Of a DNA stretch of 64,000 nucleotides, positions 1-64,000 are shown in pieces. The stretch spans positions 218,924-282,923 of the forward strand of contig JACRJL010000003.1 in NCBI GenBank assembly GCA_016215445.1. Reading direction: 5' to 3'. How positions within the stretch are numbered: the first letter of the stretch is position 1; each line of letters starts with the position of its first letter. A program made the position numbers and the translations under genes. Below the pieces are notes generated by a model. The model was not told the origin of the DNA. It worked only from the letters and a program-made list of their open reading frames with translations, and did no database searches. The stretch comes from Candidatus Roizmanbacteria bacterium. Lineage in GTDB: Bacteria; Patescibacteriota; Microgenomatia; UBA1406; GWC2-37-13.

Positions 1-1774
1 CTTGTGCCTCCAAGATTACTGGTTGGCCTTTTTCATTTTTATTTAAGTAGTCGATGATTTCTCTGTCTTCTGGATAGTCTTTTTTCAGCCAAGATAAACC
101 ATCAAGGTCTGGTTGGCGGTCGAGCAGACCATAATAAGAAGGAATTGAAAAAAATGGATAGATGAGAATAAAAAAGAAAAAGGATAACCAAACTAGTGTC
201 AGAGCTTTTTTTATTAATATATTTTTGGCGGCTGTTTTTATAAGAAATAAAGTCAAAACAGAGGCTATTCCCATCATCATGAATGCTTGATAACCGAGTT
301 TAAACATGGTGTTGGCGCGGAAGTGGGCTGGATAGATATCTTTTATATAAAAAAATTCGGGGATAATAACAAGAAAAGTACCGAAGGAAAATATGATAAA
401 AAGAAAATCATACAATTGTTTAATGACTCCACTTTGTTTTTTTATTGTTAATAGCAATCCAAACGAAACCCAAAAGAAACCCCAAAGAATAAAAAGCATC
501 CAAAATGGTGAGGCTTGACAGTTGCCTTTTTCAAAAAGGAAAGGTCCGATTTTTCCGAACTGGGTAAGGAATTCGGGGCTACAATTGACGCCTATACCGT
601 TAATAAAAGGAGTGAAATGCCAGGAAAATGGTAGGGCAAGAATTATGAAAGATAGTAAAAGAATTGAGACATTTATGAAAAATCTGCCTGAAAATTTATA
701 GATAAACAAAAATACCGCCATGGTAAGGAGAAGATAGATTGGACCGTCAAAAGCATTAGTCATGTAGTGAACGGCGGTGAGAAAACCAAGGAAGACAGTA
801 TTTAGTATAAAGTATTTAGTATTAAGTATTTTTTTGCTGGTGAAAAACAAAAAAAGAATGGAAATAGTCAGTAACACGAAGGGGATATCAAAGACATGAC
901 CGTGGAGGTCAGCGACAACATAAGAGTAGGAAGGAAATTCGTGGATTGTAAAAGGAATGAATCTTGTCGCGTTTGGATACCAGTATTTTGTCGGATTGTA
1001 TTCCGATAGTATCTGCCAGAAAGGAATAGGTTTATCATTGGGGTAACCTTTGGTAAATAGATATATGGTGTGAAGGTTGCCGCCAAGGTTGACTGTAAAA
1101 GCCCCGATCAATCCATAGATTATGACTGTTATTTTTCTAATTTTTTCTGAATAAAGGCTGATTATATTAATAACAAGGGAAAAGACTTGAGTTACCCCCA
1201 AAGCAAATATAGTGGAAAGAATGAGATTATAACCGATCGAAGGAATTGTGTTTGTTAATCTTATAAGAAACGCGCCGCTCAAATGGCCAAAGTAATAATA
1301 GTTTATGGAAAGAGGAGCGTACCAAATGTCTTTGGGTGGAAAGAACTGTGTTTTCAGAATCGAGTTTATGAAGCCAAAGTCCATAAATTTTTCAAGGCTT
1401 CTTATCGAAGGCTCCTGGGATCTTATATAAGTCCAAAACAAAAAAGCCACCAGGAATAGAATCTCTTCAAAAATCAAAATAAATAAGGTCGAGCGTGAAA
1501 AGCGGGTTTTATTATCGCTTTTGAAGATGAAATAGTTAATTAAGACAAAAATCCCAATTAAAAGAAATAGACTCATTCTGTCAAAAGGAAGAATTTTGAT
1601 AGTTCCGAGGATATAAGTAGCGTAAGTAACAAAAATAATTGTCAAGACTTTGGCAAAAGGATATCCGAGGTCAAATGAAAATCGACCAAAAATCTTTCTT
1701 GTCAAAGGAAAAAATACCAATCCGATTGCAAAAAGCCAAACATACCATTGAAGCGAAGTAAAAAGCCAAGTCAT
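1..1774 (-). CDS. DUF2298 (Chlor_Arch_YYY) membrane protein, C-terminus cut by window edge
   Basis: A reading frame of 591 codons runs from ATG 1774 off the left edge. It is very hydrophobic, with about a dozen predicted membrane segments. Family hallmarks of DUF2298 are visible: 'MDFGFINSILKT' and 'INYYYFGHLSGA' near residues 130-165, and 'HEFPSYSYVVADLHGHVFDIP' further on. The family is usually seen as GT-C-like membrane glycosyltransferases of unknown substrate; that role is inferred, not shown. A TATAAT box sits 8 nt before the ATG and overlaps the divergent valS promoter. A 14-bp tandem repeat (797-830) lies inside the frame and encodes Asn/Thr/Leu-rich residues. The family assignment is firm, the function is not. 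Confidence 0.85.
   Translation of the reverse strand, partial: MTWLFTSLQWYVWLFAIGLVFFPLTRKIFGRFSFDLGYPFAKVLTIIFVTYATYILGTIKILPFDRMSLFLLIGIFVLINYFIFKSDNKTRFSRSTLFILIFEEILFLVAFLFWTYIRSQEPSIRSLEKFMDFGFINSILKTQFFPPKDIWYAPLSINYYYFGHLSGAFLIRLTNTIPSIGYNLILSTIFALGVTQVFSLVINIISLYSEKIRKITVIIYGLIGAFTVNLGGNLHTIYLFTKGYPNDKPIPFWQILSEYNPTKYWYPNATRFIPFTIHEFPSYSYVVADLHGHVFDIPFVLLTISILFLFFTSKKILNTKYFILNTVFLGFLTAVHYMTNAFDGPIYLLLTMAVFLFIYKFSGRFFINVSILLLSFIILALPFSWHFTPFINGIGVNCSPEFLTQFGKIGPFLFEKGNCQASPFWMLFILWGFFWVSFGLLLTIKKQSGVIKQLYDFLFIIFSFGTFLVIIPEFFYIKDIYPAHFRANTMFKLGYQAFMMMGIASVLTLFLIKTAAKNILIKKALTLVWLSFFFFILIYPFFSIPSYYGLLDRQPDLDGLSWLKKDYPEDREIIDYLNKNEKGQPVILEAQ
797..830. repeat. 14-bp tandem repeat inside the DUF2298 gene
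   Basis: AGTATTTAGTATAA (797-810) and AGTATTTAGTATTA (811-824), 13 of 14 identical, plus a partial third copy AGTATT. In frame in the minus-strand gene, giving 'NTKYFILNT'. Confidence 0.65.
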
Positions 1775-1782
1775 ATCTTTTT

Positions 1783-1788
1783 ATTATA
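1783..1788 (-). promoter_or_regulatory. -10 box of the DUF2298 gene
   Basis: TATAAT on the minus strand, 8 nt before ATG 1774. It overlaps the plus-strand -10 box of valS. No clear -35 is seen. The spacing implies a leaderless or nearly leaderless transcript. Confidence 0.5.
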
Positions 1789-1792
1789 TAAT
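1787..1792 (+). promoter_or_regulatory. -10 box of valS
   Basis: TATAAT on the plus strand, 11 nt before the valS ATG at 1804, so the leader would be only about 4-5 nt. No good -35 is visible. Confidence 0.5.
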
Positions 1793-1803
1793 ATGAAAAC
1801 GTT

Positions 1804-4023
1804 ATGGACTCAAAATTTCAACCGCAACTGGTCGAGGAAAAATTATATCAGGAATGGGAAGAAAAAGGTTTAATCTCGGTGAATAAAGGTAAACCATTTA
1901 CTATTTTAATGCCTCCTCCCAATGCTAATGCTTCCCTTCACGCTGGCCATGGAATGTATTCGGTCGAAGACATTATGATACGATATAAAAGATTGAGGGG
2001 CTATGCTTCTTTGTGGATTCCAGGTACAGACCACGCTGGTTTTGAGACCCAATTCGTTTTCGAAAAACACCTTGCTAAACAGGGAAAATCCAGATTTGAT
2101 TTTAATAGGCAAACTTTATACGAAAATATTCATAGTTTTGTAAAAGAGAATTCGGGATTAATCTATAATCAATTTAAAAAATTAGGTTTCTTAGCTGATT
2201 GGAACAGGAGCGTTTTTACCCTTGACGAACACGTTTTAAAAACCGTTTTGGAAACTTTTACCAAGATGGAAAAGGAGGGTTATGTCTATAAAGATGAATA
2301 TATAGTCAACTATTGTACACATGACGGAACGTCTTTATCAGAATTAGAAACGGTTCATGTCGAAAGGAAAGATCCTCTTTATTATCTTAAGTATGGCCCT
2401 TTTGTTTTAGCGACGGTTCGACCGGAGACAAAGTTTGGCGATACGGCTGTTGCCGTTCATCCAAAAGATAAGCGTTACAAAAAATGGGTTGGCCAAGAAG
2501 TTGAAGTGGAAGGATTATTGGGAAAGTTTAAGATAAAAGTTATTGCCGACGAAATGGTCGACATGAAGTTTGGGACAGGCGTTGTTAAGATAACTCCTGC
2601 TCATGATCCCAATGACTTTGAGGCGGGGAAGAGGCACGGTTTGGAAGTTAAAAAAATTATTAATATTGACGGCAGATTGAATGAATTGGCTGGGCCATAT
2701 GCAGGTCTAAAAGTGAAACAAGCAAGAGTAAAAGTCATTGAAGATCTACAAAAAAAGGGTCTAATAAAAAAGATTGACAGTAACTATATTCACTCGGTGA
2801 CTGTCTGTTATAAGTGTGGCCGCGATTTGGAGCCGACAATTATCCCTAACTGGTTTATTAAAGTGAAAGATCTTAAAAAACCAGTTATAGAAGCCGTAAA
2901 AAAGGAAAAGATCAAATTCTTTCCTAAAAGATTCAAGAAACAAATTCTACAGTGGTTAGAAGTGATGCATGATTGGCCGATCAGTCGACAGATTGCTTGG
3001 GGAATAAGAATTCCGGTTTGGTATCTTATCAATGGAAATGAAAGCAAAATTTGGTTGAGTTTTATTGATCATGAAGGGAAGTTTAAAATGGGAACGATCC
3101 AACAATATTTAGATAAAGGGTACAACCTTGATGAGATAAAAAAAGGGCTTCAACAAATCACTGTTCCCATTTATAAACAGGAACAAGTTAAATATTTAAT
3201 TTCGGTTGATGAGCCAAAAGATAGTCAAAATTGGATTCAGGAAACCGATACTTTTGACACTTGGTTTTCGTCCGGTCAATGGCCCCTCGTGACTTTAAAA
3301 AAAGAAGAGTATAAAATTAGATTCCCGACCGATGTTATGGGAACTCTATCCGATATACTGCCTTTTTGGGTTTCCCGAATGATTATGTTTTCTCTTTACG
3401 CTAAAAAAGAAATTCCCTTTAAAAATGTCTATCTTTGGTCAAAAGTTGTCGACAGTAAAGGTCAGAAGATGAGTAAAAGCAAGGGAAATGTCATCAATCC
3501 GATTGATCTGGTAAATAAGTATGGCGCCGATGCTTTCCGAGCCTCCTTGATTTTTGGCACCAGCCCGGGAGGAAACGTGCCTTTAGCGGAAGAAAAAGTC
3601 ATCGGTATGAGAAATTTTACAAATAAGATTTGGAATATTGGGCGGTTCATTTACATGAACAAAAACCCAAATGACAAGACCCAAATGACAAATAAAATCC
3701 AAAGTTCAAATGACAAAATTATTAAACAACTAAGAAAAGAATTTGAAGAAGAGAGAAAGAAATATATCAAATCTATGGATGGGTACCGTTTTTCACAGGC
3801 ATTGGGGTTAGTTTACGAGTTTATTTGGCACAGATTTGCCGACTATTATATCGAGCAATTGAAAGACGAGGTAATTAATGGTAATATAGAAGCTCGGAAA
3901 ACTTTGGAGGAAATTTATTTAGGTAATTTAAAAATGCTCCATCCATTTATTCCTTTTGTCACAGAGGCGGTGTGGAAAGTTTTTAAGGGAGAAGAAAAAA
4001 GTATATTGAATGAAAGTTTATAA
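1804..4023 (+). CDS. valS: Valine--tRNA ligase
   Basis: Class I aminoacyl-tRNA synthetase that charges tRNA-Val in the cytoplasm. The HIGH-type motif is in 'PPPNANASLHAGHG' (about residues 37-50). The CP1 editing region follows, then a CYKC pair at 335-338, 'DTFDTWFSSGQWP', and the KMSKS loop at 555-559. At 739 aa it is shorter than the usual 850-950: it stops just after the 'HPFIPFVTEAVW' helix and lacks the C-terminal coiled-coil arm. Residues 619-638 are an Asn/Lys/Thr-rich stretch encoded by a short DNA repeat (3658-3717), where other ValRS have a conserved 'LSLADRWIL'-type segment. It leads the group with rpmH, yidC and jag. Identification is certain. Confidence 0.98.
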   Translation: MDSKFQPQLVEEKLYQEWEEKGLISVNKGKPFTILMPPPNANASLHAGHGMYSVEDIMIRYKRLRGYASLWIPGTDHAGFETQFVFEKHLAKQGKSRFDFNRQTLYENIHSFVKENSGLIYNQFKKLGFLADWNRSVFTLDEHVLKTVLETFTKMEKEGYVYKDEYIVNYCTHDGTSLSELETVHVERKDPLYYLKYGPFVLATVRPETKFGDTAVAVHPKDKRYKKWVGQEVEVEGLLGKFKIKVIADEMVDMKFGTGVVKITPAHDPNDFEAGKRHGLEVKKIINIDGRLNELAGPYAGLKVKQARVKVIEDLQKKGLIKKIDSNYIHSVTVCYKCGRDLEPTIIPNWFIKVKDLKKPVIEAVKKEKIKFFPKRFKKQILQWLEVMHDWPISRQIAWGIRIPVWYLINGNESKIWLSFIDHEGKFKMGTIQQYLDKGYNLDEIKKGLQQITVPIYKQEQVKYLISVDEPKDSQNWIQETDTFDTWFSSGQWPLVTLKKEEYKIRFPTDVMGTLSDILPFWVSRMIMFSLYAKKEIPFKNVYLWSKVVDSKGQKMSKSKGNVINPIDLVNKYGADAFRASLIFGTSPGGNVPLAEEKVIGMRNFTNKIWNIGRFIYMNKNPNDKTQMTNKIQSSNDKIIKQLRKEFEEERKKYIKSMDGYRFSQALGLVYEFIWHRFADYYIEQLKDEVINGNIEARKTLEEIYLGNLKMLHPFIPFVTEAVWKVFKGEEKSILNESL
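3658..3717 (+). repeat. CAAATGACAA microrepeat inside valS
   Basis: Three spaced copies of CAAATGACAA or close variants, joined by AAATCC-type words, lie in frame in valS. The same word family occurs between genes at 36290-36350. In valS it yields a low-complexity peptide of about 20 residues. Confidence 0.6.
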
Positions 4024-4038
4024 ATTATTAATAATGTC

Positions 4039-4173
4039 ATGAAAAGAACTTGGCAACCAAAAAAGGCAAAAAGACAAAAAAAACACGGGTTTTTGAAAAG
4101 AATGAAGACCCATGACGGAAGAAAAGTCTTAAAAAGAAGAAGAAATAAAGGTAGGAAAAAACTGTCAGTCTAA
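4039..4173 (+). CDS. rpmH: 50S ribosomal protein L34
   Basis: A 44-codon gene. The start '[13 protein letters not shown]' and the end '[12 protein letters not shown]' match the L34 pattern (usual length 44-46). It is a component of the large ribosomal subunit. It lies 15 nt after valS and 7 nt before yidC, and the ATG at 4039 has no Shine-Dalgarno. In most bacteria rnpA (RNase P protein) lies between rpmH and yidC; here there is no room for it. dnaA is also not next door. Confidence 0.97.
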
Positions 4174-4180
4174 ATAACCC

Positions 4181-4969
4181 ATGTTAAATCCATCATTTTT
4201 TAATACAATACTCGTTTTTCCAATCCTTAATTTATTGGTTTTGCTTTATAAGGTATTTTTGTTTGTAAAACTTCCGGGAGCTTTAGGATTTGCCATCATT
4301 GGCTTGACTGTTTTAGTCAGAGGAGTCTTCCAACCTTTTTTCAAGCAACAGATGGAAACGACGAAAAAAATGCAAGACTTAAAACCGCAGTTAGATAAGC
4401 TTTCCGAGAAACATAAGAATGACCAGAAACAACTACAGCAGGAGCAACTGAAACTTTACAATCAAGCCGGCATCAATCCTGCCTCCGGATGCTTATTTAT
4501 GATTATCCAGATTCCGGTTTTTATTGGCCTTTATAACACTTTATCGGTATTTTTGACCAATGGTCAGGGTACAAAGGCGATTACCGAGATTAACAATGTT
4601 CTATACGCGCCATTTTTGAAAATAACCTCAATTGATCCTTGGTTTTTTGGATTTAATTTGGCTATTACTCCAAAACAATCAGGTCAGTGGTTTTATCTTT
4701 TGATTCCTTTGGTGACAGGAATATTGCAGTATTTTCAAGCCGTCTCAATGACACCTCCAAGCGCAACTTCGCAGGTCGTCAAGTCAGACAAAGATAAAAA
4801 GAACGACTCCGGAGACTTTCAAAAAGCCATGAATACCCAGATGAAGTTTTTATTTCCAATCATGATTGGTTGGTTTTCTTATACCTTACCGTTTGGTCTG
4901 TCTTTATATTGGAACATTTTTTCCCTGTTTAGTATTATTCAAGGTAGGCAATTAAAAGTTAAAAATTAA
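4181..4969 (+). CDS. yidC: Membrane protein insertase YidC/Oxa1/Alb3
   Basis: Inserts proteins into the cytoplasmic membrane. The 262-aa protein is of the short Gram-positive/Oxa1 type without the large periplasmic domain of proteobacterial YidC. A first membrane segment (about 8-30) is followed by 'GLTVLVRGVFQPFF', whose Arg fits the hydrophilic-groove residue. Next comes a charged cytoplasmic hairpin (about 65-90, Lys/Gln-rich), then 'GCLFMIIQIPVFIGLYNTL' and further membrane helices. No lipobox is seen. It sits between rpmH and jag, the classical order apart from missing rnpA. The secretion/pilus-like genes downstream are possible clients (inference). Confidence 0.95.
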   Translation: MLNPSFFNTILVFPILNLLVLLYKVFLFVKLPGALGFAIIGLTVLVRGVFQPFFKQQMETTKKMQDLKPQLDKLSEKHKNDQKQLQQEQLKLYNQAGINPASGCLFMIIQIPVFIGLYNTLSVFLTNGQGTKAITEINNVLYAPFLKITSIDPWFFGFNLAITPKQSGQWFYLLIPLVTGILQYFQAVSMTPPSATSQVVKSDKDKKNDSGDFQKAMNTQMKFLFPIMIGWFSYTLPFGLSLYWNIFSLFSIIQGRQLKVKN

Positions 4970-4976
4970 AATTATT

Positions 4977-5450
4977 ATGGATAAATCAGAAGTAATCAAA
5001 ACAGAAACAGAGGCTTTGCTTTCCAAAATGGTCGATAAATTTACAGTCGAAGTCATAGACGAAGAGGGAATTTTCCAGGTTATTATTAAGACAGAGGAAG
5101 AAGTTTCAACAGTTATAGGTCGCCACGGAGAAACCATCAGGGCGATCCAGAAGATTTTAGAGGTAATTTTGTATAAAAAATTTGGAGAGACAGTTGAGAT
5201 CTTGGTTAATGTTAATGACTTTCGAGAAAAACAGCAAGAGAGGCTTGAAACTTTAGCAAGTGAATACGCTGAAAAGACCCAAAGTAGTCACAACCCGAGT
5301 TTCATCCGTAACCTGTCGTCTTATGAAAGGAAACTGATTCATGAATTTGTCACTAAAAACTTTCCTGAGCTGACGACTTATTCAATCGGCGAAGGTAGGG
5401 AAAGAAGGTTGGTTGTTGACATGAAAACCAACACTCCAGTAAGCGCTTAA
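4977..5450 (+). CDS. jag: RNA-binding protein Jag/KhpB (KH and R3H domains)
   Basis: A 157-aa protein with a KH domain (about residues 40-85, signature 'STVIGRHGETIRAIQKIL', i.e. the GxxG loop as GRHG) and a C-terminal R3H domain (about 90-152, 'SSYERKLIHEFV...SIGEGRERRLVV', with the Arg-x3-His spacing as RKLIH). The N-terminal Jag_N domain of Firmicutes proteins is missing or replaced by a short region. Jag/KhpB binds RNA and in Gram-positives affects cell elongation and division; that role is transferred knowledge. It lies 7 nt after yidC, as in most bacteria. Confidence 0.93.
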   Translation: MDKSEVIKTETEALLSKMVDKFTVEVIDEEGIFQVIIKTEEEVSTVIGRHGETIRAIQKILEVILYKKFGETVEILVNVNDFREKQQERLETLASEYAEKTQSSHNPSFIRNLSSYERKLIHEFVTKNFPELTTYSIGEGRERRLVVDMKTNTPVSA

Positions 5451-5465
5451 AATCCAATTTCCTGC

Positions 5466-5494
5466 TTGTCTAATAGCTTCATTTTTGCTACAGT
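5466..5494 (+). promoter_or_regulatory. Extended -10 promoter of the 1222-aa gene
   Basis: -35 TTGTCT (5466-5471), 17-nt spacer, -10 TACAGT (5489-5494) with the TGn extension. The -10 ends 9 nt before ATG 5504, so the predicted start site is within about 3 nt of the ATG. Confidence 0.55.
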
Positions 5495-5503
5495 GATATT
5501 TAT

Positions 5504-8500
5504 ATGAATCCAGGTGATGCTGAGCAAAATCCCCAGGAAAAAAATGCCGCCCAGAGTGCTGCTGAAGTAGCAAAACAGTTAATCTTGGAAATCAGACAGG
5601 AAAGAGCGGCTCAATTGGAAGCAATTGCCAATGAAGGTGATCCTGACAAAGCCCAGCAGCTGCGCGACCAGTTATCAGCAGAAATCCAAAAAGAATTGAA
5701 AGATAAACTTCATCTAGATGCTGATCAGGCAAAGGAAGCCAAAGATCAAAACAAGCAAGAAGATTTTGAAAAAAACGCTAAAGAAGTCAAAAAAACTATT
5801 CTTGAAGCCAAAGAGATGCTTGATAAGGATATCCATATCGGCGACCAAAAAACTGAAACATTAATTAAAGAGATCGCGAGTTTGATTGAAAAAGGCGAGA
5901 TCACTGACGACCAGACAGTTGCCATAGAAAGAGGTTTAGATAGATGGCTTTCAGGAGCAGAGAAGATCGTACTTTCTACTGGAGATCAAAAAAGCAATTT
6001 TGAAAAGGCAGTCGATTCGTTGCTTGATCAAGATCAAGAAGCCGGCCGGAAAATCGTCGATTTTATAAAAAAAGACGCCACTGATTTCGGTCAAACAGCG
6101 GAAAAAGTGGCGGAGAAATTTGACGTACCAAAAACCGAAGCGGAAATCCGAGATGCGTTCGACGATCAGTTAGGTTCAGAAGCTTTCAGAGGAGACCTTC
6201 AGTATTACTCTAAAAGATTCACAACGGATCAGATTAATCTTTTGGAAAAATTTTACTCGCCTAAAAAGTTTCTTGCCTATCTCGAAGAAATGGAAATAGG
6301 TGTTTCTTCTGGTAATAAAGTTGATCCGGAAAGACTCAAATATATTAAAGAGAGAAAAGATGATTTGAGGAGGCAGTTAAAGGAACACTCACAGGAAACA
6401 AAACAGGAAATCTCAGAGTCAAAACTAAACGAATTAGTGGAGAAAAATTGGATGCAGGAAGTTTCCAGGGAGATAAACTGGAAGGTTTCGGAAGTAGTCA
6501 ATCAGCTTTTTTTGGAGTTACAACAAAAACGTCCAGACAAATTTTATGAAGAAATCATGCAAGAAGATATTTTTCAAGGTCCGGCCCAGATTCAACACGC
6601 CATTCAAAGAGCCCTGAATACACTTTATTCAAAATTCTCAGAAATTGAAAAAAATGAAAGGGATCCGTTGCACGATAAAGTCAATAATTTAAATATTAAA
6701 CTTTATCGTTATGCTGCTCCTGAATCATATATAGATGAACGTGACGGTAAGGTTTATCCCAGATTAAAGCCATTGCCTTTTGGCCAGGATATTCCTTTGA
6801 GCGAATTTATTCAGTATCTAAATGTGACAATCGATCATACTATCCATCGAACAGAATACTTTCATAATGCCCGGGCTATGTTCAATCATCCGCCTGGTGA
6901 AAAAGGTTTTTATTCCCAGCTTGGAGGCTATGCAGAAAGTTTAAAGGGAACAGATATAGACGAAATCATGCTCCTTCCCGACGGGCAGTATGTATTACAG
7001 GCTTATCATCTTTATGAAAAAATGCTCGAAGAAGACTTTGCTTCACTTGACTGGCGCCACCGTCCTGATCAATTTACAAATCAATTACAACGTATCAACA
7101 GCAAAATCGAACAAGAAGTTATTGATATGTTGGGACTCTTTTATCCTTCCCTATCGAGAGAACGGGTAAGAAATATTGTCAACTCCGCCGTCGGAATAGG
7201 TAGGGGAATGTTTTTGACCGAAGCGGAAAAATCAGCTTACGCCGATCCTGTAGATGCAGAGGGAAGTGGAATGGTAGCTTCTTACTCGACCAATGATTCT
7301 GGTTCTCTTACTGTATTTAATCCTCTTCATGTCGCGTTAAGATGGCAGGGTGAACATCTTTGGAACATGATGTACTTTATGCCTGTAGAAGGAACTCCTG
7401 GTAAAGCGTGGAATCATAAACAAGCCTGGGTAAACATGGGTAAGTATATGAATTCATTTCTTTCTGGAAAAGCCGGCGGCGGTCGGGGAGACATTCCATT
7501 ATATGGAGTAAAAAAACCATATAAAATTTTTGCCGACGAAATGATTGATTTATTAAACGTTGGAGGTCCGGCTAAAAGAAAAGGTTGGCGAATGCTTTAT
7601 AGCATGGAAGGGCATTATGTATATGATAAAGATGCTGAAGGAAAAGCAACATTTAATGCTTTGCAAACATTTAAAGCAATGGAAGCGATTGGTTACGAAT
7701 CAATTTTCAACTTTATCGATACTCAATTAAAAAGTTTTGGAGGAGATCTTTTAAAAGCGACAGAAGGAAAAGGATTACAAAGAAGAAATGAACTTTTTAA
7801 ATATATGTTCAAGAGATATTTTTTTCAAGGCAGTGAAAAAGAATTTCAGGAAAACGATTTTAATAACTATATGAAAGATCTTACTAAAGAAGGAGAAGAA
7901 TCAGCCTTTAAAAAAGTTCGCGAAGGAAAAGCATCGGGTGATAATTGGGACGAGATTGTCCAGAATGAAATATCCTTGAATTTTCTGGAAGATTTTCTCG
8001 CCCACTATGTGGCTGAAAGATTTCCTTCCAAGTTCTTGAGGATGGATCGTAACCGTTTTCACGCCAAAGGCGTCAGTCGTTGGGAAAGTACTTATCAACA
8101 GATGAAATCAAAAGGTTGGGAAAGAGCAAAGTTTGACAAGGTTATGAAAGATATGACTATGACTGAAATGCTTTTCCGAAGAAAGATTAGCGAACTTATA
8201 AGAGCACAAATTGGTTTGGATAAAGAGTTGACCTTAGATAAGATTGAAAATCTGCCTTACCGTTTAGATGAAAAAACTATTAGAGAATTGCTTTCAAAAA
8301 ACGCCGATGGTAAAGAAGGATTTTTGTCTAATGAAAGGATTGAAGACGTCGTTGCCTTATTTAAACAGATAAAAATTAACTTTGATAATTTCGACTTTTT
8401 AAATGACCGGGCGTCCGAGGAAATAAGAAAATATTCTTTTACTTTTGGACTAGAGGATACAGACGTTTCTTTGATGGCTTTCCGCGGAACAGGTCCGAGG

Positions 8501-9172
8501 ATGATTGCCCGGGCAATCAAAGATACTGGTAGTTTGGAGGCAGAAGTTGTTCCTTGGATTTTGAATATGCCCCAGCTTTTAAATGAAATAGCTACAAACG
8601 GTAGTTATGATTTTTCCAAAATTATTGAATATTTAAAAAAAGCGCAAATGGCATTGACTATGGTTCATGGTCCGCCAGCTACATACGAATATGTTTATAA
8701 GATCGCCGGTCTTGTCATCAACTATTTTAAAAAAGATACTATCGCTAAACCTTTGTTTGGTTTATTTGGGCAAGGCAGGCTCAATTCTATCGCTGCCGAA
8801 TATGCCGGTCGGGGAACAGCTGTTTGGGAATGGGATGTACGCGACATTGATAATTTTATTACTGCTATGGAATCAAATCGATTACTTCCTAAACAGCCTT
8901 TTGATATGCAGGGAGGAAAAATTAAAGGGCCCAAATACGAAAATATCTGGTGGAAACTACCCTTTTTGGATAAACATATTAAATTTCCATTACTAAAAAA
9001 ACTAAAAGTTGATTTTCCATATAATTCGACCAAAATGAGAGCGGATTTTGGCGCTTCCGGAAAAGATATTACTTTATCAATGATCTATCAGTTCCTTCCA
9101 ATATTAGGTGCGTTTCTCATTTGGCAGTATATAAACAAGGCCAGAGAAGAAGCAGAAGGAAAGAAAAAATAA
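5504..9172 (+). CDS. Very large tail-anchored protein of unknown function (1222 aa)
   Basis: I do not recognise a family. There is no signal peptide. Residues 1 to about 380 are strongly charged, Glu/Lys/Gln-rich and probably coiled coil. The middle (about 400-1120) is mixed and looks globular, with aromatic-rich stretches. Near the C-terminus (about 1192-1212) is one hydrophobic segment 'MIYQFLPILGAFLIWQYI' followed by a basic tail, so the bulk probably faces the cytoplasm from a tail anchor. A good promoter stands right before it. The next gene, 17 nt on, encodes a VirB2-like membrane protein, and a VirB6-like gene follows on the other strand. This makes a structural or scaffold role in that machinery plausible, but it is inference only. 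Confidence 0.85.
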   Translation: MNPGDAEQNPQEKNAAQSAAEVAKQLILEIRQERAAQLEAIANEGDPDKAQQLRDQLSAEIQKELKDKLHLDADQAKEAKDQNKQEDFEKNAKEVKKTILEAKEMLDKDIHIGDQKTETLIKEIASLIEKGEITDDQTVAIERGLDRWLSGAEKIVLSTGDQKSNFEKAVDSLLDQDQEAGRKIVDFIKKDATDFGQTAEKVAEKFDVPKTEAEIRDAFDDQLGSEAFRGDLQYYSKRFTTDQINLLEKFYSPKKFLAYLEEMEIGVSSGNKVDPERLKYIKERKDDLRRQLKEHSQETKQEISESKLNELVEKNWMQEVSREINWKVSEVVNQLFLELQQKRPDKFYEEIMQEDIFQGPAQIQHAIQRALNTLYSKFSEIEKNERDPLHDKVNNLNIKLYRYAAPESYIDERDGKVYPRLKPLPFGQDIPLSEFIQYLNVTIDHTIHRTEYFHNARAMFNHPPGEKGFYSQLGGYAESLKGTDIDEIMLLPDGQYVLQAYHLYEKMLEEDFASLDWRHRPDQFTNQLQRINSKIEQEVIDMLGLFYPSLSRERVRNIVNSAVGIGRGMFLTEAEKSAYADPVDAEGSGMVASYSTNDSGSLTVFNPLHVALRWQGEHLWNMMYFMPVEGTPGKAWNHKQAWVNMGKYMNSFLSGKAGGGRGDIPLYGVKKPYKIFADEMIDLLNVGGPAKRKGWRMLYSMEGHYVYDKDAEGKATFNALQTFKAMEAIGYESIFNFIDTQLKSFGGDLLKATEGKGLQRRNELFKYMFKRYFFQGSEKEFQENDFNNYMKDLTKEGEESAFKKVREGKASGDNWDEIVQNEISLNFLEDFLAHYVAERFPSKFLRMDRNRFHAKGVSRWESTYQQMKSKGWERAKFDKVMKDMTMTEMLFRRKISELIRAQIGLDKELTLDKIENLPYRLDEKTIRELLSKNADGKEGFLSNERIEDVVALFKQIKINFDNFDFLNDRASEEIRKYSFTFGLEDTDVSLMAFRGTGPRMIARAIKDTGSLEAEVVPWILNMPQLLNEIATNGSYDFSKIIEYLKKAQMALTMVHGPPATYEYVYKIAGLVINYFKKDTIAKPLFGLFGQGRLNSIAAEYAGRGTAVWEWDVRDIDNFITAMESNRLLPKQPFDMQGGKIKGPKYENIWWKLPFLDKHIKFPLLKKLKVDFPYNSTKMRADFGASGKDITLSMIYQFLPILGAFLIWQYINKAREEAEGKKK

Positions 9173-9174
9173 TT

Positions 9175-9183
9175 TGCTATCAT
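9175..9183 (+). promoter_or_regulatory. Extended -10 promoter before the Cys-rich VirB2-like gene
   Basis: TGC followed by TATCAT (9178-9183), ending 6 nt before ATG 9190. The predicted start site falls on the ATG itself. No clear -35. Confidence 0.4.
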
Positions 9184-9189
9184 TAATTT

Positions 9190-9927
9190 ATGAAGAAAAA
9201 AATTCTAATTTTACTAAATTTGCTTTTTCTCTTCTTATTTACAATCAAGACTGATCTGTCAGCCCAAGTGACATATTTTCAGATTCCAGGAGTTAGTTGT
9301 GGTGTTGCTGGAGACATACAAAGTAATAAGTGCTGTGCGCCTTTTAAGTTTGAACCGGCTGGTTTACCTGACTTAGGGACACCTTTGCGGGTAGTTAGAG
9401 ATTTAATTCTGGGGCCTGGTTTTACTTATATAAAAAGTTTTTCCAAACCAGTTGAGGATTATCAAAATAAACTATTAGTACCGTGTTTTGAAGGCAAGCA
9501 AACAACAGCTGATCCATCAGACATCAACTGTCGATGTGAACTAACCTCGCAACCAGCTCCGGCCTCTTTGATAGCTTTACAGAAATTTTGTGATAACCAA
9601 ACAGGTTCGGGTGATAGGTCTAGATGCAGTTCTTGTATAAAAGGTGGGGGAGCTTGGACTGCAATTGGCTGCGTCCAAGGAAGTTTAAGCAGTTTTATTA
9701 GTCAGACAGTATTTGGTTGGGGTATAGGACTGGCTGGAGGACTGGCCTTACTTTGTATAATTTATGCTGCTTTCCAGATGCAGTCGTCCCAAGGCAATCC
9801 GGAGAAACTGAAAAAAGCCCAGGAAATGATCACGTCCTGCATCATGGGTTTAATGTTGATAATATTTTCAGTCTTTATTTTGAGACTGATTGGAGTTAAT
9901 ATTCTTCAGATTCCTGGGTTTAAATAA
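9190..9927 (+). CDS. Exported Cys-rich protein with VirB2/TrbC-like C-terminal membrane pair
   Basis: 245 aa. A signal peptide (about 1-25: 'KKKILILLNLLFLFLFTI', ending near 'LSA-Q') is followed by an exported region of about 140 residues with some eleven cysteines, including CC, CRC and CSSC clusters that suggest disulfides. The C-terminal 75 residues form two membrane helices joined by a short loop 'QSSQGNPEKLKKAQEMIT'. That helix-loop-helix is the pattern of VirB2/TrbC pilin-like proteins in CPR genomes and closely matches the loop in the 109-aa protein at 16084. Function as a pilin or surface subunit is inferred. It ends 5 nt from the convergent VirB6-like gene. Confidence 0.75.
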   Translation: MKKKILILLNLLFLFLFTIKTDLSAQVTYFQIPGVSCGVAGDIQSNKCCAPFKFEPAGLPDLGTPLRVVRDLILGPGFTYIKSFSKPVEDYQNKLLVPCFEGKQTTADPSDINCRCELTSQPAPASLIALQKFCDNQTGSGDRSRCSSCIKGGGAWTAIGCVQGSLSSFISQTVFGWGIGLAGGLALLCIIYAAFQMQSSQGNPEKLKKAQEMITSCIMGLMLIIFSVFILRLIGVNILQIPGFK

Positions 9928-9932
9928 GCAGG

Positions 9933-11621
9933 TTAGCTTTTTGCTTTTGGTGGCGGGCCGCCCATAAATCTAGCCCACCATCCTGGTAGATTTTTTCCGA
10001 TAACCCCATCTTTGCCAAACATTCCTTGTGGACCAAATGCTCCTAAAGCTAAACTCAAACTACCTATTGGTCCAGCAATACCCATGACTCCGCCGCCAAC
10101 AGCTGCAGCACCACCAAAGAATGTACCGATACCTAGGTTGAGAGGTAAGTCTTTTATACCCAGTGCTTCTTTAGTGACTTTGACCAAATCAGGGATCATA
10201 ATCATAAGGCCAATACCGATTAAAATTTTAAAAGATTCCGAATCAAATCCATTAAGGTAGGGTAGAGCAAGGTTGCTGTAACCTGACGGTGTTGTACTGT
10301 TCACGATTAGAAATCCAATAATAAAGACGGCAATTGTTATAGGAAAAGCAATCAAATTGCCAATAAGGTTTTTTATCCAGCTGGAGAAAATATTTTTTCC
10401 TGGAATGGCCTCAAACATAAGTAGAAAAGGTCCGATGACAATTAAAAGTATTAATTTAATATAAGCGGCAAAGAGCATGGCAAAAATTCTAAAAACAAGA
10501 AGGACGAGAGTCAAACCAATAAGAACCATTAAAAGACCAGTCACTAAAGTTGTTCCTAACATGTATATAACTAGTAGAACAAATACAAAAATAATAGAGC
10601 GTAATATAGCACTAGGAAGATTTCCTAAACTAAAAGTAGCTAATTCTATATTGTCAAACGCTTTGGAAATTGGTTCAACGAAGTTTGCGTCGAGGTGTAA
10701 ACGATTGAACATAAAAACAGTAAATACACCTCCCACAGCGACTTTAGCTAGTGTTGCAAACCAAAGCGGAAACAGGCCAAAAAGGGCATTACCTAGCTTT
10801 GGCAAAATTCCAAGTGAGGTAAACCACTGTCTGCCTCCAGTAACGTCTAAAAATATCTGCATCAATGAGGCGCCGATATAGTTATTTTGGAACTGGACAG
10901 CATCATAGTTATTGTTGTTGCTGCTCAAAACAGAAACTATCAAAATTATAGAAACATACATTAAGTCTATTAAAAACCCAGCGATAGCAAAGGAAAAAGT
11001 GATTAGAATCATCGCGATAACTATCTTTGGTAAGGCGTTTTCAACAGAAATAACAGTCTGTGGGTTCATTTTCATTCTAAACATGACCATAAAACCGATG
11101 GTAATTAATATTAAAACCAAAATCATATAGGCAAGGTCACGAAAGACCTTCCAAAGGTTGGCATAAGGCTTAATTGCGGCAAAGCCTAAGCCTTCAGCCG
11201 CATATGTTTTTGGAATTAGTCCAGAAGACTGGAGTCCTGAATAAGCCCAGGAGACACCAGAGGCCGGCGGGTTGGCGAAAGGAAAAATAATCATTTTGCT
11301 CATATAACCAAACAAACTCTTGTTGAAATTTTTATTGGCGTCGTTTGGTTTGTCTGTACAAGCTTCACCAATCATAAAACACATCGATGATCTATAGACG
11401 GCCAATGTTACTTTTCCACCAATTGTTGAATTGTATTCTTTATTTTTTAAAATCAGGTAGATTTCCTGTCGATTTTGTTCAATCAAGGTATTTTTAGTTG
11501 TCAATGCGGCCTTATCTTTATTGATAAAAATATTAAAAAGATAGATAACGGAAAAAAATACTATCGCAACAAAGGCTATTTTTTTGAATTTATTTAAGAC
11601 AGACTTCAAAAAAAATATCAT
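9933..11621 (-). CDS. VirB6/TrbL-like polytopic membrane protein
   Basis: 562 aa. An N-terminal membrane anchor (about 13-32) precedes an exported region of about 130 residues. Then come roughly eight to ten membrane helices (about 165-490), including a long hydrophobic run around 330-410. The tail is Gly/Ala/Pro-rich and ends 'MGGPPPKAKS'. This layout fits the TrbL/VirB6 inner-membrane channel proteins of type IV secretion systems as seen in CPR bacteria. Sequence similarity is weak, so the assignment rests on topology and on the VirB2-like neighbours. It is last in a three-gene minus-strand unit (13116 to 9933) with two membrane-anchored exported proteins. No VirB4 ATPase is in this window. 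Confidence 0.7.
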   Translation of the reverse strand: MIFFLKSVLNKFKKIAFVAIVFFSVIYLFNIFINKDKAALTTKNTLIEQNRQEIYLILKNKEYNSTIGGKVTLAVYRSSMCFMIGEACTDKPNDANKNFNKSLFGYMSKMIIFPFANPPASGVSWAYSGLQSSGLIPKTYAAEGLGFAAIKPYANLWKVFRDLAYMILVLILITIGFMVMFRMKMNPQTVISVENALPKIVIAMILITFSFAIAGFLIDLMYVSIILIVSVLSSNNNNYDAVQFQNNYIGASLMQIFLDVTGGRQWFTSLGILPKLGNALFGLFPLWFATLAKVAVGGVFTVFMFNRLHLDANFVEPISKAFDNIELATFSLGNLPSAILRSIIFVFVLLVIYMLGTTLVTGLLMVLIGLTLVLLVFRIFAMLFAAYIKLILLIVIGPFLLMFEAIPGKNIFSSWIKNLIGNLIAFPITIAVFIIGFLIVNSTTPSGYSNLALPYLNGFDSESFKILIGIGLMIMIPDLVKVTKEALGIKDLPLNLGIGTFFGGAAAVGGGVMGIAGPIGSLSLALGAFGPQGMFGKDGVIGKNLPGWWARFMGGPPPKAKS

Positions 11622-11636
11622 AGATTGATTTTACAA

Positions 11637-12071
11637 TTATCTAAAGTTGAATTGGTTGTTTCCCAAACTTGGATAGTTTGTACTTCTCCAATTTTCAAAT
11701 TCACTTCTAGCTTGGTCTTTCGGGTCTTTCAAAGTAACGACGAACTTATCTTCTCCATAGTCAAAATCAACTGAAAAGGTCGACAGATCAAGGGGAATCC
11801 TACCTCTCAAATCTTGTTTTTGAAGAGAAAGATTGACAGTTTCCTCGGGGATCTCCTGTTCAGCAACACCGGTAAAGTCAACCGGCTCGACAGTTGGCAT
11901 AAGACCATTATCCTGTGGTTGAGTTGTTTCAACAGTGGTCGGCGTCGGAAAATTGTTCTCTTCTTGGTTGATGGTTGGTTTTTTTCCAAAAGGAACAAAG
12001 GTAATGATTAAAAATAAAATGATTATTATTCCTGATATTGCTAAATAGACCTTGATATTTGGTGTTGGCAT
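11637..12071 (-). CDS. Membrane-anchored exported protein, shared C-terminal domain
   Basis: 144 aa. One N-terminal membrane segment (about 7-27) and a Thr/Pro-rich linker precede a small C-terminal domain (about 95-144). That domain, with 'FSVDFDYGEDKFVV', 'DQARSEFENW' and 'LGNNQF', resembles residues 68-108 of the neighbouring 347-aa protein ('FSFDYSPDLNQLVV', 'QAREKFNQW', 'LAGN'). The family is not one I can name. The gene sits 1 nt after the C39-like gene and 15 nt before the VirB6-like gene, so an accessory envelope role in that locus is likely (inference). Confidence 0.7.
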   Translation of the reverse strand: MPTPNIKVYLAISGIIIILFLIITFVPFGKKPTINQEENNFPTPTTVETTQPQDNGLMPTVEPVDFTGVAEQEIPEETVNLSLQKQDLRGRIPLDLSTFSVDFDYGEDKFVVTLKDPKDQARSEFENWRSTNYPSLGNNQFNFR

Positions 12072-12072
12072 A

Positions 12073-13116
12073 TTATTTTTTTACCCCAAAGGCGATTCTA
12101 TATTCGGGGAATGGATAACGGCTGTTTTCGTTAAAAGGGGGAGCCTGTAATCGGCCATAATAAGGATCGTAGGCCCAGATATTGCCTTTGTCATCAATGT
12201 CTGTGATCCAAAAATAATGCCCGCCGCCTGTAGATTTAAAGTTAGCCAAGGTGAAAAATGTCCAGCCGGAGTTGAGAAACTTTTTCAGGTCGCCTGTTAC
12301 TTGGTCAGCTGTTTCAAAGTTAAAAACAATATAATCTGTGGTTTTCAGACCAAGGCTTTCCAAAATAGACTTGGCGTCATAATAGGTTGATCCGGCACAG
12401 CTCAATAGATAGCCGCGAGATTTATACATATTAACAATCGTTCTTGGATTGAAGTTCGAACCCAAATAGGAAGAAGCAATCATGGCAACAGTTGTTGGAC
12501 CGCAACCAGCCTGGCATAAATTACAATTACCGTCGGGTAAAGGAAGGTCAGCGTATTCGCTGTCGCACTGGGCAAAGTAGGCTAAACCTGTGGTTGGAGG
12601 TTGGTTGTTATTAGTAGTAGAAGTGTCAGGTGAGGAAGGATTTTCTGTACCTGAAGGAGTTTGGGTTGTTTCTATGCCACGACCTAGATTAAGAAAGATA
12701 TTGAAAAATTCTATAATTGGTTCAGCAGCTTCTGCCAATGAGTTATTAGTCGTATCTGTTCCAGATTGGCCTTGAAAAACTATCGCTTCTGGATTGCCGG
12801 CCAGGTCAGAGATACCGTTTTCGTCAGCCCATTGGTTGAATTTTTCTCTGGCCTGGGGAGTTTTTTCCTGAACGACCAGTTGATTGAGATCAGGAGAGTA
12901 ATCAAAACTAAAATCCTCGTTTTCATAAGGAGTTAGTGGCAAGGCGCTGTTTATAACCCTGTCTGTAACTGCGATGTTTCCTTCGACAACAACAGTTGTT
13001 GGAGTTAAAAGCGACGATTGGTTATTGTTTAATGGCAATTTTGGTCGGTTGAGGAGAAAAAGTACGACTAAAATTGAAACGAGAATAATACTTGCAATAA
13101 TGATTGTTTTTCTCAT
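12073..13116 (-). CDS. Membrane-anchored C39-like cysteine peptidase
   Basis: 347 aa. N-terminal membrane anchor (about 4-21), then a small domain (about 68-108) shared with the 144-aa neighbour, then a Ser/Thr/Pro/Asn linker (about 150-180). The C-terminal peptidase C39-like domain (about 180-347) has 'QAGCGPTTVAMI' with the presumed Gln and catalytic Cys, 'GGHYFWITDI' with the His, and 'YDPYYG' with the Asp. The active domain is outside the cell. C39-like enzymes cut peptides, either leader peptides or cell-wall or surface substrates; the substrate here is unknown. It starts 11 nt from the clpC start on the other strand. A weak -10 (CATATT) lies 8 nt upstream. Confidence 0.85.
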   Translation of the reverse strand: MRKTIIIASIILVSILVVLFLLNRPKLPLNNNQSSLLTPTTVVVEGNIAVTDRVINSALPLTPYENEDFSFDYSPDLNQLVVQEKTPQAREKFNQWADENGISDLAGNPEAIVFQGQSGTDTTNNSLAEAAEPIIEFFNIFLNLGRGIETTQTPSGTENPSSPDTSTTNNNQPPTTGLAYFAQCDSEYADLPLPDGNCNLCQAGCGPTTVAMIASSYLGSNFNPRTIVNMYKSRGYLLSCAGSTYYDAKSILESLGLKTTDYIVFNFETADQVTGDLKKFLNSGWTFFTLANFKSTGGGHYFWITDIDDKGNIWAYDPYYGRLQAPPFNENSRYPFPEYRIAFGVKK

Positions 13117-13121
13117 ATAAT
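13116..13121 (+). promoter_or_regulatory. -10 box of clpC
   Basis: TATAAT ends 6 nt before ATG 13128, so transcription should start at or next to the A of the ATG. This argues for ATG 13128 over an upstream TTG at 13104, which would lie upstream of the -10. Confidence 0.55.
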
Positions 13122-13127
13122 GGAAAT

Positions 13128-16112
13128 ATGGCCGATTTCTTTGATTTTATAAAAAAACCAACCTCCAATACAAGTACAAATGGAGTTGTTCCTTCATCGG
13201 TAACCCCGGTTGCTCCAAACCCAGCACCTCCAGTTTCTCCTTTGCCAGTAGATAAAATCAATGGTAATATTAGCGAGCAGAATGTTGCCGGTAGTCCGAC
13301 AAACGGCGTTGCAAAATCATCCAAGCCGGAAACTACTGCGACGACAGCTAAAACTGTTCCAGGTAATGAAAAAAAACCGGCCACGAATAATCAGCAAGCC
13401 AACCTTGATCTCATGACTCATCTGACTCAACGTTCCAACCGAGTTATGATGTCGGCCCAGACAAAAACAAAAGAACTAAAAGGCGACTTTGTCGATAGTG
13501 AACATTTACTTTACGGATTAACTGCGGATAGCGAAATTTATAATCTTTTTGTCGAACTCAAGATTCAGCCCCAACTTGTTCAGGACGAGCTAAACAAAAT
13601 TTATAAGCGAGGGACAGTCGATAGGCCAACTCAGGTTTCACCAAGAATAAAAAGGATTATTGATAACGCTCTTGTTGTTGCCAGAAAGCTTGGTTTTGAA
13701 TTTATAGCACCAGAACATCTCCTGCTGGCTCTTTATGAAGAAGGTGAAGGCGCCGGAGCCAGAATTTTAGCCAAACTGGGAGTCCAAAAAGAAGATCTCA
13801 ACAAGAAAATTACCGGTAAAAAAGAAGGACTAAGTGAGGAACAGAAAGCTGCTGAAAAAAAGAAAAAAGCCTTAGAACAATTTACCATTGATTTAACAGC
13901 TAAAGCGGCTCAGGGCTTGCTTGATCCAGTGGTCGAGCGTTCAACCGTGATTGAACGGGTGATTCATATTCTATCTCGAAGGACAAAAAATAACCCATCC
14001 TTAGTCGGTGAGGCCGGCGTTGGAAAAACAGCCATAGTTGAAGGTTTGGCAGAAAAAATCGTCTCCAAAGAAGTTCCCGAACCTCTTTTGAATAAAAAAA
14101 TTCTCCAGCTTGATTTAATGAGTATTTTAGCCGGTGCTTCTCACCGAGGAGAGTTTGAGGAAAGAATGAAAGATTTAATTGAACAGGTTAAAGCTTCAAA
14201 TGGTCAGATTATTTTATTTATAGACGAAATTCATAATATTGTTGGCGCCGGCGCCAGCGGCGAGGGATCACTGGATGCTTCTAATTTTTTGAAACCAGCC
14301 TTGGCTCGAGGAGAAATACAGTTAATTGGAGCAACAACCATTACTGAATATAGGAAATATATTGAAAAAGATCCGGCTTTGGAGAGGCGTTTTCAACCTG
14401 TCTTAGTTCCCGAACCTACAGAAGAGGCAGCCATTAAAATGCTGGGTGCTATAAAAGATAAATATGAAGCTTTTCACAGGGTAAAAATTCCTTCTGAAGT
14501 GGTGGAAGCGGCTGTCAGACTTTCAAAAAGATATGTTGGAGACAGATTTTTGCCTGATAAAGCCGTTGATTTAATAGACGAGGCGGCTTCAGCAGTTCGT
14601 TTGCCCTTAATCTCTCTTCCTGAGGAAATCAAATCTTTAGATTCGAGAATTAAAGAACTGACTCAAGAGATGATGGAATCTGAAAAAAAAGGTGATAAAG
14701 TAAAATCAAGGATTTTGAAATCAAAAATCGACGAAATCCAAAGTGAATTGAAAAATAAACAAGAAGAGTTTAACCTAAAAAAAAGCCAAACGACAACTAG
14801 CGTTAGTCCAGAAATCATCAAAGATATAATTGCTCGTTGGACTGGTATTCCGGTTGCAAAAATCACTTCGTCTGAAGTTGAAAGACTGGCCCATCTTGAG
14901 GACATTATTCATAAAAGACTTATTAATCAAGAAGCGGCCGTGGCTTCAGTCGCCCAGGCGGTCCGTCGCGGTCGAGCTGGACTAAAGTCGGCGGCGCGGC
15001 CTATTGGAAGTTTCGTATTCTTGGGGCCAACCGGAGTCGGTAAAACCGAACTGGCAAAAACCCTAGCCGATGTTTTGTTTGGCAGCGAAGAACTGATGAT
15101 AAGATTTGACATGACAGAATACATGGAAAAACACGAAGTGGCTAAGCTTCTTGGCGCGCCACCTGGGTATGTTGGCTATGAAGAAGGAGGGAAGTTGACG
15201 GAAGCGGTACGAAGAAAACCATATAGTGTTGTTCTTTTCGACGAAATTGAAAAAGCCCACCCGGACATATTCAACATTCTTCTTCAGATTCTAGACGACG
15301 GACGTTTGACAGACAATAAAGGTCACGTAGTCTCTTTCAAAAATACGGTTGTGATCTGTACTTCAAATATAGGGACAAAATTAATTCAAGACGAGATGCT
15401 TAAGCAAAAATCCGAAGTGCAAAATCCGAAATCCGAAACAAATCCAAAGTCCAAAAAATCAAAAAACGCCCCCGCGACATCACGAGAAAGCGAAACAACC
15501 GAGGGATCTAAAAAGGTGAATAGTAGTTTTCAGGCGATTCGAGAAAAAGTAATGGCAGAGCTTTTGAAATTTTTCAAGCCTGAGTTAGTTAATCGTTTTG
15601 ACGAAGTCACTGTTTTTGAACCCTTAAGTTTCCAAAATATGTCAGAAATCGTTAAACTACAGATGAAAGGAGTAGGAAAGTTGTTGGAAGATCAGGAAGT
15701 CGGTTTCTACTATGAAGATCAGGTTCTTGAAGAAGTTGTCCAGGCAGGTTTTGACCCTCTTTACGGAGCTAGACCTCTAAAAAGAGCGATCCAGAAACTT
15801 ATCGAAAACCCAATCTCTAATTTGATTATTGCCAGCAAAGTAAAAATGGGAGATGTGATTCGCGTCAGGGTAGGTAAAGGTAATATGGTTTTTGACATTG
15901 AAAAAACCCAGATGGTGATGGGAAACTTTATAAAATATCATTGTCAGGACTGCGAAAATAATTTTGAAAACGAAGTTATTAAGAATTCGACAATAATCTG
16001 TCCAAAGTGCGGTAAACACAATGTCATTGCGAGTGAAGATAAACAATCTCAGCCCAAAAAAGAGGTTGCTGATAATAAACTAAATGAAAAACCTATTAAG
16101 CCAGTCAGTTGA
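13128..16112 (+). CDS. clpC: ClpC-type AAA+ unfoldase with extra N- and C-terminal regions
   Basis: 994 aa from ATG 13128. A disordered Ser/Thr/Pro/Asn-rich region (1 to about 90) precedes a Clp_N domain, AAA+ D1 (Walker A GEAGVGKT, 294-301; Walker B around 362-368), a short middle domain, D2 (Walker A GPTGVGKT, 633-640; '[12 protein letters not shown]') and the D2 small domain. The ATPase drives unfolding for a protease such as ClpP. Three oddities: a Lys/Ser/Pro/Glu-rich insertion around 760-797 encoded by DNA repeats; a C-terminal zinc-ribbon-like tail with C939xxC942 and C958xxC961; and a Gln/Lys tail partly encoded by another repeat. The next gene starts inside its end (29-nt overlap). 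ClpC versus ClpB cannot be fully separated by eye, but the short middle domain favours ClpC. Confidence 0.93.
15405..15509 (+). repeat. Repeat-derived insertion within clpC
   Basis: Two repeat types side by side, in frame. 15405-15460 has reiterated AAATCCGAA/AAATCCAAAG words. 15476-15509 resembles a degraded copy of the palindromic GTCATTGCGAG...GAAGCAATCTC family ('CACGAGAAAGCGAAACAA' then 'CGAGGGATCT'). Translated, this is a low-complexity polar insertion in the D2 domain. Confidence 0.5.
16023..16051 (+). repeat. Palindromic-family repeat in the clpC 3' end
   Basis: GTCATTGCGAGTGAAG followed by a CAATCTCA end. It matches the general form of the dispersed ATTGCGAG...CAATCTC repeats found in many bacterial genomes (recalled, not searched). 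It encodes [10 protein letters not shown] in the ClpC tail. Confidence 0.45.
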
Positions 16113-16413
16113 CTTTAACGGACAAGAAATCAAAGGCCCGTTGGTGGGAGCCAATGGTCAGCCGATTGAAAATCTGGGCCAACTAGTGAGCCGCGTCTTA
16201 TCATTTTTACTTCCTTTAGCCGGCGTAATTCTTCTTTTCGTTTTGATTTGGGGAGGCTATGATTACATGATGTCTCAGGGAAATCCAGAAAAGGTTAAAA
16301 CCGCACAGGCAAAAATCACAACAGGAATCATCGGGTTTGGCCTTCTTATTTTTTCTTACTTGCTCGTAAGACTAATTGCGGCTATATTTGGTCTCCAAAC
16401 AGGAATAATTTGA
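16084..16413 (+). CDS. VirB2/TrbC-like small membrane protein (pilin-like)
   Basis: 109 aa. A polar N-terminus (about 1-30) is followed by two membrane helices (about 33-53 and 78-100) joined by the loop 'MSQGNPEKVKTAQAKITTG'. This helix-loop-helix form is typical of VirB2/TrbC-type pilin-like proteins in CPR bacteria. The loop is nearly the same as in the 245-aa Cys-rich protein at 9190. The gene starts inside the end of clpC, so it is co-transcribed with clpC and probably translationally coupled. Role in a secretion or pilus-like assembly is inferred. Confidence 0.8.
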   Translation: MKNLLSQSVDFNGQEIKGPLVGANGQPIENLGQLVSRVLSFLLPLAGVILLFVLIWGGYDYMMSQGNPEKVKTAQAKITTGIIGFGLLIFSYLLVRLIAAIFGLQTGII

Positions 16414-16432
16414 ATACCATCCCATTTTTAGA

Positions 16433-16438
16433 TATAAT
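16433..16438 (+). promoter_or_regulatory. -10 box of the UMP kinase-methyltransferase gene
   Basis: TATAAT, 14 nt before ATG 16453. The predicted leader is about 7 nt. Confidence 0.5.
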
Positions 16439-16452
16439 AAACGAAATTCATT

Positions 16453-17784
16453 ATGTTTTTTAAATTCAAAGAGCCGCCGATTATTATCTCCGTAGGAGGC
16501 AGTCTTATAGTTCCCAACGGTGGTGTCGACACTGTTTTTCTATCTAAACTCAATCGGTTTATTAGAAGCCAGGTTACAAAAGGTAAACGATTTATGTTGA
16601 TTGCCGGAGGGGGTAGAATTGCCCGTCGTTATCAAGACGCCGGCCGAGAAGTAATAGGAAATATTAATAATGAAGATCTTGACTGGTTGGGAATTCACGC
16701 TACTCGTTTCAACGCTCACCTATTAAGGACTATTTTTCAAGATATTGCCAATCCGAGAATTATCACAAACTACGAAAAAAAACTTTTCAACTGGAAAGAA
16801 CCATTGGCAATAGGAGCCGGTTGGAAACCTGGTTGGTCGACCGATTATGACGCGGTAATATTGGCTCGCGACTATAAAGCCCAAGTGATCATTAACTTAT
16901 CCAATATAGATGGTGTCTACGATAAAGATCCAAAAAAGTTTAAAGATGCCAAATTAATCAAAAAAATCACTTGGGAAGAAATGCAAAAATTAACAGGAAG
17001 CAAATGGTCGCCTGGTTTTAGTGCTCCGTTTGACCCGATAGCGACTCCTTTAGCAAGGCGATTGGGTTTGACTGTTATAGTTAGTAGCGGCCATGACATT
17101 GATAATTTGGAGAAAATCATCGAAGGAGAATCGTTTCAAGGTACAGTAATTACTCCATTTAAGATAGACGCCGGTTATTATGATAGAGACTATTATCTGG
17201 GTAAAAAAGGCGGCCACAAATTAAGTCATATTGAGTCTTCTTTCGGAGAAGCTTTTCACGATCTTGTTAATTTTTGTCGGGCTTTGATTTATAAAATTAC
17301 ATTGAATCCAAAGAACGCCCTTGATTTAGGTAGCGGTTTGGGACGAACAGTCAAGTATCTTCGCATGTTGGGAATAGATGCTTACGGTGTTGACGTTTCA
17401 AAACATGCCATTGATCTTGCCAGCCGTGATATAAAACCGTTTTTGCTCATGGCCGACGCCAGCAAAATTCCATATCCGGATAATAAATTTGATTTGGTTT
17501 TTAGTCATGATCTATTACAACAGCTCGATCACGATAAAATAAAAAAGACCATTGGTGAAAGCATTAGAGTCTCAAAAAAATATGTCATCCATAAGATCTA
17601 TACAAAAGAAAATCTATGGTACAATCTTTTTCACCGTCGGGATTTTTCAAACGTTTCTTTTTTCTACAAGAAATATTGGGATAGACTTTTTTCTTTGTTT
17701 AAAGATAAGGCCTCCTTAGATAAACAAAGGTTTATGTTACCTGCTTTGATTGAAACAAAATTCTTTTTGAAGAAGAAAAGCTAA
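16453..17784 (+). CDS. Fusion of archaeal-type UMP kinase (PyrH-like) and class I SAM methyltransferase
   Basis: 443 aa. Residues 1 to about 235 are an amino-acid-kinase fold: 'ISVGGSLIVPNGG' at the start, 'GGGRIARRYQDAGRE', 'GWKPGWSTDYDAVILA' and 'NLSNIDGVYDKDP'. These fit UMP kinases of the archaeal type, which phosphorylate UMP to UDP. Residues about 285-400 are a class I methyltransferase: motif I 'ALDLGSGLG' at 289-297, then 'AYGVDVS' and 'FDLVFSHDLLQQLDHD'. Methyl acceptor unknown. The two parts are in one uninterrupted frame. recF starts 2 nt after the stop. The kinase could be the cell's UMP kinase or have drifted to another phosphate acceptor. Confidence 0.85.
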   Translation: MFFKFKEPPIIISVGGSLIVPNGGVDTVFLSKLNRFIRSQVTKGKRFMLIAGGGRIARRYQDAGREVIGNINNEDLDWLGIHATRFNAHLLRTIFQDIANPRIITNYEKKLFNWKEPLAIGAGWKPGWSTDYDAVILARDYKAQVIINLSNIDGVYDKDPKKFKDAKLIKKITWEEMQKLTGSKWSPGFSAPFDPIATPLARRLGLTVIVSSGHDIDNLEKIIEGESFQGTVITPFKIDAGYYDRDYYLGKKGGHKLSHIESSFGEAFHDLVNFCRALIYKITLNPKNALDLGSGLGRTVKYLRMLGIDAYGVDVSKHAIDLASRDIKPFLLMADASKIPYPDNKFDLVFSHDLLQQLDHDKIKKTIGESIRVSKKYVIHKIYTKENLWYNLFHRRDFSNVSFFYKKYWDRLFSLFKDKASLDKQRFMLPALIETKFFLKKKS

Positions 17785-17786
17785 TT

Positions 17787-18833
17787 ATGCTTTTAAAACA
17801 GTTGGTTTTAATAAATTTTCGTAATTTTTCAGAAAAAAAAATAGACCTCAATCCGTCTTTAACCTTGATTATAGGAAAAAACTCCCTCGGTAAAACAAAT
17901 ATTTTAGAAGGAATTTATTTTTTCGTCAACGGACTAGGTTTTAGAGAAATAAAAGAAGAAGAGTTATTATCTTTTGGTAAAGATGAAGCAATAGTTGAAG
18001 GCGTGTTGGCAATTAATGAGAATGAGGATTTACTTTCTGCTATAAAAATGTCTTTGATCGATCATAGAATAAGCAAAAAATTTTTCATAAACAAGACTGA
18101 AAAAAAACATTCGCAATATTTTGATTATCAAGTAAGAACTATTCTGTTTTCACCTGAACAGATTAATATTATTATTGGTTCACCCCAATTAAGAAGGGAT
18201 TATTTTGACAAGATTATTTCTGTTTTCGACCTGGAGTATAAAAAAAAACTCATCAACTATCAAGCGGCTTTAAGAAGAAGAAACAAAGTTCTTGAGTTGA
18301 GAATTCCAGTTGATAAATTGCGGGAAGAGTTGAAATTTTGGGATGAATATCTTATCGAGCAGGGTAGTTATTTAACAAAAAAAAGGCAGGCTTATATAGA
18401 TTTCCTAAATAGTAATCAGGATCTGGATTCAAAAAAATTTTCCATCGTCTATCAAAAAAATGAGATTACAGAGTTGCGTTTAAAGGAAAGTTTTCCCGAA
18501 GCAGTTCGATTTAGAAAGACTCTGATCGGACCTCAAAAAGACGATTTTCAAATATTTATCACTTCCACTGGCAAAAAAAATGTCCACCATTTCGGATCAA
18601 GGAGCGAACAAAGATTAGCTGTTTTCTGGTTGAAAATTAATGAAATTAAATATCTAGAAAAGTATTTCAAAAAGAAACCGATAATTCTTCTCGACGATAT
18701 TTTTTCTGAACTCGATCAAAATAACCAAAAGATCATTGTTCCTTTGATCAGCCGGTATCAAACAGTTGCGACAACAACAGAAGAGAGCGTTATCGGTCTT
18801 ATAAAAACTTCCAAGTCTGTCATCAAGCTTTAA
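17787..18833 (+). CDS. recF: DNA replication/repair protein RecF
   Basis: 348 aa SMC-like ATPase that helps load RecA at gaps. Walker A is at 30-38 (GKNSLGKTN, preceded by 'LTLIIGKN'). The family pattern 'IGPQKDDF' is present, followed by the signature-like 'SRSEQRLAVFWLKINEI' and Walker B 'PIILLDDIFSELD'. Length is normal. It directly follows the fused UMP kinase gene and meets lexA tail-to-tail with a 4-nt overlap, so two SOS/repair genes are adjacent. dnaN and gyrB, frequent recF neighbours, are not here. Confidence 0.95.
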   Translation: MLLKQLVLINFRNFSEKKIDLNPSLTLIIGKNSLGKTNILEGIYFFVNGLGFREIKEEELLSFGKDEAIVEGVLAINENEDLLSAIKMSLIDHRISKKFFINKTEKKHSQYFDYQVRTILFSPEQINIIIGSPQLRRDYFDKIISVFDLEYKKKLINYQAALRRRNKVLELRIPVDKLREELKFWDEYLIEQGSYLTKKRQAYIDFLNSNQDLDSKKFSIVYQKNEITELRLKESFPEAVRFRKTLIGPQKDDFQIFITSTGKKNVHHFGSRSEQRLAVFWLKINEIKYLEKYFKKKPIILLDDIFSELDQNNQKIIVPLISRYQTVATTTEESVIGLIKTSKSVIKL

Positions 18834-19399
18834 TTGAATTTTCTGATAACGGCGCGGACTACTCCAAAAATCTGCAGTTCCTGGTTTGGATATAGGGGAG
18901 GATATTTAGGATTGGCGGCCTCAAGATAACTTAGGCGACGTTGACGGTCCTTTTTAAAAATTTTGAGAGTCCATTCTCTGTCAATCTGCGCCAAGACAAC
19001 ATCACCTATTGTTGGTAGTCTTTTTTTTTCAATTACGACTATATCACCGTCAAATATCCCAACCCCCAAAAGCGAGTCGCCGGAAACCTTAAGGAGAAAA
19101 GTTGATTGCGGATCTTCAATCAAGTAGTCGTCGAGGGTCAAGTAACTTCTATTTTCTTCGGCAAGTATAGGGAATCCAGCTTTAATATTCCCCAAAAGAG
19201 GTAGGGCAAAAAATTTTGGAAGGGGAGAAAGTTTCTTATTATCTTTTTTTATAAATCCGGATTCGATAAATTTATTTATAAGTTTAAATACGGCGTTTTT
19301 GGAAGAAAAACCAAAAAGCTTTAACATCTCAGAATAAGAAGGCATTCTTCGGTTTCTTTTAAAAAATCTTTTAAGAATATTTAATTTATCATTAATCAT
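18830..19399 (-). CDS. lexA: LexA-type SOS repressor
   Basis: 189 aa. N-terminal winged-helix DNA-binding domain (about 1-60), then the S24 self-cleavage domain. The cleavage site is A74-G75 ('NIKAGFP'), the catalytic Ser is S109 ('VSGDSLLG') and the Lys is K146 ('EWTLKIF'). The spacings 35 and 37 equal those of E. coli LexA (84/119/156). The usual GDSM is GDSL here. It should repress DNA-damage genes and cut itself when RecA is active. Its own promoter carries a palindrome between -35 and -10 (19413-19430), so self-repression is very likely. Confidence 0.92.
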   Translation of the reverse strand: MINDKLNILKRFFKRNRRMPSYSEMLKLFGFSSKNAVFKLINKFIESGFIKKDNKKLSPLPKFFALPLLGNIKAGFPILAEENRSYLTLDDYLIEDPQSTFLLKVSGDSLLGVGIFDGDIVVIEKKRLPTIGDVVLAQIDREWTLKIFKKDRQRRLSYLEAANPKYPPLYPNQELQIFGVVRAVIRKFN

Positions 19400-19407
19400 A
19401 CTCTTAA

Positions 19408-19435
19408 ATTATAGTAAACATTTGTTCACTGTCAA
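19408..19435 (-). promoter_or_regulatory. lexA promoter
   Basis: -35 TTGACA (19430-19435), 16-nt spacer, -10 TATAAT (19408-19413), 8 nt before ATG 19399. Near-consensus. It lies just past the fusA stop. Confidence 0.75.
19413..19430 (-). promoter_or_regulatory. Probable LexA operator
   Basis: Minus-strand AGTGAACAAATGTTTACT: two 8-nt half sites around a 2-nt centre, 7 of 8 positions symmetrical. It contains GAACnnnnGTTT, one base from the Gram-positive LexA box core GAACnnnnGTTC. It fills the -35/-10 spacer, where binding would block RNA polymerase. Confidence 0.65.
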
Positions 19436-19441
19436 GTAGTA

Positions 19442-21541
19442 TTATTTTTGGAGCATTCCTTTGACTATATTGTTAGGTACTTCTTCGTAATGGGAAGGTT
19501 CCATGTAAAAAATTCCTCTTCCTTCGGTTAGGGAACGGAGAATAGTGGCATATCCTGACATCTCAGCCAGAGGGACAGTACCTTTGATGACTACGGCTCT
19601 AGCTCTTTTTTCTGTTCCAAGAATCTTTCCTCGTTTCGAGGAGATATCACCTATAACAACTCCCATAAAATTTTCTGGAACAGTGACTTCCAGTTTCATG
19701 ATTGGTTCAAGAAGCGTCAGACCGGCCTGTTTAGCTGCTTCTTGGAGAGCCATAGATCCGGCAATTTTGAAGGCAATATCCGAAGAGTCAACATCATGAT
19801 AGCTTCCATCAATAAGGGTAACCTGGAAATCAGTCATAGGATAGCCCAAAAGTACTCCTTTTTCCATCGCTTCAATGACGCCTTTTTCAACCGATGGGAT
19901 AAATTCCGAAGGAATGGTCCCACCTTTGATTTTATTGATGAATTTAAAACCTTCACTTCTACCAAGAGGTTCAATTTTAATGACACAATGTCCATATTGA
20001 CCGTGGCCTCCTGTTTGTTTAATATATTTGGCTTCGACTTCATCGACCGTTTTTTTAACAGTTTCTTTGTAGGCGACTTGCGGTTTACCTACATTAACGT
20101 TCATACCCATTTCTCGTTTCATTCTGTCAACAAGAATCTCAAGATGAAGTTCGCCCATTCCAGACATAATGGTTTGTCCTGTTTCGTGATTGACCTTTAC
20201 TTTAAAAGTAGGATCTTCTTCAGCTAGTCTTTGTAGCGAATAAGAAAGTTTTTCTTGGTCGGCCTTAGTCTTTGGCTCAATCGCTAGTGAAATAACTGGT
20301 TCGGGAAAAGTAATCTGTTCAAGGATAATTGGCTTATTGGGATCTGCTAAAGTATCACCGGTTTTTGAATCTTTCGGTCCGACAAGAGCAACGATTTCGC
20401 CGGAATAGGCTTTATCAATTTCTTCGCGGTTGTTGGCGTGCATCAAAAGTACGCGACTGACTCTTTCTTGTTTGCCGCGGTTGACGTTGTAGACATATGA
20501 TCCCGATTCCAAGACTCCCGAATAGATTCTTGCATAGGTTAGTTTTCCGACATGAGGGTCGAGTTGGATCTTGAAAGCCAGAGCGGAAAATTTTTCTTCA
20601 GGAGTGAGTTGGCGTTTTTCTTCGGCATTAGTTATTGGGTTTAAGCCCTTAATTTCTTTTAGGTCAAGAGGAGAAGGAAGATAGTCAACGACTGCATCCA
20701 AAATCGGTTGAACTGCCTTATTGCGAAGTGAAGTGCCACAATAAACAGGAATAAGTTTATAAGCGATAACAGCTTTTCTTAAAGCGCTTTTTAGTTCGTC
20801 AACAGTTATTTCTACACCGTTGAGATATTTATCAAGAAGTTTGTCGTCTGTCTCGGAAATTTTTTCAACCAACTGAGCACGGGCCTCAATGACTTTGGTT
20901 TTTATCTCCTCCGGAATGTCGTCTGTCTCGGTAAACTCTATTCCTTGGGGGTCTTTCTCCCAAAATTTTGCTTTCATTGTTAACAAGTCGACGACGCCTC
21001 TAAATTCCTGTTCTTTGCCAATAGGATATGTCATTACGGCCGGGTGAGCACCTAATCTATCTTTGATTTCTCCAACGGTGGCTTCAAAGTCTGCGCCTAA
21101 TTTATCCATTTTATTTATAAAACAGATACGGGGAACCTTATATTTGTCGGCTTGACGCCAAACTGTTTCCGATTGGCTCTGCACACCTTCTTCGGCGTCA
21201 AAAATAACTACACCTCCATCAAGAACCCGAAGCGATCTCTCGACTTCAGCGGTGAAGTCAACGTGACCTGGTGTATCAATAATGTTAATTCTTGTTCCTT
21301 TCCAAAAAGTAGTAGTGGCTGCGGAAACGATTGTGATACCTCTTTCTCTTTCCTGTGGCATCCAGTCCATCTGAGTGCTACCTTCGTCAATATCTCCTAT
21401 TTTGTAAGTTCGGCCTGTATAAAAAAGGAATCTTTCTGTCGTAGTCGTTTTTCCAGAATCAATATGGGCGATAATTCCCACATTGCGAATTTTATCCAAA
21501 GGAACGTTACGATTTTTAGTGACGATGCTTTGTTGAGCCAT
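19442..21541 (-). CDS. fusA: Elongation factor G
   Basis: 699 aa translocation GTPase. G1 '[11 protein letters not shown]' (about 26-36), switch II 'DTPGHVDF', G4 'NKMDKLG'. Domains II to V follow in normal order, with 'GMGELHLEI' in domain III and '[11 protein letters not shown]' in domain IV. Length is standard. It is the last gene of the rpoB-rpoC-rpsL-rpsG-fusA operon, 9 nt after rpsG. tuf, which often follows, is absent. No Shine-Dalgarno before the ATG. Confidence 0.98.
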
Positions 21542-21550
21542 AGGTTTAAT

Positions 21551-22024
21551 TTACCACTTTAAATGGGAGAAAGCTTTATTAGTTTCTGCCAGTTTTTCTG
21601 TTGCTTGTTTCTTTGCGACTGCCTGACCTTGATTTTTTGCCGCTTCTGTAATCTCCGCTAATAATTTCTTAGAAAAACTGTGGTACTCTTTATTAGTTCG
21701 TGATTTAGCTGCAGCAATAATCCAATTCAAAGCCAAGAAAAGTCTTCTATCTCTTCTGACTTCTATAGGGACAAGATAGGAAGCCCCTCCCAATCGACGA
21801 GGTTTGACTTCAAATTGTGGAGAAGTATTATCAATTGCTTGATGAAGTACTCTAATAGGATCTTCCCCTTGTTTTTTTATCTCGTCAAAAGCGTTGTAAA
21901 CAATCTTTTCTGCAACGGCCTTTTGACCGTCAATCATAAGATAGCTGATCAATTTAGCTATCTCATGACTGTTATAAATCTTATCGGGTTTGATTTTTGT
22001 TTTTTTATACTTGTGTCTTGGCAT
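21551..22024 (-). CDS. rpsG: 30S ribosomal protein S7
   Basis: 157 aa, the usual length. It binds the 3' major domain of 16S rRNA and starts assembly of the small-subunit head. Family patterns are 'VKPRRLGGASYLVPIEVRRDRR' (split here as 'VKPRRLGGASY' and 'VPIEVRRDRR') and 'ALNWIIAAAKSR'. It lies 5 nt after rpsL and 9 nt before fusA in the classical str order. Confidence 0.98.
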   Translation of the reverse strand: MPRHKYKKTKIKPDKIYNSHEIAKLISYLMIDGQKAVAEKIVYNAFDEIKKQGEDPIRVLHQAIDNTSPQFEVKPRRLGGASYLVPIEVRRDRRLFLALNWIIAAAKSRTNKEYHSFSKKLLAEITEAAKNQGQAVAKKQATEKLAETNKAFSHLKW

Positions 22025-22029
22025 AAGAA

Positions 22030-22452
22030 TTAACTTGTTTTAACTTGTTCTGGTTTGGTTCCATATTTTGAGCGTGAAGTTTTTCTACCAATGACTCCGG
22101 CTGTATCGAATTTTCCACGGACAATATGATATTTTACTCCGGGCAGATCCTTGACGCGTCCGCCTCGAACTAAAACAATGGAGTGCTCGGCTAAGTTATG
22201 ACCGATCCCTTGAATGTAAGCGGTTACCTCCATTTTATTGGAAAGTCTTACTCTGGCGACTTTTCTCAAAGCAGAGTTTGGCTTTTTTGGTGTCATCGTT
22301 CTCACAACAGTACAAACACCTCTTTTTAAAGGATTATTGGTTTTTACGTACTTTCTTTTTAAGGAATTAAAATCCTGCTTCAAAGCAATGGATTTAGATT
22401 TTTTATTCCTTTTCGCTCTTTTCCGCTTTATTAGCTGGTTGACTGTCGGCAT
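22030..22452 (-). CDS. rpsL: 30S ribosomal protein S12
   Basis: 140 aa. The start '[12 protein letters not shown]' and the patterns '[19 protein letters not shown]' and '[18 protein letters not shown]' are diagnostic. It is the longer Gram-positive-like form with about 13 extra residues near the N-terminus. The decoding-centre lysine in PKKPNSA is kept. The start codon lies inside rpoC: 50 nt are shared in different frames. The start is secure because the N-terminus is conserved. An AGGA sits about 4 nt before the ATG. Confidence 0.98.
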
Positions 22453-25400
22453 ATTTTCCTAAAAATTTACCGTAATATTTCTCAATCAATTGAGAAGTAA
22501 CGGGAATTAATCTGCCAATTATAACATTTTCTTTTAGGCCTAACAAGTAATCGACGCTGCCTTTAATGGCGGCTGAACTCAAGACATTAGTAGTTTGTTC
22601 AAAAGATGCCGCTGATAACCAAGAGTCAGTATAGATAGCTGCTCTGGTTATTCCTAAGATAGAAATCTTGCCTGTAGCTGGTTTTTCACCTTTTGCCAAG
22701 ACACGTTTATTTTCTTCTTCAAATCTGATTCTAGAAACGACTTCGTCTTTTATGAAAGACGTATTTCCTTCGTCTTCGATCATGACTTTGTCGCTCATTT
22801 TTCTAATGATGACTTCAAAATGTTTATCATGAATGGCAATTCCTTGAGATTCATAAACTTTTTGGATTTCATCAAGAAGGTATATCTGGGCAGCCCTTAA
22901 TCCTTTAATTGCCAAAACATCGTCTATATCAAGATAACCTTCTGAAAGAGCCGTACCTGTTGTTACGAGATCACCGTCTTTGACTTTGAGTTTTTGCGAT
23001 TTAGGAATGATGAATTCCTGTTCTTTTATCTGAGCGTCTTTATTACTACTGGTGATTTTTATATGATAGACATCCTTTTCAGTGTCTTCTTGGATAGAAA
23101 CCGTTCCACCAATCTCGCTTATTGGTGAGACGATTTTTGGAGTTCTTGTTTCAAACAGTTCTTCTACTCGCGGTAAACCTTGAGTAACGTCGGAAATGAC
23201 AATTCCTCCAAAATGTCGAACTCTCATTGTTAATTGAGTCCCTGGTTCTCCAATGGATTGAGCGGCAATAACACCAACTGGAACACCAATGTCAACTATC
23301 TTGTGGGTCGATAGATCGTTCCCATAACATTTTTGACATATTCCATAAGGTGAGCTACAGTAGAGTGCTGATCTAACGACCAATTTATTAATATTATTTT
23401 TTGTAAAAAGGGCCACAGTGTCTTCCGTAACAAGCTCATTAGCTTTGGCCAACAGTTCTTTTTTGTCGTTATGAACATCTTTAGCAAGGAAACGATTTAT
23501 AATTCTTTCTTTGAATTTGTCCCCTCTGACGTTTTCAGTGGAAACTTCCAGTCCTTGAGGTGTTTTACAGTCTTCTTCGCGAACGATCATATCGTGAGTA
23601 ACGTCAACCAAACGTCTTGTCAAATAACCAGCGTCAGCAGTTTTCAAGGCTGAATCTGTCAATCCTTTTCTTGCTCCTCGGGCGGAAATAACGTATTCAA
23701 AAATAGACAGCCCTTGTCGGTAGTTTGATTTAGTGGGAACTTCTATAATTTTTCCCAACGGGTCGACGACCAAACCTTTAATAGCAGAAAGTTGTTTCAG
23801 TTGTTCTCTTGAAGCGCGGGCACCTCCTGATTTAATGATGATTTTTACAGGATTTTCTTCGTCCAAAGCCGCCCAAGTTTTATCGGCAAGTTTTTCTGTC
23901 GTATCAATCCAAAGCTTATTTGAATATCGTTTTCTTTCGTCTTCTGTCAAAAGTCCCTGCTGGAAATTTTTATTCACTTTTTCAATCTGTTTTTCAGTTT
24001 CTTGAATAATCGAATCTTTTTCCTCAATCATTTGGCAGTCGAAAATGGAAACTGAGAGACCTCCTGATAGGGTAGCACTCCAGAAACCAACATCTTTTAG
24101 TCTGTCAATCAATGCGCCGACAGTTTTTTCGTCATAAAGTTTAATTGCCTTGACGATCAACCCTTTCAGGTCATTGGCTTTTACGTCTTGGTTAATGAAG
24201 GTCATTTCTGGCGGTAAAGCTTGGTTAAAGACAATGCGGCCGGGTGATGTCTTAATCATCTTGTTATTCAATCTCATCAAGATGGGTTCTCTTAATTTTA
24301 TTTTTCCAATTTGAAAAAACTTGATAGCTTCTTCATCTGAACCAAAATATTTCAATTCTTCGTCTTTTTTATTGATTAGATTATTGTCTATTGTAGTTAA
24401 ATAGTAACATCCCAAAGCCATTTCTTTATTTGGAAGAACAATTGGTGTGCCATCGGCCGGCTTGAGTAAATTATAATAAGGCAACATTCTTTCTTTGACC
24501 TCATTAATGGCATTTTTTGAAAGCGGTAAAAAGACACCCATAGCGTCTCCGTCGAAATCAGCATTATAGCCTGCACAAACCGTCGGATGAAGTTTGATGG
24601 CAAAATCATCAGTTAAGACAGGGTAAAAACCCAAGACTGAAAGTTTGTGAAGAGTCGGCGCTCGATTCAGGAGGACAGGGTGGTCTTTGGTAATTTCTTC
24701 GAGAATGTCGTAAATGACAGACTCTTTTTTTTCAAGGAAGTTTTTGGCGCTTTTAATGTTTGGAGCCAAACCTCGAATTATAATTTCGTGGAGCAAAAAC
24801 GGTTTGAAAAGTTCAAGGGCCATTTCTTTAGGAAGACCGACTTGGTCCAATTTCAATTCAGGTCCGACTATGATGGTTGATCGGCCAGAATAATCGACTC
24901 TTTTACCCAAAAGATTTTGTCTGAACCGCCCTTGTTTTCCTCTTAAAATATCAGAAAGCGATTTTTGAATTTTTGAAGCTGATCCTGCACTTCGACTTCG
25001 ACCTCTTGATTTTTGCAGGTCGATCAAAGAATCAACTGCTTCTTGGAGCATTCTTTTCTCATTTCTTAGAATTATCTCGGGTGCACCTAGATCAATCAAT
25101 TGCTTTAGACGATTATTTCTATTTATGACTCTTCGGTAGAAATCATTTAAATCTGAAGTGGCAAACTTACCTCCAGGCAGCTGGACTACAGGTCTGAGAT
25201 CAGGTGGGATAACAGGAAGGACAGTCAATACCATCCATTTTGGATTAATTTTTGCTTTTATGAACGCTTCAAGAACTCTGACTTTTTTCAAAAGTTTATT
25301 TCTTCTTTCACCCTTAGCCTCGGACAAGTTTTTTAGTGAGGTCGAATATTCTTTTACTGGGTCGAAAGAGGAAAGAATTTCAAAAATCATTTCCGAACCC

Positions 25401-26197
25401 ATACCGACTTCCAAGAATTCTTCGACTCCTTTTTCTTTCAAATAAAGATAGTCGTCTTCTTCCATAACCTCAAAAGGTTTTATTGACTTTATGATCTTTA
25501 AAATTCTTTCAAAAAAAGCGGCTCTTTTGGACTTTCTATCGACATAAAGATTTGATGAAAGCTTCAACTGTTCTCTTTGTTTAAAATCAACTTCCTGTTT
25601 GGTAATGTCCCATTGTTCTCGATTGTTAATTTTTTCCTTGAACTGTTGATACTGTTTTTCAAAATCTTGCTTGATTTTTTCGTCTTCTTTAACATGAGTT
25701 TCTTCTAATTTTGTTAGTTCTTCTTTTTGATTCTCTTCGATTGTTTTGGTGGCTTTTTTCTGTCCGTCTTTGTTAACGCCTTTGACCAAATACAAAGCAT
25801 AATAGATTATTCTCTCCAAAGCTTGAGGTGGAATATCAAGGATGATACTTAAAATTGAAGAAGAACCTTTGAAATACCATATATGGGCGATAGGAGAAGC
25901 TAATTTAATATGACCCATTCTTTCGCGCCTTACAGCCGAAGTAGTAATTTCAACTCCGCAACGGTCACAGACAATGCCTTTATATCGCATTCTTTTATAT
26001 TTTCCGCAGTAACATTCGTAGTCTTTGGTCGGGCCAAATATTCTTTCGTCAAATAAACCATCTTTTTCTGCCCTAAAGGTTCTATAGTTGATGGTTTCTG
26101 GTTTTATAACTTCACCATGTGACCATTTAATAACAGTTTCTGGTGAAGCAAGAGAAATTCTCAAACCGGAAAAATCAACTAAGTTTAAATCTTCCAT
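22403..26197 (-). CDS. rpoC: DNA-directed RNA polymerase subunit beta'
   Basis: 1264 aa, catalytic subunit. N-terminal zinc site '[20 protein letters not shown]', then the catalytic 'NADFDGD' at 545-551, the bridge-helix region, and the second zinc site ending '[11 protein letters not shown]'. An extra charged, coiled-coil-like insertion (about 160-215, Glu/Lys/Gln-rich) lies in the N-terminal part. The C-terminal tail '[13 protein letters not shown]' is encoded by DNA that also encodes the first residues of S12. It overlaps rpoB by 1 nt (TAATG), a stop-restart junction. Confidence 0.98.
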
Positions 26198-29100
26198 TAT
26201 TTTATGTAATCAATTGCTAATCCTAATGCATTTAGTTCTTTAACCAAAACGTGGAATGACTCTGGAACACTAGATTGAGGAATGTCAACTCCCTTGATGA
26301 TAGATTCAAAAGCCTTAGTACGACCGCGAACGTCGTCACTTTTTATAGTCAATAGTTCTTGTAGTGTATGGGGAACGCGGTGTGATTCAAGGGCCCAGAC
26401 TTCCATTTCACCAAATCTTTGTCCTCCTAATTGAGATTTTCCTCCCAAGGGTTGTTGAGTTACTAAAGAGTAAGGTCCGACAGATCGGGCATGAAATTTG
26501 TCCTCGACCATATGGATAAGTTTCATAATATAAGTCATTCCTACTAAGACTTTACGTTCATAAGGAAGGCCTGTTTGACCGTCATACAAAGTGACCTTGC
26601 TATCTATTGGAAGGCCGATTTTTTTCAACTCTCCGGTGATAAACTCTTCTTTAATTTTCTCAAAGACAGGAACGGAAATATTAAGGTGATTTCCTTGAGC
26701 GATAGTTCCCAATAGATTTTCAAATAGTTGACCCAAATTCATTCTCGACAGGATGGAAAGTGGAGACAAAATTACGTCAACAGGCGTTCCATCTTCCAAA
26801 TGAGGCATATCCCATTCCGGTAGTATCTTGGAAATTACACCTTTATTTCCATGTCTACCTGCTAATTTATCTCCAACGGAAATTTTTCTTAATTGGGCGG
26901 TGTTAACTATAATTCTTCTTAGGACACTTGGTTCCAGTTCATTCGGATCTTTTTTTCCATCAATAGTTTCTATATTGACGACTGTACCGCGTTTACCATA
27001 GGGAATTCTAAGAGAAGTATCTTTAATGTCTTTTGCTTTTTCACCAAAAATCGCTCTCAGTAGTCTTTCTTCAGCCGTCAGCTCTTTTTCTCCTTTTGGA
27101 GCTACTTTACCAACCAATATGTCGCCGCCTTTAACTTCGGTACCCATTGTCACTAAACCTTCTTTATCAAGATTTGCCAAAACTTCTTCTCTAACATTTG
27201 GAATATCCCTTGTCAACTCTTCTGGCCCAAGTTTTGTGTCGACTAGATCGGCAATAAACTCTTCGATTGTTACGGATGTCAAGATATCCTCTTTAACGAG
27301 TCTTTCCGAGATGACGAAGCCGTCCTCGTAACCCAATCCGTTTAAAGAGGTATAAGCGACAACTAGATTTTGACCGAGAGCTAATTTACCATCATCAGTT
27401 GATGGACCGTCAATCATTAACTCTCCTTTTTTAAGTTTTTGGTTGCGTTCAACTCTTGGTCTTTGGTCGAAAGAAACGTCTTTGTTAGTGCGGACAAATC
27501 TTTCTAGATCATACTGCCAAGTTTTGCCGCTTTTTCCTTTGAAAACAATTTTTTGCCCATCAATATATTTTATCGTGCCGTCTTCTGGTGCTGTTACAGT
27601 TCTGCCTAAAGCCGCGCTTATTTTTTCCTCAAGACCAGTGCCTACGATAGGAGCAGACGGTTTTAAAAGCGGAACGGCTTGACATTGCATGTGAGTGCCC
27701 ATCAAAGCTCTTGAGGCGTCGTCGTTTTGCAAAAAAGGAATAAGAGAGGCAGAAACACCAACTACCTGACGGGGTGAGACGTCGATAAAATCAACTTTAT
27801 CAGCTGGAATTTCTACTATTTCTCCTTGATGACGGCAAACAACATTTGTCGTGGTTATTTCGTTTCCAGAGCTAATACTGACGTCATTTGAAGTAATATT
27901 ATATTTTTCCTCGTCGTCGGCTTGAAGATAAACAAACTCATTAGTAATCTTTTTTTTCACAACTTTTTTATAAGGAGTTTCTAAAAATCCAAATTTATTG
28001 ACACGAGCATACAAAGCCATATAAGTGACGACACCGATATTTGGTCCTTCGGGTGATCTAATTGGGCAGATTCTTCCATATTGAGAGGAAGAAATGTCAC
28101 GGATAGAAAAGGAGGCTCTTTCTTTTTCGATACCTCCGGGTCCGCCGACAGTGATTCTTCTTAGATTGTCTAATTCAGAAAGCGGATTAGTTTGGTCGAC
28201 TATAGTTGATAGTTGACTTGTTCGGTAAAAAGAGTTTATAGCAACAATAAGTGGTTTGGAATTGACGACTTGAGAAGGAGTAATATTGACGTCACCAGTT
28301 ACTAAACTCATTCTTTCTTTAATCTCTCGACTCACTCTTACCATACCGACTCTGATACCATACATGCTTATCAATTCTCCAACCGTCCTTAAACGGCGGT
28401 TTCCCAAATGGTCAATATTGTCGAAGTTCCCTTGACTATTGGTTAGATTGACAAGATATTTGATAGTTTCGATAATATCGGATTTAGTGAGAAGATGATT
28501 TTCTTTGTTGATTTCAAGATTCAGACCTAGTTTTTTATTTATCTTGTAACGACCGACGTCGGCTAAAGAATAACGCCTTTGGTTAAAAAAAAGATTATTG
28601 ATGGTTTCATAAGCATTGTCTAAAATCAATGGCTCTCCTGGTCTTACTTTTCGATAGATTTCGAGGACGGCTTCGTCTTTATTTTTTGACTGGTCTTTTT
28701 TAAGGGTAGGGAGTATATATTTTTCCAATATTCCCTTGTCCAGTGAATTAAAATGGGCAAGGATCTGGTTTTCATTTTCATTTTCAAATATTTTCAAAAA
28801 GACAGTAGACAAGAACTTTCTTTTCTTGTTAACTTTCATTTCTATAAGGTTGTTTTTGTTGATGGTAATATCGATCCAAGCTCCGATATAAGGACGGATT
28901 TCAGCGTTATAAAGTGTCAATCCAGTAGTTTTATCAATTTCAGCAGTAAAATAGACTCCCGGAGAACGAACGATTTGATTGATAATGGCACGTTCGATTC
29001 CATTGATTATAAAAGTACCTCTATCAGTCATTTTCGGCAGATTGAAAAAATAAACATCCTGCTTTTTTTCAATTCCCGTTTTTTTATTAAGGAGGTGAAG

Positions 29101-29388
29101 TTTCAGATAAACAGGGGTATCATAAGTGAGTTTTTTTTTGAGGCAGAGTTCGAGAGGGTAGCGGGGTTCGCCAAAAAAAAGTCCGTCAAAATAAAGGGTA
29201 AACTTTTTTCCAGTATAGTCGTCAATTGGAAAGAATTCTTCGAGAGTTTCTTTTAGACTAATTTCATTGAAATACTGCCAAGATTGTTTTTGAACTTCAA
29301 TAAGATTAACTTGTTCTAATTTTTGATCCTCTTTACCTAAGGTAAGTTGCTTTCTGGGTTTAATTTGGGGTTTGTCAGTTTTACTCAT
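26197..29388 (-). CDS. rpoB: DNA-directed RNA polymerase subunit beta
   Basis: 1063 aa. Family patterns '[15 protein letters not shown]', '[16 protein letters not shown]' and '[15 protein letters not shown]' (from 839) are present. Several residues that contact rifampicin in E. coli differ: Q513 to T, F514 to I, H526 to N and S531 to T, while D516 is kept. The usual MQRQAVP is MQCQAVP. It is first in the operon, behind an extended -10 promoter and a 67-nt leader holding a terminator-like hairpin. The rplKAJL genes that normally precede rpoB are absent. Confidence 0.98.
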
Positions 29389-29423
29389 CTGAAAGAAAGT
29401 CTTTAATAGTTTTATCTAACAGC

Positions 29424-29452
29424 AAAAACCCCTCAAAAATAGTAATGGGGTT
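29424..29452 (-). terminator. Terminator-like hairpin in the rpoB leader (possible attenuator)
   Basis: On the minus strand AACCCC (29452-29447) pairs with GGGGTT (29432-29427) around a 14-nt loop, followed by a run of five T. It lies between the promoter and the rpoB ATG, about 38 nt before the start, so it would act on the rpoB transcript itself. The stem is only 6 bp. Confidence 0.45.
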
Positions 29453-29461
29453 AAAAAAGTT

Positions 29462-29489
29462 ATTATAGCATACAATAAGCTATATACAA
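29462..29489 (-). promoter_or_regulatory. rpoB operon promoter
   Basis: Extended -10 TGCTATAAT (TATAAT at 29462-29467), 16-nt spacer, -35 TTGTAT (29484-29489). The predicted start is near 29455. This is the only clear promoter in the window with a real leader before its gene. Confidence 0.65.
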
Positions 29490-29502
29490 AGTCAAATGAA
29501 AA

Positions 29503-29799
29503 TTATCTGTTTTCTTTGACAAAAAATCTCTTTGATTTCGACGATAAGGTTGGGGATAAAAACTTGATCTTGTCCAAGATTGAATGGAGGGCGAGGCGTT
29601 TTTTATTAACAGTTTGTTTTTTATGGTCAGAGGTCTCTTTTTTTGATTCAATCTGTTCTATCTCATCGACGAATACGCCGATCTTTTTTACGGTTTTTCT
29701 CACTTCTCTTAAGACAAAAATAAGTTGTAAACCTACCACAACCATTAAAACCGTAGTGGCTGTAAGAATAATCGTTAGTAGAAATTGGGTTGTATCCAT
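29503..29799 (-). CDS. Small single-pass membrane protein, conserved hypothetical
   Basis: 98 aa. One N-terminal membrane helix (about 6-28, 'LLTIILTATTVLMVVVGLQL') is followed by a charged stretch 'REVRKTVKKIGVFVDEIEQIE' and a Lys/Ser-rich tail, probably cytoplasmic. Small proteins of this form recur in CPR genomes; I know no function. It starts 2 nt after the RmlA-like gene and ends just upstream of the rpoB promoter. Confidence 0.65.
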   Translation of the reverse strand: MDTTQFLLTIILTATTVLMVVVGLQLIFVLREVRKTVKKIGVFVDEIEQIESKKETSDHKKQTVNKKRLALHSILDKIKFLSPTLSSKSKRFFVKENR

Positions 29800-29801
29800 A
29801 A

Positions 29802-30542
29802 TTAAAGTTGCCCTGTTATGACTTTGTCTGCGACGAGGTTATTGGCCCTTAAGAGTTCATCGTGGGAGGTACCAGCGTCAATCCACCAATCAAGAAGAGT
29901 GCAATCTAAACTACCTTCTTTAAGATAAAAATTGTTGAGGTCTGTCACTTCCAACTCTCCGCGGGCTGAAGGTTTTTGTTTCCTTATAAAATCAAAAACT
30001 CTTTCGTCATAAATATATATTCCTGTTTGGGCAATGTTGGATTTTGGACTTTCCGGTTTTTCTTCTATGGAAATTACTTTTCCCGATTGGTCAATTTCGA
30101 TTACTCCGTAATGTTTTGATTCCATTCCTGGCATTCTAATTCCGAAAACCATCGCGCCTTTGTCTTTTTTCGTAAATTTATCAACTGTTGGCTTGAGATC
30201 GTAATTAAAAATGTTATCACCCAAAACAACGGCGATCTTTTCTCCTTTGGCAAATTCTTCGGCCAGGCCAATGGCGTGGGCGATTCCACCTTTTGGGTTT
30301 TGTTGAACTGAATAATAAAGTTTGACTCCGAAATCGTCACCGCCTTTGAGGAGATTAGTAAATTGACCGGCATGATCAGGCGAACTGGATATGAGAACTT
30401 CCTTTATACCTGCTTTTGCCAAAGACTCTAAAGGATAGTAGATCATCGGTTTATTATAAATAGGGAGGAGGTGCTTATTTGTTACCCAAGTTAAAGGTCT
30501 AAGTCTAGTCGCCAGTCCACCGGCGAGAATTACTCCTTTCAT
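29802..30542 (-). CDS. RmlA-like glucose-1-phosphate nucleotidyltransferase
   Basis: 246 aa. The N-terminal pyrophosphorylase signature 'GVILAGGLATRLRPLT', then 'NKHLLPIYNKPMIYYPL', and 'VLGDNIF' with the metal-binding Asp. 'WIDAGTSHDEL' near the C-terminus matches glucose-1-phosphate thymidylyltransferases. It probably makes dTDP-glucose (or another NDP-sugar) for surface glycans. It is shorter than typical RmlA (about 290 aa) and lacks the C-terminal helices. rmlB, rmlC and rmlD are not in the window, so I give no gene symbol. It may feed the glycan locus at 43-64 kb (inference). Confidence 0.9.
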   Translation of the reverse strand: MKGVILAGGLATRLRPLTWVTNKHLLPIYNKPMIYYPLESLAKAGIKEVLISSSPDHAGQFTNLLKGGDDFGVKLYYSVQQNPKGGIAHAIGLAEEFAKGEKIAVVLGDNIFNYDLKPTVDKFTKKDKGAMVFGIRMPGMESKHYGVIEIDQSGKVISIEEKPESPKSNIAQTGIYIYDERVFDFIRKQKPSARGELEVTDLNNFYLKEGSLDCTLLDWWIDAGTSHDELLRANNLVADKVITGQL

Positions 30543-30545
30543 AAG

Positions 30546-30827
30546 CTATGGGAAAATAATAATTTTTAACAAAAATAATATAGTAAAACCGATCAGGATA
30601 TATTCTATCACAATTTTTAAATGGAGGCTGTCTTCGATTAGATGGTGGTAGATACCCCAAATGATATAAAAACTGGCAAAAGAAAGAAGAACTATAAATT
30701 CTAATAATCTTTCACCTTTAAAGATGTTAACAGATACAAGGAAAAATATTCCGGCAGTGATGAGCAAAAGATAATCAAAAATATGTCTTCCGAGTTCTTT
30801 TTTAAAATGGTGAACAAGGTATTTCAT
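30546..30827 (-). CDS. Small membrane protein, three predicted helices
   Basis: 93 aa. A short polar start 'MKYLVHHFKKELGRH' is followed by hydrophobic segments at about 17-35, 42-60 and 72-92. A His pair in 'IIWGIYHHLIEDSLHLK' lies between the second and third helix. No family recognised. It is packed 3 nt from both neighbours, the CAP-domain gene before it and the RmlA-like gene after it, so co-transcription is likely. Confidence 0.65.
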   Translation of the reverse strand: MKYLVHHFKKELGRHIFDYLLLITAGIFFLVSVNIFKGERLLEFIVLLSFASFYIIWGIYHHLIEDSLHLKIVIEYILIGFTILFLLKIIIFP

Positions 30828-30830
30828 AGT

Positions 30831-31742
30831 TTAAATAATGGCTCCTTTGGTAATAATCAACAACCCGGCGAAAATAAAAAATATAAAAATAAAATGGGCA
30901 AGGTTTTTTCCGCTGACTCTGATGACACGGAATTTGGCGGCAAAATAAAAATCCAAGAACAAAGCTAAAAGTAGGAAACTGAAAAAGATGACGTTAATGT
31001 TGAAAGTAAAGGCTGGATAAGTGAGTGAACTTTTTTGAGTATTTTTAGCCAGAACGAGCTGTTTTTGGTCGATAACTTCTGTGGGTTTCACGGCCAAAGG
31101 TACTTCTTCTGCCTGTACTTCTTTATTAATAACAATTTCAGGCTGTCGTTGAGTTGGTTGTTGCGCGAGAGGAGACGAATTTGGTTTGCCGAACATCTGA
31201 ACGACCAATGTAGTTTGTTCTCCGTTCAAAGTTCCATTAACAATAGCAAAACCGACTTCTGTATAGTTGGGTTTAAGGATATTTTCTCGGTGTGATTGGG
31301 AATTCATCCAGGCTGAAACGACGCCGTCGCTGAACAAAAAATTTTTCGCCAAATTTTCACCGGCGTATTCATATCTATAGCCTGAATTTAAAATAAAGTC
31401 CCATGGTGTTCTACCGTCTGGGCCGAAATGAGCCCAGTAGTTTTTGGCAAACATGTCTTGGGCTTTATTGTAAGCGGCGGTTGATAGTTTGTCATTGTAA
31501 GTCAGATCAGGAAGGCTGTTTTTTTCTCTTTCTTGATTGGTTAACTGGTAAAGTTTATCAACGCTTATATCGGTGGCGAAACCAAGAACGTTATTTAGAC
31601 CGATCCTCTTGAAAACTACACTCATAAAAAAAGCCAAGACCAAATAAAACATTAAAAAATCAGTATGGAGCGATTTAGCTCGGTAGTTGTTGTGTTCCGC
31701 CGGTATAAATAAATGATGAAAGAAATTTGTTACCTTTTCCAT
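30831..31742 (-). CDS. CAP/SCP-domain protein with membrane helices at both ends
   Basis: 303 aa. The N-terminus 'FFHHLFIPAEHNNYRAK' is a mark of a CPR-typical CAP family. A first membrane helix (about 28-46) is followed by an exported CAP domain (about 60-180) with 'LTNQEREKNSLPDL', 'YWAHFGPDG', 'YAGENLAKNF', 'WMNSQSHRENIL' and 'VVQMFG'. After a linker come two more helices near the C-terminus. CAP domains bind lipids or act at the surface in many lineages; the role here is unknown. The start overlaps the end of the lamin-tail gene by 68 nt, but the conserved N-terminus supports it. Confidence 0.88.
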   Translation of the reverse strand: MEKVTNFFHHLFIPAEHNNYRAKSLHTDFLMFYLVLAFFMSVVFKRIGLNNVLGFATDISVDKLYQLTNQEREKNSLPDLTYNDKLSTAAYNKAQDMFAKNYWAHFGPDGRTPWDFILNSGYRYEYAGENLAKNFLFSDGVVSAWMNSQSHRENILKPNYTEVGFAIVNGTLNGEQTTLVVQMFGKPNSSPLAQQPTQRQPEIVINKEVQAEEVPLAVKPTEVIDQKQLVLAKNTQKSSLTYPAFTFNINVIFFSFLLLALFLDFYFAAKFRVIRVSGKNLAHFIFIFFIFAGLLIITKGAII

Positions 31743-32946
31743 ATATAAATTTCATTTTAATTAAAATCGCGCCTATAGTCAAAAGCGAATATGATAAGGA
31801 GATAAAACTAAGAAGACGGACTAATAAATTATTATTTTCTTTTTTTGACATAATTCCCATAATTTCACCTTCATTGTTGCTATATATATTACTATTAGTA
31901 GGAAGATTGGTGTTTCTAGGCTCAAGTAAAGATAAGCCAGCAGGTTTGTCGGATGAAGACTTTAATTCGGGAGAAGGTATATTTGTCATTTTTGGGACTA
32001 CTGTTAAGGTAGGTGAGGGGTTAAGACACCCATTATTGATTAATTCATAAGACGGTTCCTGTAGGCAGAAGTTATCGTTACTTAAATCTATTCTTCCCCA
32101 GGTTTTTCCCTGGATTGAAGAGTTATATTCGAAATCATCTTTTAAAGTTTTATTAAAATCTAATAGTCTGATAGTATCTCCACTGTTATTAAATATTGAT
32201 GAGGTCAAACTATAAATTTTATAGCTTTTGGCGGGAATTTCCAAAGAAAACATTCTCTGAGACGATCCGCTATTTTCAAGATCGTCAATCAACCAATTAA
32301 TCAGAGTCACAGAATAATCATTATTGTTATATAGTTCAACCCATTCGTTATTGTTTAATTCAGGATGAGTCATTATCTCTGAGATAAAAATGTTGTTATA
32401 GGAGATTGCTGTTATTGTTGGTGTCGGTTCAACTGTCGGAGATAGATCTATTTGTTCAGTTTCCGTTGGTGTTGGTGAAATGGTTGGTGTTATTTTAGAG
32501 ATTGAACACGATTGCTCGGTATAAGAATTAAATTTTCCCAGATTAGCACTGCCTGTTGTCCAGTTGTTTTCACCATCCGGCAGCCTTTGATATGAGATTC
32601 CAGATCCGGAACTAGCTTTATAGGTAAAAGAATCGATCAGTTGTTGTGTAGAATTTATAAGTTTAATAGTATCCGGAGTGGTTTTGTTGAGATTGAAATC
32701 TCCGGAAAAGACAAGACAGGAATTTGGATTTAAAATGCTTGATTGAGGGATAGTATAAAAAGTTGTGCCTCCGGAATCATCAACGATCCAGCCGGAAATA
32801 TCAACAGTCTCTATTCCACTATTAAATATTTCCGCTTGCTGAGGTTGAGAGTCGATCAGAAATTCATTAATTAAAATTTTTGATTGAGCAAAAGCTCTTC
32901 CAGATAGAATTACAAATATCAGAGAAATAATGATTGCTTTTCGCAT
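31675..32946 (-). CDS. Surface protein with two lamin-tail (LTD) domains
   Basis: 423 aa. A signal peptide (about 1-20, ending 'GRAFA-Q') precedes a first LTD (about 24-125, 'ILINEFLID', 'VDISGWIVDD'), a Thr/Pro/Ser-rich linker (about 150-180), and a second LTD (about 187-290, 'IFISEIMTHPELNNNEWVEL', 'LINWLIDD'). A C-terminal membrane helix (about 375-398) comes last. The LTDs would be outside the cell and anchored. LTDs are immunoglobulin-fold adhesion-type modules often found in bacterial surface proteins; the partner is unknown. It shares 68 nt with the downstream CAP gene. Confidence 0.85.
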   Translation of the reverse strand: MRKAIIISLIFVILSGRAFAQSKILINEFLIDSQPQQAEIFNSGIETVDISGWIVDDSGGTTFYTIPQSSILNPNSCLVFSGDFNLNKTTPDTIKLINSTQQLIDSFTYKASSGSGISYQRLPDGENNWTTGSANLGKFNSYTEQSCSISKITPTISPTPTETEQIDLSPTVEPTPTITAISYNNIFISEIMTHPELNNNEWVELYNNNDYSVTLINWLIDDLENSGSSQRMFSLEIPAKSYKIYSLTSSIFNNSGDTIRLLDFNKTLKDDFEYNSSIQGKTWGRIDLSNDNFCLQEPSYELINNGCLNPSPTLTVVPKMTNIPSPELKSSSDKPAGLSLLEPRNTNLPTNSNIYSNNEGEIMGIMSKKENNNLLVRLLSFISLSYSLLTIGAILIKMKFIYGKGNKFLSSFIYTGGTQQLPS

Positions 32947-32949
32947 ATG

Positions 32950-33001
32950 AGTCTAATAAGTCTAATTAGTCTAAGGGAGGTTGTCTATGGACTATAGTCT
33001 A
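32950..33001. repeat. AGTCTAAT tandem microrepeat
   Basis: Three copies of AGTCTAAT/AGTCTAAG with a 9-nt period (32950-32975) and a further AGTCTA at 32996-33001, in the 101-nt gap before the lamin-tail gene. The rest of the gap shows nothing else clear. Confidence 0.6.
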
Positions 33002-33047
33002 CAAAAGCAGTCGATTGGAGTTTAATAAAAATATAATTTACAGAATA

Positions 33048-34238
33048 TTACTTAAATGTTCCAGTAGAGCAGATATTTGAGTAATGAGAACTAAATTTAA
33101 TGTCAGGACCAAATATTGGATCGTGCATAATGTAATCGTCACCTTCTTTTTTGGTCAAAACCACAAAGTGACTACCACCGCTGGCACAACCTCCTACTCC
33201 AACAATAACATAGTTTCCGTTGGCTAATTCTTGATCTATATCAACTCCGCCTTGATAATTTTTTCCGGCTACTGATTTCCAAGGAAGACTCATATAAGCA
33301 GTATTTCCAAAAAATCTGTTGGTATCAGAGGCAATTTCTGCAGGTGTGACGCTTGACCCGTATCTTTTGGCAACCATGGCAACAGAAGTTAATAAACAGC
33401 CGACATCCAAAATATTTTCAGACGAATAGCCGATTGTCTGTGATGCCCAACGGGCGTCTCTTTGTGAGTAGTAGCTGCCATCTGAACCATTACCAAACTG
33501 ATTGGCGCTTATAATACCAGCTCCGGCGCTTGTAACGAATGATTTAAAGCCAGCCAATTGGGCTCGAGCTTGTTGAATAAGTCTTTGATAAGTAGATTCG
33601 TCGTTTTGCGTATCAGCTAATAGCTTTTGTTTTTGAATTTTTTGATCGTTGAGAGATTGCTGCTGTGCTGTAAGTGTTTGTGTCAATTCATCCAATTCAA
33701 TTTTTTTAGTCTCTCTTAATTTTTTTTGTTCTTCAAAATTTGACTTAGCTTCCTGGACTTGAACAAGGAGTTTTTGGTTGTTGTCCCGAACCGTTTTGAC
33801 ATATTTGATTTTTGATATGAGTTCGTTGGCATTTTGGGAGTCAAAAAGTAAACCAAATAGAGAAACAGACCTTTGCTTATAATCTTTTATAATCTTTCGA
33901 ATTAGAAGATCAGAAAGATTAGTTAGAGAATCGTCCAGGCCTTCAATTCTACTACCCAAAATATCGATTTCTTTTTGAGTAGCTACGATTTTTTGTTCAG
34001 TTTGCTGTATTAATGTAGTAGTTAAATATATCTGGTTGTTCATGTATTGAATCTGTTCAGAAAGAGTATTTATTTGATTTCTTAACGGTTTGACGCATTT
34101 ACTATCAAACTCGTCGATTTCCTGTTGAGTTTTTAACTGGACACCAGTGTTACATTCAATAGCTCTTACCTTGTCCAAAAAAGACAGCGAAAAAAACAGA
34201 ATTAAAAATAATATTAGATATCTGAAAAACTTTAACAT
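33048..34238 (-). CDS. Coiled-coil exported protein with C39-like peptidase domain (FtsEX partner)
   Basis: 396 aa from ATG 34238. The open frame extends to 34370, but that part lies inside ftsX and has no signal-like sequence, whereas 'MLKFFRYLILFLILFFSL' is a good signal peptide (about 1-25). A long coiled coil (about 45-220, Gln/Leu/Lys-rich) follows, as in EnvC/PcsB-type FtsEX partners. The C-terminal domain (about 250-396) is C39-like: 'YYSQRDARWA', 'DVGCLLTSVAMV' with the likely Cys, 'SHFVVLT' and 'MHDPIFG'. It probably cuts peptidoglycan peptides when driven by FtsEX (inference from family and gene order). Confidence 0.85.
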   Translation of the reverse strand: MLKFFRYLILFLILFFSLSFLDKVRAIECNTGVQLKTQQEIDEFDSKCVKPLRNQINTLSEQIQYMNNQIYLTTTLIQQTEQKIVATQKEIDILGSRIEGLDDSLTNLSDLLIRKIIKDYKQRSVSLFGLLFDSQNANELISKIKYVKTVRDNNQKLLVQVQEAKSNFEEQKKLRETKKIELDELTQTLTAQQQSLNDQKIQKQKLLADTQNDESTYQRLIQQARAQLAGFKSFVTSAGAGIISANQFGNGSDGSYYSQRDARWASQTIGYSSENILDVGCLLTSVAMVAKRYGSSVTPAEIASDTNRFFGNTAYMSLPWKSVAGKNYQGGVDIDQELANGNYVIVGVGGCASGGSHFVVLTKKEGDDYIMHDPIFGPDIKFSSHYSNICSTGTFK

Positions 34239-34255
34239 ATTGTTTTCACTTTTAA

Positions 34256-35152
34256 TTATACTTTTAAGTATTTTCTGGTTGCAAGGAAGGAAGAAACAAC
34301 GGCAATTATGCAGCCAAAAAGCAAAGACAGGGAAAACATAATTGCAAAGAAGACAATATTTAAAGGCCAAATATTTAATTTGGTCATATAAAGGTCTAAT
34401 GAAAGGCTTGGAACTCCGACTAGGTAGCCTTTCAAAAACGGGTTAAAATACAAGAAAAAAGTGATTAAAATCAAAAAAGATAGTACAGAGGCGGAGATTC
34501 CCATAAATAAACTTTCGTTTAGAAAAGGTTTCCTAATGAATGAATTTGAAGCGCCCAGTAGTCGTAACAGTTCTATTTCATCTTTCTTCAAAGCAATTTT
34601 AAACGAAGTCGTGGTTGTTAAAACAATGATTGACATCAGAATCAAATAACTGAAAAAAATCAAACTGCCTTTTCTCAAGACGTTGGTTAAAGACAACAAT
34701 CTGTCAACGATATCTTTTTGGTATTGGACTTCGTCAACGTTGCCTTGTTTTTTCAAATATTCGGCAATCTCCGGAAGATACACGGGCTTTAAAGCATAGA
34801 TTTCCAATGACGGAGGCAGGATATCCGCTGACACCATTTCCAAAAGAAGGGGATTATCCTTATTTAGACTTTTGTAGATTTCAAAAGCTTGTTTTTGATT
34901 AATATATTTTATCGAGAGTATTTTTCCAGAATTGGATAATTCATCGCGTACTTTGAAAATATTGTTTTCTGGAGTCTTGGGTTGGAAGTAAACCGTAACT
35001 TGAGGTCGAGTCTCAATATAACTTAGGAATCCGTTGACAAAACTTAAAGATATGAAGAGAACTAAGGATAGAAATAAGGTGAAAAATAGGACGAAAAAGC
35101 CCGCCATAGATTGGTAAGGAGTTCTTCTTAGGGAAGTAAAGACTTCTTTCAT
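34256..35152 (-). CDS. ftsX: Cell-division ABC transporter permease FtsX
   Basis: 298 aa. Four membrane helices: one at about 20-42, then three in the C-terminal half (about 170-190, 215-238, 265-290). The large loop between helices 1 and 2 (about 45-165, 'VTVYFQPKTPENNIFKVRDEL') is the extracellular domain that contacts the hydrolase. The start overlaps ftsE by 4 nt, and the coiled-coil C39-like gene begins 17 nt after the stop. Together they form a complete FtsEX-effector unit for daughter-cell wall cleavage. Confidence 0.93.
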   Translation of the reverse strand: MKEVFTSLRRTPYQSMAGFFVLFFTLFLSLVLFISLSFVNGFLSYIETRPQVTVYFQPKTPENNIFKVRDELSNSGKILSIKYINQKQAFEIYKSLNKDNPLLLEMVSADILPPSLEIYALKPVYLPEIAEYLKKQGNVDEVQYQKDIVDRLLSLTNVLRKGSLIFFSYLILMSIIVLTTTTSFKIALKKDEIELLRLLGASNSFIRKPFLNESLFMGISASVLSFLILITFFLYFNPFLKGYLVGVPSLSLDLYMTKLNIWPLNIVFFAIMFSLSLLFGCIIAVVSSFLATRKYLKV

Positions 35153-35826
35153 AGGTCGTAACCTCCAGATCTCTTGTCTTTGACTAGTTTTCCTTCCTTG
35201 AGGACAAGGACTCTTTTTTGGAAACTGTTGACTATATCACTATTGTGAGTAGCGATAATGATTGTTTTTGTTCCTTCGAGCTTTTTAAATATTTTCATAA
35301 TTTCCCAAGAAGTCTTTGGGTCTAGATTTCCAGTTGGTTCATCGGCAACCAAAAATTTTTTCTCCCCGACAATTGCTCGGGCAATGGCGACTCTTTGCAA
35401 CTCTCCGGCTGAAAGTTGAACTGGAAAGACTTTTTCTTTTTTTTCCAAGCCGACAAGGGATAAAGTCTCTCTGACTCTTTTTTTGGTTTCACCTTTATCC
35501 AGATTTTGGATTTGGCAAGTAACGGCTACATTTTCAAAAATACTTTTGTCAGTAAGAATTTTAAAATCCTGAAAAACTGCGCCGATCTTTCGTCTTAATC
35601 TAGAAATCTTTTTAAAAGATGAAGAAGAAATATCTTCGTCGTCAATTACGATTGATCCTGAAGTAGGTGACAGTTCCTTCATTATTAATTTGATAATGCT
35701 AGTTTTTCCAGCTCCAGAAGGGCCGACAAGAAAGATGAATTCGTTGTCGTCTATCTCAAAAGAAACCTCGTTTAAGGCAAAATTTCCTAAGGGGAATTTT
35801 TTAGTGACTTTATCAAAAACAATCAT
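35149..35826 (-). CDS. ftsE: Cell-division ATP-binding protein FtsE
   Basis: 225 aa ABC ATPase. Walker A 'GPSGAGKTSI' (about 35-44), Q-loop 'GAVFQDFKIL', signature 'LSAGELQRVAIARAI', Walker B 'FLVADEPTGNLD' and the switch His in 'IIIATHNSDIV'. It powers FtsX in the membrane. It is coupled to ftsX by a 4-nt ATGA-type overlap. The stop overlaps the ATG of nothing downstream but ftsX, and the upstream gene ends exactly at the ftsE start. Confidence 0.95.
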   Translation of the reverse strand: MIVFDKVTKKFPLGNFALNEVSFEIDDNEFIFLVGPSGAGKTSIIKLIMKELSPTSGSIVIDDEDISSSSFKKISRLRRKIGAVFQDFKILTDKSIFENVAVTCQIQNLDKGETKKRVRETLSLVGLEKKEKVFPVQLSAGELQRVAIARAIVGEKKFLVADEPTGNLDPKTSWEIMKIFKKLEGTKTIIIATHNSDIVNSFQKRVLVLKEGKLVKDKRSGGYDL

Positions 35827-36260
35827 TATTTAAGAATTTCAACTAATCCGACATCCATTAACCAGCCAGCTTTTTCAGCGGAAAAAGTTTCGCCCCAGAC
35901 TCTGACTTTTTTGCCAATATACTGGGAAAGGTCAACTGTAGTCGAAGTTAAGTAGACATTTTGCGATACGCCGCCTGGTCTGACTAAATGAAAATTTCCT
36001 TCGCCGTCGATACCTCCTTCTTTTAACGTTCCCTCGGCTTTATCCTTGAAAGTTTTTTTATCGGCAATCCCAACGGTTTTTTCAGCCTTAGCCAAGCTAA
36101 TATTATCTTGTGAATTAGATTTTTTAAGTTTATTTAATCCAAATCCGACGAGAGTGCCGACGATAACGGCTACAGCGACGAAAATAAAAAACTGCAAATA
36201 TGTAAAACTACCCGAAGCTGGTTTCGCATCCAGTTTATGAATCAGATTATTATTCTCCAT
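35826..36260 (-). CDS. Single-pass membrane protein with small OB-like C-terminal domain
   Basis: 144 aa from ATG 36260. A TTG at 36278 is in frame, but a good promoter ends 8 nt before 36260, so I choose the ATG. After a short cytoplasmic start comes one membrane helix (about 23-44, 'YLQFFIFVAVAVIVGTLVGFG') and a Lys/Ala-rich spacer. The exported domain (about 95-144) has 'VYLTSTTVDLSQYIGKKVRVWG', cut here to that core, and looks like a small OB-fold. Function unknown. It precedes ftsE with a 1-nt overlap and may work with FtsEX. Confidence 0.75.
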   Translation of the reverse strand: MENNNLIHKLDAKPASGSFTYLQFFIFVAVAVIVGTLVGFGLNKLKKSNSQDNISLAKAEKTVGIADKKTFKDKAEGTLKEGGIDGEGNFHLVRPGGVSQNVYLTSTTVDLSQYIGKKVRVWGETFSAEKAGWLMDVGLVEILK

Positions 36261-36268
36261 ATCCAAAA

Positions 36269-36297
36269 AGGATAGCAACTTAAAAGCAAAAATTCAA
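36269..36297 (-). promoter_or_regulatory. Promoter of the OB-like protein/ftsEX unit
   Basis: -35 TTGAAT (36292-36297), 17-nt spacer, extended -10 TGCTATCCT (TATCCT at 36269-36274), 8 nt before ATG 36260. The -35 lies within the CAAATGACAAAT-type repeat. Confidence 0.55.
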
Positions 36298-36350
36298 ATG
36301 ACAAATATCAAATGATAAATGAATTACAAATAACAAATTTTAAATATTAA
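36290..36350. repeat. CAAATGACAAAT microrepeat between genes
   Basis: Successive TTCAAATGACAAATAT, CAAATGATAAATGA and TACAAATAACAAAT words. Same word family as inside valS. This fills the gap between prfB and the OB-like protein gene. An AATATT palindrome follows, without a T-run. Confidence 0.55.
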
Positions 36351-36358
36351 AATATTTG

Positions 36359-37369
36359 CTATTTATCATTCTTCTTAAGAAATGCTTCAATAAAGCCATC
36401 AAGTTCTCCGTCTAAAACGCGATCGACATTGCTTTCTTCGTAATCTGTCCTTAAGTCTTTAATCAATTTATAAGGGTGGAGGACGTAGGAGCGAATCTGT
36501 CTTCCCCAAGAAGCAATCATGCCTGTTTTAAAACCAGCAACAGTTTTTTCTTTTTTTTCTTCCTCAATCTTCCAGAGTTTGGCACGGAGAATTTTCAGGG
36601 CGCTTTCGCGATTGGCTCCTTGATATCTTTCGGTTTGACAAGAAACAATTATTCCCGTAGGCTTATGAATTAAACGGACAGCCGTTGCCACTTTATTGAC
36701 ATTTTGCCCACCTTTTCCTCCAGAACGATAGAATTGCCACTCTAAATCCTCATCTTTTATATCAACTTCTTTTTCCTCAACCTGGGGTAAGACCTCGACC
36801 GATGCAAAAGAAGTCTGTCTTAATTTATCAGCGTTAAAAGGAGACTGGCGAACCAGACGGTGAACACCAGCTTCACATTTCAGATATCCGTAAGCAAAAG
36901 CGCCAACTACATTCAAAGTCGTCGATTTTATACCAGCTTCATCTCCGGCTACCCGGTCAATTTCTTCCCACTTCCAGCCTTTTTTTTCAAAGAATCTCAC
37001 GTACATCCTAAAAAGCATATTAGACCAATCCATAGCTTCAGTACCTCCTTGCCCGGCTTGTATTGAAAATATGGTATTACCTTTGTCATATGGGCCTGAT
37101 AAAAAAAGCAGTATTTCATATTTATCGATTAATTTCTTTGCTTCTTCGATTTGATTCTCTTCGAATAATAACTGCATCATTTCAATGTCTTCGACTTCTT
37201 TTTTCAAATCATTGATTTTTTTCATTATTTCACTGGCTGTTTTTGGGTCTGACCAGAAATCAGAAGAAATTGACTGTTTTTCTAGTTCAGTTATCTCCTG
37301 TTTTTTTGTTATCAGGTCAGCCTTGGTGAGAATGCTATCTAATTTTTTCTTCAACTCTTCTTTTTCCAT
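36359..37369 (-). CDS. prfB: Peptide chain release factor 2
   Basis: 336 aa. Terminates translation at UAA and UGA. The SPF recognition motif is in '[18 protein letters not shown]' and GGQ is at 220-222 ('[10 protein letters not shown]'). It is shorter at the N-terminus than E. coli RF2. The upstream frame has a stop just before the ATG, and no programmed +1 frameshift site is seen. The presence of RF2 agrees with UGA being a normal stop here. A divergent TATAAT lies 16 nt before the ATG. Confidence 0.96.
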
Positions 37370-37385
37370 AATAATTTATGCTGTT

Positions 37386-37395
37386 ATTATATAAA
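37386..37395. promoter_or_regulatory. Divergent -10 boxes for prfB and the YbaK-like gene
   Basis: Minus strand TATAAT (37386-37391), 16 nt before the prfB ATG. Plus strand TATAAA (37390-37395), 13 nt before ATG 37409. No clear -35 boxes. Confidence 0.45.
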
Positions 37396-37408
37396 ATTAA
37401 ATCTTAAT

Positions 37409-37897
37409 ATGGATTATCATCCGGTAGTCGATAAAATTAAAGACCTTCTTAATAAAAATAATCTATGGTTTGAAACGTTTGAACACGAGGCGGTTAGAAC
37501 AAGCGAAGAAGCAGCTAAAACCAGACCTGGCTATTCTTTAAAACAAGGCGCCAAAGCAATGATTGTCCGCGTCAAGAATAACGAGAGCGACAAGAAATTT
37601 GTCATGTTGGTCTTTCCAGCTGATTTGAGGTTTGATAACAATAAAGTAAAAACAACCCTCCGGGTTAAAGACATTCGTTTTGCTACTCCAGACGAAATTA
37701 ACAAAGTCACCTCGGGTGTGGAGATAGGTGGCGTTCCTCCTTTCGGAAATTTTTTTAATGTGGAAATGATTGTCGACCCGAAGTTATTTGAAAACGAAAA
37801 AATCGTCTTCAACGCCGGCGATAGAAGATACTCAATTGCCATTAAGTCCGAGGATTATAAAAAAGTAGTTAACCCGAAGATTTCTATAATTACTTAA
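37409..37897 (+). CDS. YbaK/ProX-type aminoacyl-tRNA deacylase
   Basis: 162 aa, a single YbaK/EbsC domain. These enzymes hydrolyse mischarged tRNA in trans. Visible patterns are 'EHEAVRTSEEAAKTRPGY', 'QGAKAMIVRVKN' with the conserved Lys, and 'GVEIGGVPPFG', the G-x-P-P-F-G core. The tRNA specificity cannot be told by eye. It is transcribed alone, divergent from prfB, and its end overlaps the PilM-like gene tail-to-tail by 8 nt. Confidence 0.9.
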   Translation: MDYHPVVDKIKDLLNKNNLWFETFEHEAVRTSEEAAKTRPGYSLKQGAKAMIVRVKNNESDKKFVMLVFPADLRFDNNKVKTTLRVKDIRFATPDEINKVTSGVEIGGVPPFGNFFNVEMIVDPKLFENEKIVFNAGDRRYSIAIKSEDYKKVVNPKISIIT

Positions 37898-39329
37898 AAT
37901 CGCTGCCGAAAATAATGACAACGTCCGGGGTTTCGTCCTCAGCAAGAACAGTTTCTTTAAAAGCGGTTAAGTAATCTTTTAAGTCTTCTTTTATCATTGC
38001 GCGTGCCTGGAATTTTGATTTTTTAACTTGGAGCTCGGTTATTTTATAGTCAAAAGTTTCTGCGTTTCCAGTAATTATTTCGAGGTATCCTTTTTTTCTC
38101 AAAATGTCCTTGAATTCAGAAGCTTTCCCAGCGGTTCCTGAGCCGTTGAGAACCTGGATTCGAAGAGTTTCTTTTTTGAATGATGGTGTTGGCGTCAGTG
38201 AGGGAACACTTGTCGGAGTCGCCGTCACTGCAGGAGTTGGTTTAGTCGTAAATGTCGGGAGTTTAAACGATTTAAAATTAGAAATCAATAAAAAAGCAGC
38301 AAAAGAAAGAACAAATGAACCTATAAAAAGAAAGATTTCTTTTCTGGGTAAAGACAGTTTTGGTAAAGCAAAAGATCTTTTTCCACCTACTTTATAACCG
38401 CCTTTAACCAAAGAAAACTTTTCTTCCTGGCCGAAAATAAACGCACCAAAACAAACATCAAAAGTCAAAATGGGAAGCGGTTTGCTACTATCAACTACCA
38501 ACATTTTCAGATACGATTCGTAGAAAGTCGGGACAATTCGTTTTATCGGGTTTGTCCAGACCCCCACGGATTTTGTAAAAGTATCCTGTCTGATTTTGTC
38601 GCTTCCCGGCCCAGAAATGATAATACGATTCAATTTTTTTTGATTATTTTTGAGAGCCTCGGCTTTTTCTTTAAGAATTGTTTCTACTTTATTATCTTCT
38701 CCCAACTCTATCGTAAATTTTTCCTCAACTAGAAGTCCAAAGTTATCGAACAAGTATCCGGAAAGGAGAGTTTTTTCAAGGTTTACGTATAAAATAATTT
38801 CTTTTTTTTCGTTACGGAGAGTTTTTTCAAATAGTTTAAAGTAAGCTAGTGTTTCAGGTAGAATGGATGAAATTTTCAAATCGATGAGAGACAAAGTTTG
38901 ACGGTAGTCCTCGAACGCTTCTTTACTCAAACCAAAAAATGTAACAACTTTTTGACCACTGTTTTCTTTGACGAAAGAGTCGGCAATTAAATCTTCGGGA
39001 AGAACAGGTAGTAGAGAACGGGCTTTATCACCAATAAACGAATTCATGGCTGTAGGTGCGATATCAGAAGGGACTTCCGTTCTGAAATAGAAAAAGGTTT
39101 CCTGGGGAAGGATGAGGGCGACCTGGTTATCTCCTCTATTTTTTGAAGTCGCCGAGGTGACAACTTCTTTGATCGCGGACGCCAAAAGATCTATGTTCAT
39201 CGGCCTCCCTTTGTTTAAGAGTTGAGTTTCATAAGTCTTTTCGAAAAAAGAAGTTTCCTCTTGACCTAATAAAGTTTTTTTGAGGAAAAGAATCTTGATT
39301 GTCCGTTCGCCAATGAAAAGATAAAGCAT
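37890..39329 (-). CDS. PilM-like protein with membrane helix and LytR_C domain
   Basis: 479 aa from ATG 39329. The frame opens further, but upstream Met codons collide with the dnaG promoter and start; ATG 39356 is the alternative. The start 'MLYLFIGERTIKILFLKK' and residues to about 290 look like the actin-like PilM/ASKHA fold used at the inner face of type IV pili. A membrane helix follows (about 332-352), then a Thr/Pro linker and a C-terminal LytR_C domain (about 388-479, 'LRIQVLNGSGTAGKASEFKDIL'). So a cytoplasmic PilM-like part is joined through the membrane to an outside domain typical of LytR-CpsA-Psr proteins. Function unknown; envelope assembly is likely. Confidence 0.75.
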   Translation of the reverse strand: MLYLFIGERTIKILFLKKTLLGQEETSFFEKTYETQLLNKGRPMNIDLLASAIKEVVTSATSKNRGDNQVALILPQETFFYFRTEVPSDIAPTAMNSFIGDKARSLLPVLPEDLIADSFVKENSGQKVVTFFGLSKEAFEDYRQTLSLIDLKISSILPETLAYFKLFEKTLRNEKKEIILYVNLEKTLLSGYLFDNFGLLVEEKFTIELGEDNKVETILKEKAEALKNNQKKLNRIIISGPGSDKIRQDTFTKSVGVWTNPIKRIVPTFYESYLKMLVVDSSKPLPILTFDVCFGAFIFGQEEKFSLVKGGYKVGGKRSFALPKLSLPRKEIFLFIGSFVLSFAAFLLISNFKSFKLPTFTTKPTPAVTATPTSVPSLTPTPSFKKETLRIQVLNGSGTAGKASEFKDILRKKGYLEIITGNAETFDYKITELQVKKSKFQARAMIKEDLKDYLTAFKETVLAEDETPDVVIIFGSDFK

Positions 39330-39384
39330 ATAACCTAAATATAAAATATTAACCATTAAATAGCAAATATTTTGGTTTTTAGCG

Positions 39385-39393
39385 TGATAGAAT
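39385..39393 (+). promoter_or_regulatory. Extended -10 promoter of dnaG
   Basis: TGATAGAAT (TAGAAT at 39388-39393), 9 nt before ATG 39403. Weak -35. Confidence 0.45.
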
Positions 39394-39402
39394 AAGAGAG
39401 TC

Positions 39403-41163
39403 ATGGATAACCCGGTAGAAGAAATCAAAAAAAAACTCGACATAGTCGAATATATAGGAAGCTTCGTTACGTTAAAAAAGACCGGCAGGAATTTTAAAGC
39501 AATCTGCCCTTTTCATAATGAAAAAAGTCCGTCGTTTGTTGTCTCCCCTGAAAGGCAGATTTGGCATTGTTTTGGGGCTTGCGGTGAGGGTGGGGACGTG
39601 ATTAAATTTTTGATGAAATGGGAAAATATTACTTTCATTGAAGCCTTGAGGGATCTAGCTCAAAAAACCGGAATCACGATAAAAAAAGTTACTTTTGAAG
39701 ACAAGGTTTGGAAGAAAAGAGAACGTTATTTCAATATGAATTTATTGGCGGCGGAATTTTTTGAATATTTGCTCAACGAGGCAAAGTTCGGAAGAAAAGC
39801 AATGTCTTATTTACTGGAAAGAGGAATCAAACCCGCGACGATAAAAAAATTCCAATTAGGTTATGCTCCACTTTCATGGGATTCTTTGCGAATGTTTCTA
39901 AAAAAGAAAAAATTTACTGAAGAAGAAATGTTAGAAAATGGACTTTTGGTCAAAGGCGAAAGAGGAAGTTATTATGATCGTTTCCGTGGCCGGTTAATGT
40001 TTCCTATAAGAGATAGTCGTGATTTTGTCATCGGTTTTTCCGGGCGAACCCTCGATGAAAAAGATAAACAAGCTAAATATATCAATACTCCAGAAACTCC
40101 TATTTATCATAAGAGGGAAACTCTTTTTGGTATTAATCTATCCAAAGAAACGATAAAAAAAGAAAAAAACGTTTATGTTGTCGAAGGAGAATTCGACATG
40201 ATTACTCCCTATCAGTCTGGTTTTACCAATTTTGTCGCCATTAAGGGGACAGCTTTGACTAACGAACAGTTACTTCTCCTTAAAAGATATACTGACAAAA
40301 TTACTCTGACTCTCGATTCCGATGCCGCGGGAGAGGAGTCAACTAAGCGGGGAATCGAAGAGGCGGAGAGACTCGATTTAGAAGTAAGAATAGCAAAACT
40401 TTCAGTTGGGAAAGATCCAGACGAGGCGATTAAGACGGATATAAAATCTTTTAAGAGAGCCCTGGAGAAACCAATTCCAATCTATGATTTTCTAATTGAT
40501 TCGGCTAAAAATAAATATCCTGATGATACTTCATTTGCCAAAAAAAACATTGCCGACGAAGTACTCCCTTTTGTTGAAAGGATCACAAATCCAATTATTA
40601 AATCCCATTACATTAAAAAAATGTCTAAGGTTTTAGGAGTAAGTGAGGACAGTATTGAGACAATGATAAGAACGATAAAAAGAAAGCGAAGACAACAGAT
40701 TAGTTTTAAACCCAAACCTCAGAGTATGTCAAAAGAAGACCGTCAACTGACTATAGAAAAGTATCTTTTGAGTTATGTATTTCAGGACGAAGATCCTTAT
40801 CGAGAAAGCGACAAAATTTTTTCTTTAATCAGCTGGCCGGATTTTTTATTACCAGTCCATCAAAAGATTGCTAAGATTTTTTTGGAAAATAAAAGTAGCG
40901 AAAAAAAATTCGACCTAGATGTTTTAGTTGTTAAATTTTCTCCTGAACTTAAACAGGTTTTTGACGAACTTTACCTTTTTGCTTCAGTTGATCACGACCT
41001 CAATGATAAAAATATAGAAAAGTTAGTTCATGAGATAAAAAGATATTCAATTAAACGGGAAATCAAAAAAATCCTTTCGGAAGAAGATACAAAAGACAAG
41101 AAAGAAAGACTAATAGCTTTAAGCAAGGCGTTAAAAGAGGTAGAAATAAACTTAATTTCCTAG
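39403..41163 (+). CDS. dnaG: DNA primase
   Basis: 586 aa. N-terminal CHC2 zinc domain: C35, H38, C56, C60. The last pair is 'CFGACG', spaced CxxxC, while most primases have CFGCG (CxxC). The catalytic core and TOPRIM domain follow, with 'VVEGEFDMI' (Glu 261) and '[12 protein letters not shown]'. A C-terminal helicase-binding region (about 440-586) is present but diverged. It makes RNA primers at replication forks. It is followed 4 nt later by rpoD, the classical macromolecular-synthesis order, here without rpsU. Confidence 0.96.
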
Positions 41164-41167
41164 TAGA

Positions 41168-42268
41168 ATGTTGAATATGATGAAACACAGATTCCCCAAA
41201 TCCCTCAAAGAACTACTCAGTCAAGGCAAAGAAGACGGATTTTTGGTTCAAGATGACATTCTTATTATTTACCCGGATCCTGAAAAACACATCATTGAGA
41301 TCGACGATTTTTTTGACAACGCCTTAAAAAAAGGAATTGATATTTTTGAAACCGTATCGACAAGAGAGGAAGTAGAAGCGAGAAAATCAGTCGAAGAAAT
41401 TGAAAAAGAGCTTGAACAGTTAGTGGTGCTGAAACATGGAGAATCTCTTGATCCGATCAAGATGTACCTTAAGGAAATCGGCAAGACGCCTTTGCTCTCA
41501 TTCGATGAGGAAATAAGTTTAGCTAAGAAATATGAGAAAGGCGATAATAAATCAAAAGATAAATTAACCAAAGCAAATTTAAGACTGGTTGTTTCCATTG
41601 CTAAAAAATACTTAGGTCGGCGTCTGTCATTTTTGGATTTAATTCAAGAGGGAAACAAAGGTTTAATCAGGGGTGTAGAAAAATATGATTGGAGACGAGG
41701 ATTTAAATTTTCCACCTATGCTACTTGGTGGATAAGACAAGCTATCACTCGTGCGATTGCCGATCAGTCAAGAACGATCAGAATTCCAGTTCACATGGTC
41801 GATCACATAAACCGTTTTTATAAAACACAAAGAAGATTAATTCAAAAATTGGGGCGAGAACCAACGGTTAAAGAGATCGCTCGAGAAATGGAAATGACTA
41901 CAGACGAGATAGAAAATTTAATGAAAATTTCTCAACAACCTCGTTCTCTTTCGACGCCAGTTGGCGACGATAAAGAAGCTACTCTAGAGCAGTTTGTGGC
42001 CGATGTCAATCAGCCGACGCTTTACGATAAAGTATCACGGGAGCTTCTCAAAGACGCCCTCAATAAAGTTTTAGATACACTTTCTCCTCGTGAAAAAAAA
42101 GTTCTCATGATGAGGTTTGGTTTGGAAGACGGCAAGTCAAAAACTTTAGAAGAGGTGGGAAGGGAATTTAGAGTGACAAGAGAAAGGATTAGACAGATTG
42201 AAGCTAAAGCAATTAGAAAATTAAAGCACCCGACGAGGGCCCGTAAATTAAAGGATTTTCTTGAATAA
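41168..42268 (+). CDS. rpoD: Primary sigma factor of RNA polymerase (sigma-70/SigA)
   Basis: 366 aa. A short N-terminal region (1 to about 95), region 1.2 '[17 protein letters not shown]', region 2 '[21 protein letters not shown]' with 2.4 '[17 protein letters not shown]', region 3, and region 4.2 '[20 protein letters not shown]'. The residues reading -10 and -35 boxes are standard, in line with the TATAAT and TTGACA boxes seen in the window. The length matches SigA of Gram-positives. It is co-transcribed with dnaG. Confidence 0.97.
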
Positions 42269-42271
42269 ACT

Positions 42272-42937
42272 ATGACAAATAAAACAACACCAACACAAAG
42301 GGCTTTAAATCTTTGGGCTGTTATTTTAATTATTTGGAGTATTTATAGAACTTACTTTAAAATGCCTTTATGGTTTGATGAGTTTTTTGCTAAACCGTTA
42401 GTTTTCGTTCTTCCGGTGTTTTATTACATAAAAAACTCTGATAAGAAACCTATTCTTCAAAGTCTGCATTTAGATTTTAAACCAAGTGTTGTCGTTAAAG
42501 ATCTACTAAGTAGTTTTGTGATTGGTGGTGTTTTTCTTCTGACAGCTTTTTTAGCCTCATATGTAAAAAATCAGGAGATAACTCTCTTCACGCATTTTCC
42601 TGGAATAAATCAATTGACGCTAATTTTAACCACTGCTTTGGCTACAGGAATCACAGAAGAAATACTATCAAGAGGATTTGTTTTGAAAAAACTTTATGAA
42701 GAGTCAAAAAATATTTATTCCTCGGTTTTTTTCTCAAGCATTCTTTTTTTCTTTCTCCACGTCCCGATTCTTTTTGCCAATACTAAAATAACAGGAAGCA
42801 TGCTTCTTATGTTTATGACTACAGACTTATTGTTATCGATGATTAATGGACTAATTTTTTTGCAAAGAAGAAGTTTAACTGTTCCAATTCTCATCCACGC
42901 TTTTTACAATATCATTATCGGGTTAATGTTTATCTGA
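42272..42937 (+). CDS. CPBP-family (CAAX-like) intramembrane protease
   Basis: 221 aa with about six membrane helices. The three CPBP motifs are present: 'EEILSR' (EExxxR), 'FFFLH' (FxxxH) and 'HAFYN' (HxxxN). These form the glutamate-histidine active site inside the membrane. The target is unknown; bacterial members process or protect peptides and surface proteins. It lies 3 nt after rpoD, so it is probably read through from dnaG-rpoD. The end overlaps the first glycan gene tail-to-tail by 8 nt. Confidence 0.88.
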   Translation: MTNKTTPTQRALNLWAVILIIWSIYRTYFKMPLWFDEFFAKPLVFVLPVFYYIKNSDKKPILQSLHLDFKPSVVVKDLLSSFVIGGVFLLTAFLASYVKNQEITLFTHFPGINQLTLILTTALATGITEEILSRGFVLKKLYEESKNIYSSVFFSSILFFFLHVPILFANTKITGSMLLMFMTTDLLLSMINGLIFLQRRSLTVPILIHAFYNIIIGLMFI

Positions 42938-44504
42938 CTTCCTTTATCAAAAATATTTCTTCTTGATCGACTTTGATTTCTTTCAAATGAGGTTTTTCTA
43001 AATCTGTAAAATCATCAGGAAAACCTATCAACACGGAATTTTTTACAGTCTTTTCCGGCAGGTCAAAAACAAATTTATCAAACGATTCCACTTGTCCAAA
43101 ACCGTAGACATCAGGGGCTGTCAGTTGGGCAGATTGTTGATATAAAGTAGGGGGATAGTTTAAATAAAAAAGGAAAAAAATATAAGGTTGACCATTTTTT
43201 TTGGTGACATAAAACCGGTCAAAATTTTTGTACTTCGCGGAAACATATGATGTTAATTTTTTATAACCGCACTGCCAACTTCTGATAACAGTGGCGCGTT
43301 TTGGATAATGATTTAGATAAAAATCCCACGAATAAAAGTTAAATAATAAGTATCCAATGATAATCAATAAAATAAGTAATAAATTCTTTCGATTTAGGAG
43401 ACTAATCATTCCATAAGCGGAAATTATTAAGGCGGGAATAAAAATAAAAATTGACCTGGTAACAGATAGTCCTGCCCAAGAAAGGGCAGCCGAGGCAGGG
43501 GAAAATAAAAACATAAAAGTTATCAAATAACGCCACTTCTCTTTGTTTCTAAAAAGAAAGTAAAATCCGATAAAAATAAAAACGTATTCAACAGGAGTCA
43601 TTGGTGATATTCCCGGAAATCCAAACCGATAATTTTCATCACCAGAAATTGCCAAGAACTGAGGTGAAAAATAACGGGAATATTCAGAAGTGACATCCTT
43701 TATACCCATTGTCAATTTGTTATAAATAAGGCGGCTACCTCCTTCAGCACGTAATTCGTTTATTTTTAAAGAGAAGCCTAAATTTTTGAAAAATAGCAAA
43801 TTTTGGATTCTTGTTGGATTATTGGTTAGATCAGTTGCCCCAAAAATTGATATAACTATGACTAATAAAACTGGAAAAAACCACTTTATTTTCTTTTTAA
43901 AAACGTAAAAAATAGAAACTAGAAGAAAAAAACCAGCCCATAATCGGGAAGAATGATAACCGAATAAAGTCAATAAAAAACTTAAAATGAAAAAGGAAAA
44001 ATTTAAAACATTTTGTTTTTTGAAAAATTTCAAGAACAAATAAAATGACAGAGTGAGAAAAAAAGCTGTTAAATATCCTTCGTGGGCTTGACGGCTCAAA
44101 AGCTGTAATCCAGGCGTAAAAGCCAAAAGAAAAGCAGCCAATACGCCAGTTGATTTTTTATTAAAAAGTTCTATTGTCAACAAATAAACAACAAAAGGAA
44201 AAAAAAGAACAAAAGGAAAATTGACCATACGTACTCCGAATTCGTTAAGACCGAATAACCCGATAAAAGGAATAGAAAGGTAGGTTAAAAGAGGTAGTTT
44301 ATAATCTCCGAAAGACTTTAATCTCAAGGGCAAACTGTTTCCGTATTGGTCTTTTCCTGTCTTTAAGATTGAGTAAGCATCGTAGCCGTTGGCGGCTTCG
44401 TCGGCATTTAGGCAGGGAGGTGAAGAAGTTAACTTATACAAAAATAACCCGACCGATAACAAGCTTATTAATGAAATTAAAATTATCGACCAATATTTTT
44501 TCAT
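42930..44504 (-). CDS. GT-C (ArnT/PMT-like) membrane glycosyltransferase
   Basis: 524 aa with about eleven membrane helices. 'LNADEAANGYDAY' (about 33-45) holds the acidic pair in the first outside loop that binds the polyprenyl-phosphate sugar in GT39/ArnT-type enzymes. The C-terminal 130 residues form an outside domain. It should move a sugar from a lipid carrier to a surface acceptor; donor and acceptor are unknown. It is last in a four-gene unit with overlaps of 32, 4 and 4 nt (47161 to 42930). Confidence 0.85.
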   Translation of the reverse strand: MKKYWSIILISLISLLSVGLFLYKLTSSPPCLNADEAANGYDAYSILKTGKDQYGNSLPLRLKSFGDYKLPLLTYLSIPFIGLFGLNEFGVRMVNFPFVLFFPFVVYLLTIELFNKKSTGVLAAFLLAFTPGLQLLSRQAHEGYLTAFFLTLSFYLFLKFFKKQNVLNFSFFILSFLLTLFGYHSSRLWAGFFLLVSIFYVFKKKIKWFFPVLLVIVISIFGATDLTNNPTRIQNLLFFKNLGFSLKINELRAEGGSRLIYNKLTMGIKDVTSEYSRYFSPQFLAISGDENYRFGFPGISPMTPVEYVFIFIGFYFLFRNKEKWRYLITFMFLFSPASAALSWAGLSVTRSIFIFIPALIISAYGMISLLNRKNLLLILLIIIGYLLFNFYSWDFYLNHYPKRATVIRSWQCGYKKLTSYVSAKYKNFDRFYVTKKNGQPYIFFLFYLNYPPTLYQQSAQLTAPDVYGFGQVESFDKFVFDLPEKTVKNSVLIGFPDDFTDLEKPHLKEIKVDQEEIFLIKEVR

Positions 44505-45391
44505 TGAAATATATTTAGAATTTCTTTATCAGTTTTTTTAAATAATTTCTGAGTTTTTTTTCTTGCCTTTAAAATCTGAGGTAGCTTAACCAAGGCATCT
44601 AAAAAACCCGGAGTAAATATGTGTTTAGGTAGATTTACTAAATGTTTTATTAAAAGATCCTTGTCGGTTAAGTTTTTCCATTGAAAAATTAATTGATTAC
44701 GAAAAGCAATCTTCAATATTCTTGATTTATCAAAATATTTGCCAATCGTTGATTCATGATGGTGTTCGACATGGGTCTTTGAATCAAAAACAATTTTATA
44801 CCCGGCCTTCCAGGCTCTGTAAGACAGGTCAATGTCTTCCCAGTAAAAAGGATTATAAAGGTTGTCGAACATTCCTAATTCGCTTATGAGATTTTTTTTA
44901 AACATTGAGGATCCTCCTTCAGCCCAGAAGTTGGGGAATGGTTGATGAAAGTTATAAATCGATAAGTGGGAGTGATTAATAAAACCTCGTTTAAAATATC
45001 CTCGGTTGGCACCGACAATTTTTCCGTTTTTTTCAAGTTGCGCAAATCCAACGGCAAATAAATCCTTATCAGTTTTAAAATGATCGACCGCTTTCAAAAA
45101 AGAATCATTTCTCAAAATAACGTCGGAGTTCATCAAAAAAACATAGTTTCTTTTTGCTAACATTATTCCTTTATTTACGTTACCGGCAAAACCTAGATTA
45201 TTCTTATTATTGACGACGATCGCTTCCGGATAGATTTTTTTTACGGACTTAGCGATGTTTTGGTGAGGATAGTCGTTCATGATGATAACTTCACACCCGT
45301 TGAAATATTTTTTATTAGTTTCAAGATATTGATAAAACATTTCGTAGTTTTTGTAAACCGGGATGATGATGGAAATCTGGTGGGCGCTCAT
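44501..45391 (-). CDS. GT2 family glycosyltransferase
   Basis: 296 aa GT-A fold enzyme. 'SIIIPVYKNYEMF' at the start, 'NNKNNLGFAGNVNKGI', the metal/nucleotide motif as 'MNSDV', 'WAEGGSSMFKK' and 'EDIDLSYRAWKAGY' near 195-210. The overall pattern is that of rhamnosyltransferase-like GT2 enzymes, but the sugar cannot be told. It lacks membrane helices and acts at the inner membrane face. It overlaps both neighbours by 4 nt. Confidence 0.9.
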   Translation of the reverse strand: MSAHQISIIIPVYKNYEMFYQYLETNKKYFNGCEVIIMNDYPHQNIAKSVKKIYPEAIVVNNKNNLGFAGNVNKGIMLAKRNYVFLMNSDVILRNDSFLKAVDHFKTDKDLFAVGFAQLEKNGKIVGANRGYFKRGFINHSHLSIYNFHQPFPNFWAEGGSSMFKKNLISELGMFDNLYNPFYWEDIDLSYRAWKAGYKIVFDSKTHVEHHHESTIGKYFDKSRILKIAFRNQLIFQWKNLTDKDLLIKHLVNLPKHIFTPGFLDALVKLPQILKARKKTQKLFKKTDKEILNIFQ

Positions 45392-46437
45392 ATAATTTTC
45401 AGAACGTTTTTTTTGAATACTTGATAATTATAGCCTTTTTTAACCATTAGTCTGCCTTGTTTTCTTACAGAATTTCTCAATATCTTATTAGTTTCTACGG
45501 AAATCATTTGTTTAATTAATTCCCCTTCGTTTTTAAACAGAAAGCCGGTTTTCCCATCATTGATAATTTCTTTTGGACCGCCGGAATCGTGGCAAAAAGT
45601 CAGACAGCCGGAAACAATAGCTTCAAGAGGAGCGATTCCGAAGTGTTCAACTTGTTCGGGGTGCTTATTTTCGTCCACTCCCAAACCGGCAAAATGCCAG
45701 AAGTAAGATGAACTTTTATAAAGTTTATAAAGTTCATCAAGAGATACGTTTGGTTTAAATATTATCGATGGGTCTTTTGAGAAAGATTTCAACTTATCAA
45801 AATATTTTTTGTCTTCATTCTTCAACCCGCCGGCGATAATCATTATATAGTCTTTGAAAAGAGGGGAGGACTGTTTGAGCCTTTTAAAGGCTATTATGAT
45901 TTTTTGCTGATTTTTGCTGTGAAGGTGAGGAAAAAAACGACCGACAGATAGTATTATTTTTTCCTTTTCGTCTTTTGCATTAGAAAAAAGTTCGCCATCA
46001 ACGTAGGGAGGAATTGTGACTGGGTCTATCCCCCATTTGGTTAACCATTTTGTCGTATAAGGGGAATTGCTGATGAATCTATAGTTCCAGAGTTTCAAGC
46101 GGTTAAAAAAATTTAGATTGTAAAGTTTTTTATCCGGTACCATGCAAAAAACAAAGTTTTTTTTAGAGGAAGAGAAAAAGTAGCTGCCATCTGTAACATA
46201 AAAAAAATAGTCAAAAGTTTGTAAAGTTTTTAAAGCCAGGGGGAGCCACTCCATTTTATTAATATAATGTAGTGAAAATCTTTGAGAAATTTTCTTGGTT
46301 AGATTTTTGTTCCAAAAGATTTTGACTTCATGTCCCGCTTCCGCCAAAACATCAACAATAGATAAAATATGTTTCTCTCCACCGCCCAGAGTATCGAGAA
46401 ATGGATTATAAAGTCCGACCTTTAGAATTTTTTTCAT
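45388..46437 (-). CDS. GT4 family glycosyltransferase
   Basis: 349 aa GT-B fold. The N-terminal acceptor part has 'LGGGEKHILSIVDVLAEAGHEV', cut here to the core 'GGGEKHILSIVD'. The C-terminal donor part has 'ILSVGRFFPHLHSKNQ' and the E-x7-E motif 'EHFGIAPLE' followed by 'GGPKEIINDGKTGFL'. The neighbours suggest use of NDP- or GDP-sugars on a lipid-linked acceptor. The start lies inside the end of the upstream GT2 gene (32 nt). Confidence 0.9.
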   Translation of the reverse strand: MKKILKVGLYNPFLDTLGGGEKHILSIVDVLAEAGHEVKIFWNKNLTKKISQRFSLHYINKMEWLPLALKTLQTFDYFFYVTDGSYFFSSSKKNFVFCMVPDKKLYNLNFFNRLKLWNYRFISNSPYTTKWLTKWGIDPVTIPPYVDGELFSNAKDEKEKIILSVGRFFPHLHSKNQQKIIIAFKRLKQSSPLFKDYIMIIAGGLKNEDKKYFDKLKSFSKDPSIIFKPNVSLDELYKLYKSSSYFWHFAGLGVDENKHPEQVEHFGIAPLEAIVSGCLTFCHDSGGPKEIINDGKTGFLFKNEGELIKQMISVETNKILRNSVRKQGRLMVKKGYNYQVFKKNVLKII

Positions 46438-47161
46438 ATAAAAACAGATAGGTAATGGTTTTTGAGAACGACTGATATATTGATTCGATTATTCCTGATG
46501 AGCCGTCGAGGAAACCGAGATTACGGAACATCCTCCTCCAAAGTTCGGCAAAGTATTTACGGAAAAAAACAAATGTGTTAGTTTGTTTTTTTGCCTTATA
46601 GAGAAGGTCGGACTCTATGTCCTCGAAAATGAGTGTTTTTTCTACCATTTTTTCAATGTCTTCATGGAAGTAATGGATGATCGGATTTTTTAAATATCCA
46701 GTTACTCCTTTGATTAACGGAGTTGAATGAATCCTTTTTGGCCAGCCGGAAAAATATTTTTTATTTATAAGTCTTGTTTGATAGTCAGGCCACCAGCCGC
46801 CGTGTTTTAACCACTTAATTCCACCAAAAATATTCTTTCGAGGTATTTTATAACAACCTGTATTATGATCAATTCTTCTTATTTCTTTTGTCAATGCTTC
46901 GGTGATTCTTTCATCGGCGTCCATAATTAGTACCCAATCGGTCTGGGCTTGTTTTATACCAAACTCGCGGGCAGGTTCAACGTAGTTTGATTTCGGAAAA
47001 CTAAAAACAGACACTCCAAGTTTTTTAGCGATTTCAACTGTTTTATCGGTGCTACTCATATCAACGACGACAATATTCCGAGTCAGCAGTCGAGCCGACT
47101 TAATACATTCTTCAGCATTTTTTTCTTCGTTAAATGTGTGTATGATGACTGTGACTGTCAT
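46406..47161 (-). CDS. GT2 glycosyltransferase, WaaE/KdtX-like
   Basis: 251 aa. 'VIIHTFNEEKNAEECI' at the start, the 'DADERI' DxD motif (about 80), and the paired motif 'KIPRKNIFGGIKW...WWPDYQTRL' seen in WaaE/KdtX-type enzymes. The C-terminal part carries an amphipathic or membrane-touching helix. It is paralogous to the GT2 at 53524, which shares the RIPRKNI and WWPDYQ motifs. It is first in its operon, with TATAAT 8 nt before the ATG. Confidence 0.9.
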   Translation of the reverse strand: MTVTVIIHTFNEEKNAEECIKSARLLTRNIVVVDMSSTDKTVEIAKKLGVSVFSFPKSNYVEPAREFGIKQAQTDWVLIMDADERITEALTKEIRRIDHNTGCYKIPRKNIFGGIKWLKHGGWWPDYQTRLINKKYFSGWPKRIHSTPLIKGVTGYLKNPIIHYFHEDIEKMVEKTLIFEDIESDLLYKAKKQTNTFVFFRKYFAELWRRMFRNLGFLDGSSGIIESIYQSFSKTITYLFLYEKNSKGRTL

Positions 47162-47169
47162 TGGCTATA

Positions 47170-47175
47170 ATTATA
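47170..47175 (-). promoter_or_regulatory. -10 box of the 47161-42930 glycan operon
   Basis: TATAAT on the minus strand, 8 nt before ATG 47161. Confidence 0.5.
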
Positions 47176-47193
47176 CTATTAAGATAGGGTAAG

Positions 47194-47202
47194 TGTTATA
47201 AT
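47194..47202 (+). promoter_or_regulatory. Extended -10 promoter of the 417-aa GT-C gene
   Basis: TGTTATAAT (TATAAT at 47197-47202), 10 nt before ATG 47213. Predicted leader about 3-4 nt. Confidence 0.55.
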
Positions 47203-47212
47203 TGCCTAAAGT

Positions 47213-48466
47213 ATGAAGCTAAAAAATCTACATTGGATTATCTTCTTTTTAATTTTGATCGTTGGTTTTTATCTGAGATTTTACGGCATTGAAGCCGCTC
47301 AAAATTTCGGTTGGGATCAAGGTCGTGATGCTTGGTTGGTAAGAGATATTATCGTAAAACATGTTTGGGTTTTGAATGGTCCAAGAACTGGTGTCGGTCA
47401 TTTTCATCTAGGACCGTTATGGTACTATCTATTGGTTCCGTTTTACTATCTGACAAAACTCGATCCGATGGGGGCAAATTATCTGAACATTTTGGTTAAT
47501 GTTCTTAATTTCTTTTTTATCTTTTGGGTGTCCCTAAAAATATTTAACAAGAAAACCGCTTTATTCATAATTTTTATATATGCCACAAACAGCTATCTCA
47601 TATCGATCAACAAGACGCCTTGGAATGTTTCTCTTGTCCCAGGGATCGCCGCGTTGATTTTTTATGCTATTTATCAAGTAGTCTTAAAAAATAAATATAA
47701 TTTTATATTCTTAATCAGTTTCCTAACCGGGTTATTCTTTCACGCCCATTTTTCCGTAATATTCTTGCCTTTGATTATTATTCTTTCTTTTATTTTAGTA
47801 AAAGATAAAAAAAAGACTCTAATATATTCGTTTTTGAGTCTGCCTTTATTTTTGGTTTGGCTCGTTCCAAACTTTGTCTATGATCTGCAAACAAAATATA
47901 ATAATCTGAATTTATTTAATAATTTCTTTAAGGATTATTTGATAGGGGGTTTTCACCTTCGTTTTTTCCTCTACAGGCTTTACGATGCTTTTATCCAATT
48001 TCAAACGATATTATCCTTACCTAATATAAGTAGATTCATAGTTTTGATAATTCCAGCTCTATATTTTATTTTTCTAATCTTTGAAAAAAGTAAGGAGCAA
48101 AAAAAATTGGGATATCTGATTTCCCTCTGGTTTCTTGTTCCTGCCTTTGGCTATTCTTTATACGCCGGATCGACTTCAGAATACTATATGTTGATGAATT
48201 CGGTTTTAGTAATATACATAATTTTTTATATACAGAAAAGAATACTTCAATGGAAATTTAAGCCATTTTTAATTTTAATTGTCATTTTTTGGGCTGGTTT
48301 TACTTATTTTCAAACAAAAGACCTCTGGGTAAAAAATGACACAGGAGGCTTGAAAAAACAGAAAGAAGAAGTTAAACAAAGAATTGTCGAAAACAAAAAA
48401 ATCAGTTTTAATGAAGGTGACATTCAAGCTTACCTCTGGCAGATTTGGAAAGAAGACAAGAAGTAA
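47213..48466 (+). CDS. GT-C membrane glycosyltransferase, DQGRD subfamily
   Basis: 417 aa with about ten membrane helices. The first outside loop has 'GWDQGRDAW' (about 33-41), then 'NGPRTGVGHFHLGPLWYYLL'. Two other genes here (48471 and 60206) share this DQ(G/V)RD...GP...WYY arrangement, so they form one subfamily. The acidic residues likely bind the polyprenyl-phosphate sugar as in GT39/ArnT. It is transcribed alone from an extended -10 promoter and faces its relative at 48471 tail-to-tail. Confidence 0.82.
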   Translation: MKLKNLHWIIFFLILIVGFYLRFYGIEAAQNFGWDQGRDAWLVRDIIVKHVWVLNGPRTGVGHFHLGPLWYYLLVPFYYLTKLDPMGANYLNILVNVLNFFFIFWVSLKIFNKKTALFIIFIYATNSYLISINKTPWNVSLVPGIAALIFYAIYQVVLKNKYNFIFLISFLTGLFFHAHFSVIFLPLIIILSFILVKDKKKTLIYSFLSLPLFLVWLVPNFVYDLQTKYNNLNLFNNFFKDYLIGGFHLRFFLYRLYDAFIQFQTILSLPNISRFIVLIIPALYFIFLIFEKSKEQKKLGYLISLWFLVPAFGYSLYAGSTSEYYMLMNSVLVIYIIFYIQKRILQWKFKPFLILIVIFWAGFTYFQTKDLWVKNDTGGLKKQKEEVKQRIVENKKISFNEGDIQAYLWQIWKEDKK

Positions 48467-48470
48467 CCAA

Positions 48471-49955
48471 TCAATCTCTAACAGACCAAAGTTCAATTCT
48501 GGTTTTATTTTCCATAATTTTCTTTTCTAAAAGATGGCTATTACTAGGTAAATTTTTGCTTAACCAATCTTCAATTCTTTCTTTATCTTCATCAAAATCA
48601 ACAATATACCAACACCTATTATCGACTGGTTCGTCTTTTGGTATCTTGTAGCCTTCTTTTTTTATATAGTAATCAAGTAAGTAGCGATATGTAAAAGGAA
48701 AAACAGGTGGGGTATAAATCCTTAAACAAAAATCTTTTTTTTGGTTTTTCTGCAAAACATATCTCATAATAGCGTTGTCAGCCCTCAGTCCGATTAGTGG
48801 AATAGGTTTTTTTGCAGTAACATCTTTTGTGAAGGCAAACAGATTGATTATTATCATTGTTATAAGAAAGAAATAAGACAGAATAGATAGTTTTTTAGTT
48901 TGTGTTAATAAATAAAAAGCGCTTAGTATTAAAAATACTAAAATATATTGAACCCCGTCTAAATAATAAGTCCAAAAGAAACTGTTTTTATTAACGAGCG
49001 AAATCATGAAGATCAATGGTAATAATAATATTAAGAAACTTGCGAGAAGCTTTTTAGATGATTCAATTTTATTCTTGAATATTATAAGTATTAATACCAA
49101 AAATAAAAAAATTAAGGCAAGAGTAAAATTTTCCTGATAAAAAATACTCTGCCAATACTGCCAGAAAGTCACAGCTCTTTCTTGGACAAGGCCATAAAAT
49201 TGGACAGGATGGACATTCTTTGCGGAGTAAAAGTAATTCAAAAAGGATTTTGTTTGAGAAAAATTGTTTTTGATTTCAAAGAGGACTCGAGGAATAACGG
49301 GAACTATTAAACCAGCTGAAAGATAAGAGAGATTTTTTACTTTTCTTATTAATTTTCTCGTTTCTTTAAAAAACAAGGAACTAATTAAAAAAGCTGGAAT
49401 TATGAAAAGACCAAAAGCCATTTCAGTTTCGAAGATAAATCCCATAGAAAGCCCTGTTAAAAATATATATTTTACTTCTTTACGATCAAACAGTTTATAT
49501 AAGGAGTAGACAAAAAAAAGTACAAAGGCTGGGGTAAGCGTGTTATTACTGGCAAAAAAAGCGGTCCTAATAAAAAATGTTGAAACAGAGATGATGGCTA
49601 AAAATAAAATTGCTGTTAAATAATTATAATTTCTTTTTAGGAACCAAAAAAAAGCCAAGTTAACAGCTGAATATAATAGAAATTGGGCTATATAAAAGCC
49701 TTGTGGCCACCCGGAAAAAATAAGATAGGGTATAAGCAGAAAGTAATACCACCAGACACCATGATAAACTCCTTGGATGCCTGTCGTAGGACCAATAAAT
49801 GTAATGTTATGATCTCTAATCATTTCCTCAGCTTTTAAAAAATCTCTTCCTTGGTCGTAGGTGTAAGGGACTGTTTGGTTGATTATGGGGGTTAACCTAA
49901 GATATAAAAAAACAGTCAAAATCACCAAAAAGATACTTAATTTTAACCATTTCAT
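48471..49955 (-). CDS. GT-C membrane glycosyltransferase, DQGRD subfamily
   Basis: 494 aa with about eleven membrane helices. 'YTYDQGRDFLKAEEM' (about 33-47) and 'IGPTTGIQGVYHGVWWYYFL' mark the subfamily. The C-terminal outside part has 'KKDFCLRIYTPP', comparable to 'KKDYCIAYNIFP' in the protein at 60206. It is a single-gene unit: TATAAT (49965-49970) lies 9 nt before the ATG. Substrates unknown. Confidence 0.82.
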   Translation of the reverse strand: MKWLKLSIFLVILTVFLYLRLTPIINQTVPYTYDQGRDFLKAEEMIRDHNITFIGPTTGIQGVYHGVWWYYFLLIPYLIFSGWPQGFYIAQFLLYSAVNLAFFWFLKRNYNYLTAILFLAIISVSTFFIRTAFFASNNTLTPAFVLFFVYSLYKLFDRKEVKYIFLTGLSMGFIFETEMAFGLFIIPAFLISSLFFKETRKLIRKVKNLSYLSAGLIVPVIPRVLFEIKNNFSQTKSFLNYFYSAKNVHPVQFYGLVQERAVTFWQYWQSIFYQENFTLALIFLFLVLILIIFKNKIESSKKLLASFLILLLPLIFMISLVNKNSFFWTYYLDGVQYILVFLILSAFYLLTQTKKLSILSYFFLITMIIINLFAFTKDVTAKKPIPLIGLRADNAIMRYVLQKNQKKDFCLRIYTPPVFPFTYRYLLDYYIKKEGYKIPKDEPVDNRCWYIVDFDEDKERIEDWLSKNLPSNSHLLEKKIMENKTRIELWSVRD

Positions 49956-49964
49956 ATTTTTTTA

Positions 49965-49974
49965 ATTATATAAT
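49965..49974. promoter_or_regulatory. Overlapping divergent -10 boxes
   Basis: Minus strand TATAAT (49965-49970), 9 nt before ATG 49955. Plus strand TATAAT (49969-49974), 10 nt before ATG 49985. The boxes overlap by two bases, so only one polymerase can bind at a time. Confidence 0.5.
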
Positions 49975-49984
49975 AATCTAAAAT

Positions 49985-51112
49985 ATGCTTTTAATGGTTT
50001 TGTATTTCTTATTGATACTTTGTTTTTCTATATATTCATTTGCATTGGTTGATCCTAATATAACTTTTTTTAATCATCCTCTTTGGACAAGTTTTCGGAA
50101 TATTATGGTTGAGTTTGGTTACAACAGGAGGCAAGATTCATGGTTAGTTTATTTATCGATTATCATTTTGCTCTTCCTTTTTAATTATTTATTTGTTTTA
50201 AGATACAAAAAGTTATTTTTGAGTCCTTTCAAAATTTCGCTTGTTATAGGATTTATACTTGTTTTTTCTTACCCGTTTTTATCAGCTGATTTTTTTAGTT
50301 ACATTTTTTATGCGAGGATTACGACCTTATACTTCAAGACTCCTTATACCAATATCCCAGGTGACTTTTATTTGGATCCTTGGCTTAGATTTACCCAGTG
50401 GACCGGTCATAACTCACTTTACGGACCTGTTTTTTTTGTGATATCTCTTGTCCCATCTTTTTTAGGCTTTGCCAAATTATTGCCGACGTTCTTACTTTTT
50501 AAATTAGTTACGATAGTATTTTATTTACTGGGAGTTTGGTTTCTTCAAAAGCTCAATAAGAAATGGGCAATTATGTTTTCAACAAGTCCATTGGTGTTAG
50601 TTGAGGGATTAGTAAACGGTCATAATGATTTAATTGCCGCTTCCTTAGTAATTGTTGGACTCTATTTTTTATTCAAGAAAAAATCATTCTTATCCGGCTT
50701 ATTTGTTTTTTTCTCGATTGGAATTAAATATTTAACCGCCCCTTTTATATTGGTTTTACTTAAGTTAAAAAGAAACAAATTACTGCTCCTTTTAAGCGTT
50801 TTAGGTATCTTGATTTATTGGACTTTCAAATCAGAAATCCAACCATGGTATTTTATTATTCTATTTGGTCTGTTGCCTTATTATGAAGATTTAGTTTTTC
50901 GATTAAATATATTTTATTTTGGTTTGCTTATATCTTATTTTTCATTTGTTAGATTCGGTGGTTGGGGGAAGGTGCTTTACTGGACGACCGATCAAAAGGT
51001 AGCCAACAAGCATTACATAATCATAATTTTCTTCTGCCTAAATTTGATTTATCTTCTTTATATTTCATTATTTAAAAAGAGTACCTCTAATACTAAAGTC
51101 AGTAATCATTAA
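49985..51112 (+). CDS. GT-C membrane mannosyltransferase-like protein (GT87/MptB-like)
   Basis: 375 aa with about nine membrane helices. 'SADFFSYIFYARI', 'TPYTNIPGDF' and 'WTGHNSLYGPVFF' follow the pattern of polyprenol-phosphate-mannose-dependent mannosyltransferases (S-D-x-x-x-Y, then P-Y, then W-x-x-x-x-x-Y-G-P). 'LVNGHNDLIAASLVI' is also typical. Mannose as the sugar is a family-based guess. It is a single gene and meets the next gene tail-to-tail with a 4-nt overlap. Confidence 0.78.
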   Translation: MLLMVLYFLLILCFSIYSFALVDPNITFFNHPLWTSFRNIMVEFGYNRRQDSWLVYLSIIILLFLFNYLFVLRYKKLFLSPFKISLVIGFILVFSYPFLSADFFSYIFYARITTLYFKTPYTNIPGDFYLDPWLRFTQWTGHNSLYGPVFFVISLVPSFLGFAKLLPTFLLFKLVTIVFYLLGVWFLQKLNKKWAIMFSTSPLVLVEGLVNGHNDLIAASLVIVGLYFLFKKKSFLSGLFVFFSIGIKYLTAPFILVLLKLKRNKLLLLLSVLGILIYWTFKSEIQPWYFIILFGLLPYYEDLVFRLNIFYFGLLISYFSFVRFGGWGKVLYWTTDQKVANKHYIIIIFFCLNLIYLLYISLFKKSTSNTKVSNH

Positions 51113-52716
51113 TTTAATAATAGATAGGTTGATCCTTTGGGAATCTCCGTATTGATAAAAACCTTTTCCTTAAATACTTTTTGATTAACCGGACACCTTT
51201 CTGATTGCATAATTTGAATGGAATCAGAAATTTTTAGCTGTGGACATTGATCTGAAAAATAAATATTATCAATCGCAAACTTACCGCTATTAATTATTTG
51301 TTTTATTAACTTCGGGTCATTGTTTTTATAGAATAAATATAGTAACAATGTTTCCTTGGGGTCGTTTACATAAACAAAAATTTTTTTGTTGGATTCTTGT
51401 TTAATTAAGGAAATTTTGTCTATCAAGCGTTTTTCGTTAATATGCCATTGTTCTCCTGAAGTGTATCTGATGGTAGTGCGATAAAGAGCAAAAAAATAAA
51501 TAAACCCTGTTAGATAGAGCAAAAAAACAATTGCCGAAATCATCTTATTATTTTTAATTATCTGATTCAATAAATAGTAAACCCCGCAAGATATAAAAAA
51601 AGAATAACTTATTATCAAAGGATAACCTCTTAAAGATATCGTTGGCGAATCGACCATAATTCCGATCGTTAAAGGAGTAGTAATCAGAATTAAGATAAAA
51701 GGAATGATTAAGGTTAGATTTTTCTTGAATAAATCTCTAAAAAATAAGAAACCTAAAACTATGAAAATAGCGTCGAATAAATAAAATAAGCCGAATAGGT
51801 TCGTTCCGTAAAGTGAACTTGTGTCACCTTTTACAAATAATATATTCGGATTAAAAGCTTGCATATACTTATCCAAAAACATATTAGAAGTAACGGTAAA
51901 TTTATTATGTATAAAATAGCGAATAAGGATTGGGCCTAGAGACATTTCCCTTAGGGTATCAACTGATTTGGAAATAAGATTAGTGTTAAGCGGTAGAATT
52001 TTATCTTTTAAACGGTATTGAAAATTTTGGCTTACGGGAGAAATCCAAGTAATAATAAAAAATGTTACAAAAATAATCAAAGAATATAAAAGGTCTCTGA
52101 CGATTGTTTTAAAAAAAAGCTTATTTTTATAGTAAATATTTTTAGTCAGTAAAGCGATAAAAATCAAAAATAAAAAAATTGTTTTTATTCCCATATAGGA
52201 ATTAAAACTAAAGAAAAGCGAAGTGATAAAAAGAAAGTATTTCAATAAAGGATTCATTGAAGACAAAATAATAAAAATGGCAATTAAATAAAAAACTAAG
52301 GCGGTAGGGGCGTCAATAGATGACATTGATGAAAGATAAGAAAACCAAGGAGAGAAGTTTAATACAGTAAATCCTATAAGAGAAAAAGTTTTGTTTTTTG
52401 TTAGCTTGAGTAATATTAAGTAAAAAAGAACCGGAATTAGAGAATTCAAAATTGCATAGGGTAGACGCCCAACAATTACAGACTTATTTGTAAAAAAATA
52501 AATTAGACTTCCTAAATATACAGGTATGGCTGAAGTAGCATTGAGTATGCCTGAAGTCAGAAAAAATTTATTTGAAAATATGTCAGAGCCTGTCTTTGCG
52601 AAAAGATAGCTGTTTAAAAAATAATCAGCTTCGTCATGGGTAATTGAAGGATAGCCAAAATAGAGAAAAACAAAACGGGTTAGAAGGGAAACAAGAAATA
52701 AAGCAACTACTTCCAT
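51109..52716 (-). CDS. GT-C membrane glycosyltransferase
   Basis: 535 aa with about eleven membrane helices. 'SITHDEADYFLNSYLF' (about 24-39) holds the Asp-Glu pair of the first outside loop, as in GT39/ArnT-like enzymes. The C-terminal 130 residues are outside and carry 'VYVNDPKETLLLY' and two cysteines. It is the last gene of the long minus-strand glycan operon, 1 nt after the GT2 gene. Confidence 0.82.
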   Translation of the reverse strand: MEVVALFLVSLLTRFVFLYFGYPSITHDEADYFLNSYLFAKTGSDIFSNKFFLTSGILNATSAIPVYLGSLIYFFTNKSVIVGRLPYAILNSLIPVLFYLILLKLTKNKTFSLIGFTVLNFSPWFSYLSSMSSIDAPTALVFYLIAIFIILSSMNPLLKYFLFITSLFFSFNSYMGIKTIFLFLIFIALLTKNIYYKNKLFFKTIVRDLLYSLIIFVTFFIITWISPVSQNFQYRLKDKILPLNTNLISKSVDTLREMSLGPILIRYFIHNKFTVTSNMFLDKYMQAFNPNILFVKGDTSSLYGTNLFGLFYLFDAIFIVLGFLFFRDLFKKNLTLIIPFILILITTPLTIGIMVDSPTISLRGYPLIISYSFFISCGVYYLLNQIIKNNKMISAIVFLLYLTGFIYFFALYRTTIRYTSGEQWHINEKRLIDKISLIKQESNKKIFVYVNDPKETLLLYLFYKNNDPKLIKQIINSGKFAIDNIYFSDQCPQLKISDSIQIMQSERCPVNQKVFKEKVFINTEIPKGSTYLLLN

Positions 52717-52717
52717 T

Positions 52718-53527
52718 TTATTTATCCAAAAGGTAATTTTTTATCAGGTGGATTTTAGTCCTTAGAGGAGCGTATTTCAAACCAAAGACGAGGCGGTTTT
52801 TTCGTTGGTATTTCGAGTGCAGAGGAGAACCTGACCCGCCGGTTGATTGGGCGTTTTTATGATAGATAATTATTTTTGGATTATAGAAAAGTTTGAAGCC
52901 GCCCCTTTTGGCCCTTTCGCAATAGTCAGAATCTTCAAAATAGAGAAAATAATTTTCATTCCAAAGACCGATTCTGTCGACGACGTTTTTGTCAAAAAAA
53001 AGCATACAACCTGTAATAAAATCAGTTTCCTGAAATTTATCAAACTGCCCGCGATCTACTTGATCAACACCTCTGTGAGTGGTAAAAACGTTTTTCCAAT
53101 CGTTTATTCCTCCTGCATACCATAAAATATTGCCAATCTCATCTTTTTTATATTTTTTATGATATTCGTATCCAGGGGCGTAGTAAATTTTTCCACCGAA
53201 AATGTTACTTTTTTGAAAACCTTTCTTCGATTCAATAAAAAAATTTTTGTCGAAAAAAACATCATTATTTATGGCACAGAATTGGGTAATTTCATTTTTT
53301 AAGAAATATTTTACCCCTTGATTGATTCCAAAAGCATAACCTCGGTTGGGAAGTTTTTTTAAAATTACCTTCATCGGGTACGAAATAGTTTTAAAACTCT
53401 CATTTTTTGTAGAAACGTCGGCAATAAAAACGCAGATGTTTTTGGATTCTTTTACTTTTGATAAGGAATCGAGAAATTCGCGTGTCAACTTGTATTGATT
53501 ATAGTTGACTGTAACCAGTCCGATCAT
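52718..53527 (-). CDS. GT2 glycosyltransferase, rhamnosyltransferase-like
   Basis: 269 aa. 'GLVTVNYNQYKLTREFLDSL' start, 'LPNRGYAFGINQGVKYF', 'INNDVFF' as the DxD-type motif, 'TGCMLFFDKNVV' and 'FLYFEDSDYCERAKRGGF' with the catalytic-base region. This is the common dTDP-rhamnosyl/hexosyl GT2 pattern, which fits a supply of dTDP-sugars from the RmlA-like enzyme (inference). It overlaps the upstream GT2 by 4 nt. Confidence 0.9.
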   Translation of the reverse strand: MIGLVTVNYNQYKLTREFLDSLSKVKESKNICVFIADVSTKNESFKTISYPMKVILKKLPNRGYAFGINQGVKYFLKNEITQFCAINNDVFFDKNFFIESKKGFQKSNIFGGKIYYAPGYEYHKKYKKDEIGNILWYAGGINDWKNVFTTHRGVDQVDRGQFDKFQETDFITGCMLFFDKNVVDRIGLWNENYFLYFEDSDYCERAKRGGFKLFYNPKIIIYHKNAQSTGGSGSPLHSKYQRKNRLVFGLKYAPLRTKIHLIKNYLLDK

Positions 53528-54393
53528 AATACTTTTTTAATCAGTTTATCCATTAACGTTTTCTTTTTTTTCCAAAATAAAACCTCCTTTAATCCTTTTC
53601 TAAAAAATTCTTCCTCATTGATTTTTCCTTCGGCTTTAAAATTTTTCATTTCAAGAAAATAGAAGTAGACTAGAAAATAGTAGAACATTTGCAGAAAAGC
53701 CAGAACAAAACCCTGGACGCCGTCTTTAAATCCTTGTCCGGCAAAATATCGACTGATAAATTCATTGAGAGATTTTTTTATCGTGTCGGAAAAAGTGTAG
53801 ATTCTTTTCTCTTCATAGAGTTCTTTAGCTTCGTATTTGGCGTATCGGCGAGCTTTCTCCAGATACTCGTCGAGATTCTTGTAATTATGATGAATTAGCG
53901 CAAATTCTTCTCTTGGCTCGACTTCAAAACCATGGCCTGTTACTTTAGGCTGACGGTGGATGATTTTCGGCCAAACAACCTTACTTTTTTTGAAAATCCT
54001 GATTTGGTAATCTGGCCACCAACGGCTATATTTAATCCATCGACCCAAAATAATATTTTTTCGAGGGATTCTGAAATAATCATAAGATAGTAAATGGGAT
54101 TTGATGACAGTTTTTAATTTTTGAGGGACTATCTCATCCGGGTCAAGAAAAAAAACATAGTCGGTTTTGGCAAAATCTTTGGTTTTTTCCCTAATCAGTT
54201 CGACATAAGGGACCTGTTCTTCTATTTTAATGAGTTTTATTTTTTTATTTTTCTTTAATTTCTCGATAAGAGGCTCGGAGACGCCGATATCAACGATTAC
54301 GATTGTTTCGACGAGGTCTTCGATTGATTCAATTACCTTGAGTAAAAAAGGTGGGTGATTTTTGGCGACAATAACCGCGGAAATTTTCTCCAT
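53524..54393 (-). CDS. GT2 glycosyltransferase, WaaE/KdtX-like
   Basis: 289 aa. 'ISAVIVAKNHPPFLLKVIESI' start (core 'VIVAKNHPPF'), 'FLDPDEIVP' as the DxD motif, and 'FRIPRKNIILGRWI...RWWPDYQIRI', which pairs it with the GT2 at 46406. The C-terminal part has a hydrophobic segment (about 225-245) and a Lys-rich tail that may touch the membrane. It lies between the Wzx-like flippase and the second GT2. Confidence 0.88.
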   Translation of the reverse strand: MEKISAVIVAKNHPPFLLKVIESIEDLVETIVIVDIGVSEPLIEKLKKNKKIKLIKIEEQVPYVELIREKTKDFAKTDYVFFLDPDEIVPQKLKTVIKSHLLSYDYFRIPRKNIILGRWIKYSRWWPDYQIRIFKKSKVVWPKIIHRQPKVTGHGFEVEPREEFALIHHNYKNLDEYLEKARRYAKYEAKELYEEKRIYTFSDTIKKSLNEFISRYFAGQGFKDGVQGFVLAFLQMFYYFLVYFYFLEMKNFKAEGKINEEEFFRKGLKEVLFWKKKKTLMDKLIKKVL

Positions 54394-54397
54394 ATGT

Positions 54398-55831
54398 TTA
54401 TTTTGTAAAAAATCTCGCTTCTTGGATAAAGTTTACCCTAAATAGTAATTTTAAGGCCAAGAGATAAGTTATTATACCTGCTAGAATGCTGATTATCAAA
54501 GATGGTCCGGAGGAGAGAGGCAGCCTGGATGTCAAAATAACTGCTGTAGTCATAATTAGTGAAGATATTAAAAACTGGGTAACGTTTTTTAAAAAAGAAA
54601 AGTTGACGGTTTTTTTGGTAATGGCGATAACGATTATAAATGACGAAGAAAGGATTACTAGAGTGATAGGAAAACCTAGGCTGCCAAAAAAATGCGTAAG
54701 GATCGGGGTTAAAATCCAGGTGGCGACTGTCCAGAAAACCATGAAATAAAAAGACGTTTTTACTTTGCCTAATCCGTTGAGAAGATTGATGAAAGGCGTC
54801 GAGTAGGAAGAAAAAAGAGCTGAAAGACAAAAGAGGTAAAAAAGAGGCAGGGCTGGTGTCCATTTTGAATATTTAGGGATTAGATCGACCATTTTTTCCA
54901 TGATCAGAGCTAACCCGATTGTTGCAGGAATGACTATAGACGATTGGTAGTAAATCACCTTTTCCACCATTTTTTTCAGTTGGTCAAGATTGTTTTGGAA
55001 TCGTGAGAAAAGGGGAAAGAGAACCCTGCTAATACTATCCATAATAATTCTTATTGGCGATTCGGCCCATTTCTTTGCCCAACCTATATATCCTAATGTT
55101 TGAAAACCGAGTACTTTACCTAGATATAGCGTTAGTAGATCATCTTTGACCAAAGCCATGAATGAGGAGGCCTGAAAGGGGATACCGAAAGAAAGCAGTC
55201 TTTTTAAAGTAGAAAAATCTATTTTTAGCTTCATCTTCCAAGGGGAAATATAATAAATGGCAAAAACTCCGACGATCGCCCTCAAAATTACCCCTGCAGT
55301 GAAGCTTTTCAGCCCCATACCCATGATTGCGGAGACAATTACAGTCAGGTAAAAAACTGTGTTTTCAATGATTTGCACTAGAACAATTTTTTGAAACTGA
55401 ATTTTCCTTTCAAGAAATATAGAAGGGATGGTTTTTAGAGAAGAGAGAAAAAAGGATATTAATAAAGCCCAATAAAGAGTGAGACCTTCCGGAGGAAGTT
55501 TGTAAAACTTGATTATAAATGAAGTTACCGAGAAACCAAGAAAAACGATCAACAAAACTAAGATTTGCTGAACGGTAAACACTGTGGTTACTTCGTCATC
55601 ATCTATTTCCTTTTTTTGAATGAGCGAGGCGGCCAAACCTATATCAGAGAAGTAATTAAGAATGGCGATTAAAGAAAGAACTGTAAAATAAATCCCGAAA
55701 ATCTGAGGTGTTAGTAAAATAGTTAAAACTAGATTGGCTGCAAAACCTAGAATAGCGGAATAACCGCTTTGAAAAAAGAGGCTGAAAGCACTCAAAATCG
55801 TCCGTCTTTTTATTTGTTGATTATTTTCCAT
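54398..55831 (-). CDS. Wzx-type polysaccharide flippase (MOP superfamily)
   Basis: 477 aa with 12-14 membrane helices. The N-terminal 'FGIYFTVLSLIAILNYFSDIGL' region (core 'YFSDIGLAASLIQ') and the 'DDDEVTTVFTVQQIL' segment match the WzxC branch of flippases. It should turn lipid-linked glycans from the inner to the outer face of the membrane. It is the only flippase in the window and sits in the middle of the operon. The start lies 22 nt inside the preceding gene. Confidence 0.9.
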   Translation of the reverse strand: MENNQQIKRRTILSAFSLFFQSGYSAILGFAANLVLTILLTPQIFGIYFTVLSLIAILNYFSDIGLAASLIQKKEIDDDEVTTVFTVQQILVLLIVFLGFSVTSFIIKFYKLPPEGLTLYWALLISFFLSSLKTIPSIFLERKIQFQKIVLVQIIENTVFYLTVIVSAIMGMGLKSFTAGVILRAIVGVFAIYYISPWKMKLKIDFSTLKRLLSFGIPFQASSFMALVKDDLLTLYLGKVLGFQTLGYIGWAKKWAESPIRIIMDSISRVLFPLFSRFQNNLDQLKKMVEKVIYYQSSIVIPATIGLALIMEKMVDLIPKYSKWTPALPLFYLFCLSALFSSYSTPFINLLNGLGKVKTSFYFMVFWTVATWILTPILTHFFGSLGFPITLVILSSSFIIVIAITKKTVNFSFLKNVTQFLISSLIMTTAVILTSRLPLSSGPSLIISILAGIITYLLALKLLFRVNFIQEARFFTK

Positions 55832-57252
55832 ATTAGAAATATAAAAACGGTTAAAGAAATAAAACTTGATATTTTTTCGATTGGAGTCTGTTTATTTTTG
55901 GCAAAAGGTTCCAAAGTCGATCGAGCAAAAAACTCAGTTGGTATTTGTCTTTTATTTTCAAGGCTTCTCCAGTATTTGTAATCAGTCGTTTTCGGTAGAT
56001 ATTCTGCAACAGCATAGGCGGCTTTGTTGTTAATAAATTCTTGAGACAGGTATTGTTTTTCGAATCTGTCTTTTTTGATTTCCCGCCCGACAAAATATTT
56101 ACCATTAATAATCAGAACCGTTGTTATAACACCTATAATCAACAGATTCTTGAAAGGAATATTAGTAAAGTTTTCAAAGAAATAAGCGGAAAAAAAAGCG
56201 ATTCCCAAAAGCGATATACCGATGAAACGCCAGGGGAATTGGATAATGGACATAATCGGAGAAAACGTCTCCCAGAGAGGACGAGATTGGTAGAGCGTGA
56301 GAAAAAGAGATCCGGTTGACAGAATAAGAAAAAAGTAATGAATTTTCTTGTTTTTTTTCCCTTTCAACAAAAATAAAAGGCCAAGGAAAAAAAGCGTCAG
56401 TTGTATTTTTCCGATTTTAAAAGACATACCGTCATTGACGCATCTGACTGTTGACCCGCCATAGCCCCAGTTTGACTGCCACAGTTGGTTGGCGCATAAG
56501 AAATGGTCGTGGAAGTCAGTTGCGGTTGCCACTTCCCTGGCCCAGGTATATTTCATCTCTACTAAAGCTGGGAGCCAGAAATAAACACTTAAAAGAATGG
56601 CCAAAGCGAGGCTCAAAAGATTTTGTTTCTTGTTTTTTAGAAGGAGTAAGAAAACAATAACAATTGGTAGGGAGATGAGGGAGAGGATGTTATGAGAGGT
56701 GAACAAAAAAGATAGAACTAAACCTGTGCCTATAAGTTTTTTTATATTTATTTTCTGGCTGTTTTCATAGACAAATAGCAAAGCCAGTGGTAAAAGAGAC
56801 AAAAACCAAAGCTCCGCTAAATTTCCCCGAACAAAGATGTTGAGAGGAAAATATAGAGAAGTAATATAAAGTATTCCTCCTAGAAGCGAAGGAAAAAAGC
56901 CGAAAAATTTTTTAAGAAATAAATAGGCTGAGATGAACCCGATCAATAGAGCTAACAGAAAAGAAAATTTTAAGGAAGAGACTATATCAAAACCAACCAA
57001 ATTTATGGCCGATGTCACCCAATAGGAAAACGGCGCATAGAAATTAAAGACTGGAAAGCCGAGTCCATAGTTAAAATCAAGAGCAACTCGTGGTGGAATG
57101 TTTAGATATTTTAAATTAAGGGTGAACTGCTGAACCCGGGCTGGTTGGGTGGAGTCGTGAAAAGTAAACATGACGGAAGAAAAAGGATTGAGATTTCGCC
57201 CGAGAAAAAAAATAATCATCAAAGCAGCCAGTACCAGCAGGATCTTTTTCAT
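55810..57252 (-). CDS. PTPS-related (6-pyruvoyl-tetrahydropterin synthase-related) membrane protein
   Basis: 480 aa with about eleven membrane helices. 'FHDSTQPARVQQFTLNLKYLNIPPRVALDFNYGLGFPVFNFYAPFSYW', of which the key words are FHDSTQPARV, NYGLGFPVFNF and APFSYW, is the signature of this family. 'RGNLAELWFLSLLPLALL' follows. Despite the database name it is a GT-C-like membrane protein, not a pterin enzyme. Probably a glycosyltransferase of unknown substrate. It follows the 473-aa gene after 18 nt. Confidence 0.8.
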   Translation of the reverse strand: MKKILLVLAALMIIFFLGRNLNPFSSVMFTFHDSTQPARVQQFTLNLKYLNIPPRVALDFNYGLGFPVFNFYAPFSYWVTSAINLVGFDIVSSLKFSFLLALLIGFISAYLFLKKFFGFFPSLLGGILYITSLYFPLNIFVRGNLAELWFLSLLPLALLFVYENSQKINIKKLIGTGLVLSFLFTSHNILSLISLPIVIVFLLLLKNKKQNLLSLALAILLSVYFWLPALVEMKYTWAREVATATDFHDHFLCANQLWQSNWGYGGSTVRCVNDGMSFKIGKIQLTLFFLGLLFLLKGKKNKKIHYFFLILSTGSLFLTLYQSRPLWETFSPIMSIIQFPWRFIGISLLGIAFFSAYFFENFTNIPFKNLLIIGVITTVLIINGKYFVGREIKKDRFEKQYLSQEFINNKAAYAVAEYLPKTTDYKYWRSLENKRQIPTEFFARSTLEPFAKNKQTPIEKISSFISLTVFIFLIWKIINK

Positions 57253-57270
57253 TGCTATTAATTATAGCAC

Positions 57271-58692
57271 TTACTGTCTTTGAAGAAGAATATCATAAGA
57301 ACTAATTATATAAGCATTTTTTGGTATTATTTTATCTTCAAATCCGTAAGCGGCCTGCAAACTTGTTCCGGGGAAATAATGGTCGATAAAGTTTTGGTCG
57401 CTCAAGGTTACTTTCAATTTTTCCGACCCTCCCCAAGGATTAAATTTCTGATTATCTGAATCCTTAAAATAAATAAAACTGTGTTTTACAATTTCTTTTT
57501 TACTTTTTTCAAAGTATCTTTCGGCGTTTTTTGTGAATCGGGATTCCAATAAAAACGTACTTGACGATTCATGGATTGAAGTTCCCAATATTTGTAGACC
57601 CAAGTATAAAACAATAAGGATTAAACCGAATATTTTAAAAATTCTATCTCCTCTCATTAAATAAGTTATTAAGAAGGACTGAATCAAAACGACGAAAACC
57701 AATGGTATTGTTAATCTTACCATCCAACGGTGTTCTATAAAAAGAATCGGTCCTAGAAAAATGACAAATCCTAACAAGCTAATAAAAGCCAGATTTTTAA
57801 TTTGATTTATCTTATTTTTATTTTTTAGAAAATAAAAGGTGACGGTAATAAATAATATTAAATAATAGCTTATTAATAATAAATAGTAGTTTTTTATTTC
57901 AGGGAAGTTTTTTAGCATTTTCCAGAAATCTATTATTGGCGCCTTAAAAATGCTTATAAAATAAAGGGAAGTAAAATTAGGGACGCCTAGACTCCAAAAA
58001 GAGTACCAAACAAAATTATTTATTGTTAGTTTCAAGTTTGATTGGAGGCTGTAATTCTCTAGAGACGAGGCGCTTGATAGCCCATTTTTATAAATTAGGA
58101 TAGAAAAGAAACTAGCGATAAAATAAGGAATAAGTTTCTTGTCTAACGATCTATTTTTAATTAGACTAAAAATAATCAAAAACGGTAAATAAAAGACAGC
58201 GGATTCTTTTGAAAGCAGCGCCAGAATAAAGAATATTATTGAAAAAAAATTCTTTTTCGTTAAAAAATAGAAAAAAGAGGCGTTAAGAAGAGTGAAGGCG
58301 GCGATTTCTTGAAAAGTACCGAAGTAATAAAGTTGAAAAACGTGAGTGAAATTCAAGGCGTAGAATATGGTAGTGAGCGCTGTCAAAAATTTATCTTTGA
58401 ATAAGAAAGTAACTATTTTATGAAAATAATAAATACCAATAAAAAAAACAGTGAATACTAAAAGATGAGATAAAAAAGCATTTTCTTTTAGAAAATGGAT
58501 TAATGAGTAGAAGACCTCGGTTGACAAAGGTCGATAAAAATAGTTTTTATCCGGGGAGAAAAAATGAAAAAATTGGCCTATATTAGTAATTCGGCTTATC
58601 TTCAAAAAGAAAAAATCGTCGTTAAAAAAATAAACATTGAAAGCATTTCGGAAAAGGAAGGTAGTTAAAGCAAAAAGAAAGATGAGGAACAT
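57271..58692 (-). CDS. GT-C-like membrane glycosyltransferase
   Basis: 473 aa with about eleven membrane helices. The first outside loop has 'FFNDDFFFLKISRI' (about 20-33) with an acidic pair and then 'YFYRPLSTEVFYSLIHFL' with the Arg-Pro common in this group. The C-terminal 80 residues lie outside. It is packed with 2 nt to the upstream GT39-like gene. Donor and acceptor unknown. Confidence 0.78.
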   Translation of the reverse strand: MFLIFLFALTTFLFRNAFNVYFFNDDFFFLKISRITNIGQFFHFFSPDKNYFYRPLSTEVFYSLIHFLKENAFLSHLLVFTVFFIGIYYFHKIVTFLFKDKFLTALTTIFYALNFTHVFQLYYFGTFQEIAAFTLLNASFFYFLTKKNFFSIIFFILALLSKESAVFYLPFLIIFSLIKNRSLDKKLIPYFIASFFSILIYKNGLSSASSLENYSLQSNLKLTINNFVWYSFWSLGVPNFTSLYFISIFKAPIIDFWKMLKNFPEIKNYYLLLISYYLILFITVTFYFLKNKNKINQIKNLAFISLLGFVIFLGPILFIEHRWMVRLTIPLVFVVLIQSFLITYLMRGDRIFKIFGLILIVLYLGLQILGTSIHESSSTFLLESRFTKNAERYFEKSKKEIVKHSFIYFKDSDNQKFNPWGGSEKLKVTLSDQNFIDHYFPGTSLQAAYGFEDKIIPKNAYIISSYDILLQRQ

Positions 58693-58694
58693 AA

Positions 58695-60203
58695 TTATTT
58701 ATCAGTCGTTAGTTCAAATAAATGGAAATCGGATTGGTATCCGGGTTTTTCGATTCTCTTTACCAATTTCATCGGCCAAAATTCTGGGAATTCGTCACGG
58801 TGTGAAAAAAACACATAAACATAACTGTCTTTTAAGAGCGGTTGATTTTCATAGAGCTGTTTTTCGTTGAGAGGCCAGTAACCTTTTAGTGTGATTTTAT
58901 CAGTTGGTTTAAGGTAAACGTCTAGGACGTCGTAGGCCATACCAAAATTGCCTTCAGCGATAATGACAACAGGTTTATCCTTAGACTTCTTTCTGGCAAA
59001 TTCCATAGTTTCTTTGATTCCCCAGCCTGCTGGCCAACCTTCGATATACTGTCCGCGGTCTACTGCCGGAAAAGGAATATTTTTATAACCGAATAATATG
59101 GTAAAGTCAAAAAAAACAACAGAAAGAAAGATCAAAACAAATAAGAACTTTTTTGTTTTATCAGACAAATAATAAGCGGCAAGAATCAATAGTATGGAAG
59201 CGAAAAATATCAGATAGCGGGGGAATAAAACTTTGGTAAAAAAAACAATAGCTGTGAAAGGGAGGAGAATCCAGAGTAAAAAATAAAAACCAAGCTTGAT
59301 GTCTTTTTTAATTAGTTTTATTAATCCGCTTAGCCCAATTAATCCCAATACAAAACCCATCTCCCAGAAAATATATAGTGGCGTATATCTCAAATTGTTC
59401 CAAAAGTATTGAAAAGGTGTTTTAAAAAATTCGTCAAAACTCATAACAAAAGTAAGGTTTTTCTGGTCGACGTAATGGAAAAACGGAGAGAGTCGTTGAA
59501 TATTATAGATTACTAGTGCGATTGTAATCGAAAGTGCCAAAAGAAAATAATAGTTGACCGACTCTTTAAAGAACTTCCTTAGATTTTTTTGGAAGACGAG
59601 AATAGGTGAAATGATTCCCAGCATCAAAAAAATTCTTACAGACGATTTGGCCAGGAGAAAAAATCCTCCCAATAGGCCCAAGATTAATGAAGTCGATAAC
59701 AGTTTTTCTCTAACAAGATAGATAAGAAAAAGAAAAATCCAAATAAAACCGGCGTTGACCCAAGAATCTACCAAAGCCATTCTCTCATAAAAAAGGAAAT
59801 ATGGTGTAAATACATAAAGAAATGATCCCAATTGGGAAGCACGTTTTCCGAAGAGATAGAAAGTAAGGCTGAAGAATCCGACTAGACTTAAAAAACCACC
59901 GAGGACGCCAAACAATCGGCCAGCCAAAAGAGCATTATCAGGGAATAGTTTCAAGAAAGGAATTGTCCCCCAGGTTTGTAGGGGTTGTTTTCCGTCTGTC
60001 AAAGAAATAAACCTCCACGAGGCATCGTGCCAGGCGACTTTAGCCCAATGGATATAAATACCTTCGTCTGAAAAAATCGGAAATTTATCCAAGTTAATTA
60101 AGCGAGTGAGAAAAAATAAGCCGATGATCAAAATTATTATTAATAAATCTTTACGAGAGAGGTTTTTTTTCAGAAAGTTAAAGATTTTAAAAATGTCGAA
60201 CAT
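58695..60203 (-). CDS. GT39/ArnT-like membrane glycosyltransferase
   Basis: 502 aa with about twelve membrane helices. 'FPIFSDEGIYIHWAKVAW' (about 38-55) and 'DGKQPLQTWGTIPFLKLFP' follow the GT39/ArnT layout: an acidic pair in loop 1, then K-Q-P-L. The C-terminal outside part has 'VVIIAEGNFGMAYDVLDVYL'. It should use a polyprenyl-phosphate sugar outside the membrane. It is in the long glycan operon with 2-nt gaps to both neighbours. Confidence 0.83.
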   Translation of the reverse strand: MFDIFKIFNFLKKNLSRKDLLIIILIIGLFFLTRLINLDKFPIFSDEGIYIHWAKVAWHDASWRFISLTDGKQPLQTWGTIPFLKLFPDNALLAGRLFGVLGGFLSLVGFFSLTFYLFGKRASQLGSFLYVFTPYFLFYERMALVDSWVNAGFIWIFLFLIYLVREKLLSTSLILGLLGGFFLLAKSSVRIFLMLGIISPILVFQKNLRKFFKESVNYYFLLALSITIALVIYNIQRLSPFFHYVDQKNLTFVMSFDEFFKTPFQYFWNNLRYTPLYIFWEMGFVLGLIGLSGLIKLIKKDIKLGFYFLLWILLPFTAIVFFTKVLFPRYLIFFASILLILAAYYLSDKTKKFLFVLIFLSVVFFDFTILFGYKNIPFPAVDRGQYIEGWPAGWGIKETMEFARKKSKDKPVVIIAEGNFGMAYDVLDVYLKPTDKITLKGYWPLNEKQLYENQPLLKDSYVYVFFSHRDEFPEFWPMKLVKRIEKPGYQSDFHLFELTTDK

Positions 60204-60205
60204 AG

Positions 60206-61651
60206 TTATAAGTCAAATTCATATATTTTAACACCATAATCCAAAGGTTTCATATCAATCAGTTTTCCGATTGAGAGATGTGAAGTGGCTCGATCACAGA
60301 TGGCTGCCTCGCAAAAGTAATAGGCTGTTTTTACTTTGGGGTAGCAGCGATTAATAATCTGTTGACACTTATCATAAGCCGGTCTGTTTTTGACTAAAGA
60401 CATCAGGTACCTGTGTTTACTTTCTATAAATGTTTGTGGAAAGATGTTATAAGCTATACAGTAATCTTTTTTGACAGTGGTTTTTTTAATTGATTCTGTT
60501 AACCAAAGGTAAGATTTGTCGAAAGCTCCGAATGTAGGAGATCTTATAAGATTGATAAGAATGAGAACGAAAAATACGATCATTGTTTTTTTTTGCCCAA
60601 GGATATTTTTAAAAACTAAAACAAAATAAATTATTACGATTGGAATCAAAAACAAAAGATAAAAGTCGATGAGCGAGTTTTTATAGAAGAAAAGCATTAT
60701 TAAAGAGAAAATGAGAAAGAAGATTAATGGTTTTTCATATTTGTCTTGTCTCTTAATCGTCAAAGTCTTTATTCCAAGGGAAATCAGGAAAACAACCAAG
60801 GCAAAATATCCGATGATCTGATTCTTGAAAAAAAGAACCCTACTTATAAAAAAAGAGAAATCCCGGATTATAAATTTGATGAAAAAAGGAACTCCGAATA
60901 ATTTAAGTTTTGCCGTAGTTTGAGTCGCAATTAAAAAATTAATGATACCAGAAGTGTTTCTGAAGTTATTTTGTACCTCATAAATTACAAAAGGTAGGAC
61001 TAGAAAAAAATTCAGGATGAAGTATCGAAAAAACCTTTTGGAATTAAATTTTTTTGTAAATAGTAGAGTCAAGAAATAAAATATAAAAATAACTAGTCCT
61101 TGATAGTGAAGTTGAAAAGCGAGGTTGGCACTAATTGTTCCCCAATAAAGACTTTTTTCATCTTTTTCGAACAGAAATTTGTAAAGGAAATAAAAAGTAA
61201 GGATGGTAAATAAAGGTATTGGATTAGGATTCCAGGCGAAACGGGAGTATTCAATTGACAGAGGCGAAACTGCGTATAAAGTAGCGGCTATAAAGGCTAA
61301 GCTTCCCGAAAAAAACTTTCTTCCGAAAAGATAAATAACAATAGTCGTGATTGAAGAAAGAACCGCCGTCAAGAAAGCCGGCGCCAAAGGAGACTTAGAA
61401 AATAAATAGGCTAAACTCATTAAGTAGTACCAAAAAGGCGGCAGGAAAAAATCTCCGACTGATGCCTTGGGGCCGAGAAGAATAAAACTACTGGCTTGAA
61501 AATGGTCCTTGATGTAAAAAAGATCCCTTACTTGATCTTGGTGATAGGAAATAAAATAAGACAGGTGGAATATCCTTAAAAAAAGAGAAAACAAGAGTAA
61601 CCAGATAATAATTTTAAATACTTTTTTCATAGACGATGTTTTGACCATCAA
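60206..61651 (-). CDS. GT-C membrane glycosyltransferase, DQ(G/V)RD subfamily
   Basis: 481 aa from ATG 61651. A second in-frame start, ATG 61630 ('MKKVFKIIIWLLL'), is equally likely and cuts the overlap with the upstream gene from 38 to 17 nt. About ten membrane helices. 'YHQDQVRDLFYIKDHF' (about 36-51) and 'LGPKASVGDFFLPPFWYYLM' place it with the genes at 47213 and 48471. The C-terminal outside part has five or six cysteines ('DKCQQIINRCYPKVKTAYYFCEAAIC'; Cys only in this member in such number), perhaps in disulfides. Confidence 0.82.
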   Translation of the reverse strand: MMVKTSSMKKVFKIIIWLLLFSLFLRIFHLSYFISYHQDQVRDLFYIKDHFQASSFILLGPKASVGDFFLPPFWYYLMSLAYLFSKSPLAPAFLTAVLSSITTIVIYLFGRKFFSGSLAFIAATLYAVSPLSIEYSRFAWNPNPIPLFTILTFYFLYKFLFEKDEKSLYWGTISANLAFQLHYQGLVIFIFYFLTLLFTKKFNSKRFFRYFILNFFLVLPFVIYEVQNNFRNTSGIINFLIATQTTAKLKLFGVPFFIKFIIRDFSFFISRVLFFKNQIIGYFALVVFLISLGIKTLTIKRQDKYEKPLIFFLIFSLIMLFFYKNSLIDFYLLFLIPIVIIYFVLVFKNILGQKKTMIVFFVLILINLIRSPTFGAFDKSYLWLTESIKKTTVKKDYCIAYNIFPQTFIESKHRYLMSLVKNRPAYDKCQQIINRCYPKVKTAYYFCEAAICDRATSHLSIGKLIDMKPLDYGVKIYEFDL

Positions 61652-63587
61652 CTTTATTCTTTTTGATTATTGTTTTAATCTTACCGTCTCTCTTTTTTAG
61701 TATTATTTCTCCACCAAGAATCGGATCTAATTGAGGATATGGAATAAGATACTGTCTATTGTGGATTCTTGTTACTTTATTATCGATAATAATTGCTTTG
61801 TCAATAGCGTACTTGTCTAATATTGTTGGTGATAGATTAGGTTTTAAATAACCGATCTCTACTTTCCAGTCAGGCTGCATATTAGCTTTATATAAATACT
61901 CAATGTCATGTTTCTTTAGTTCGGTAAACTTAGTTAATTGTTCTTGAACTTTCGCCTCATCTTTTATGTTTTTGTGAATGACAGAAAAAACCGGCCACGA
62001 TTCAGCACGAGATAATATTTTTCCACTTTTTGAAATAAGAGTTCCATAAGAACCTTCTTCATATTTAGTTATGATTTGGTCTTCGAAATCAAAGTTATTA
62101 AGTAGTAAGGAATCCTGCCAATTAATTTTCCAAGAATTGTTTTCTCTAACAAAAATTATTTTTTTCTTGTTTGTAACCGTTCCCAGAAAAGTTTTATAAG
62201 TAATAACTAGGTCGCCTTTTGCATAATTTTGCCAGAAGTAAGTTATAGGAAGGTAAATAACTATTTTTTTGTCAGTGGCACCTAAATTTTTTTCAAAAGT
62301 TTGACCTAAACGCCAAAAAGCAGACCTTGAAAACCTGTCTTTCGTTTTATTGTCAAGATAACTATATAAATCTTGATAAGCGCTATTTTTCCATATTTCC
62401 TTTATCGTTTGACTAACATCATTAGGAGCCGGTTTCAAGAAAAAAACAATCTGAAAGAAAAAAACTATAACTAAGGGAATCAAAATTAGACGGTTGACAG
62501 TTTTTATGAACCCGGCCGATAGAACTATTAAAAAAGGAATTACTAAGACAAGATAGCGGGCATTAAATGGAACGAATGCATACATGAGTATAAGAAATAA
62601 GGAAATGGTAGTGAGATAGAGTTTTCTATCGTCAATTTCTTTTAATCTTTTGGCGACTAAAGCTGTAAAAAAAATCAAGTAAAGAGGCCAAAATATTGTC
62701 CATTCTTTTACTCTTTCCCAAGTGCTCCCCTTATACCAACCTTTTATGAAACCGGTTAAAGTTGATAAGAAAACCATTCCCAATATGGGTTGAGACTTTG
62801 AAGAAAGCCAATAAGAAACAATAATCCATTTTTGATTTCTTAGGAACTCAAGAAACGAATGATTCATCAAAAAGTACGGGAAATAAGAAAATATATAAGT
62901 AATAAAAGATATGAAAACTATAGGTAAAAGATAAATCGTTTTTTTATTCTTATAAAGAAATATTAGGTCGGCTATAACAATAGCTGCAGAGAAGAACCCT
63001 ATTTTTATAGATATAAAACCTCCAAGTGACAAACCGGCGATAACTAACCAGAAAAAAAACCTCGATTTTTTATTTTGTCCCTGCAGTTTTAACAGGGAAA
63101 GAACATGAACTAATAAAAAGAATAGTTGGGGAAGATCAAGCATGCTTTGAGAAATCTGATAAAAAATTATCGGCTCCATAGTAAATAAAAATAACGATAA
63201 TTTAGCCAAGTAGTCGTTTTTTAACACCAACTTGGAAATTTGATAAAAAACGAGCATTGTAAGAAGTAAAACAAAAATCAGTATTGTTTCCGCGTTTTTA
63301 AATATGGAAATTGAAAGACCATATAAATACTTACCTAAGACGGGTGTTTGTGGATCTATTTTAAAAAAACTCCAATTATGGACAAGGTCGAATGCCGTCA
63401 CTTCATAAACAATATTGTCGCTTACAGGCCTTTTGCTTATTGCCATGTTCCATTGAGAGTGGTCATATAAATCTCTAAGGTAACTATTATCGTATGGTGT
63501 CAGGAAGATTGTTCGATATGAATAGACAACGAAAATAAGGAAAAAGAAAATAAAAACATAGAATAGCCAATCACTTAACTTTTTCAT
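61614..63587 (-). CDS. GT-C membrane protein fused to a MecA_N/PBP-dimer-like exported module
   Basis: 657 aa. Residues 1 to about 385 hold about ten membrane helices; 'YDNSYLRDLYDHSQW' (about 33-47) and 'FKIDPQTPVLGKYLYG' lie in the first outside loop. Residues 391-492 resemble the NTF2-like MecA_N domain of PBP2a: 'VITYKTFLGTVTNKKKIIFV' then 'SWKINWQDSLLL', compared with 'WKLDWDHSVII' in PBP2a. Residues about 515-640 resemble the PBP dimer domain: 'GTLISKSGKILS', 'FSVIHKNIKDE', and near the end 'DGKIKTIIKKNKVDGQNI', as seen just before the transpeptidase in class B PBPs. No transpeptidase (SxxK) follows. The domain reading is by eye from memory of PBP2a. It may couple glycan transfer to peptidoglycan (inference). 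Confidence 0.75.
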   Translation of the reverse strand: MKKLSDWLFYVFIFFFLIFVVYSYRTIFLTPYDNSYLRDLYDHSQWNMAISKRPVSDNIVYEVTAFDLVHNWSFFKIDPQTPVLGKYLYGLSISIFKNAETILIFVLLLTMLVFYQISKLVLKNDYLAKLSLFLFTMEPIIFYQISQSMLDLPQLFFLLVHVLSLLKLQGQNKKSRFFFWLVIAGLSLGGFISIKIGFFSAAIVIADLIFLYKNKKTIYLLPIVFISFITYIFSYFPYFLMNHSFLEFLRNQKWIIVSYWLSSKSQPILGMVFLSTLTGFIKGWYKGSTWERVKEWTIFWPLYLIFFTALVAKRLKEIDDRKLYLTTISLFLILMYAFVPFNARYLVLVIPFLIVLSAGFIKTVNRLILIPLVIVFFFQIVFFLKPAPNDVSQTIKEIWKNSAYQDLYSYLDNKTKDRFSRSAFWRLGQTFEKNLGATDKKIVIYLPITYFWQNYAKGDLVITYKTFLGTVTNKKKIIFVRENNSWKINWQDSLLLNNFDFEDQIITKYEEGSYGTLISKSGKILSRAESWPVFSVIHKNIKDEAKVQEQLTKFTELKKHDIEYLYKANMQPDWKVEIGYLKPNLSPTILDKYAIDKAIIIDNKVTRIHNRQYLIPYPQLDPILGGEIILKKRDGKIKTIIKKNKVDGQNIVYEKSI

Positions 63588-64000
63588 AAGGATTCTTCAT
63601 TTTAATTGCTTTTTCCAAGGGATATTTGATTTCAAACGAATCATCAAAAACAATCTTCTGATATTTAAAATAAGTTCTCAGTTCGTAAAGGGAAGAGATA
63701 ATTATTAAAAAGAAAAATAAGTAGACATATTTGATCTTTAATTTTTCAGTTATTGAAACTGCGGCCAAACCGATAAAGTAAATGAGAGGAAGAATGACAG
63801 TAAAAGTTCTTAGCATATTAGGGTTTTCCCAAGGATAAGTCATAAGAGTGGGAAATAGGGAAAGAATAAAATAGAGAAGAAATAATTGGCTGTGAAAGCT
63901 TTTTTTATTTTTTATAGCAACTATAATTCCAAAAATAAACAAGATTGCCAGGATCGGATTTAAAGCTGGTTTTCCTGGATAGTTGTGGCGTCCGTTCATA
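63571..64000 (-). CDS. GT39/PMT-like membrane glycosyltransferase, N-terminus cut by window edge
   Basis: 143 codons are visible and the frame stays open past the right edge, so the Met at 63999 is probably internal. 'GRHNYPGKPALNPILAILFIFGI' (core 'NYPGKPALNPI') is the loop that precedes the late membrane helices of PMT/GT39-like proteins ('N-x-P-G-x-P-x-L/M'). Three or four helices and a short Lys-rich tail follow. The stop overlaps the start of the 657-aa gene by 17 nt, so it belongs to the same operon. Confidence 0.75.
   Translation of the reverse strand, partial: MNGRHNYPGKPALNPILAILFIFGIIVAIKNKKSFHSQLFLLYFILSLFPTLMTYPWENPNMLRTFTVILPLIYFIGLAAVSITEKLKIKYVYLFFFLIIISSLYELRTYFKYQKIVFDDSFEIKYPLEKAIKMKNPYEKVK

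What the first reader, a model, noticed from the sequence alone, without database searches (positions are those of the whole stretch)
9190..9927. VirB2-like helix pair attached to a Cys-rich exported head
The loop SQGNPEK(L/V)K..AQ..IT is shared with the small protein at 16084, but here the helix pair follows a signal peptide and about 140 exported residues with some eleven cysteines. A pilin-like subunit with a disulfide-rich head could be a tip or adhesin.
Basis: partly seen in the sequence, partly recalled or inferred. Interest (0 to 1): 0.5.

Follow-up and report, generated by a model that had tools for sequence, protein, structure and literature searches.

The report
Secretion pilin with variable cysteine-rich head
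In a tiny uncultured bacterium related to the Roizmanbacteria, a protein built like a secretion-system pilus subunit carries an extra exported head, probably braced by disulfides, that is constant near the membrane and very variable further out, which makes it a candidate for the part that touches other cells.

Summary
Window 9190-9927 encodes a signal sequence, about 139 exported residues with ten cysteines (not eleven; two more lie in the helices), and a helix pair that passes Pfam's T4SS_pilin cutoff and is 48% identical over 54 residues to the 109-aa protein at 16084. It belongs to a widespread gene type: 90 head-bearing pilins in 74 of 81 sources examined, with 83 to 762 residues before the hairpin. 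Four cysteines beside the membrane are kept in 81-87 of 90; distal heads are mostly unrelated (36 of 70 match no other); most small pilins have no cysteine before the hairpin. Where both kinds share a cluster, a head gene is first in 29 of 29. In the window's family and its sister family the gene abuts a membrane protein whose predicted fold best resembles VirB6. VirB4, PrgI and VirD4-like matches lie elsewhere in the genome. VirB2-like pilins and arrays in Patescibacteria are published; I found no description of the heads. Best reading: a minor, head-bearing VirB2-type pilin. Tip or adhesin is plausible but unshown. Rivals: a membrane-resident VirB5-like stalk cap, or a surface protein reusing the hairpin as anchor.

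The parts
9190..9927 (+). head-bearing T4SS pilin gene (245 aa)
   Evidence: PF18895 27.9 bits vs cutoff 26.6; orthologues
9190..9264 (+). signal sequence, residues 1-25 (cleavage after LSA is my reading of the motif; no predictor run)
   Evidence: hydrophobic core; predicted helix 2-18
9265..9483 (+). distal head, residues 26-98 (C37, C48, C49; predicted long helix 64-95); the most variable part
   Evidence: mean pairwise identity 0.21 among 41 orthologues; model
9484..9684 (+). membrane-proximal cysteine neck, residues 99-165 (C99, C114, C116, C134, C146, C149, C161)
   Evidence: C134/C146/C149/C161 kept in 86/87/84/81 of 90 head pilins
9685..9924 (+). pilin helix pair, residues 166-245: helix 166-199, turn 200-203, helix 204-234; C189 and C217, one in each helix
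   Evidence: model pLDDT 85.3; mean identity 0.63
9933..11621 (-). 562-aa polytopic membrane protein, VirB6-like by predicted fold
   Evidence: Foldseek and VIA matches to R388 stalk and Legionella DotA-IcmX chains; hydrophobic spans
16084..16413 (+). 109-aa small T4SS pilin without cysteine or obvious signal sequence; start overlaps the end of the ClpB gene by 29 bases
   Evidence: PF18895 35.4 bits
11637..12071 (-). 144-aa protein with one N-terminal transmembrane helix, in the conserved neighbourhood; role unknown
12073..13116 (-). 347-aa exported or anchored C39-like peptidase in the conserved neighbourhood; link to the pilin unknown
   Evidence: PF13529 35.2 bits
5504..9172 (+). 1222-aa protein of unknown function with a C-terminal hydrophobic span, directly upstream; relatives in part of the loci

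Best explanation
The gene encodes a minor, head-bearing pilin of the Patescibacteria type IV secretion system. Shown by sequence: a hydrophobic export signal, a cysteine-rich region after it, and a T4SS_pilin hairpin, beside a gene for a VirB6-like protein. Inferred: Sec exports the head, its cysteines pair, and the hairpin stays in the membrane with the lysine-rich loop inside. The hairpin then docks on the VirB6-like protein as VirB2 is proposed to do, either as the first subunit loaded or as an occasional one. Small pilins such as the 109-aa protein are added beneath it, so the head is carried outward at or near the tip of a pilus. There its variable distal part would touch a partner cell, doing in one chain what VirB5 and VirB2 do separately elsewhere. 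Family membership and export are near certain (about 0.9); the minor-subunit and tip steps are a reasoned guess (about 0.45).
For: Pilin family and topology. Fold match of the neighbour to VirB6. Head gene within 1 kb of this VirB6-like gene, convergent: 39 of 42 heads in 40 loci of families f1 and f2; of the other three, two are first copies in two-head loci and one overlaps by 3 bases. Gene order: head gene first in 29 of 29 clusters holding both kinds, chance product 1.9e-13, kinship not corrected. Constant base, variable head: hairpin 0.63, neck 0.34, distal 0.21 mean identity in 41 orthologues; 36 of 70 distal heads match no other at E<=1e-4. Hydrophobic N-terminal core in 88 of 90 head pilins against 18 of 163 small ones. 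Four or more cysteines before the hairpin in 84 of 87 pilins with 100 or more residues there, none in 122 of 134 with fewer than 50. Large heads are too wide to sit on every subunit of a VirB2-type pilus (with 90 A diameter, 12.14 A rise and C5 symmetry from passages of PMC12037004). T4SS genes elsewhere in the genome: VirB4, PrgI and VirD4-like matches.
Against: No pilus of these bacteria is described in the passages I read, and polymerisation was not testable. The window's own head (139 aa) might just fit on every subunit (843 against 936 square angstrom). No adhesin or VirB5 fold was found for the head: Foldseek gave no match at E<=0.001, and the second look covered mostly the hairpin. Head pilin, small pilin and VirB4 genes lie in separate places in this genome. 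One locus of the same order (L062, family f3) has head pilins but no VirB6-like match in the stretch. Variable heads could reflect phage pressure or relaxed constraint rather than adhesion.
Confidence: 0.48

Rival explanations
1. A membrane-resident stalk cap: the hairpin packs on the VirB6-like protein and stays there, and the head forms a fixed stalk or plug, like VirB5 on VirB6 or IcmX on DotA, without ever riding on a pilus.
For: Direct gene neighbourhood with the VirB6-like gene; its model best matches the R388 stalk and the Legionella protochannel; the VirB5-on-VirB6 stalk is described in PMC9259494 (passages). In f1/f2 loci the head gene stands alone beside the VirB6-like gene, away from the small pilin.
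Against: A structural stalk should be conserved in size, yet heads in the f1/f2 loci belong to proteins of 244 to 837 aa (lengths from the first possible start) with mostly unrelated distal parts. No VirB5 or IcmX fold match for the head-pilin model at E<=0.001.
Confidence: 0.24
2. A surface protein that only borrows the pilin hairpin as a membrane anchor and does not take part in secretion.
For: Own-genome pilin genes are dispersed and distal heads are diverse. Other Patescibacteria have pilin-type hairpins on very long C-terminal extensions, as if the hairpin were a general anchor.
Against: The hairpin is the most conserved part, more than an anchor needs; constant linkage to the VirB6-like gene in f1/f2 and to small pilins elsewhere.
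Confidence: 0.15
3. The head is present on most subunits: a decorated pilus shaft with head pilins as major subunits.
For: 14 of the 74 sources with heads have two or more head genes; 3 of 29 mixed clusters have more head than small genes; a 139-aa head is just about tolerable sterically.
Against: The largest heads (about 600-700 aa by my reading of start sites) cannot fit on every subunit; in 26 of 29 mixed clusters small pilins equal or outnumber head pilins.
Confidence: 0.08
4. The cysteines serve metal or redox chemistry rather than structural disulfides.
For: CXC and CXXC spacings in the neck. No VKOR match in 72 of 139 genomes searched, some incomplete, so that oxidising partner is not universal.
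Against: Even cysteine number in 40 of 41 mature heads; paired loss of C134 and C146 in three proteins from different families against one single loss (p=3.4e-5, not corrected for kinship or for the 21 pairs tested). The own genome has VKOR and Thioredoxin_4 (DsbA-type, my gloss) matches.
Confidence: 0.05

Closest known systems
VirB2-like pilins (Pfam PF18895 T4SS_pilin) and pilin arrays of Patescibacteria (PMC12102498; abstract, section 13 and passages read)
   Same: Same pilin family; [quoted passage not shown] includes the essential pilin array of Ca. S. epibionticum.
   Different: The text I read speaks of the small size of VirB2 and reports that no adhesins such as PrgB were detected; it does not mention exported cysteine-rich heads, a first place for a head gene, or head variability. 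Its supplements were not open to me.
VirB5/TrwJ tip protein on VirB6 (R388; PMC9259494, passages)
   Same: Proposed role: an exported domain above VirB6 that ends up at the pilus tip.
   Different: VirB5 is a separate protein; no sequence match and no fold match at E<=0.001 was found for the head pilin.
Archaeal Ced/Ted pilins CedA1 and TedC (PMC9905601, passages)
   Same: VirB2-type pilins, one unprocessed and one with a cleaved signal peptide, a contrast like that between small and head pilins here.
   Different: The passages describe no head domains.
Mbov_0395 family pilin-like conjugal transfer protein (NCBIfam NF045849)
   Same: Small pilin 38.7 bits, head pilin 23.9 bits over the hairpin.
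   Different: Both below the curated cutoff of 40; the family model is 80 positions long, too short to hold a head.

Membership tests
T4SS pilin (Pfam PF18895) | hairpin scores above the curated cutoff | tested here: met
   27.9 bits vs 26.6. Of 20 longer-headed relatives, 8 pass, 11 score 14.8-26.3 and one (L044) has no hit
VirB2-type pilin | two hydrophobic helices joined by a short positively charged loop, both ends outside | tested here: met
   helices 166-199 and 204-234, 4-residue turn; hydrophobic spans and lysine-rich loop; orientation inferred from the signal sequence, not measured
VirB2-type pilin | TrbC/VirB2 Pfam family PF04956 | tested here: inconclusive
   no hit for the head pilin at E<=1; small pilin 14.6 bits, below cutoff 27.9
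VirB2-type pilin | Sec signal peptide | tested here: inconclusive
   N-terminal hydrophobic core in 88 of 90 head pilins; no dedicated predictor available; small pilins mostly lack it (18 of 163)
VirB2-type pilin | encoded with VirB4/VirB6 of a T4SS | tested here: inconclusive
   VirB6-like neighbour by fold; VirB4 and PrgI in the same genome but about 160 kb away
VirB2-type pilin | polymerises into a lipid-containing pilus | not testable with these tools
   needs electron microscopy or biochemistry
VirB6 (neighbour 9933-11621) | VirB6 fold | tested here: inconclusive
   the 8 best Foldseek rows are R388 stalk or DotA-IcmX chains but E is 0.06-2.9; VIA Z 8.4-10.5 against 6.2 for the first unrelated row, rmsd 6.9-16.9 A, and the tool warns that helical bundles can reach such Z by chance; no VirB6 Pfam hit for any of 46 members at E<=0.01
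VirB5 tip protein | sequence or fold similarity to VirB5 | tested here: inconclusive
   no PDB sequence match at E<=1; no Foldseek match at E<=0.001; the head was not folded alone
Adhesin | binds a partner cell or surface | not testable with these tools
   one relative's head has a sub-cutoff bacterial Ig-like match (20.3 vs 35.5 bits)

The most novel reading that the evidence does not exclude
The head pilin is the missing tip of the Patescibacteria T4SS pilus: a one-chain VirB5-VirB2 equivalent that starts pilus growth on the VirB6-like protein and carries a fast-changing, disulfide-braced recognition head, so that the first gene of each pilin array specifies which partner cell is contacted.
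Probability: 0.33. Interest if true: 0.8.

Novelty: new variant of a known kind. Interest (0 to 1): 0.6.

Why it matters
The T4SS and its pilin array are essential for host-dependent growth in the one Patescibacterium in which this was tested (PMC10633639, PMC12102498; passages). The 2025 survey detected no adhesins such as PrgB and, in the text I read, names a VirB5 homologue in one genome only, one with a Gram-negative-type system. A variable head fused to the pilin, first in its cluster, is a concrete candidate for the part that contacts the host. The four-cysteine neck plus hairpin is a sequence handle for finding such subunits in uncultured lineages and a testable route to partner specificity.

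Tried and rejected
Pilin-like helix pair inside the VirB6-like neighbour: withdrawn. A profile meant to hold only pilins hit 47 of 62 VirB6-like ORFs at E<1e-3, but on checking, two of its 255 members were VirB6-like fragments. Without them it hits 2 of 62, plus one unrelated ORF, and no reversed sequence. Profile-profile comparison was also weak (probability 1.9-3.3%). A VirB2/VirB6 relation is published for CedA/CedA1 and, with lower significance, for A. tumefaciens (PMC9905601, passages); my data neither support nor exclude it. The same two fragments had been counted as small pilins (165); the corrected counts (163 small pilins, 84 of 87) are. The 54 VirB6-like proteins set aside were caught by the iterated profile, which had drifted in the same way.

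Sequence comparison with solved structures: no match at E<=1 for the head-pilin profile or the VirB6-like profile; the small-pilin profile gave only weak hits to unrelated membrane proteins (best E 0.099). Structure search with the head-pilin model: generic helical hairpins in the second look, nothing at E<=0.001 with Foldseek; no T4SS pilus among the 50 rows shown in either, which does not exclude one.

Known domains in the heads: 20 longer head pilins scanned with Pfam gave no domain above cutoff apart from T4SS_pilin; one sub-cutoff Ig-like match. PHROGs gave nothing at E<=0.01 for five window proteins.

Helix cysteines C189 and C217 always occur together (43 with both, 47 with neither, of 90). 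I do not use this as proof of contact: the trait nearly coincides with one clade (42 of 43 heads of families f1 and f2, plus one head of another family of the same order).

VKOR as a partner of cysteine-rich heads: matches in 67 of 139 genomes only, so no dependence can be claimed.

Full report
What is there. Window 9190-9927(+) encodes 245 aa: a signal sequence, an exported region with ten cysteines, and a hydrophobic helix pair with two more. The helix pair passes Pfam's cutoff for T4SS_pilin (27.9 bits vs 26.6) and so does the 109-aa protein at 16084 (35.4 bits). The two share 26 of 54 residues and their family profiles align with 98.5% probability. Cysteine makes up 0.44% of residues in 44 other window ORFs of 150 aa or more, so ten in 139 is far from chance (P=8e-10).

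Where it is. The named relatives are mostly Candidatus Roizmanbacteria and other Microgenomates (60 loci). The genome (940 kb, 3 contigs) has nine PF18895 matches at E<=1, six over the cutoff. One of the six is a second cysteine-headed pilin (186 aa, CDLCGFC motif), which falls just under the cutoff when scanned as a protein (25.0 bits). The same genome has VirB4 (P-loop_TraG, 98 bits) and PrgI (40.5 bits) about 160 kb from the head pilin, and two TraG-D_C (VirD4-like) matches.

A widespread gene type. 136 of 144 genomes, the own one included, match the protein at E<=0.001. I fetched 76 stretches around best matches in 75 of these genomes, plus four from the own genome, so the sample is chosen, not random. 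With the window this makes 81 sources. An iterated pilin profile found 90 head-bearing pilins (hairpin domain starting at residue 70 or later, four or more cysteines before it) in 74 sources; seven sources had none (L078, L100, L103, L111 and three own-genome stretches). After two misfiled VirB6-like fragments were removed, 163 small pilins remain. Among pilins with 100 or more residues before the domain, 84 of 87 have four or more cysteines there; with fewer than 50 residues, 122 of 134 have none. A hydrophobic N-terminal core is present in 88 of 90 head pilins and in 18 of 163 small ones. Lengths count from the first possible start codon and are upper bounds.

Constant neck, variable head. 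C134, C146, C149 and C161 are kept in 86, 87, 84 and 81 of 90. In 41 orthologues nine cysteines are invariant; the mature head holds 10 in 28, 12 in 9, and 8, 11, 14 and 18 in one each. C134 and C146 are absent together in three proteins, C134 alone in one, C146 alone in none (p=3.4e-5, not corrected for kinship or for the 21 pairs tested), which suggests a disulfide. Mean pairwise identity is 0.63 in the hairpin, 0.34 in the neck and 0.21 in the distal head. Of 70 distal heads of 50 aa or more, 36 match no other at E<=1e-4; the largest group of similar ones has 21. Total length runs from 157 to 837 aa. Pfam found no known domain above cutoff in 20 longer head pilins apart from the pilin itself.

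Gene order. In 29 same-strand clusters that hold both kinds, a head pilin is first in all 29 (one also ends with a head pilin); chance, taken cluster by cluster, gives 1.9e-13, with kinship not corrected. In 40 loci of the window's family f1 and of f2 the head gene faces a 562-aa-type membrane protein: within 1 kb, convergent and at the 3' side for 39 of 42 heads. The exceptions are the first copies in two two-head loci and one overlap of 3 bases. A locus of a third family of the order (L062) showed no such protein. The wider order ValRS, YidC, Jag, large protein, head pilin, VirB6-like, small TM protein, C39 peptidase, ClpB, small pilin recurs in whole or in part in many loci, not in all.

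The neighbour. No Pfam family recognises the 562-aa protein, and none of 46 relatives hits a VirB6 family at E<=0.01. Its AlphaFold model (pLDDT 79.9, pTM 0.67) has chains of the R388 stalk or of the Legionella DotA-IcmX channel as the eight best Foldseek rows, though with E-values of 0.06-2.9. The second aligner gives Z 8.4-10.5 for these against 6.2 for the first unrelated row, with large rmsd and the tool's warning about helical bundles. Entry titles name both VirB5 and VirB6; I read the 260-272-residue chains as VirB6 (recalled). I call it VirB6-like, not VirB6. The 2025 survey found VirB6 scarce in Microgenomatia and suspected divergence (PMC12102498, section 13). I first thought that its first helix pair resembles the pilin; a check showed that the profile was contaminated, and the signal fell from 47 to 2 of 62, so I withdraw that.

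Structure. The head-pilin model (pLDDT 85.3, pTM 0.52) has a long helix 64-95, short strands, two short helices with neck cysteines, and the hairpin 166-199/204-234. Searches gave no informative match. The topology agrees with VirB2: a lysine-rich loop, presumably inside, and ends outside. In solved conjugation pili the charged loop faces the lumen (PMC12037004, passages); that the ends then lie outward, leaving room for a head, is recalled.

How it may work. In R388, VirB6 is proposed to recruit VirB2, and a VirB5 pentamer to be carried out at the tip (PMC9259494, passages). I propose that the head pilin combines both roles or stands in for the first VirB2 layer. With published pilus dimensions, heads of 600-700 aa cannot sit on every subunit (2235-2477 against 1093-1115 square angstrom), but the window's own head could (843 against 936). 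Tip location, polymerisation and binding are inferred, not shown.

Other lineages. With a profile of neck plus hairpin, 371 of 380 genomes of the phylum match at E<=1e-6, but many of the listed matches cover only the hairpin. In 20 stretches chosen for long frames or for neck matches, 12 hold at least one pilin with six or more cysteines before the hairpin; others carry long extensions after it.

What is known. VirB2-like pilins, arrays of 2-11 genes and a suggested role in adapting to host strains are in PMC12102498; essentiality is in PMC10633639 (passages). My searches (listings) showed no paper on head-bearing pilins; PF18895 or its name occurs in one paper of the library. Most subscription journals, and all bioRxiv preprints, are outside it.

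Verdict. A real and widespread variant of the VirB2-like pilin, with a plausible but unproven role as tip or contact subunit.

Noticed in passing
L184, L185, L186, L187, L189 (other Patescibacteria): Pilin-type hairpins near the N-terminus followed by extensions of hundreds to thousands of residues (open frames up to 3471 aa): a second architecture, with the extra domain after the hairpin.
   Followed up: no
L080:6638-7198 (own genome, C3:76637-77197): A second cysteine-headed pilin with a CDLCGFC motif, within about 10 kb of VirB4 and PrgI matches, a SpoIID/LytB-like protein and an 817-aa polytopic protein; similar CDLCGxC heads recur beside larger head pilins in several relatives.
   Followed up: partly
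L080:9193-9792: A 200-aa ORF with a signal-like N-terminus and a cohesin domain (PF00963, 38.3 bits) directly upstream of that 817-aa protein in the own genome.
   Followed up: no
window 13104-16413: The ClpB gene (with a C-terminal zinc-ribbon-like match below the Pfam cutoff) overlaps the start of the small pilin by 29 bases. Of 23 ClpB-small pilin pairs on the same strand, 7 overlap and 3 more lie 0-9 bases apart.
   Followed up: partly
window 5504-9172: A 1222-aa protein of no known family with one C-terminal hydrophobic span, directly upstream of the head pilin, with relatives at the same place in part of the related loci.
   Followed up: no
window 11637-13116: The 144-aa protein and the C39-like peptidase may share an N-terminal domain (in L091 the 144-aa query also hits the peptidase, E about 1e-4).
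   Followed up: no

Follow-up and report, generated by a model that had tools for sequence, protein, structure and literature searches.

The locus described here raises the question of what a membrane sugar transferase does with half of a penicillin-binding protein (PBP). It lies in a 64,000-nucleotide stretch of a Candidatus Roizmanbacteria contig (JACRJL010000003.1), called the window below, where a 657-aa open reading frame (ORF) starting with ATG encodes a GT-C part of the PMT/ArnT superfamily followed by a MecA-type PBP half made of MecA_N and PBP_dimer (Table 1). Both halves are of known kinds, but we found no description of their combination in the literature searched (most subscription journals lie outside its coverage), in agreement with the original prediction, made from the sequence alone, which knew of no described protein of this kind.

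A GT-C transferase joined to the non-penicillin-binding half of a MecA-type PBP

The original prediction had read residues 391-657 (61617-62417) as the non-penicillin-binding half of a MecA-type PBP, carried by a GT-C transferase and reaching up to, but not including, the transpeptidase. The sequence words it quoted are all present and in order, and profile comparison, Pfam matches in relatives and structure modelling bear the reading out, with the half being complete. Pfam gave no match to the transpeptidase family PF00905 in the window protein or in any relative scanned, and the reading frame closes at the boundary of that domain; the transpeptidase hits of the window genome are located elsewhere. 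Moreover, the module is not preceded by the single N-terminal anchor of class B PBPs, as in the model 11 helices come before it. The fusion protein is a PMT-type GT-C transferase and not a penicillin-binding protein.

Table 1. Features of the fusion gene and of its neighbours in the window
Feature	Position	Strand	Basis
Fusion gene: PMT-type GT-C transferase and MecA-type PBP pedestal half	61614..63587	-	ORF, Pfam, profile, model
GT-C part, residues 1-390	62418..63587	-	11 predicted TM helices (AlphaFold model), N-in/C-out, inside loops basic
Asp57, invariant acid in the first loop outside the membrane, where PMT/ArnT have their DE motif	63417..63419	-	Alignments
PVLGK, the window protein's version of the PMT-enzyme motif (H)PPLGK	63330..63344	-	Alignment; yeast Pmt2 HPPLGK aligned
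Last TM helix, residues 366-384, missing in module-less short relatives; brings the C-terminus outside	62436..62492	-	Alignment and model
MecA_N (NTF2-like) domain, residues 396-496	62100..62402	-	PF05223 above cut-off
PBP_dimer-type domain, residues 497-654, stops just before the position of the PBP transpeptidase domain	61626..62099	-	Profile, relatives
Upstream GT-C-like membrane gene, ends at window edge (413 aa in the genome), overlaps fusion	63571..63999	-	ORF, genome sequence
PMT_2 GT-C transferase, downstream gene, overlaps fusion ORF	60206..61651	-	Pfam
PMT_2 GT-C transferase, same run	58695..60203	-	Pfam
Membrane protein, same run, no Pfam family above cut-off	57271..58692	-	Pfam
PTPS_related/PMT-like membrane protein, same run	55810..57252	-	Pfam
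Wzx-type polysaccharide flippase (Polysacc_synt_3)	54398..55831	-	Pfam

When residues 391-657 were scanned by HMM, one of the two expected domains was recovered from the window sequence itself and the other from its relatives. MecA_N (PF05223) scored 23.4 bits with the whole protein and 24.6 bits with the module, against a cut-off of 22, and the NCBIfam models for enterococcal PBP4(5) and for MECA_PBP2A matched across the MecA_N/dimer boundary with E ~1e-5. PBP_dimer (PF03717) remained below threshold for the window sequence alone, the dimer half of this protein being too diverged to score by itself, but was found in 13 of 25 relatives (best 1.4e-20; E <= 0.01); of the same 25, 20 gave MecA_N. 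In one relative, L034, PMT, MecA_N and PBP_dimer each exceed their curated cut-offs in a single chain.

A profile of 25 modules (A5, 293 positions), searched against all PDB sequences, matched B. subtilis PBP3 (7bn9) with E=2.1e-30 from profile position 2 to 291 (chain 26-327), PBP2a with E=2.9e-24 (chain 6-302, which is residues 31-327), PBP5fm with 1.4e-22 and PBP4 with 1.4e-20. The match to PBP2a stops at residue 327, at the start of its transpeptidase. PBPs that lack MecA_N (FtsI, MrdA, SpoVD and others) were matched by the second half of the profile alone, at 3e-5 and weaker, and therefore each of the two domains has support of its own. A match to YoeB, in its NTF2-like part, was also obtained; we rejected it as an identity because the similarity continues through the PBP_dimer half. 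Comparison of template-free models with the PDB by Foldseek gave the same answer, the best 50 matches listed all being MecA-type PBPs, with 3zg5 among them. These alignments run over ~300 columns with poor global TM-scores and rmsd, as would be anticipated from treating two lobes and a different first half as one rigid body. AlphaFold left the GT-C part unfolded when given 4 sequences and folded it when given 46, the full-length model then having a mean pLDDT of 93.8 and a pTM of 0.90, and MecA-type PBPs again filling its best 50 PDB matches.

In the GT-C part, the window sequence alone gave no Pfam match, but PMT_2 was matched by 20 of 34 members and PMT by 10 of the 34, and a GT-part profile searched against the PDB matched only yeast Pmt2 (8.5e-5) and ArnT (2.1e-4), in entries 6p25 and 5ezm. 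The alignment shows S44, D57, P82, Y87, G90 and G189 to be invariant, D57 in the 34 GT-part rows and in 46 full rows alike. This aspartate is followed by the (H)PPLGK motif, which reads PPLGK or HPPLGK in many relatives. The model has 11 membrane passes, the inside loops are basic and the short forms stop one helix sooner, and from this the PBP half is predicted to lie outside the membrane. PBP pedestals act outside the membrane.

Distribution and descent of the fusion

A search of the window genome's own family found four further copies, L005 among them, with 32-56% identity in the module. When 373 genomes of the class Microgenomatia (a class assignment that rests on named relatives) were searched with the module profile, 23 were positive, and a MecA_N search added G397/L043, bringing the count of CPR genomes that hold the fusion to 24 of the 373. 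All readable positives share one architecture, about 610-735 aa long, in which a multi-helix GT-C protein ends in the module; in L005 (G056:C18) the GT-C part is broken by frameshifts or a stop and the module frame is open, a matter of decay or of assembly error. A scan of ~85,000 named species, which began from motifs of the fusion's own GT-C family so that unrelated GT-C/PBP fusions elsewhere lie outside its reach, returned the fusion only from Microgenomatia lineages or from bins whose names are no more specific than bacterium, Patescibacteria or Microgenomates. The lineages that bear it are Roizman-, Gottesman-, Levy-, Woese-, Shapiro-, Curtiss-, Davies-, Collier- and Beckwithbacteria, and module-less GT-C relatives were found in Microgenomatia, one Parcubacteria bin and three archaeal bins. 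Relatives were found by the alignment-based scan, but not by single-protein scans of genome contigs and viral contigs.

This recurrence settles one possible objection, that the fusion is an artefact of misassembly or of chance similarity. In favour of the objection, the Pfam score of the window sequence on its own is barely above the cut-off. However, the fusion recurs in more than 20 other genomes and is thus not a chimeric assembly, the profile reaches E=2e-30, and three Pfam families are above cut-off in L034. We therefore reject an artefact, to which we give practically no weight, as refuted by the relatives.

Among 380 genomes sampled from the phylum, the fusion was the sole MecA_N protein of PBP type, and the module profile was matched end to end in three fusions only; 74 other genomes of the phylum matched its second half only, with positions and frame lengths as in ordinary class B PBPs (few were inspected individually). 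As no other PBP-type MecA_N was seen in this sample, the module was not derived from a MecA-type PBP still common in the phylum. Among candidates set aside, a MecA_N match in G376 is a 112-aa frame beside MurJ/MetG-like genes and was judged a chance hit, that in G510 is an unrelated 222-aa one-helix protein, and a 24,602-aa open frame in G557 consists of masked N.

A quick tree of the GT part, its root not inferred, places all long forms and the module-less L058 on one branch (SH-aLRT 99), and the 26 long forms need two changes with respect to the 20 short forms, compared with a shuffled mean of 15. On these sequences, the simplest reading would be one gain of the fusion and one loss, and a single origin with long retention is probable. 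The module tree reproduces the three main clades. L058 (7881-9089; Roizmanbacteria LBTJ01000011.1) belongs to the fusion clade and has lost the PBP half while keeping the extra C-terminal helix, with a GT2-like gene directly after it. In L067 (2113-4657; Beckwithbacteria) a short-form and a long-form GT-C gene stand in tandem, the long one ending after MecA_N, and the dimer half is trimmed in some clades.

That one family member has lost the module and another has it truncated would fit a passive spacer, or a functionless relic of an accidentally fused PBP. Against this, many lineages of the class have kept the module, with little change in length, and in the closest pair it is nearly as conserved as the enzyme part (56% versus 58%), and we regard a spacer or relic as very unlikely.

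Glycan genes and the role of the pedestal

The fusion overlaps both of its neighbours (61614-61651 and 63571-63587) in a minus-strand run of GT-C, DPM-synthase-like GT2, GT-C, fusion, four GT-C-like membrane proteins, Wzx flippase and GT2. The GT2 gene resembling dolichol-phosphate-mannose synthase (5mlz, 2e-16) lies beyond the upstream GT-C-like gene, outside the window. The nearest relative has a matching gene arrangement. In the lineage of the window the fusion belongs to a glycan-assembly locus, and the locus is consistent with a lipid-linked surface-glycan pathway. Genes for GT2, PMT_2, GT4 and Wzx abound in the loci of Roizman-, Levy- and Collierbacteria and of further lineages. The Gottesmanbacteria gene has EamA, HD and nucleoside deoxyribosyltransferase genes as neighbours and no glycan locus around it, and with such varied surroundings the enzyme may not be bound to a single pathway. 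The region from 42930 to 63999 of the window holds unusually many PMT_2-type GT-C membrane transferases. At L066 (3303-15615), the fusion gene sits between cell-wall and division genes, with an RsmH/MraW-like gene upstream and a MraZ-like gene and an FtsI-type PBP downstream (the PBP by Pfam, the other two by eye).

We infer that the donor is a polyprenyl-phosphate sugar and that transfer takes place at the outer membrane face, Asp57 being the putative catalytic acid/base. The DPM-synthase-like gene two genes upstream is suggestive as the source of this donor. The C-terminal 260 residues, a MecA_N and PBP_dimer pedestal predicted to lie outside the cell, would pack on the outer face of the transferase and either regulate it or dock it at a site of envelope assembly, so that one chain might do what the PBP2 or FtsI pedestal does in trans for RodA or FtsW. 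The confident single-body model (pTM 0.90) is hard to reconcile with loosely tethered halves and suggests a fixed packing; topology and packing are both model predictions. By analogy, a lipid-linked-sugar transferase with a built-in docking or regulating pedestal is the reading that we favour, tentatively and at somewhat under even chances. Speaking against it, the module sequence is little conserved outside the fold core, the loss of the module in L058 and the retention of MecA_N alone in L067 mean that a complete pedestal is not needed for the enzyme part to persist, and in Gottesmanbacteria the gene lies outside any glycan locus.

The nearest competitor of this reading is that the module has been repurposed as a binder of the acceptor (a glycan, a lipid-linked glycan or a protein) beside the GT-C active site, with no link to peptidoglycan or to PBP-type regulation, as in other GT-C enzymes that end in soluble domains of unrelated kinds. 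We consider it quite possible, roughly one chance in three in plain terms, given that the gene stands among lipid-linked glycan genes in several lineages, that the ligand residues of PBP2a are not kept, that some clades have trimmed the dimer half and that the phylum sample holds no MecA-type PBP to co-operate with. At the same time, most members keep the full two-domain pedestal up to the transpeptidase boundary, seemingly more than a generic binding domain needs.

The original prediction had gone further in proposing a peptidoglycan-sensing arm, where the module would bind peptidoglycan or lipid II and couple glycan attachment to the wall. The module is homologous to that half of PBP2a to which a peptidoglycan analogue binds (3zg5, as above), and the window genome has five transpeptidase-domain proteins above cut-off, so its cell probably has a wall. 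In PBP2a the allosteric site is given as N104, Y105, N146, K273, D295 and Y297 (PMC9503099). Across 25 members these are mostly substituted or deleted, and the window protein lacks the K273-V277 segment altogether (PBP2a numbering), which weakens sensing of the PBP2a type and leaves such binding improbable. What the alignment does conserve in the module (Y46, T103, G106, W123, W127, G152, G296 and G321, PBP2a numbering) is mostly glycine, tryptophan and similar and looks like a fold core, with poor conservation outside it in the 25 members. A conserved ECC double-cysteine loop, possibly a metal or disulfide site, precedes GVSGxE...LKGxNGG in the modules of L016, L017, L018, L020, L021, L023, L027-L031 and L034 and is missing from the window's clade.

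Returning to the favoured pedestal reading, the architecture suggests a control or docking arm taken from the cell-wall machinery. Its broadest form, in which a non-peptidoglycan GT-C transferase captured a class B PBP pedestal as an activator or docking arm within its own chain, making a one-chain analogue of RodA-PBP2 that ties the assembly of surface glycans in Microgenomatia to the cell-wall machinery, is more speculative and to us rather doubtful.

Comparison with known systems

The fusion shows the PBP pedestal half living without a transpeptidase, on a membrane sugar transferase, and so opens to experiment the question of whether pedestals are inherently regulators or docking parts of glycosyltransferases at the outer face, and more than spacers. 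A marker of envelope biology is thereby gained for the Microgenomatia, a sizeable group of very small, uncultured bacteria with hardly any experimental study. At the same time, domain-based annotation could call these transferases penicillin-binding proteins or transpeptidases, when the domain that binds penicillin is missing from them.

Residues 393-654 match the non-penicillin-binding half of MecA-type class B PBPs (S. aureus PBP2a, E. faecium PBP5, E. faecalis PBP4 and B. subtilis PBP3/PbpC) end to end, in the same order and with the same end. Unlike these, the fusion has no transpeptidase, replaces the single N-terminal anchor with an 11-helix GT-C enzyme and does not keep the allosteric-site residues. 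With the PMT/GT39-ArnT enzymes (yeast Pmt1-Pmt2, ArnT) it shares the acid of the first outer loop and the (H)PPLGK motif, and its profile matches are to Pmt2 and ArnT only, but at its C-terminus a PBP half takes the place of the domains that PMT and ArnT are known to carry. The short-form GT-C relatives of Microgenomatia (about 380-400 aa) are of the same GT-C family but have neither the last helix nor the PBP half, and many end in a basic tail that is presumably cytoplasmic.

As a functional analogy, the SEDS-class B PBP complexes RodA-PBP2 and FtsW-FtsI also combine a membrane glycosyltransferase with a PBP pedestal on the outside, and in these the pedestal activates the SEDS transferase via ECL4 (PMC8078798); the pedestal of PBP2 is also bound by MreC (PMC10257715). 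In contrast to the SEDS-PBP pairs, the fusion is one chain, its transferase is of PMT type and it carries no transpeptidase.
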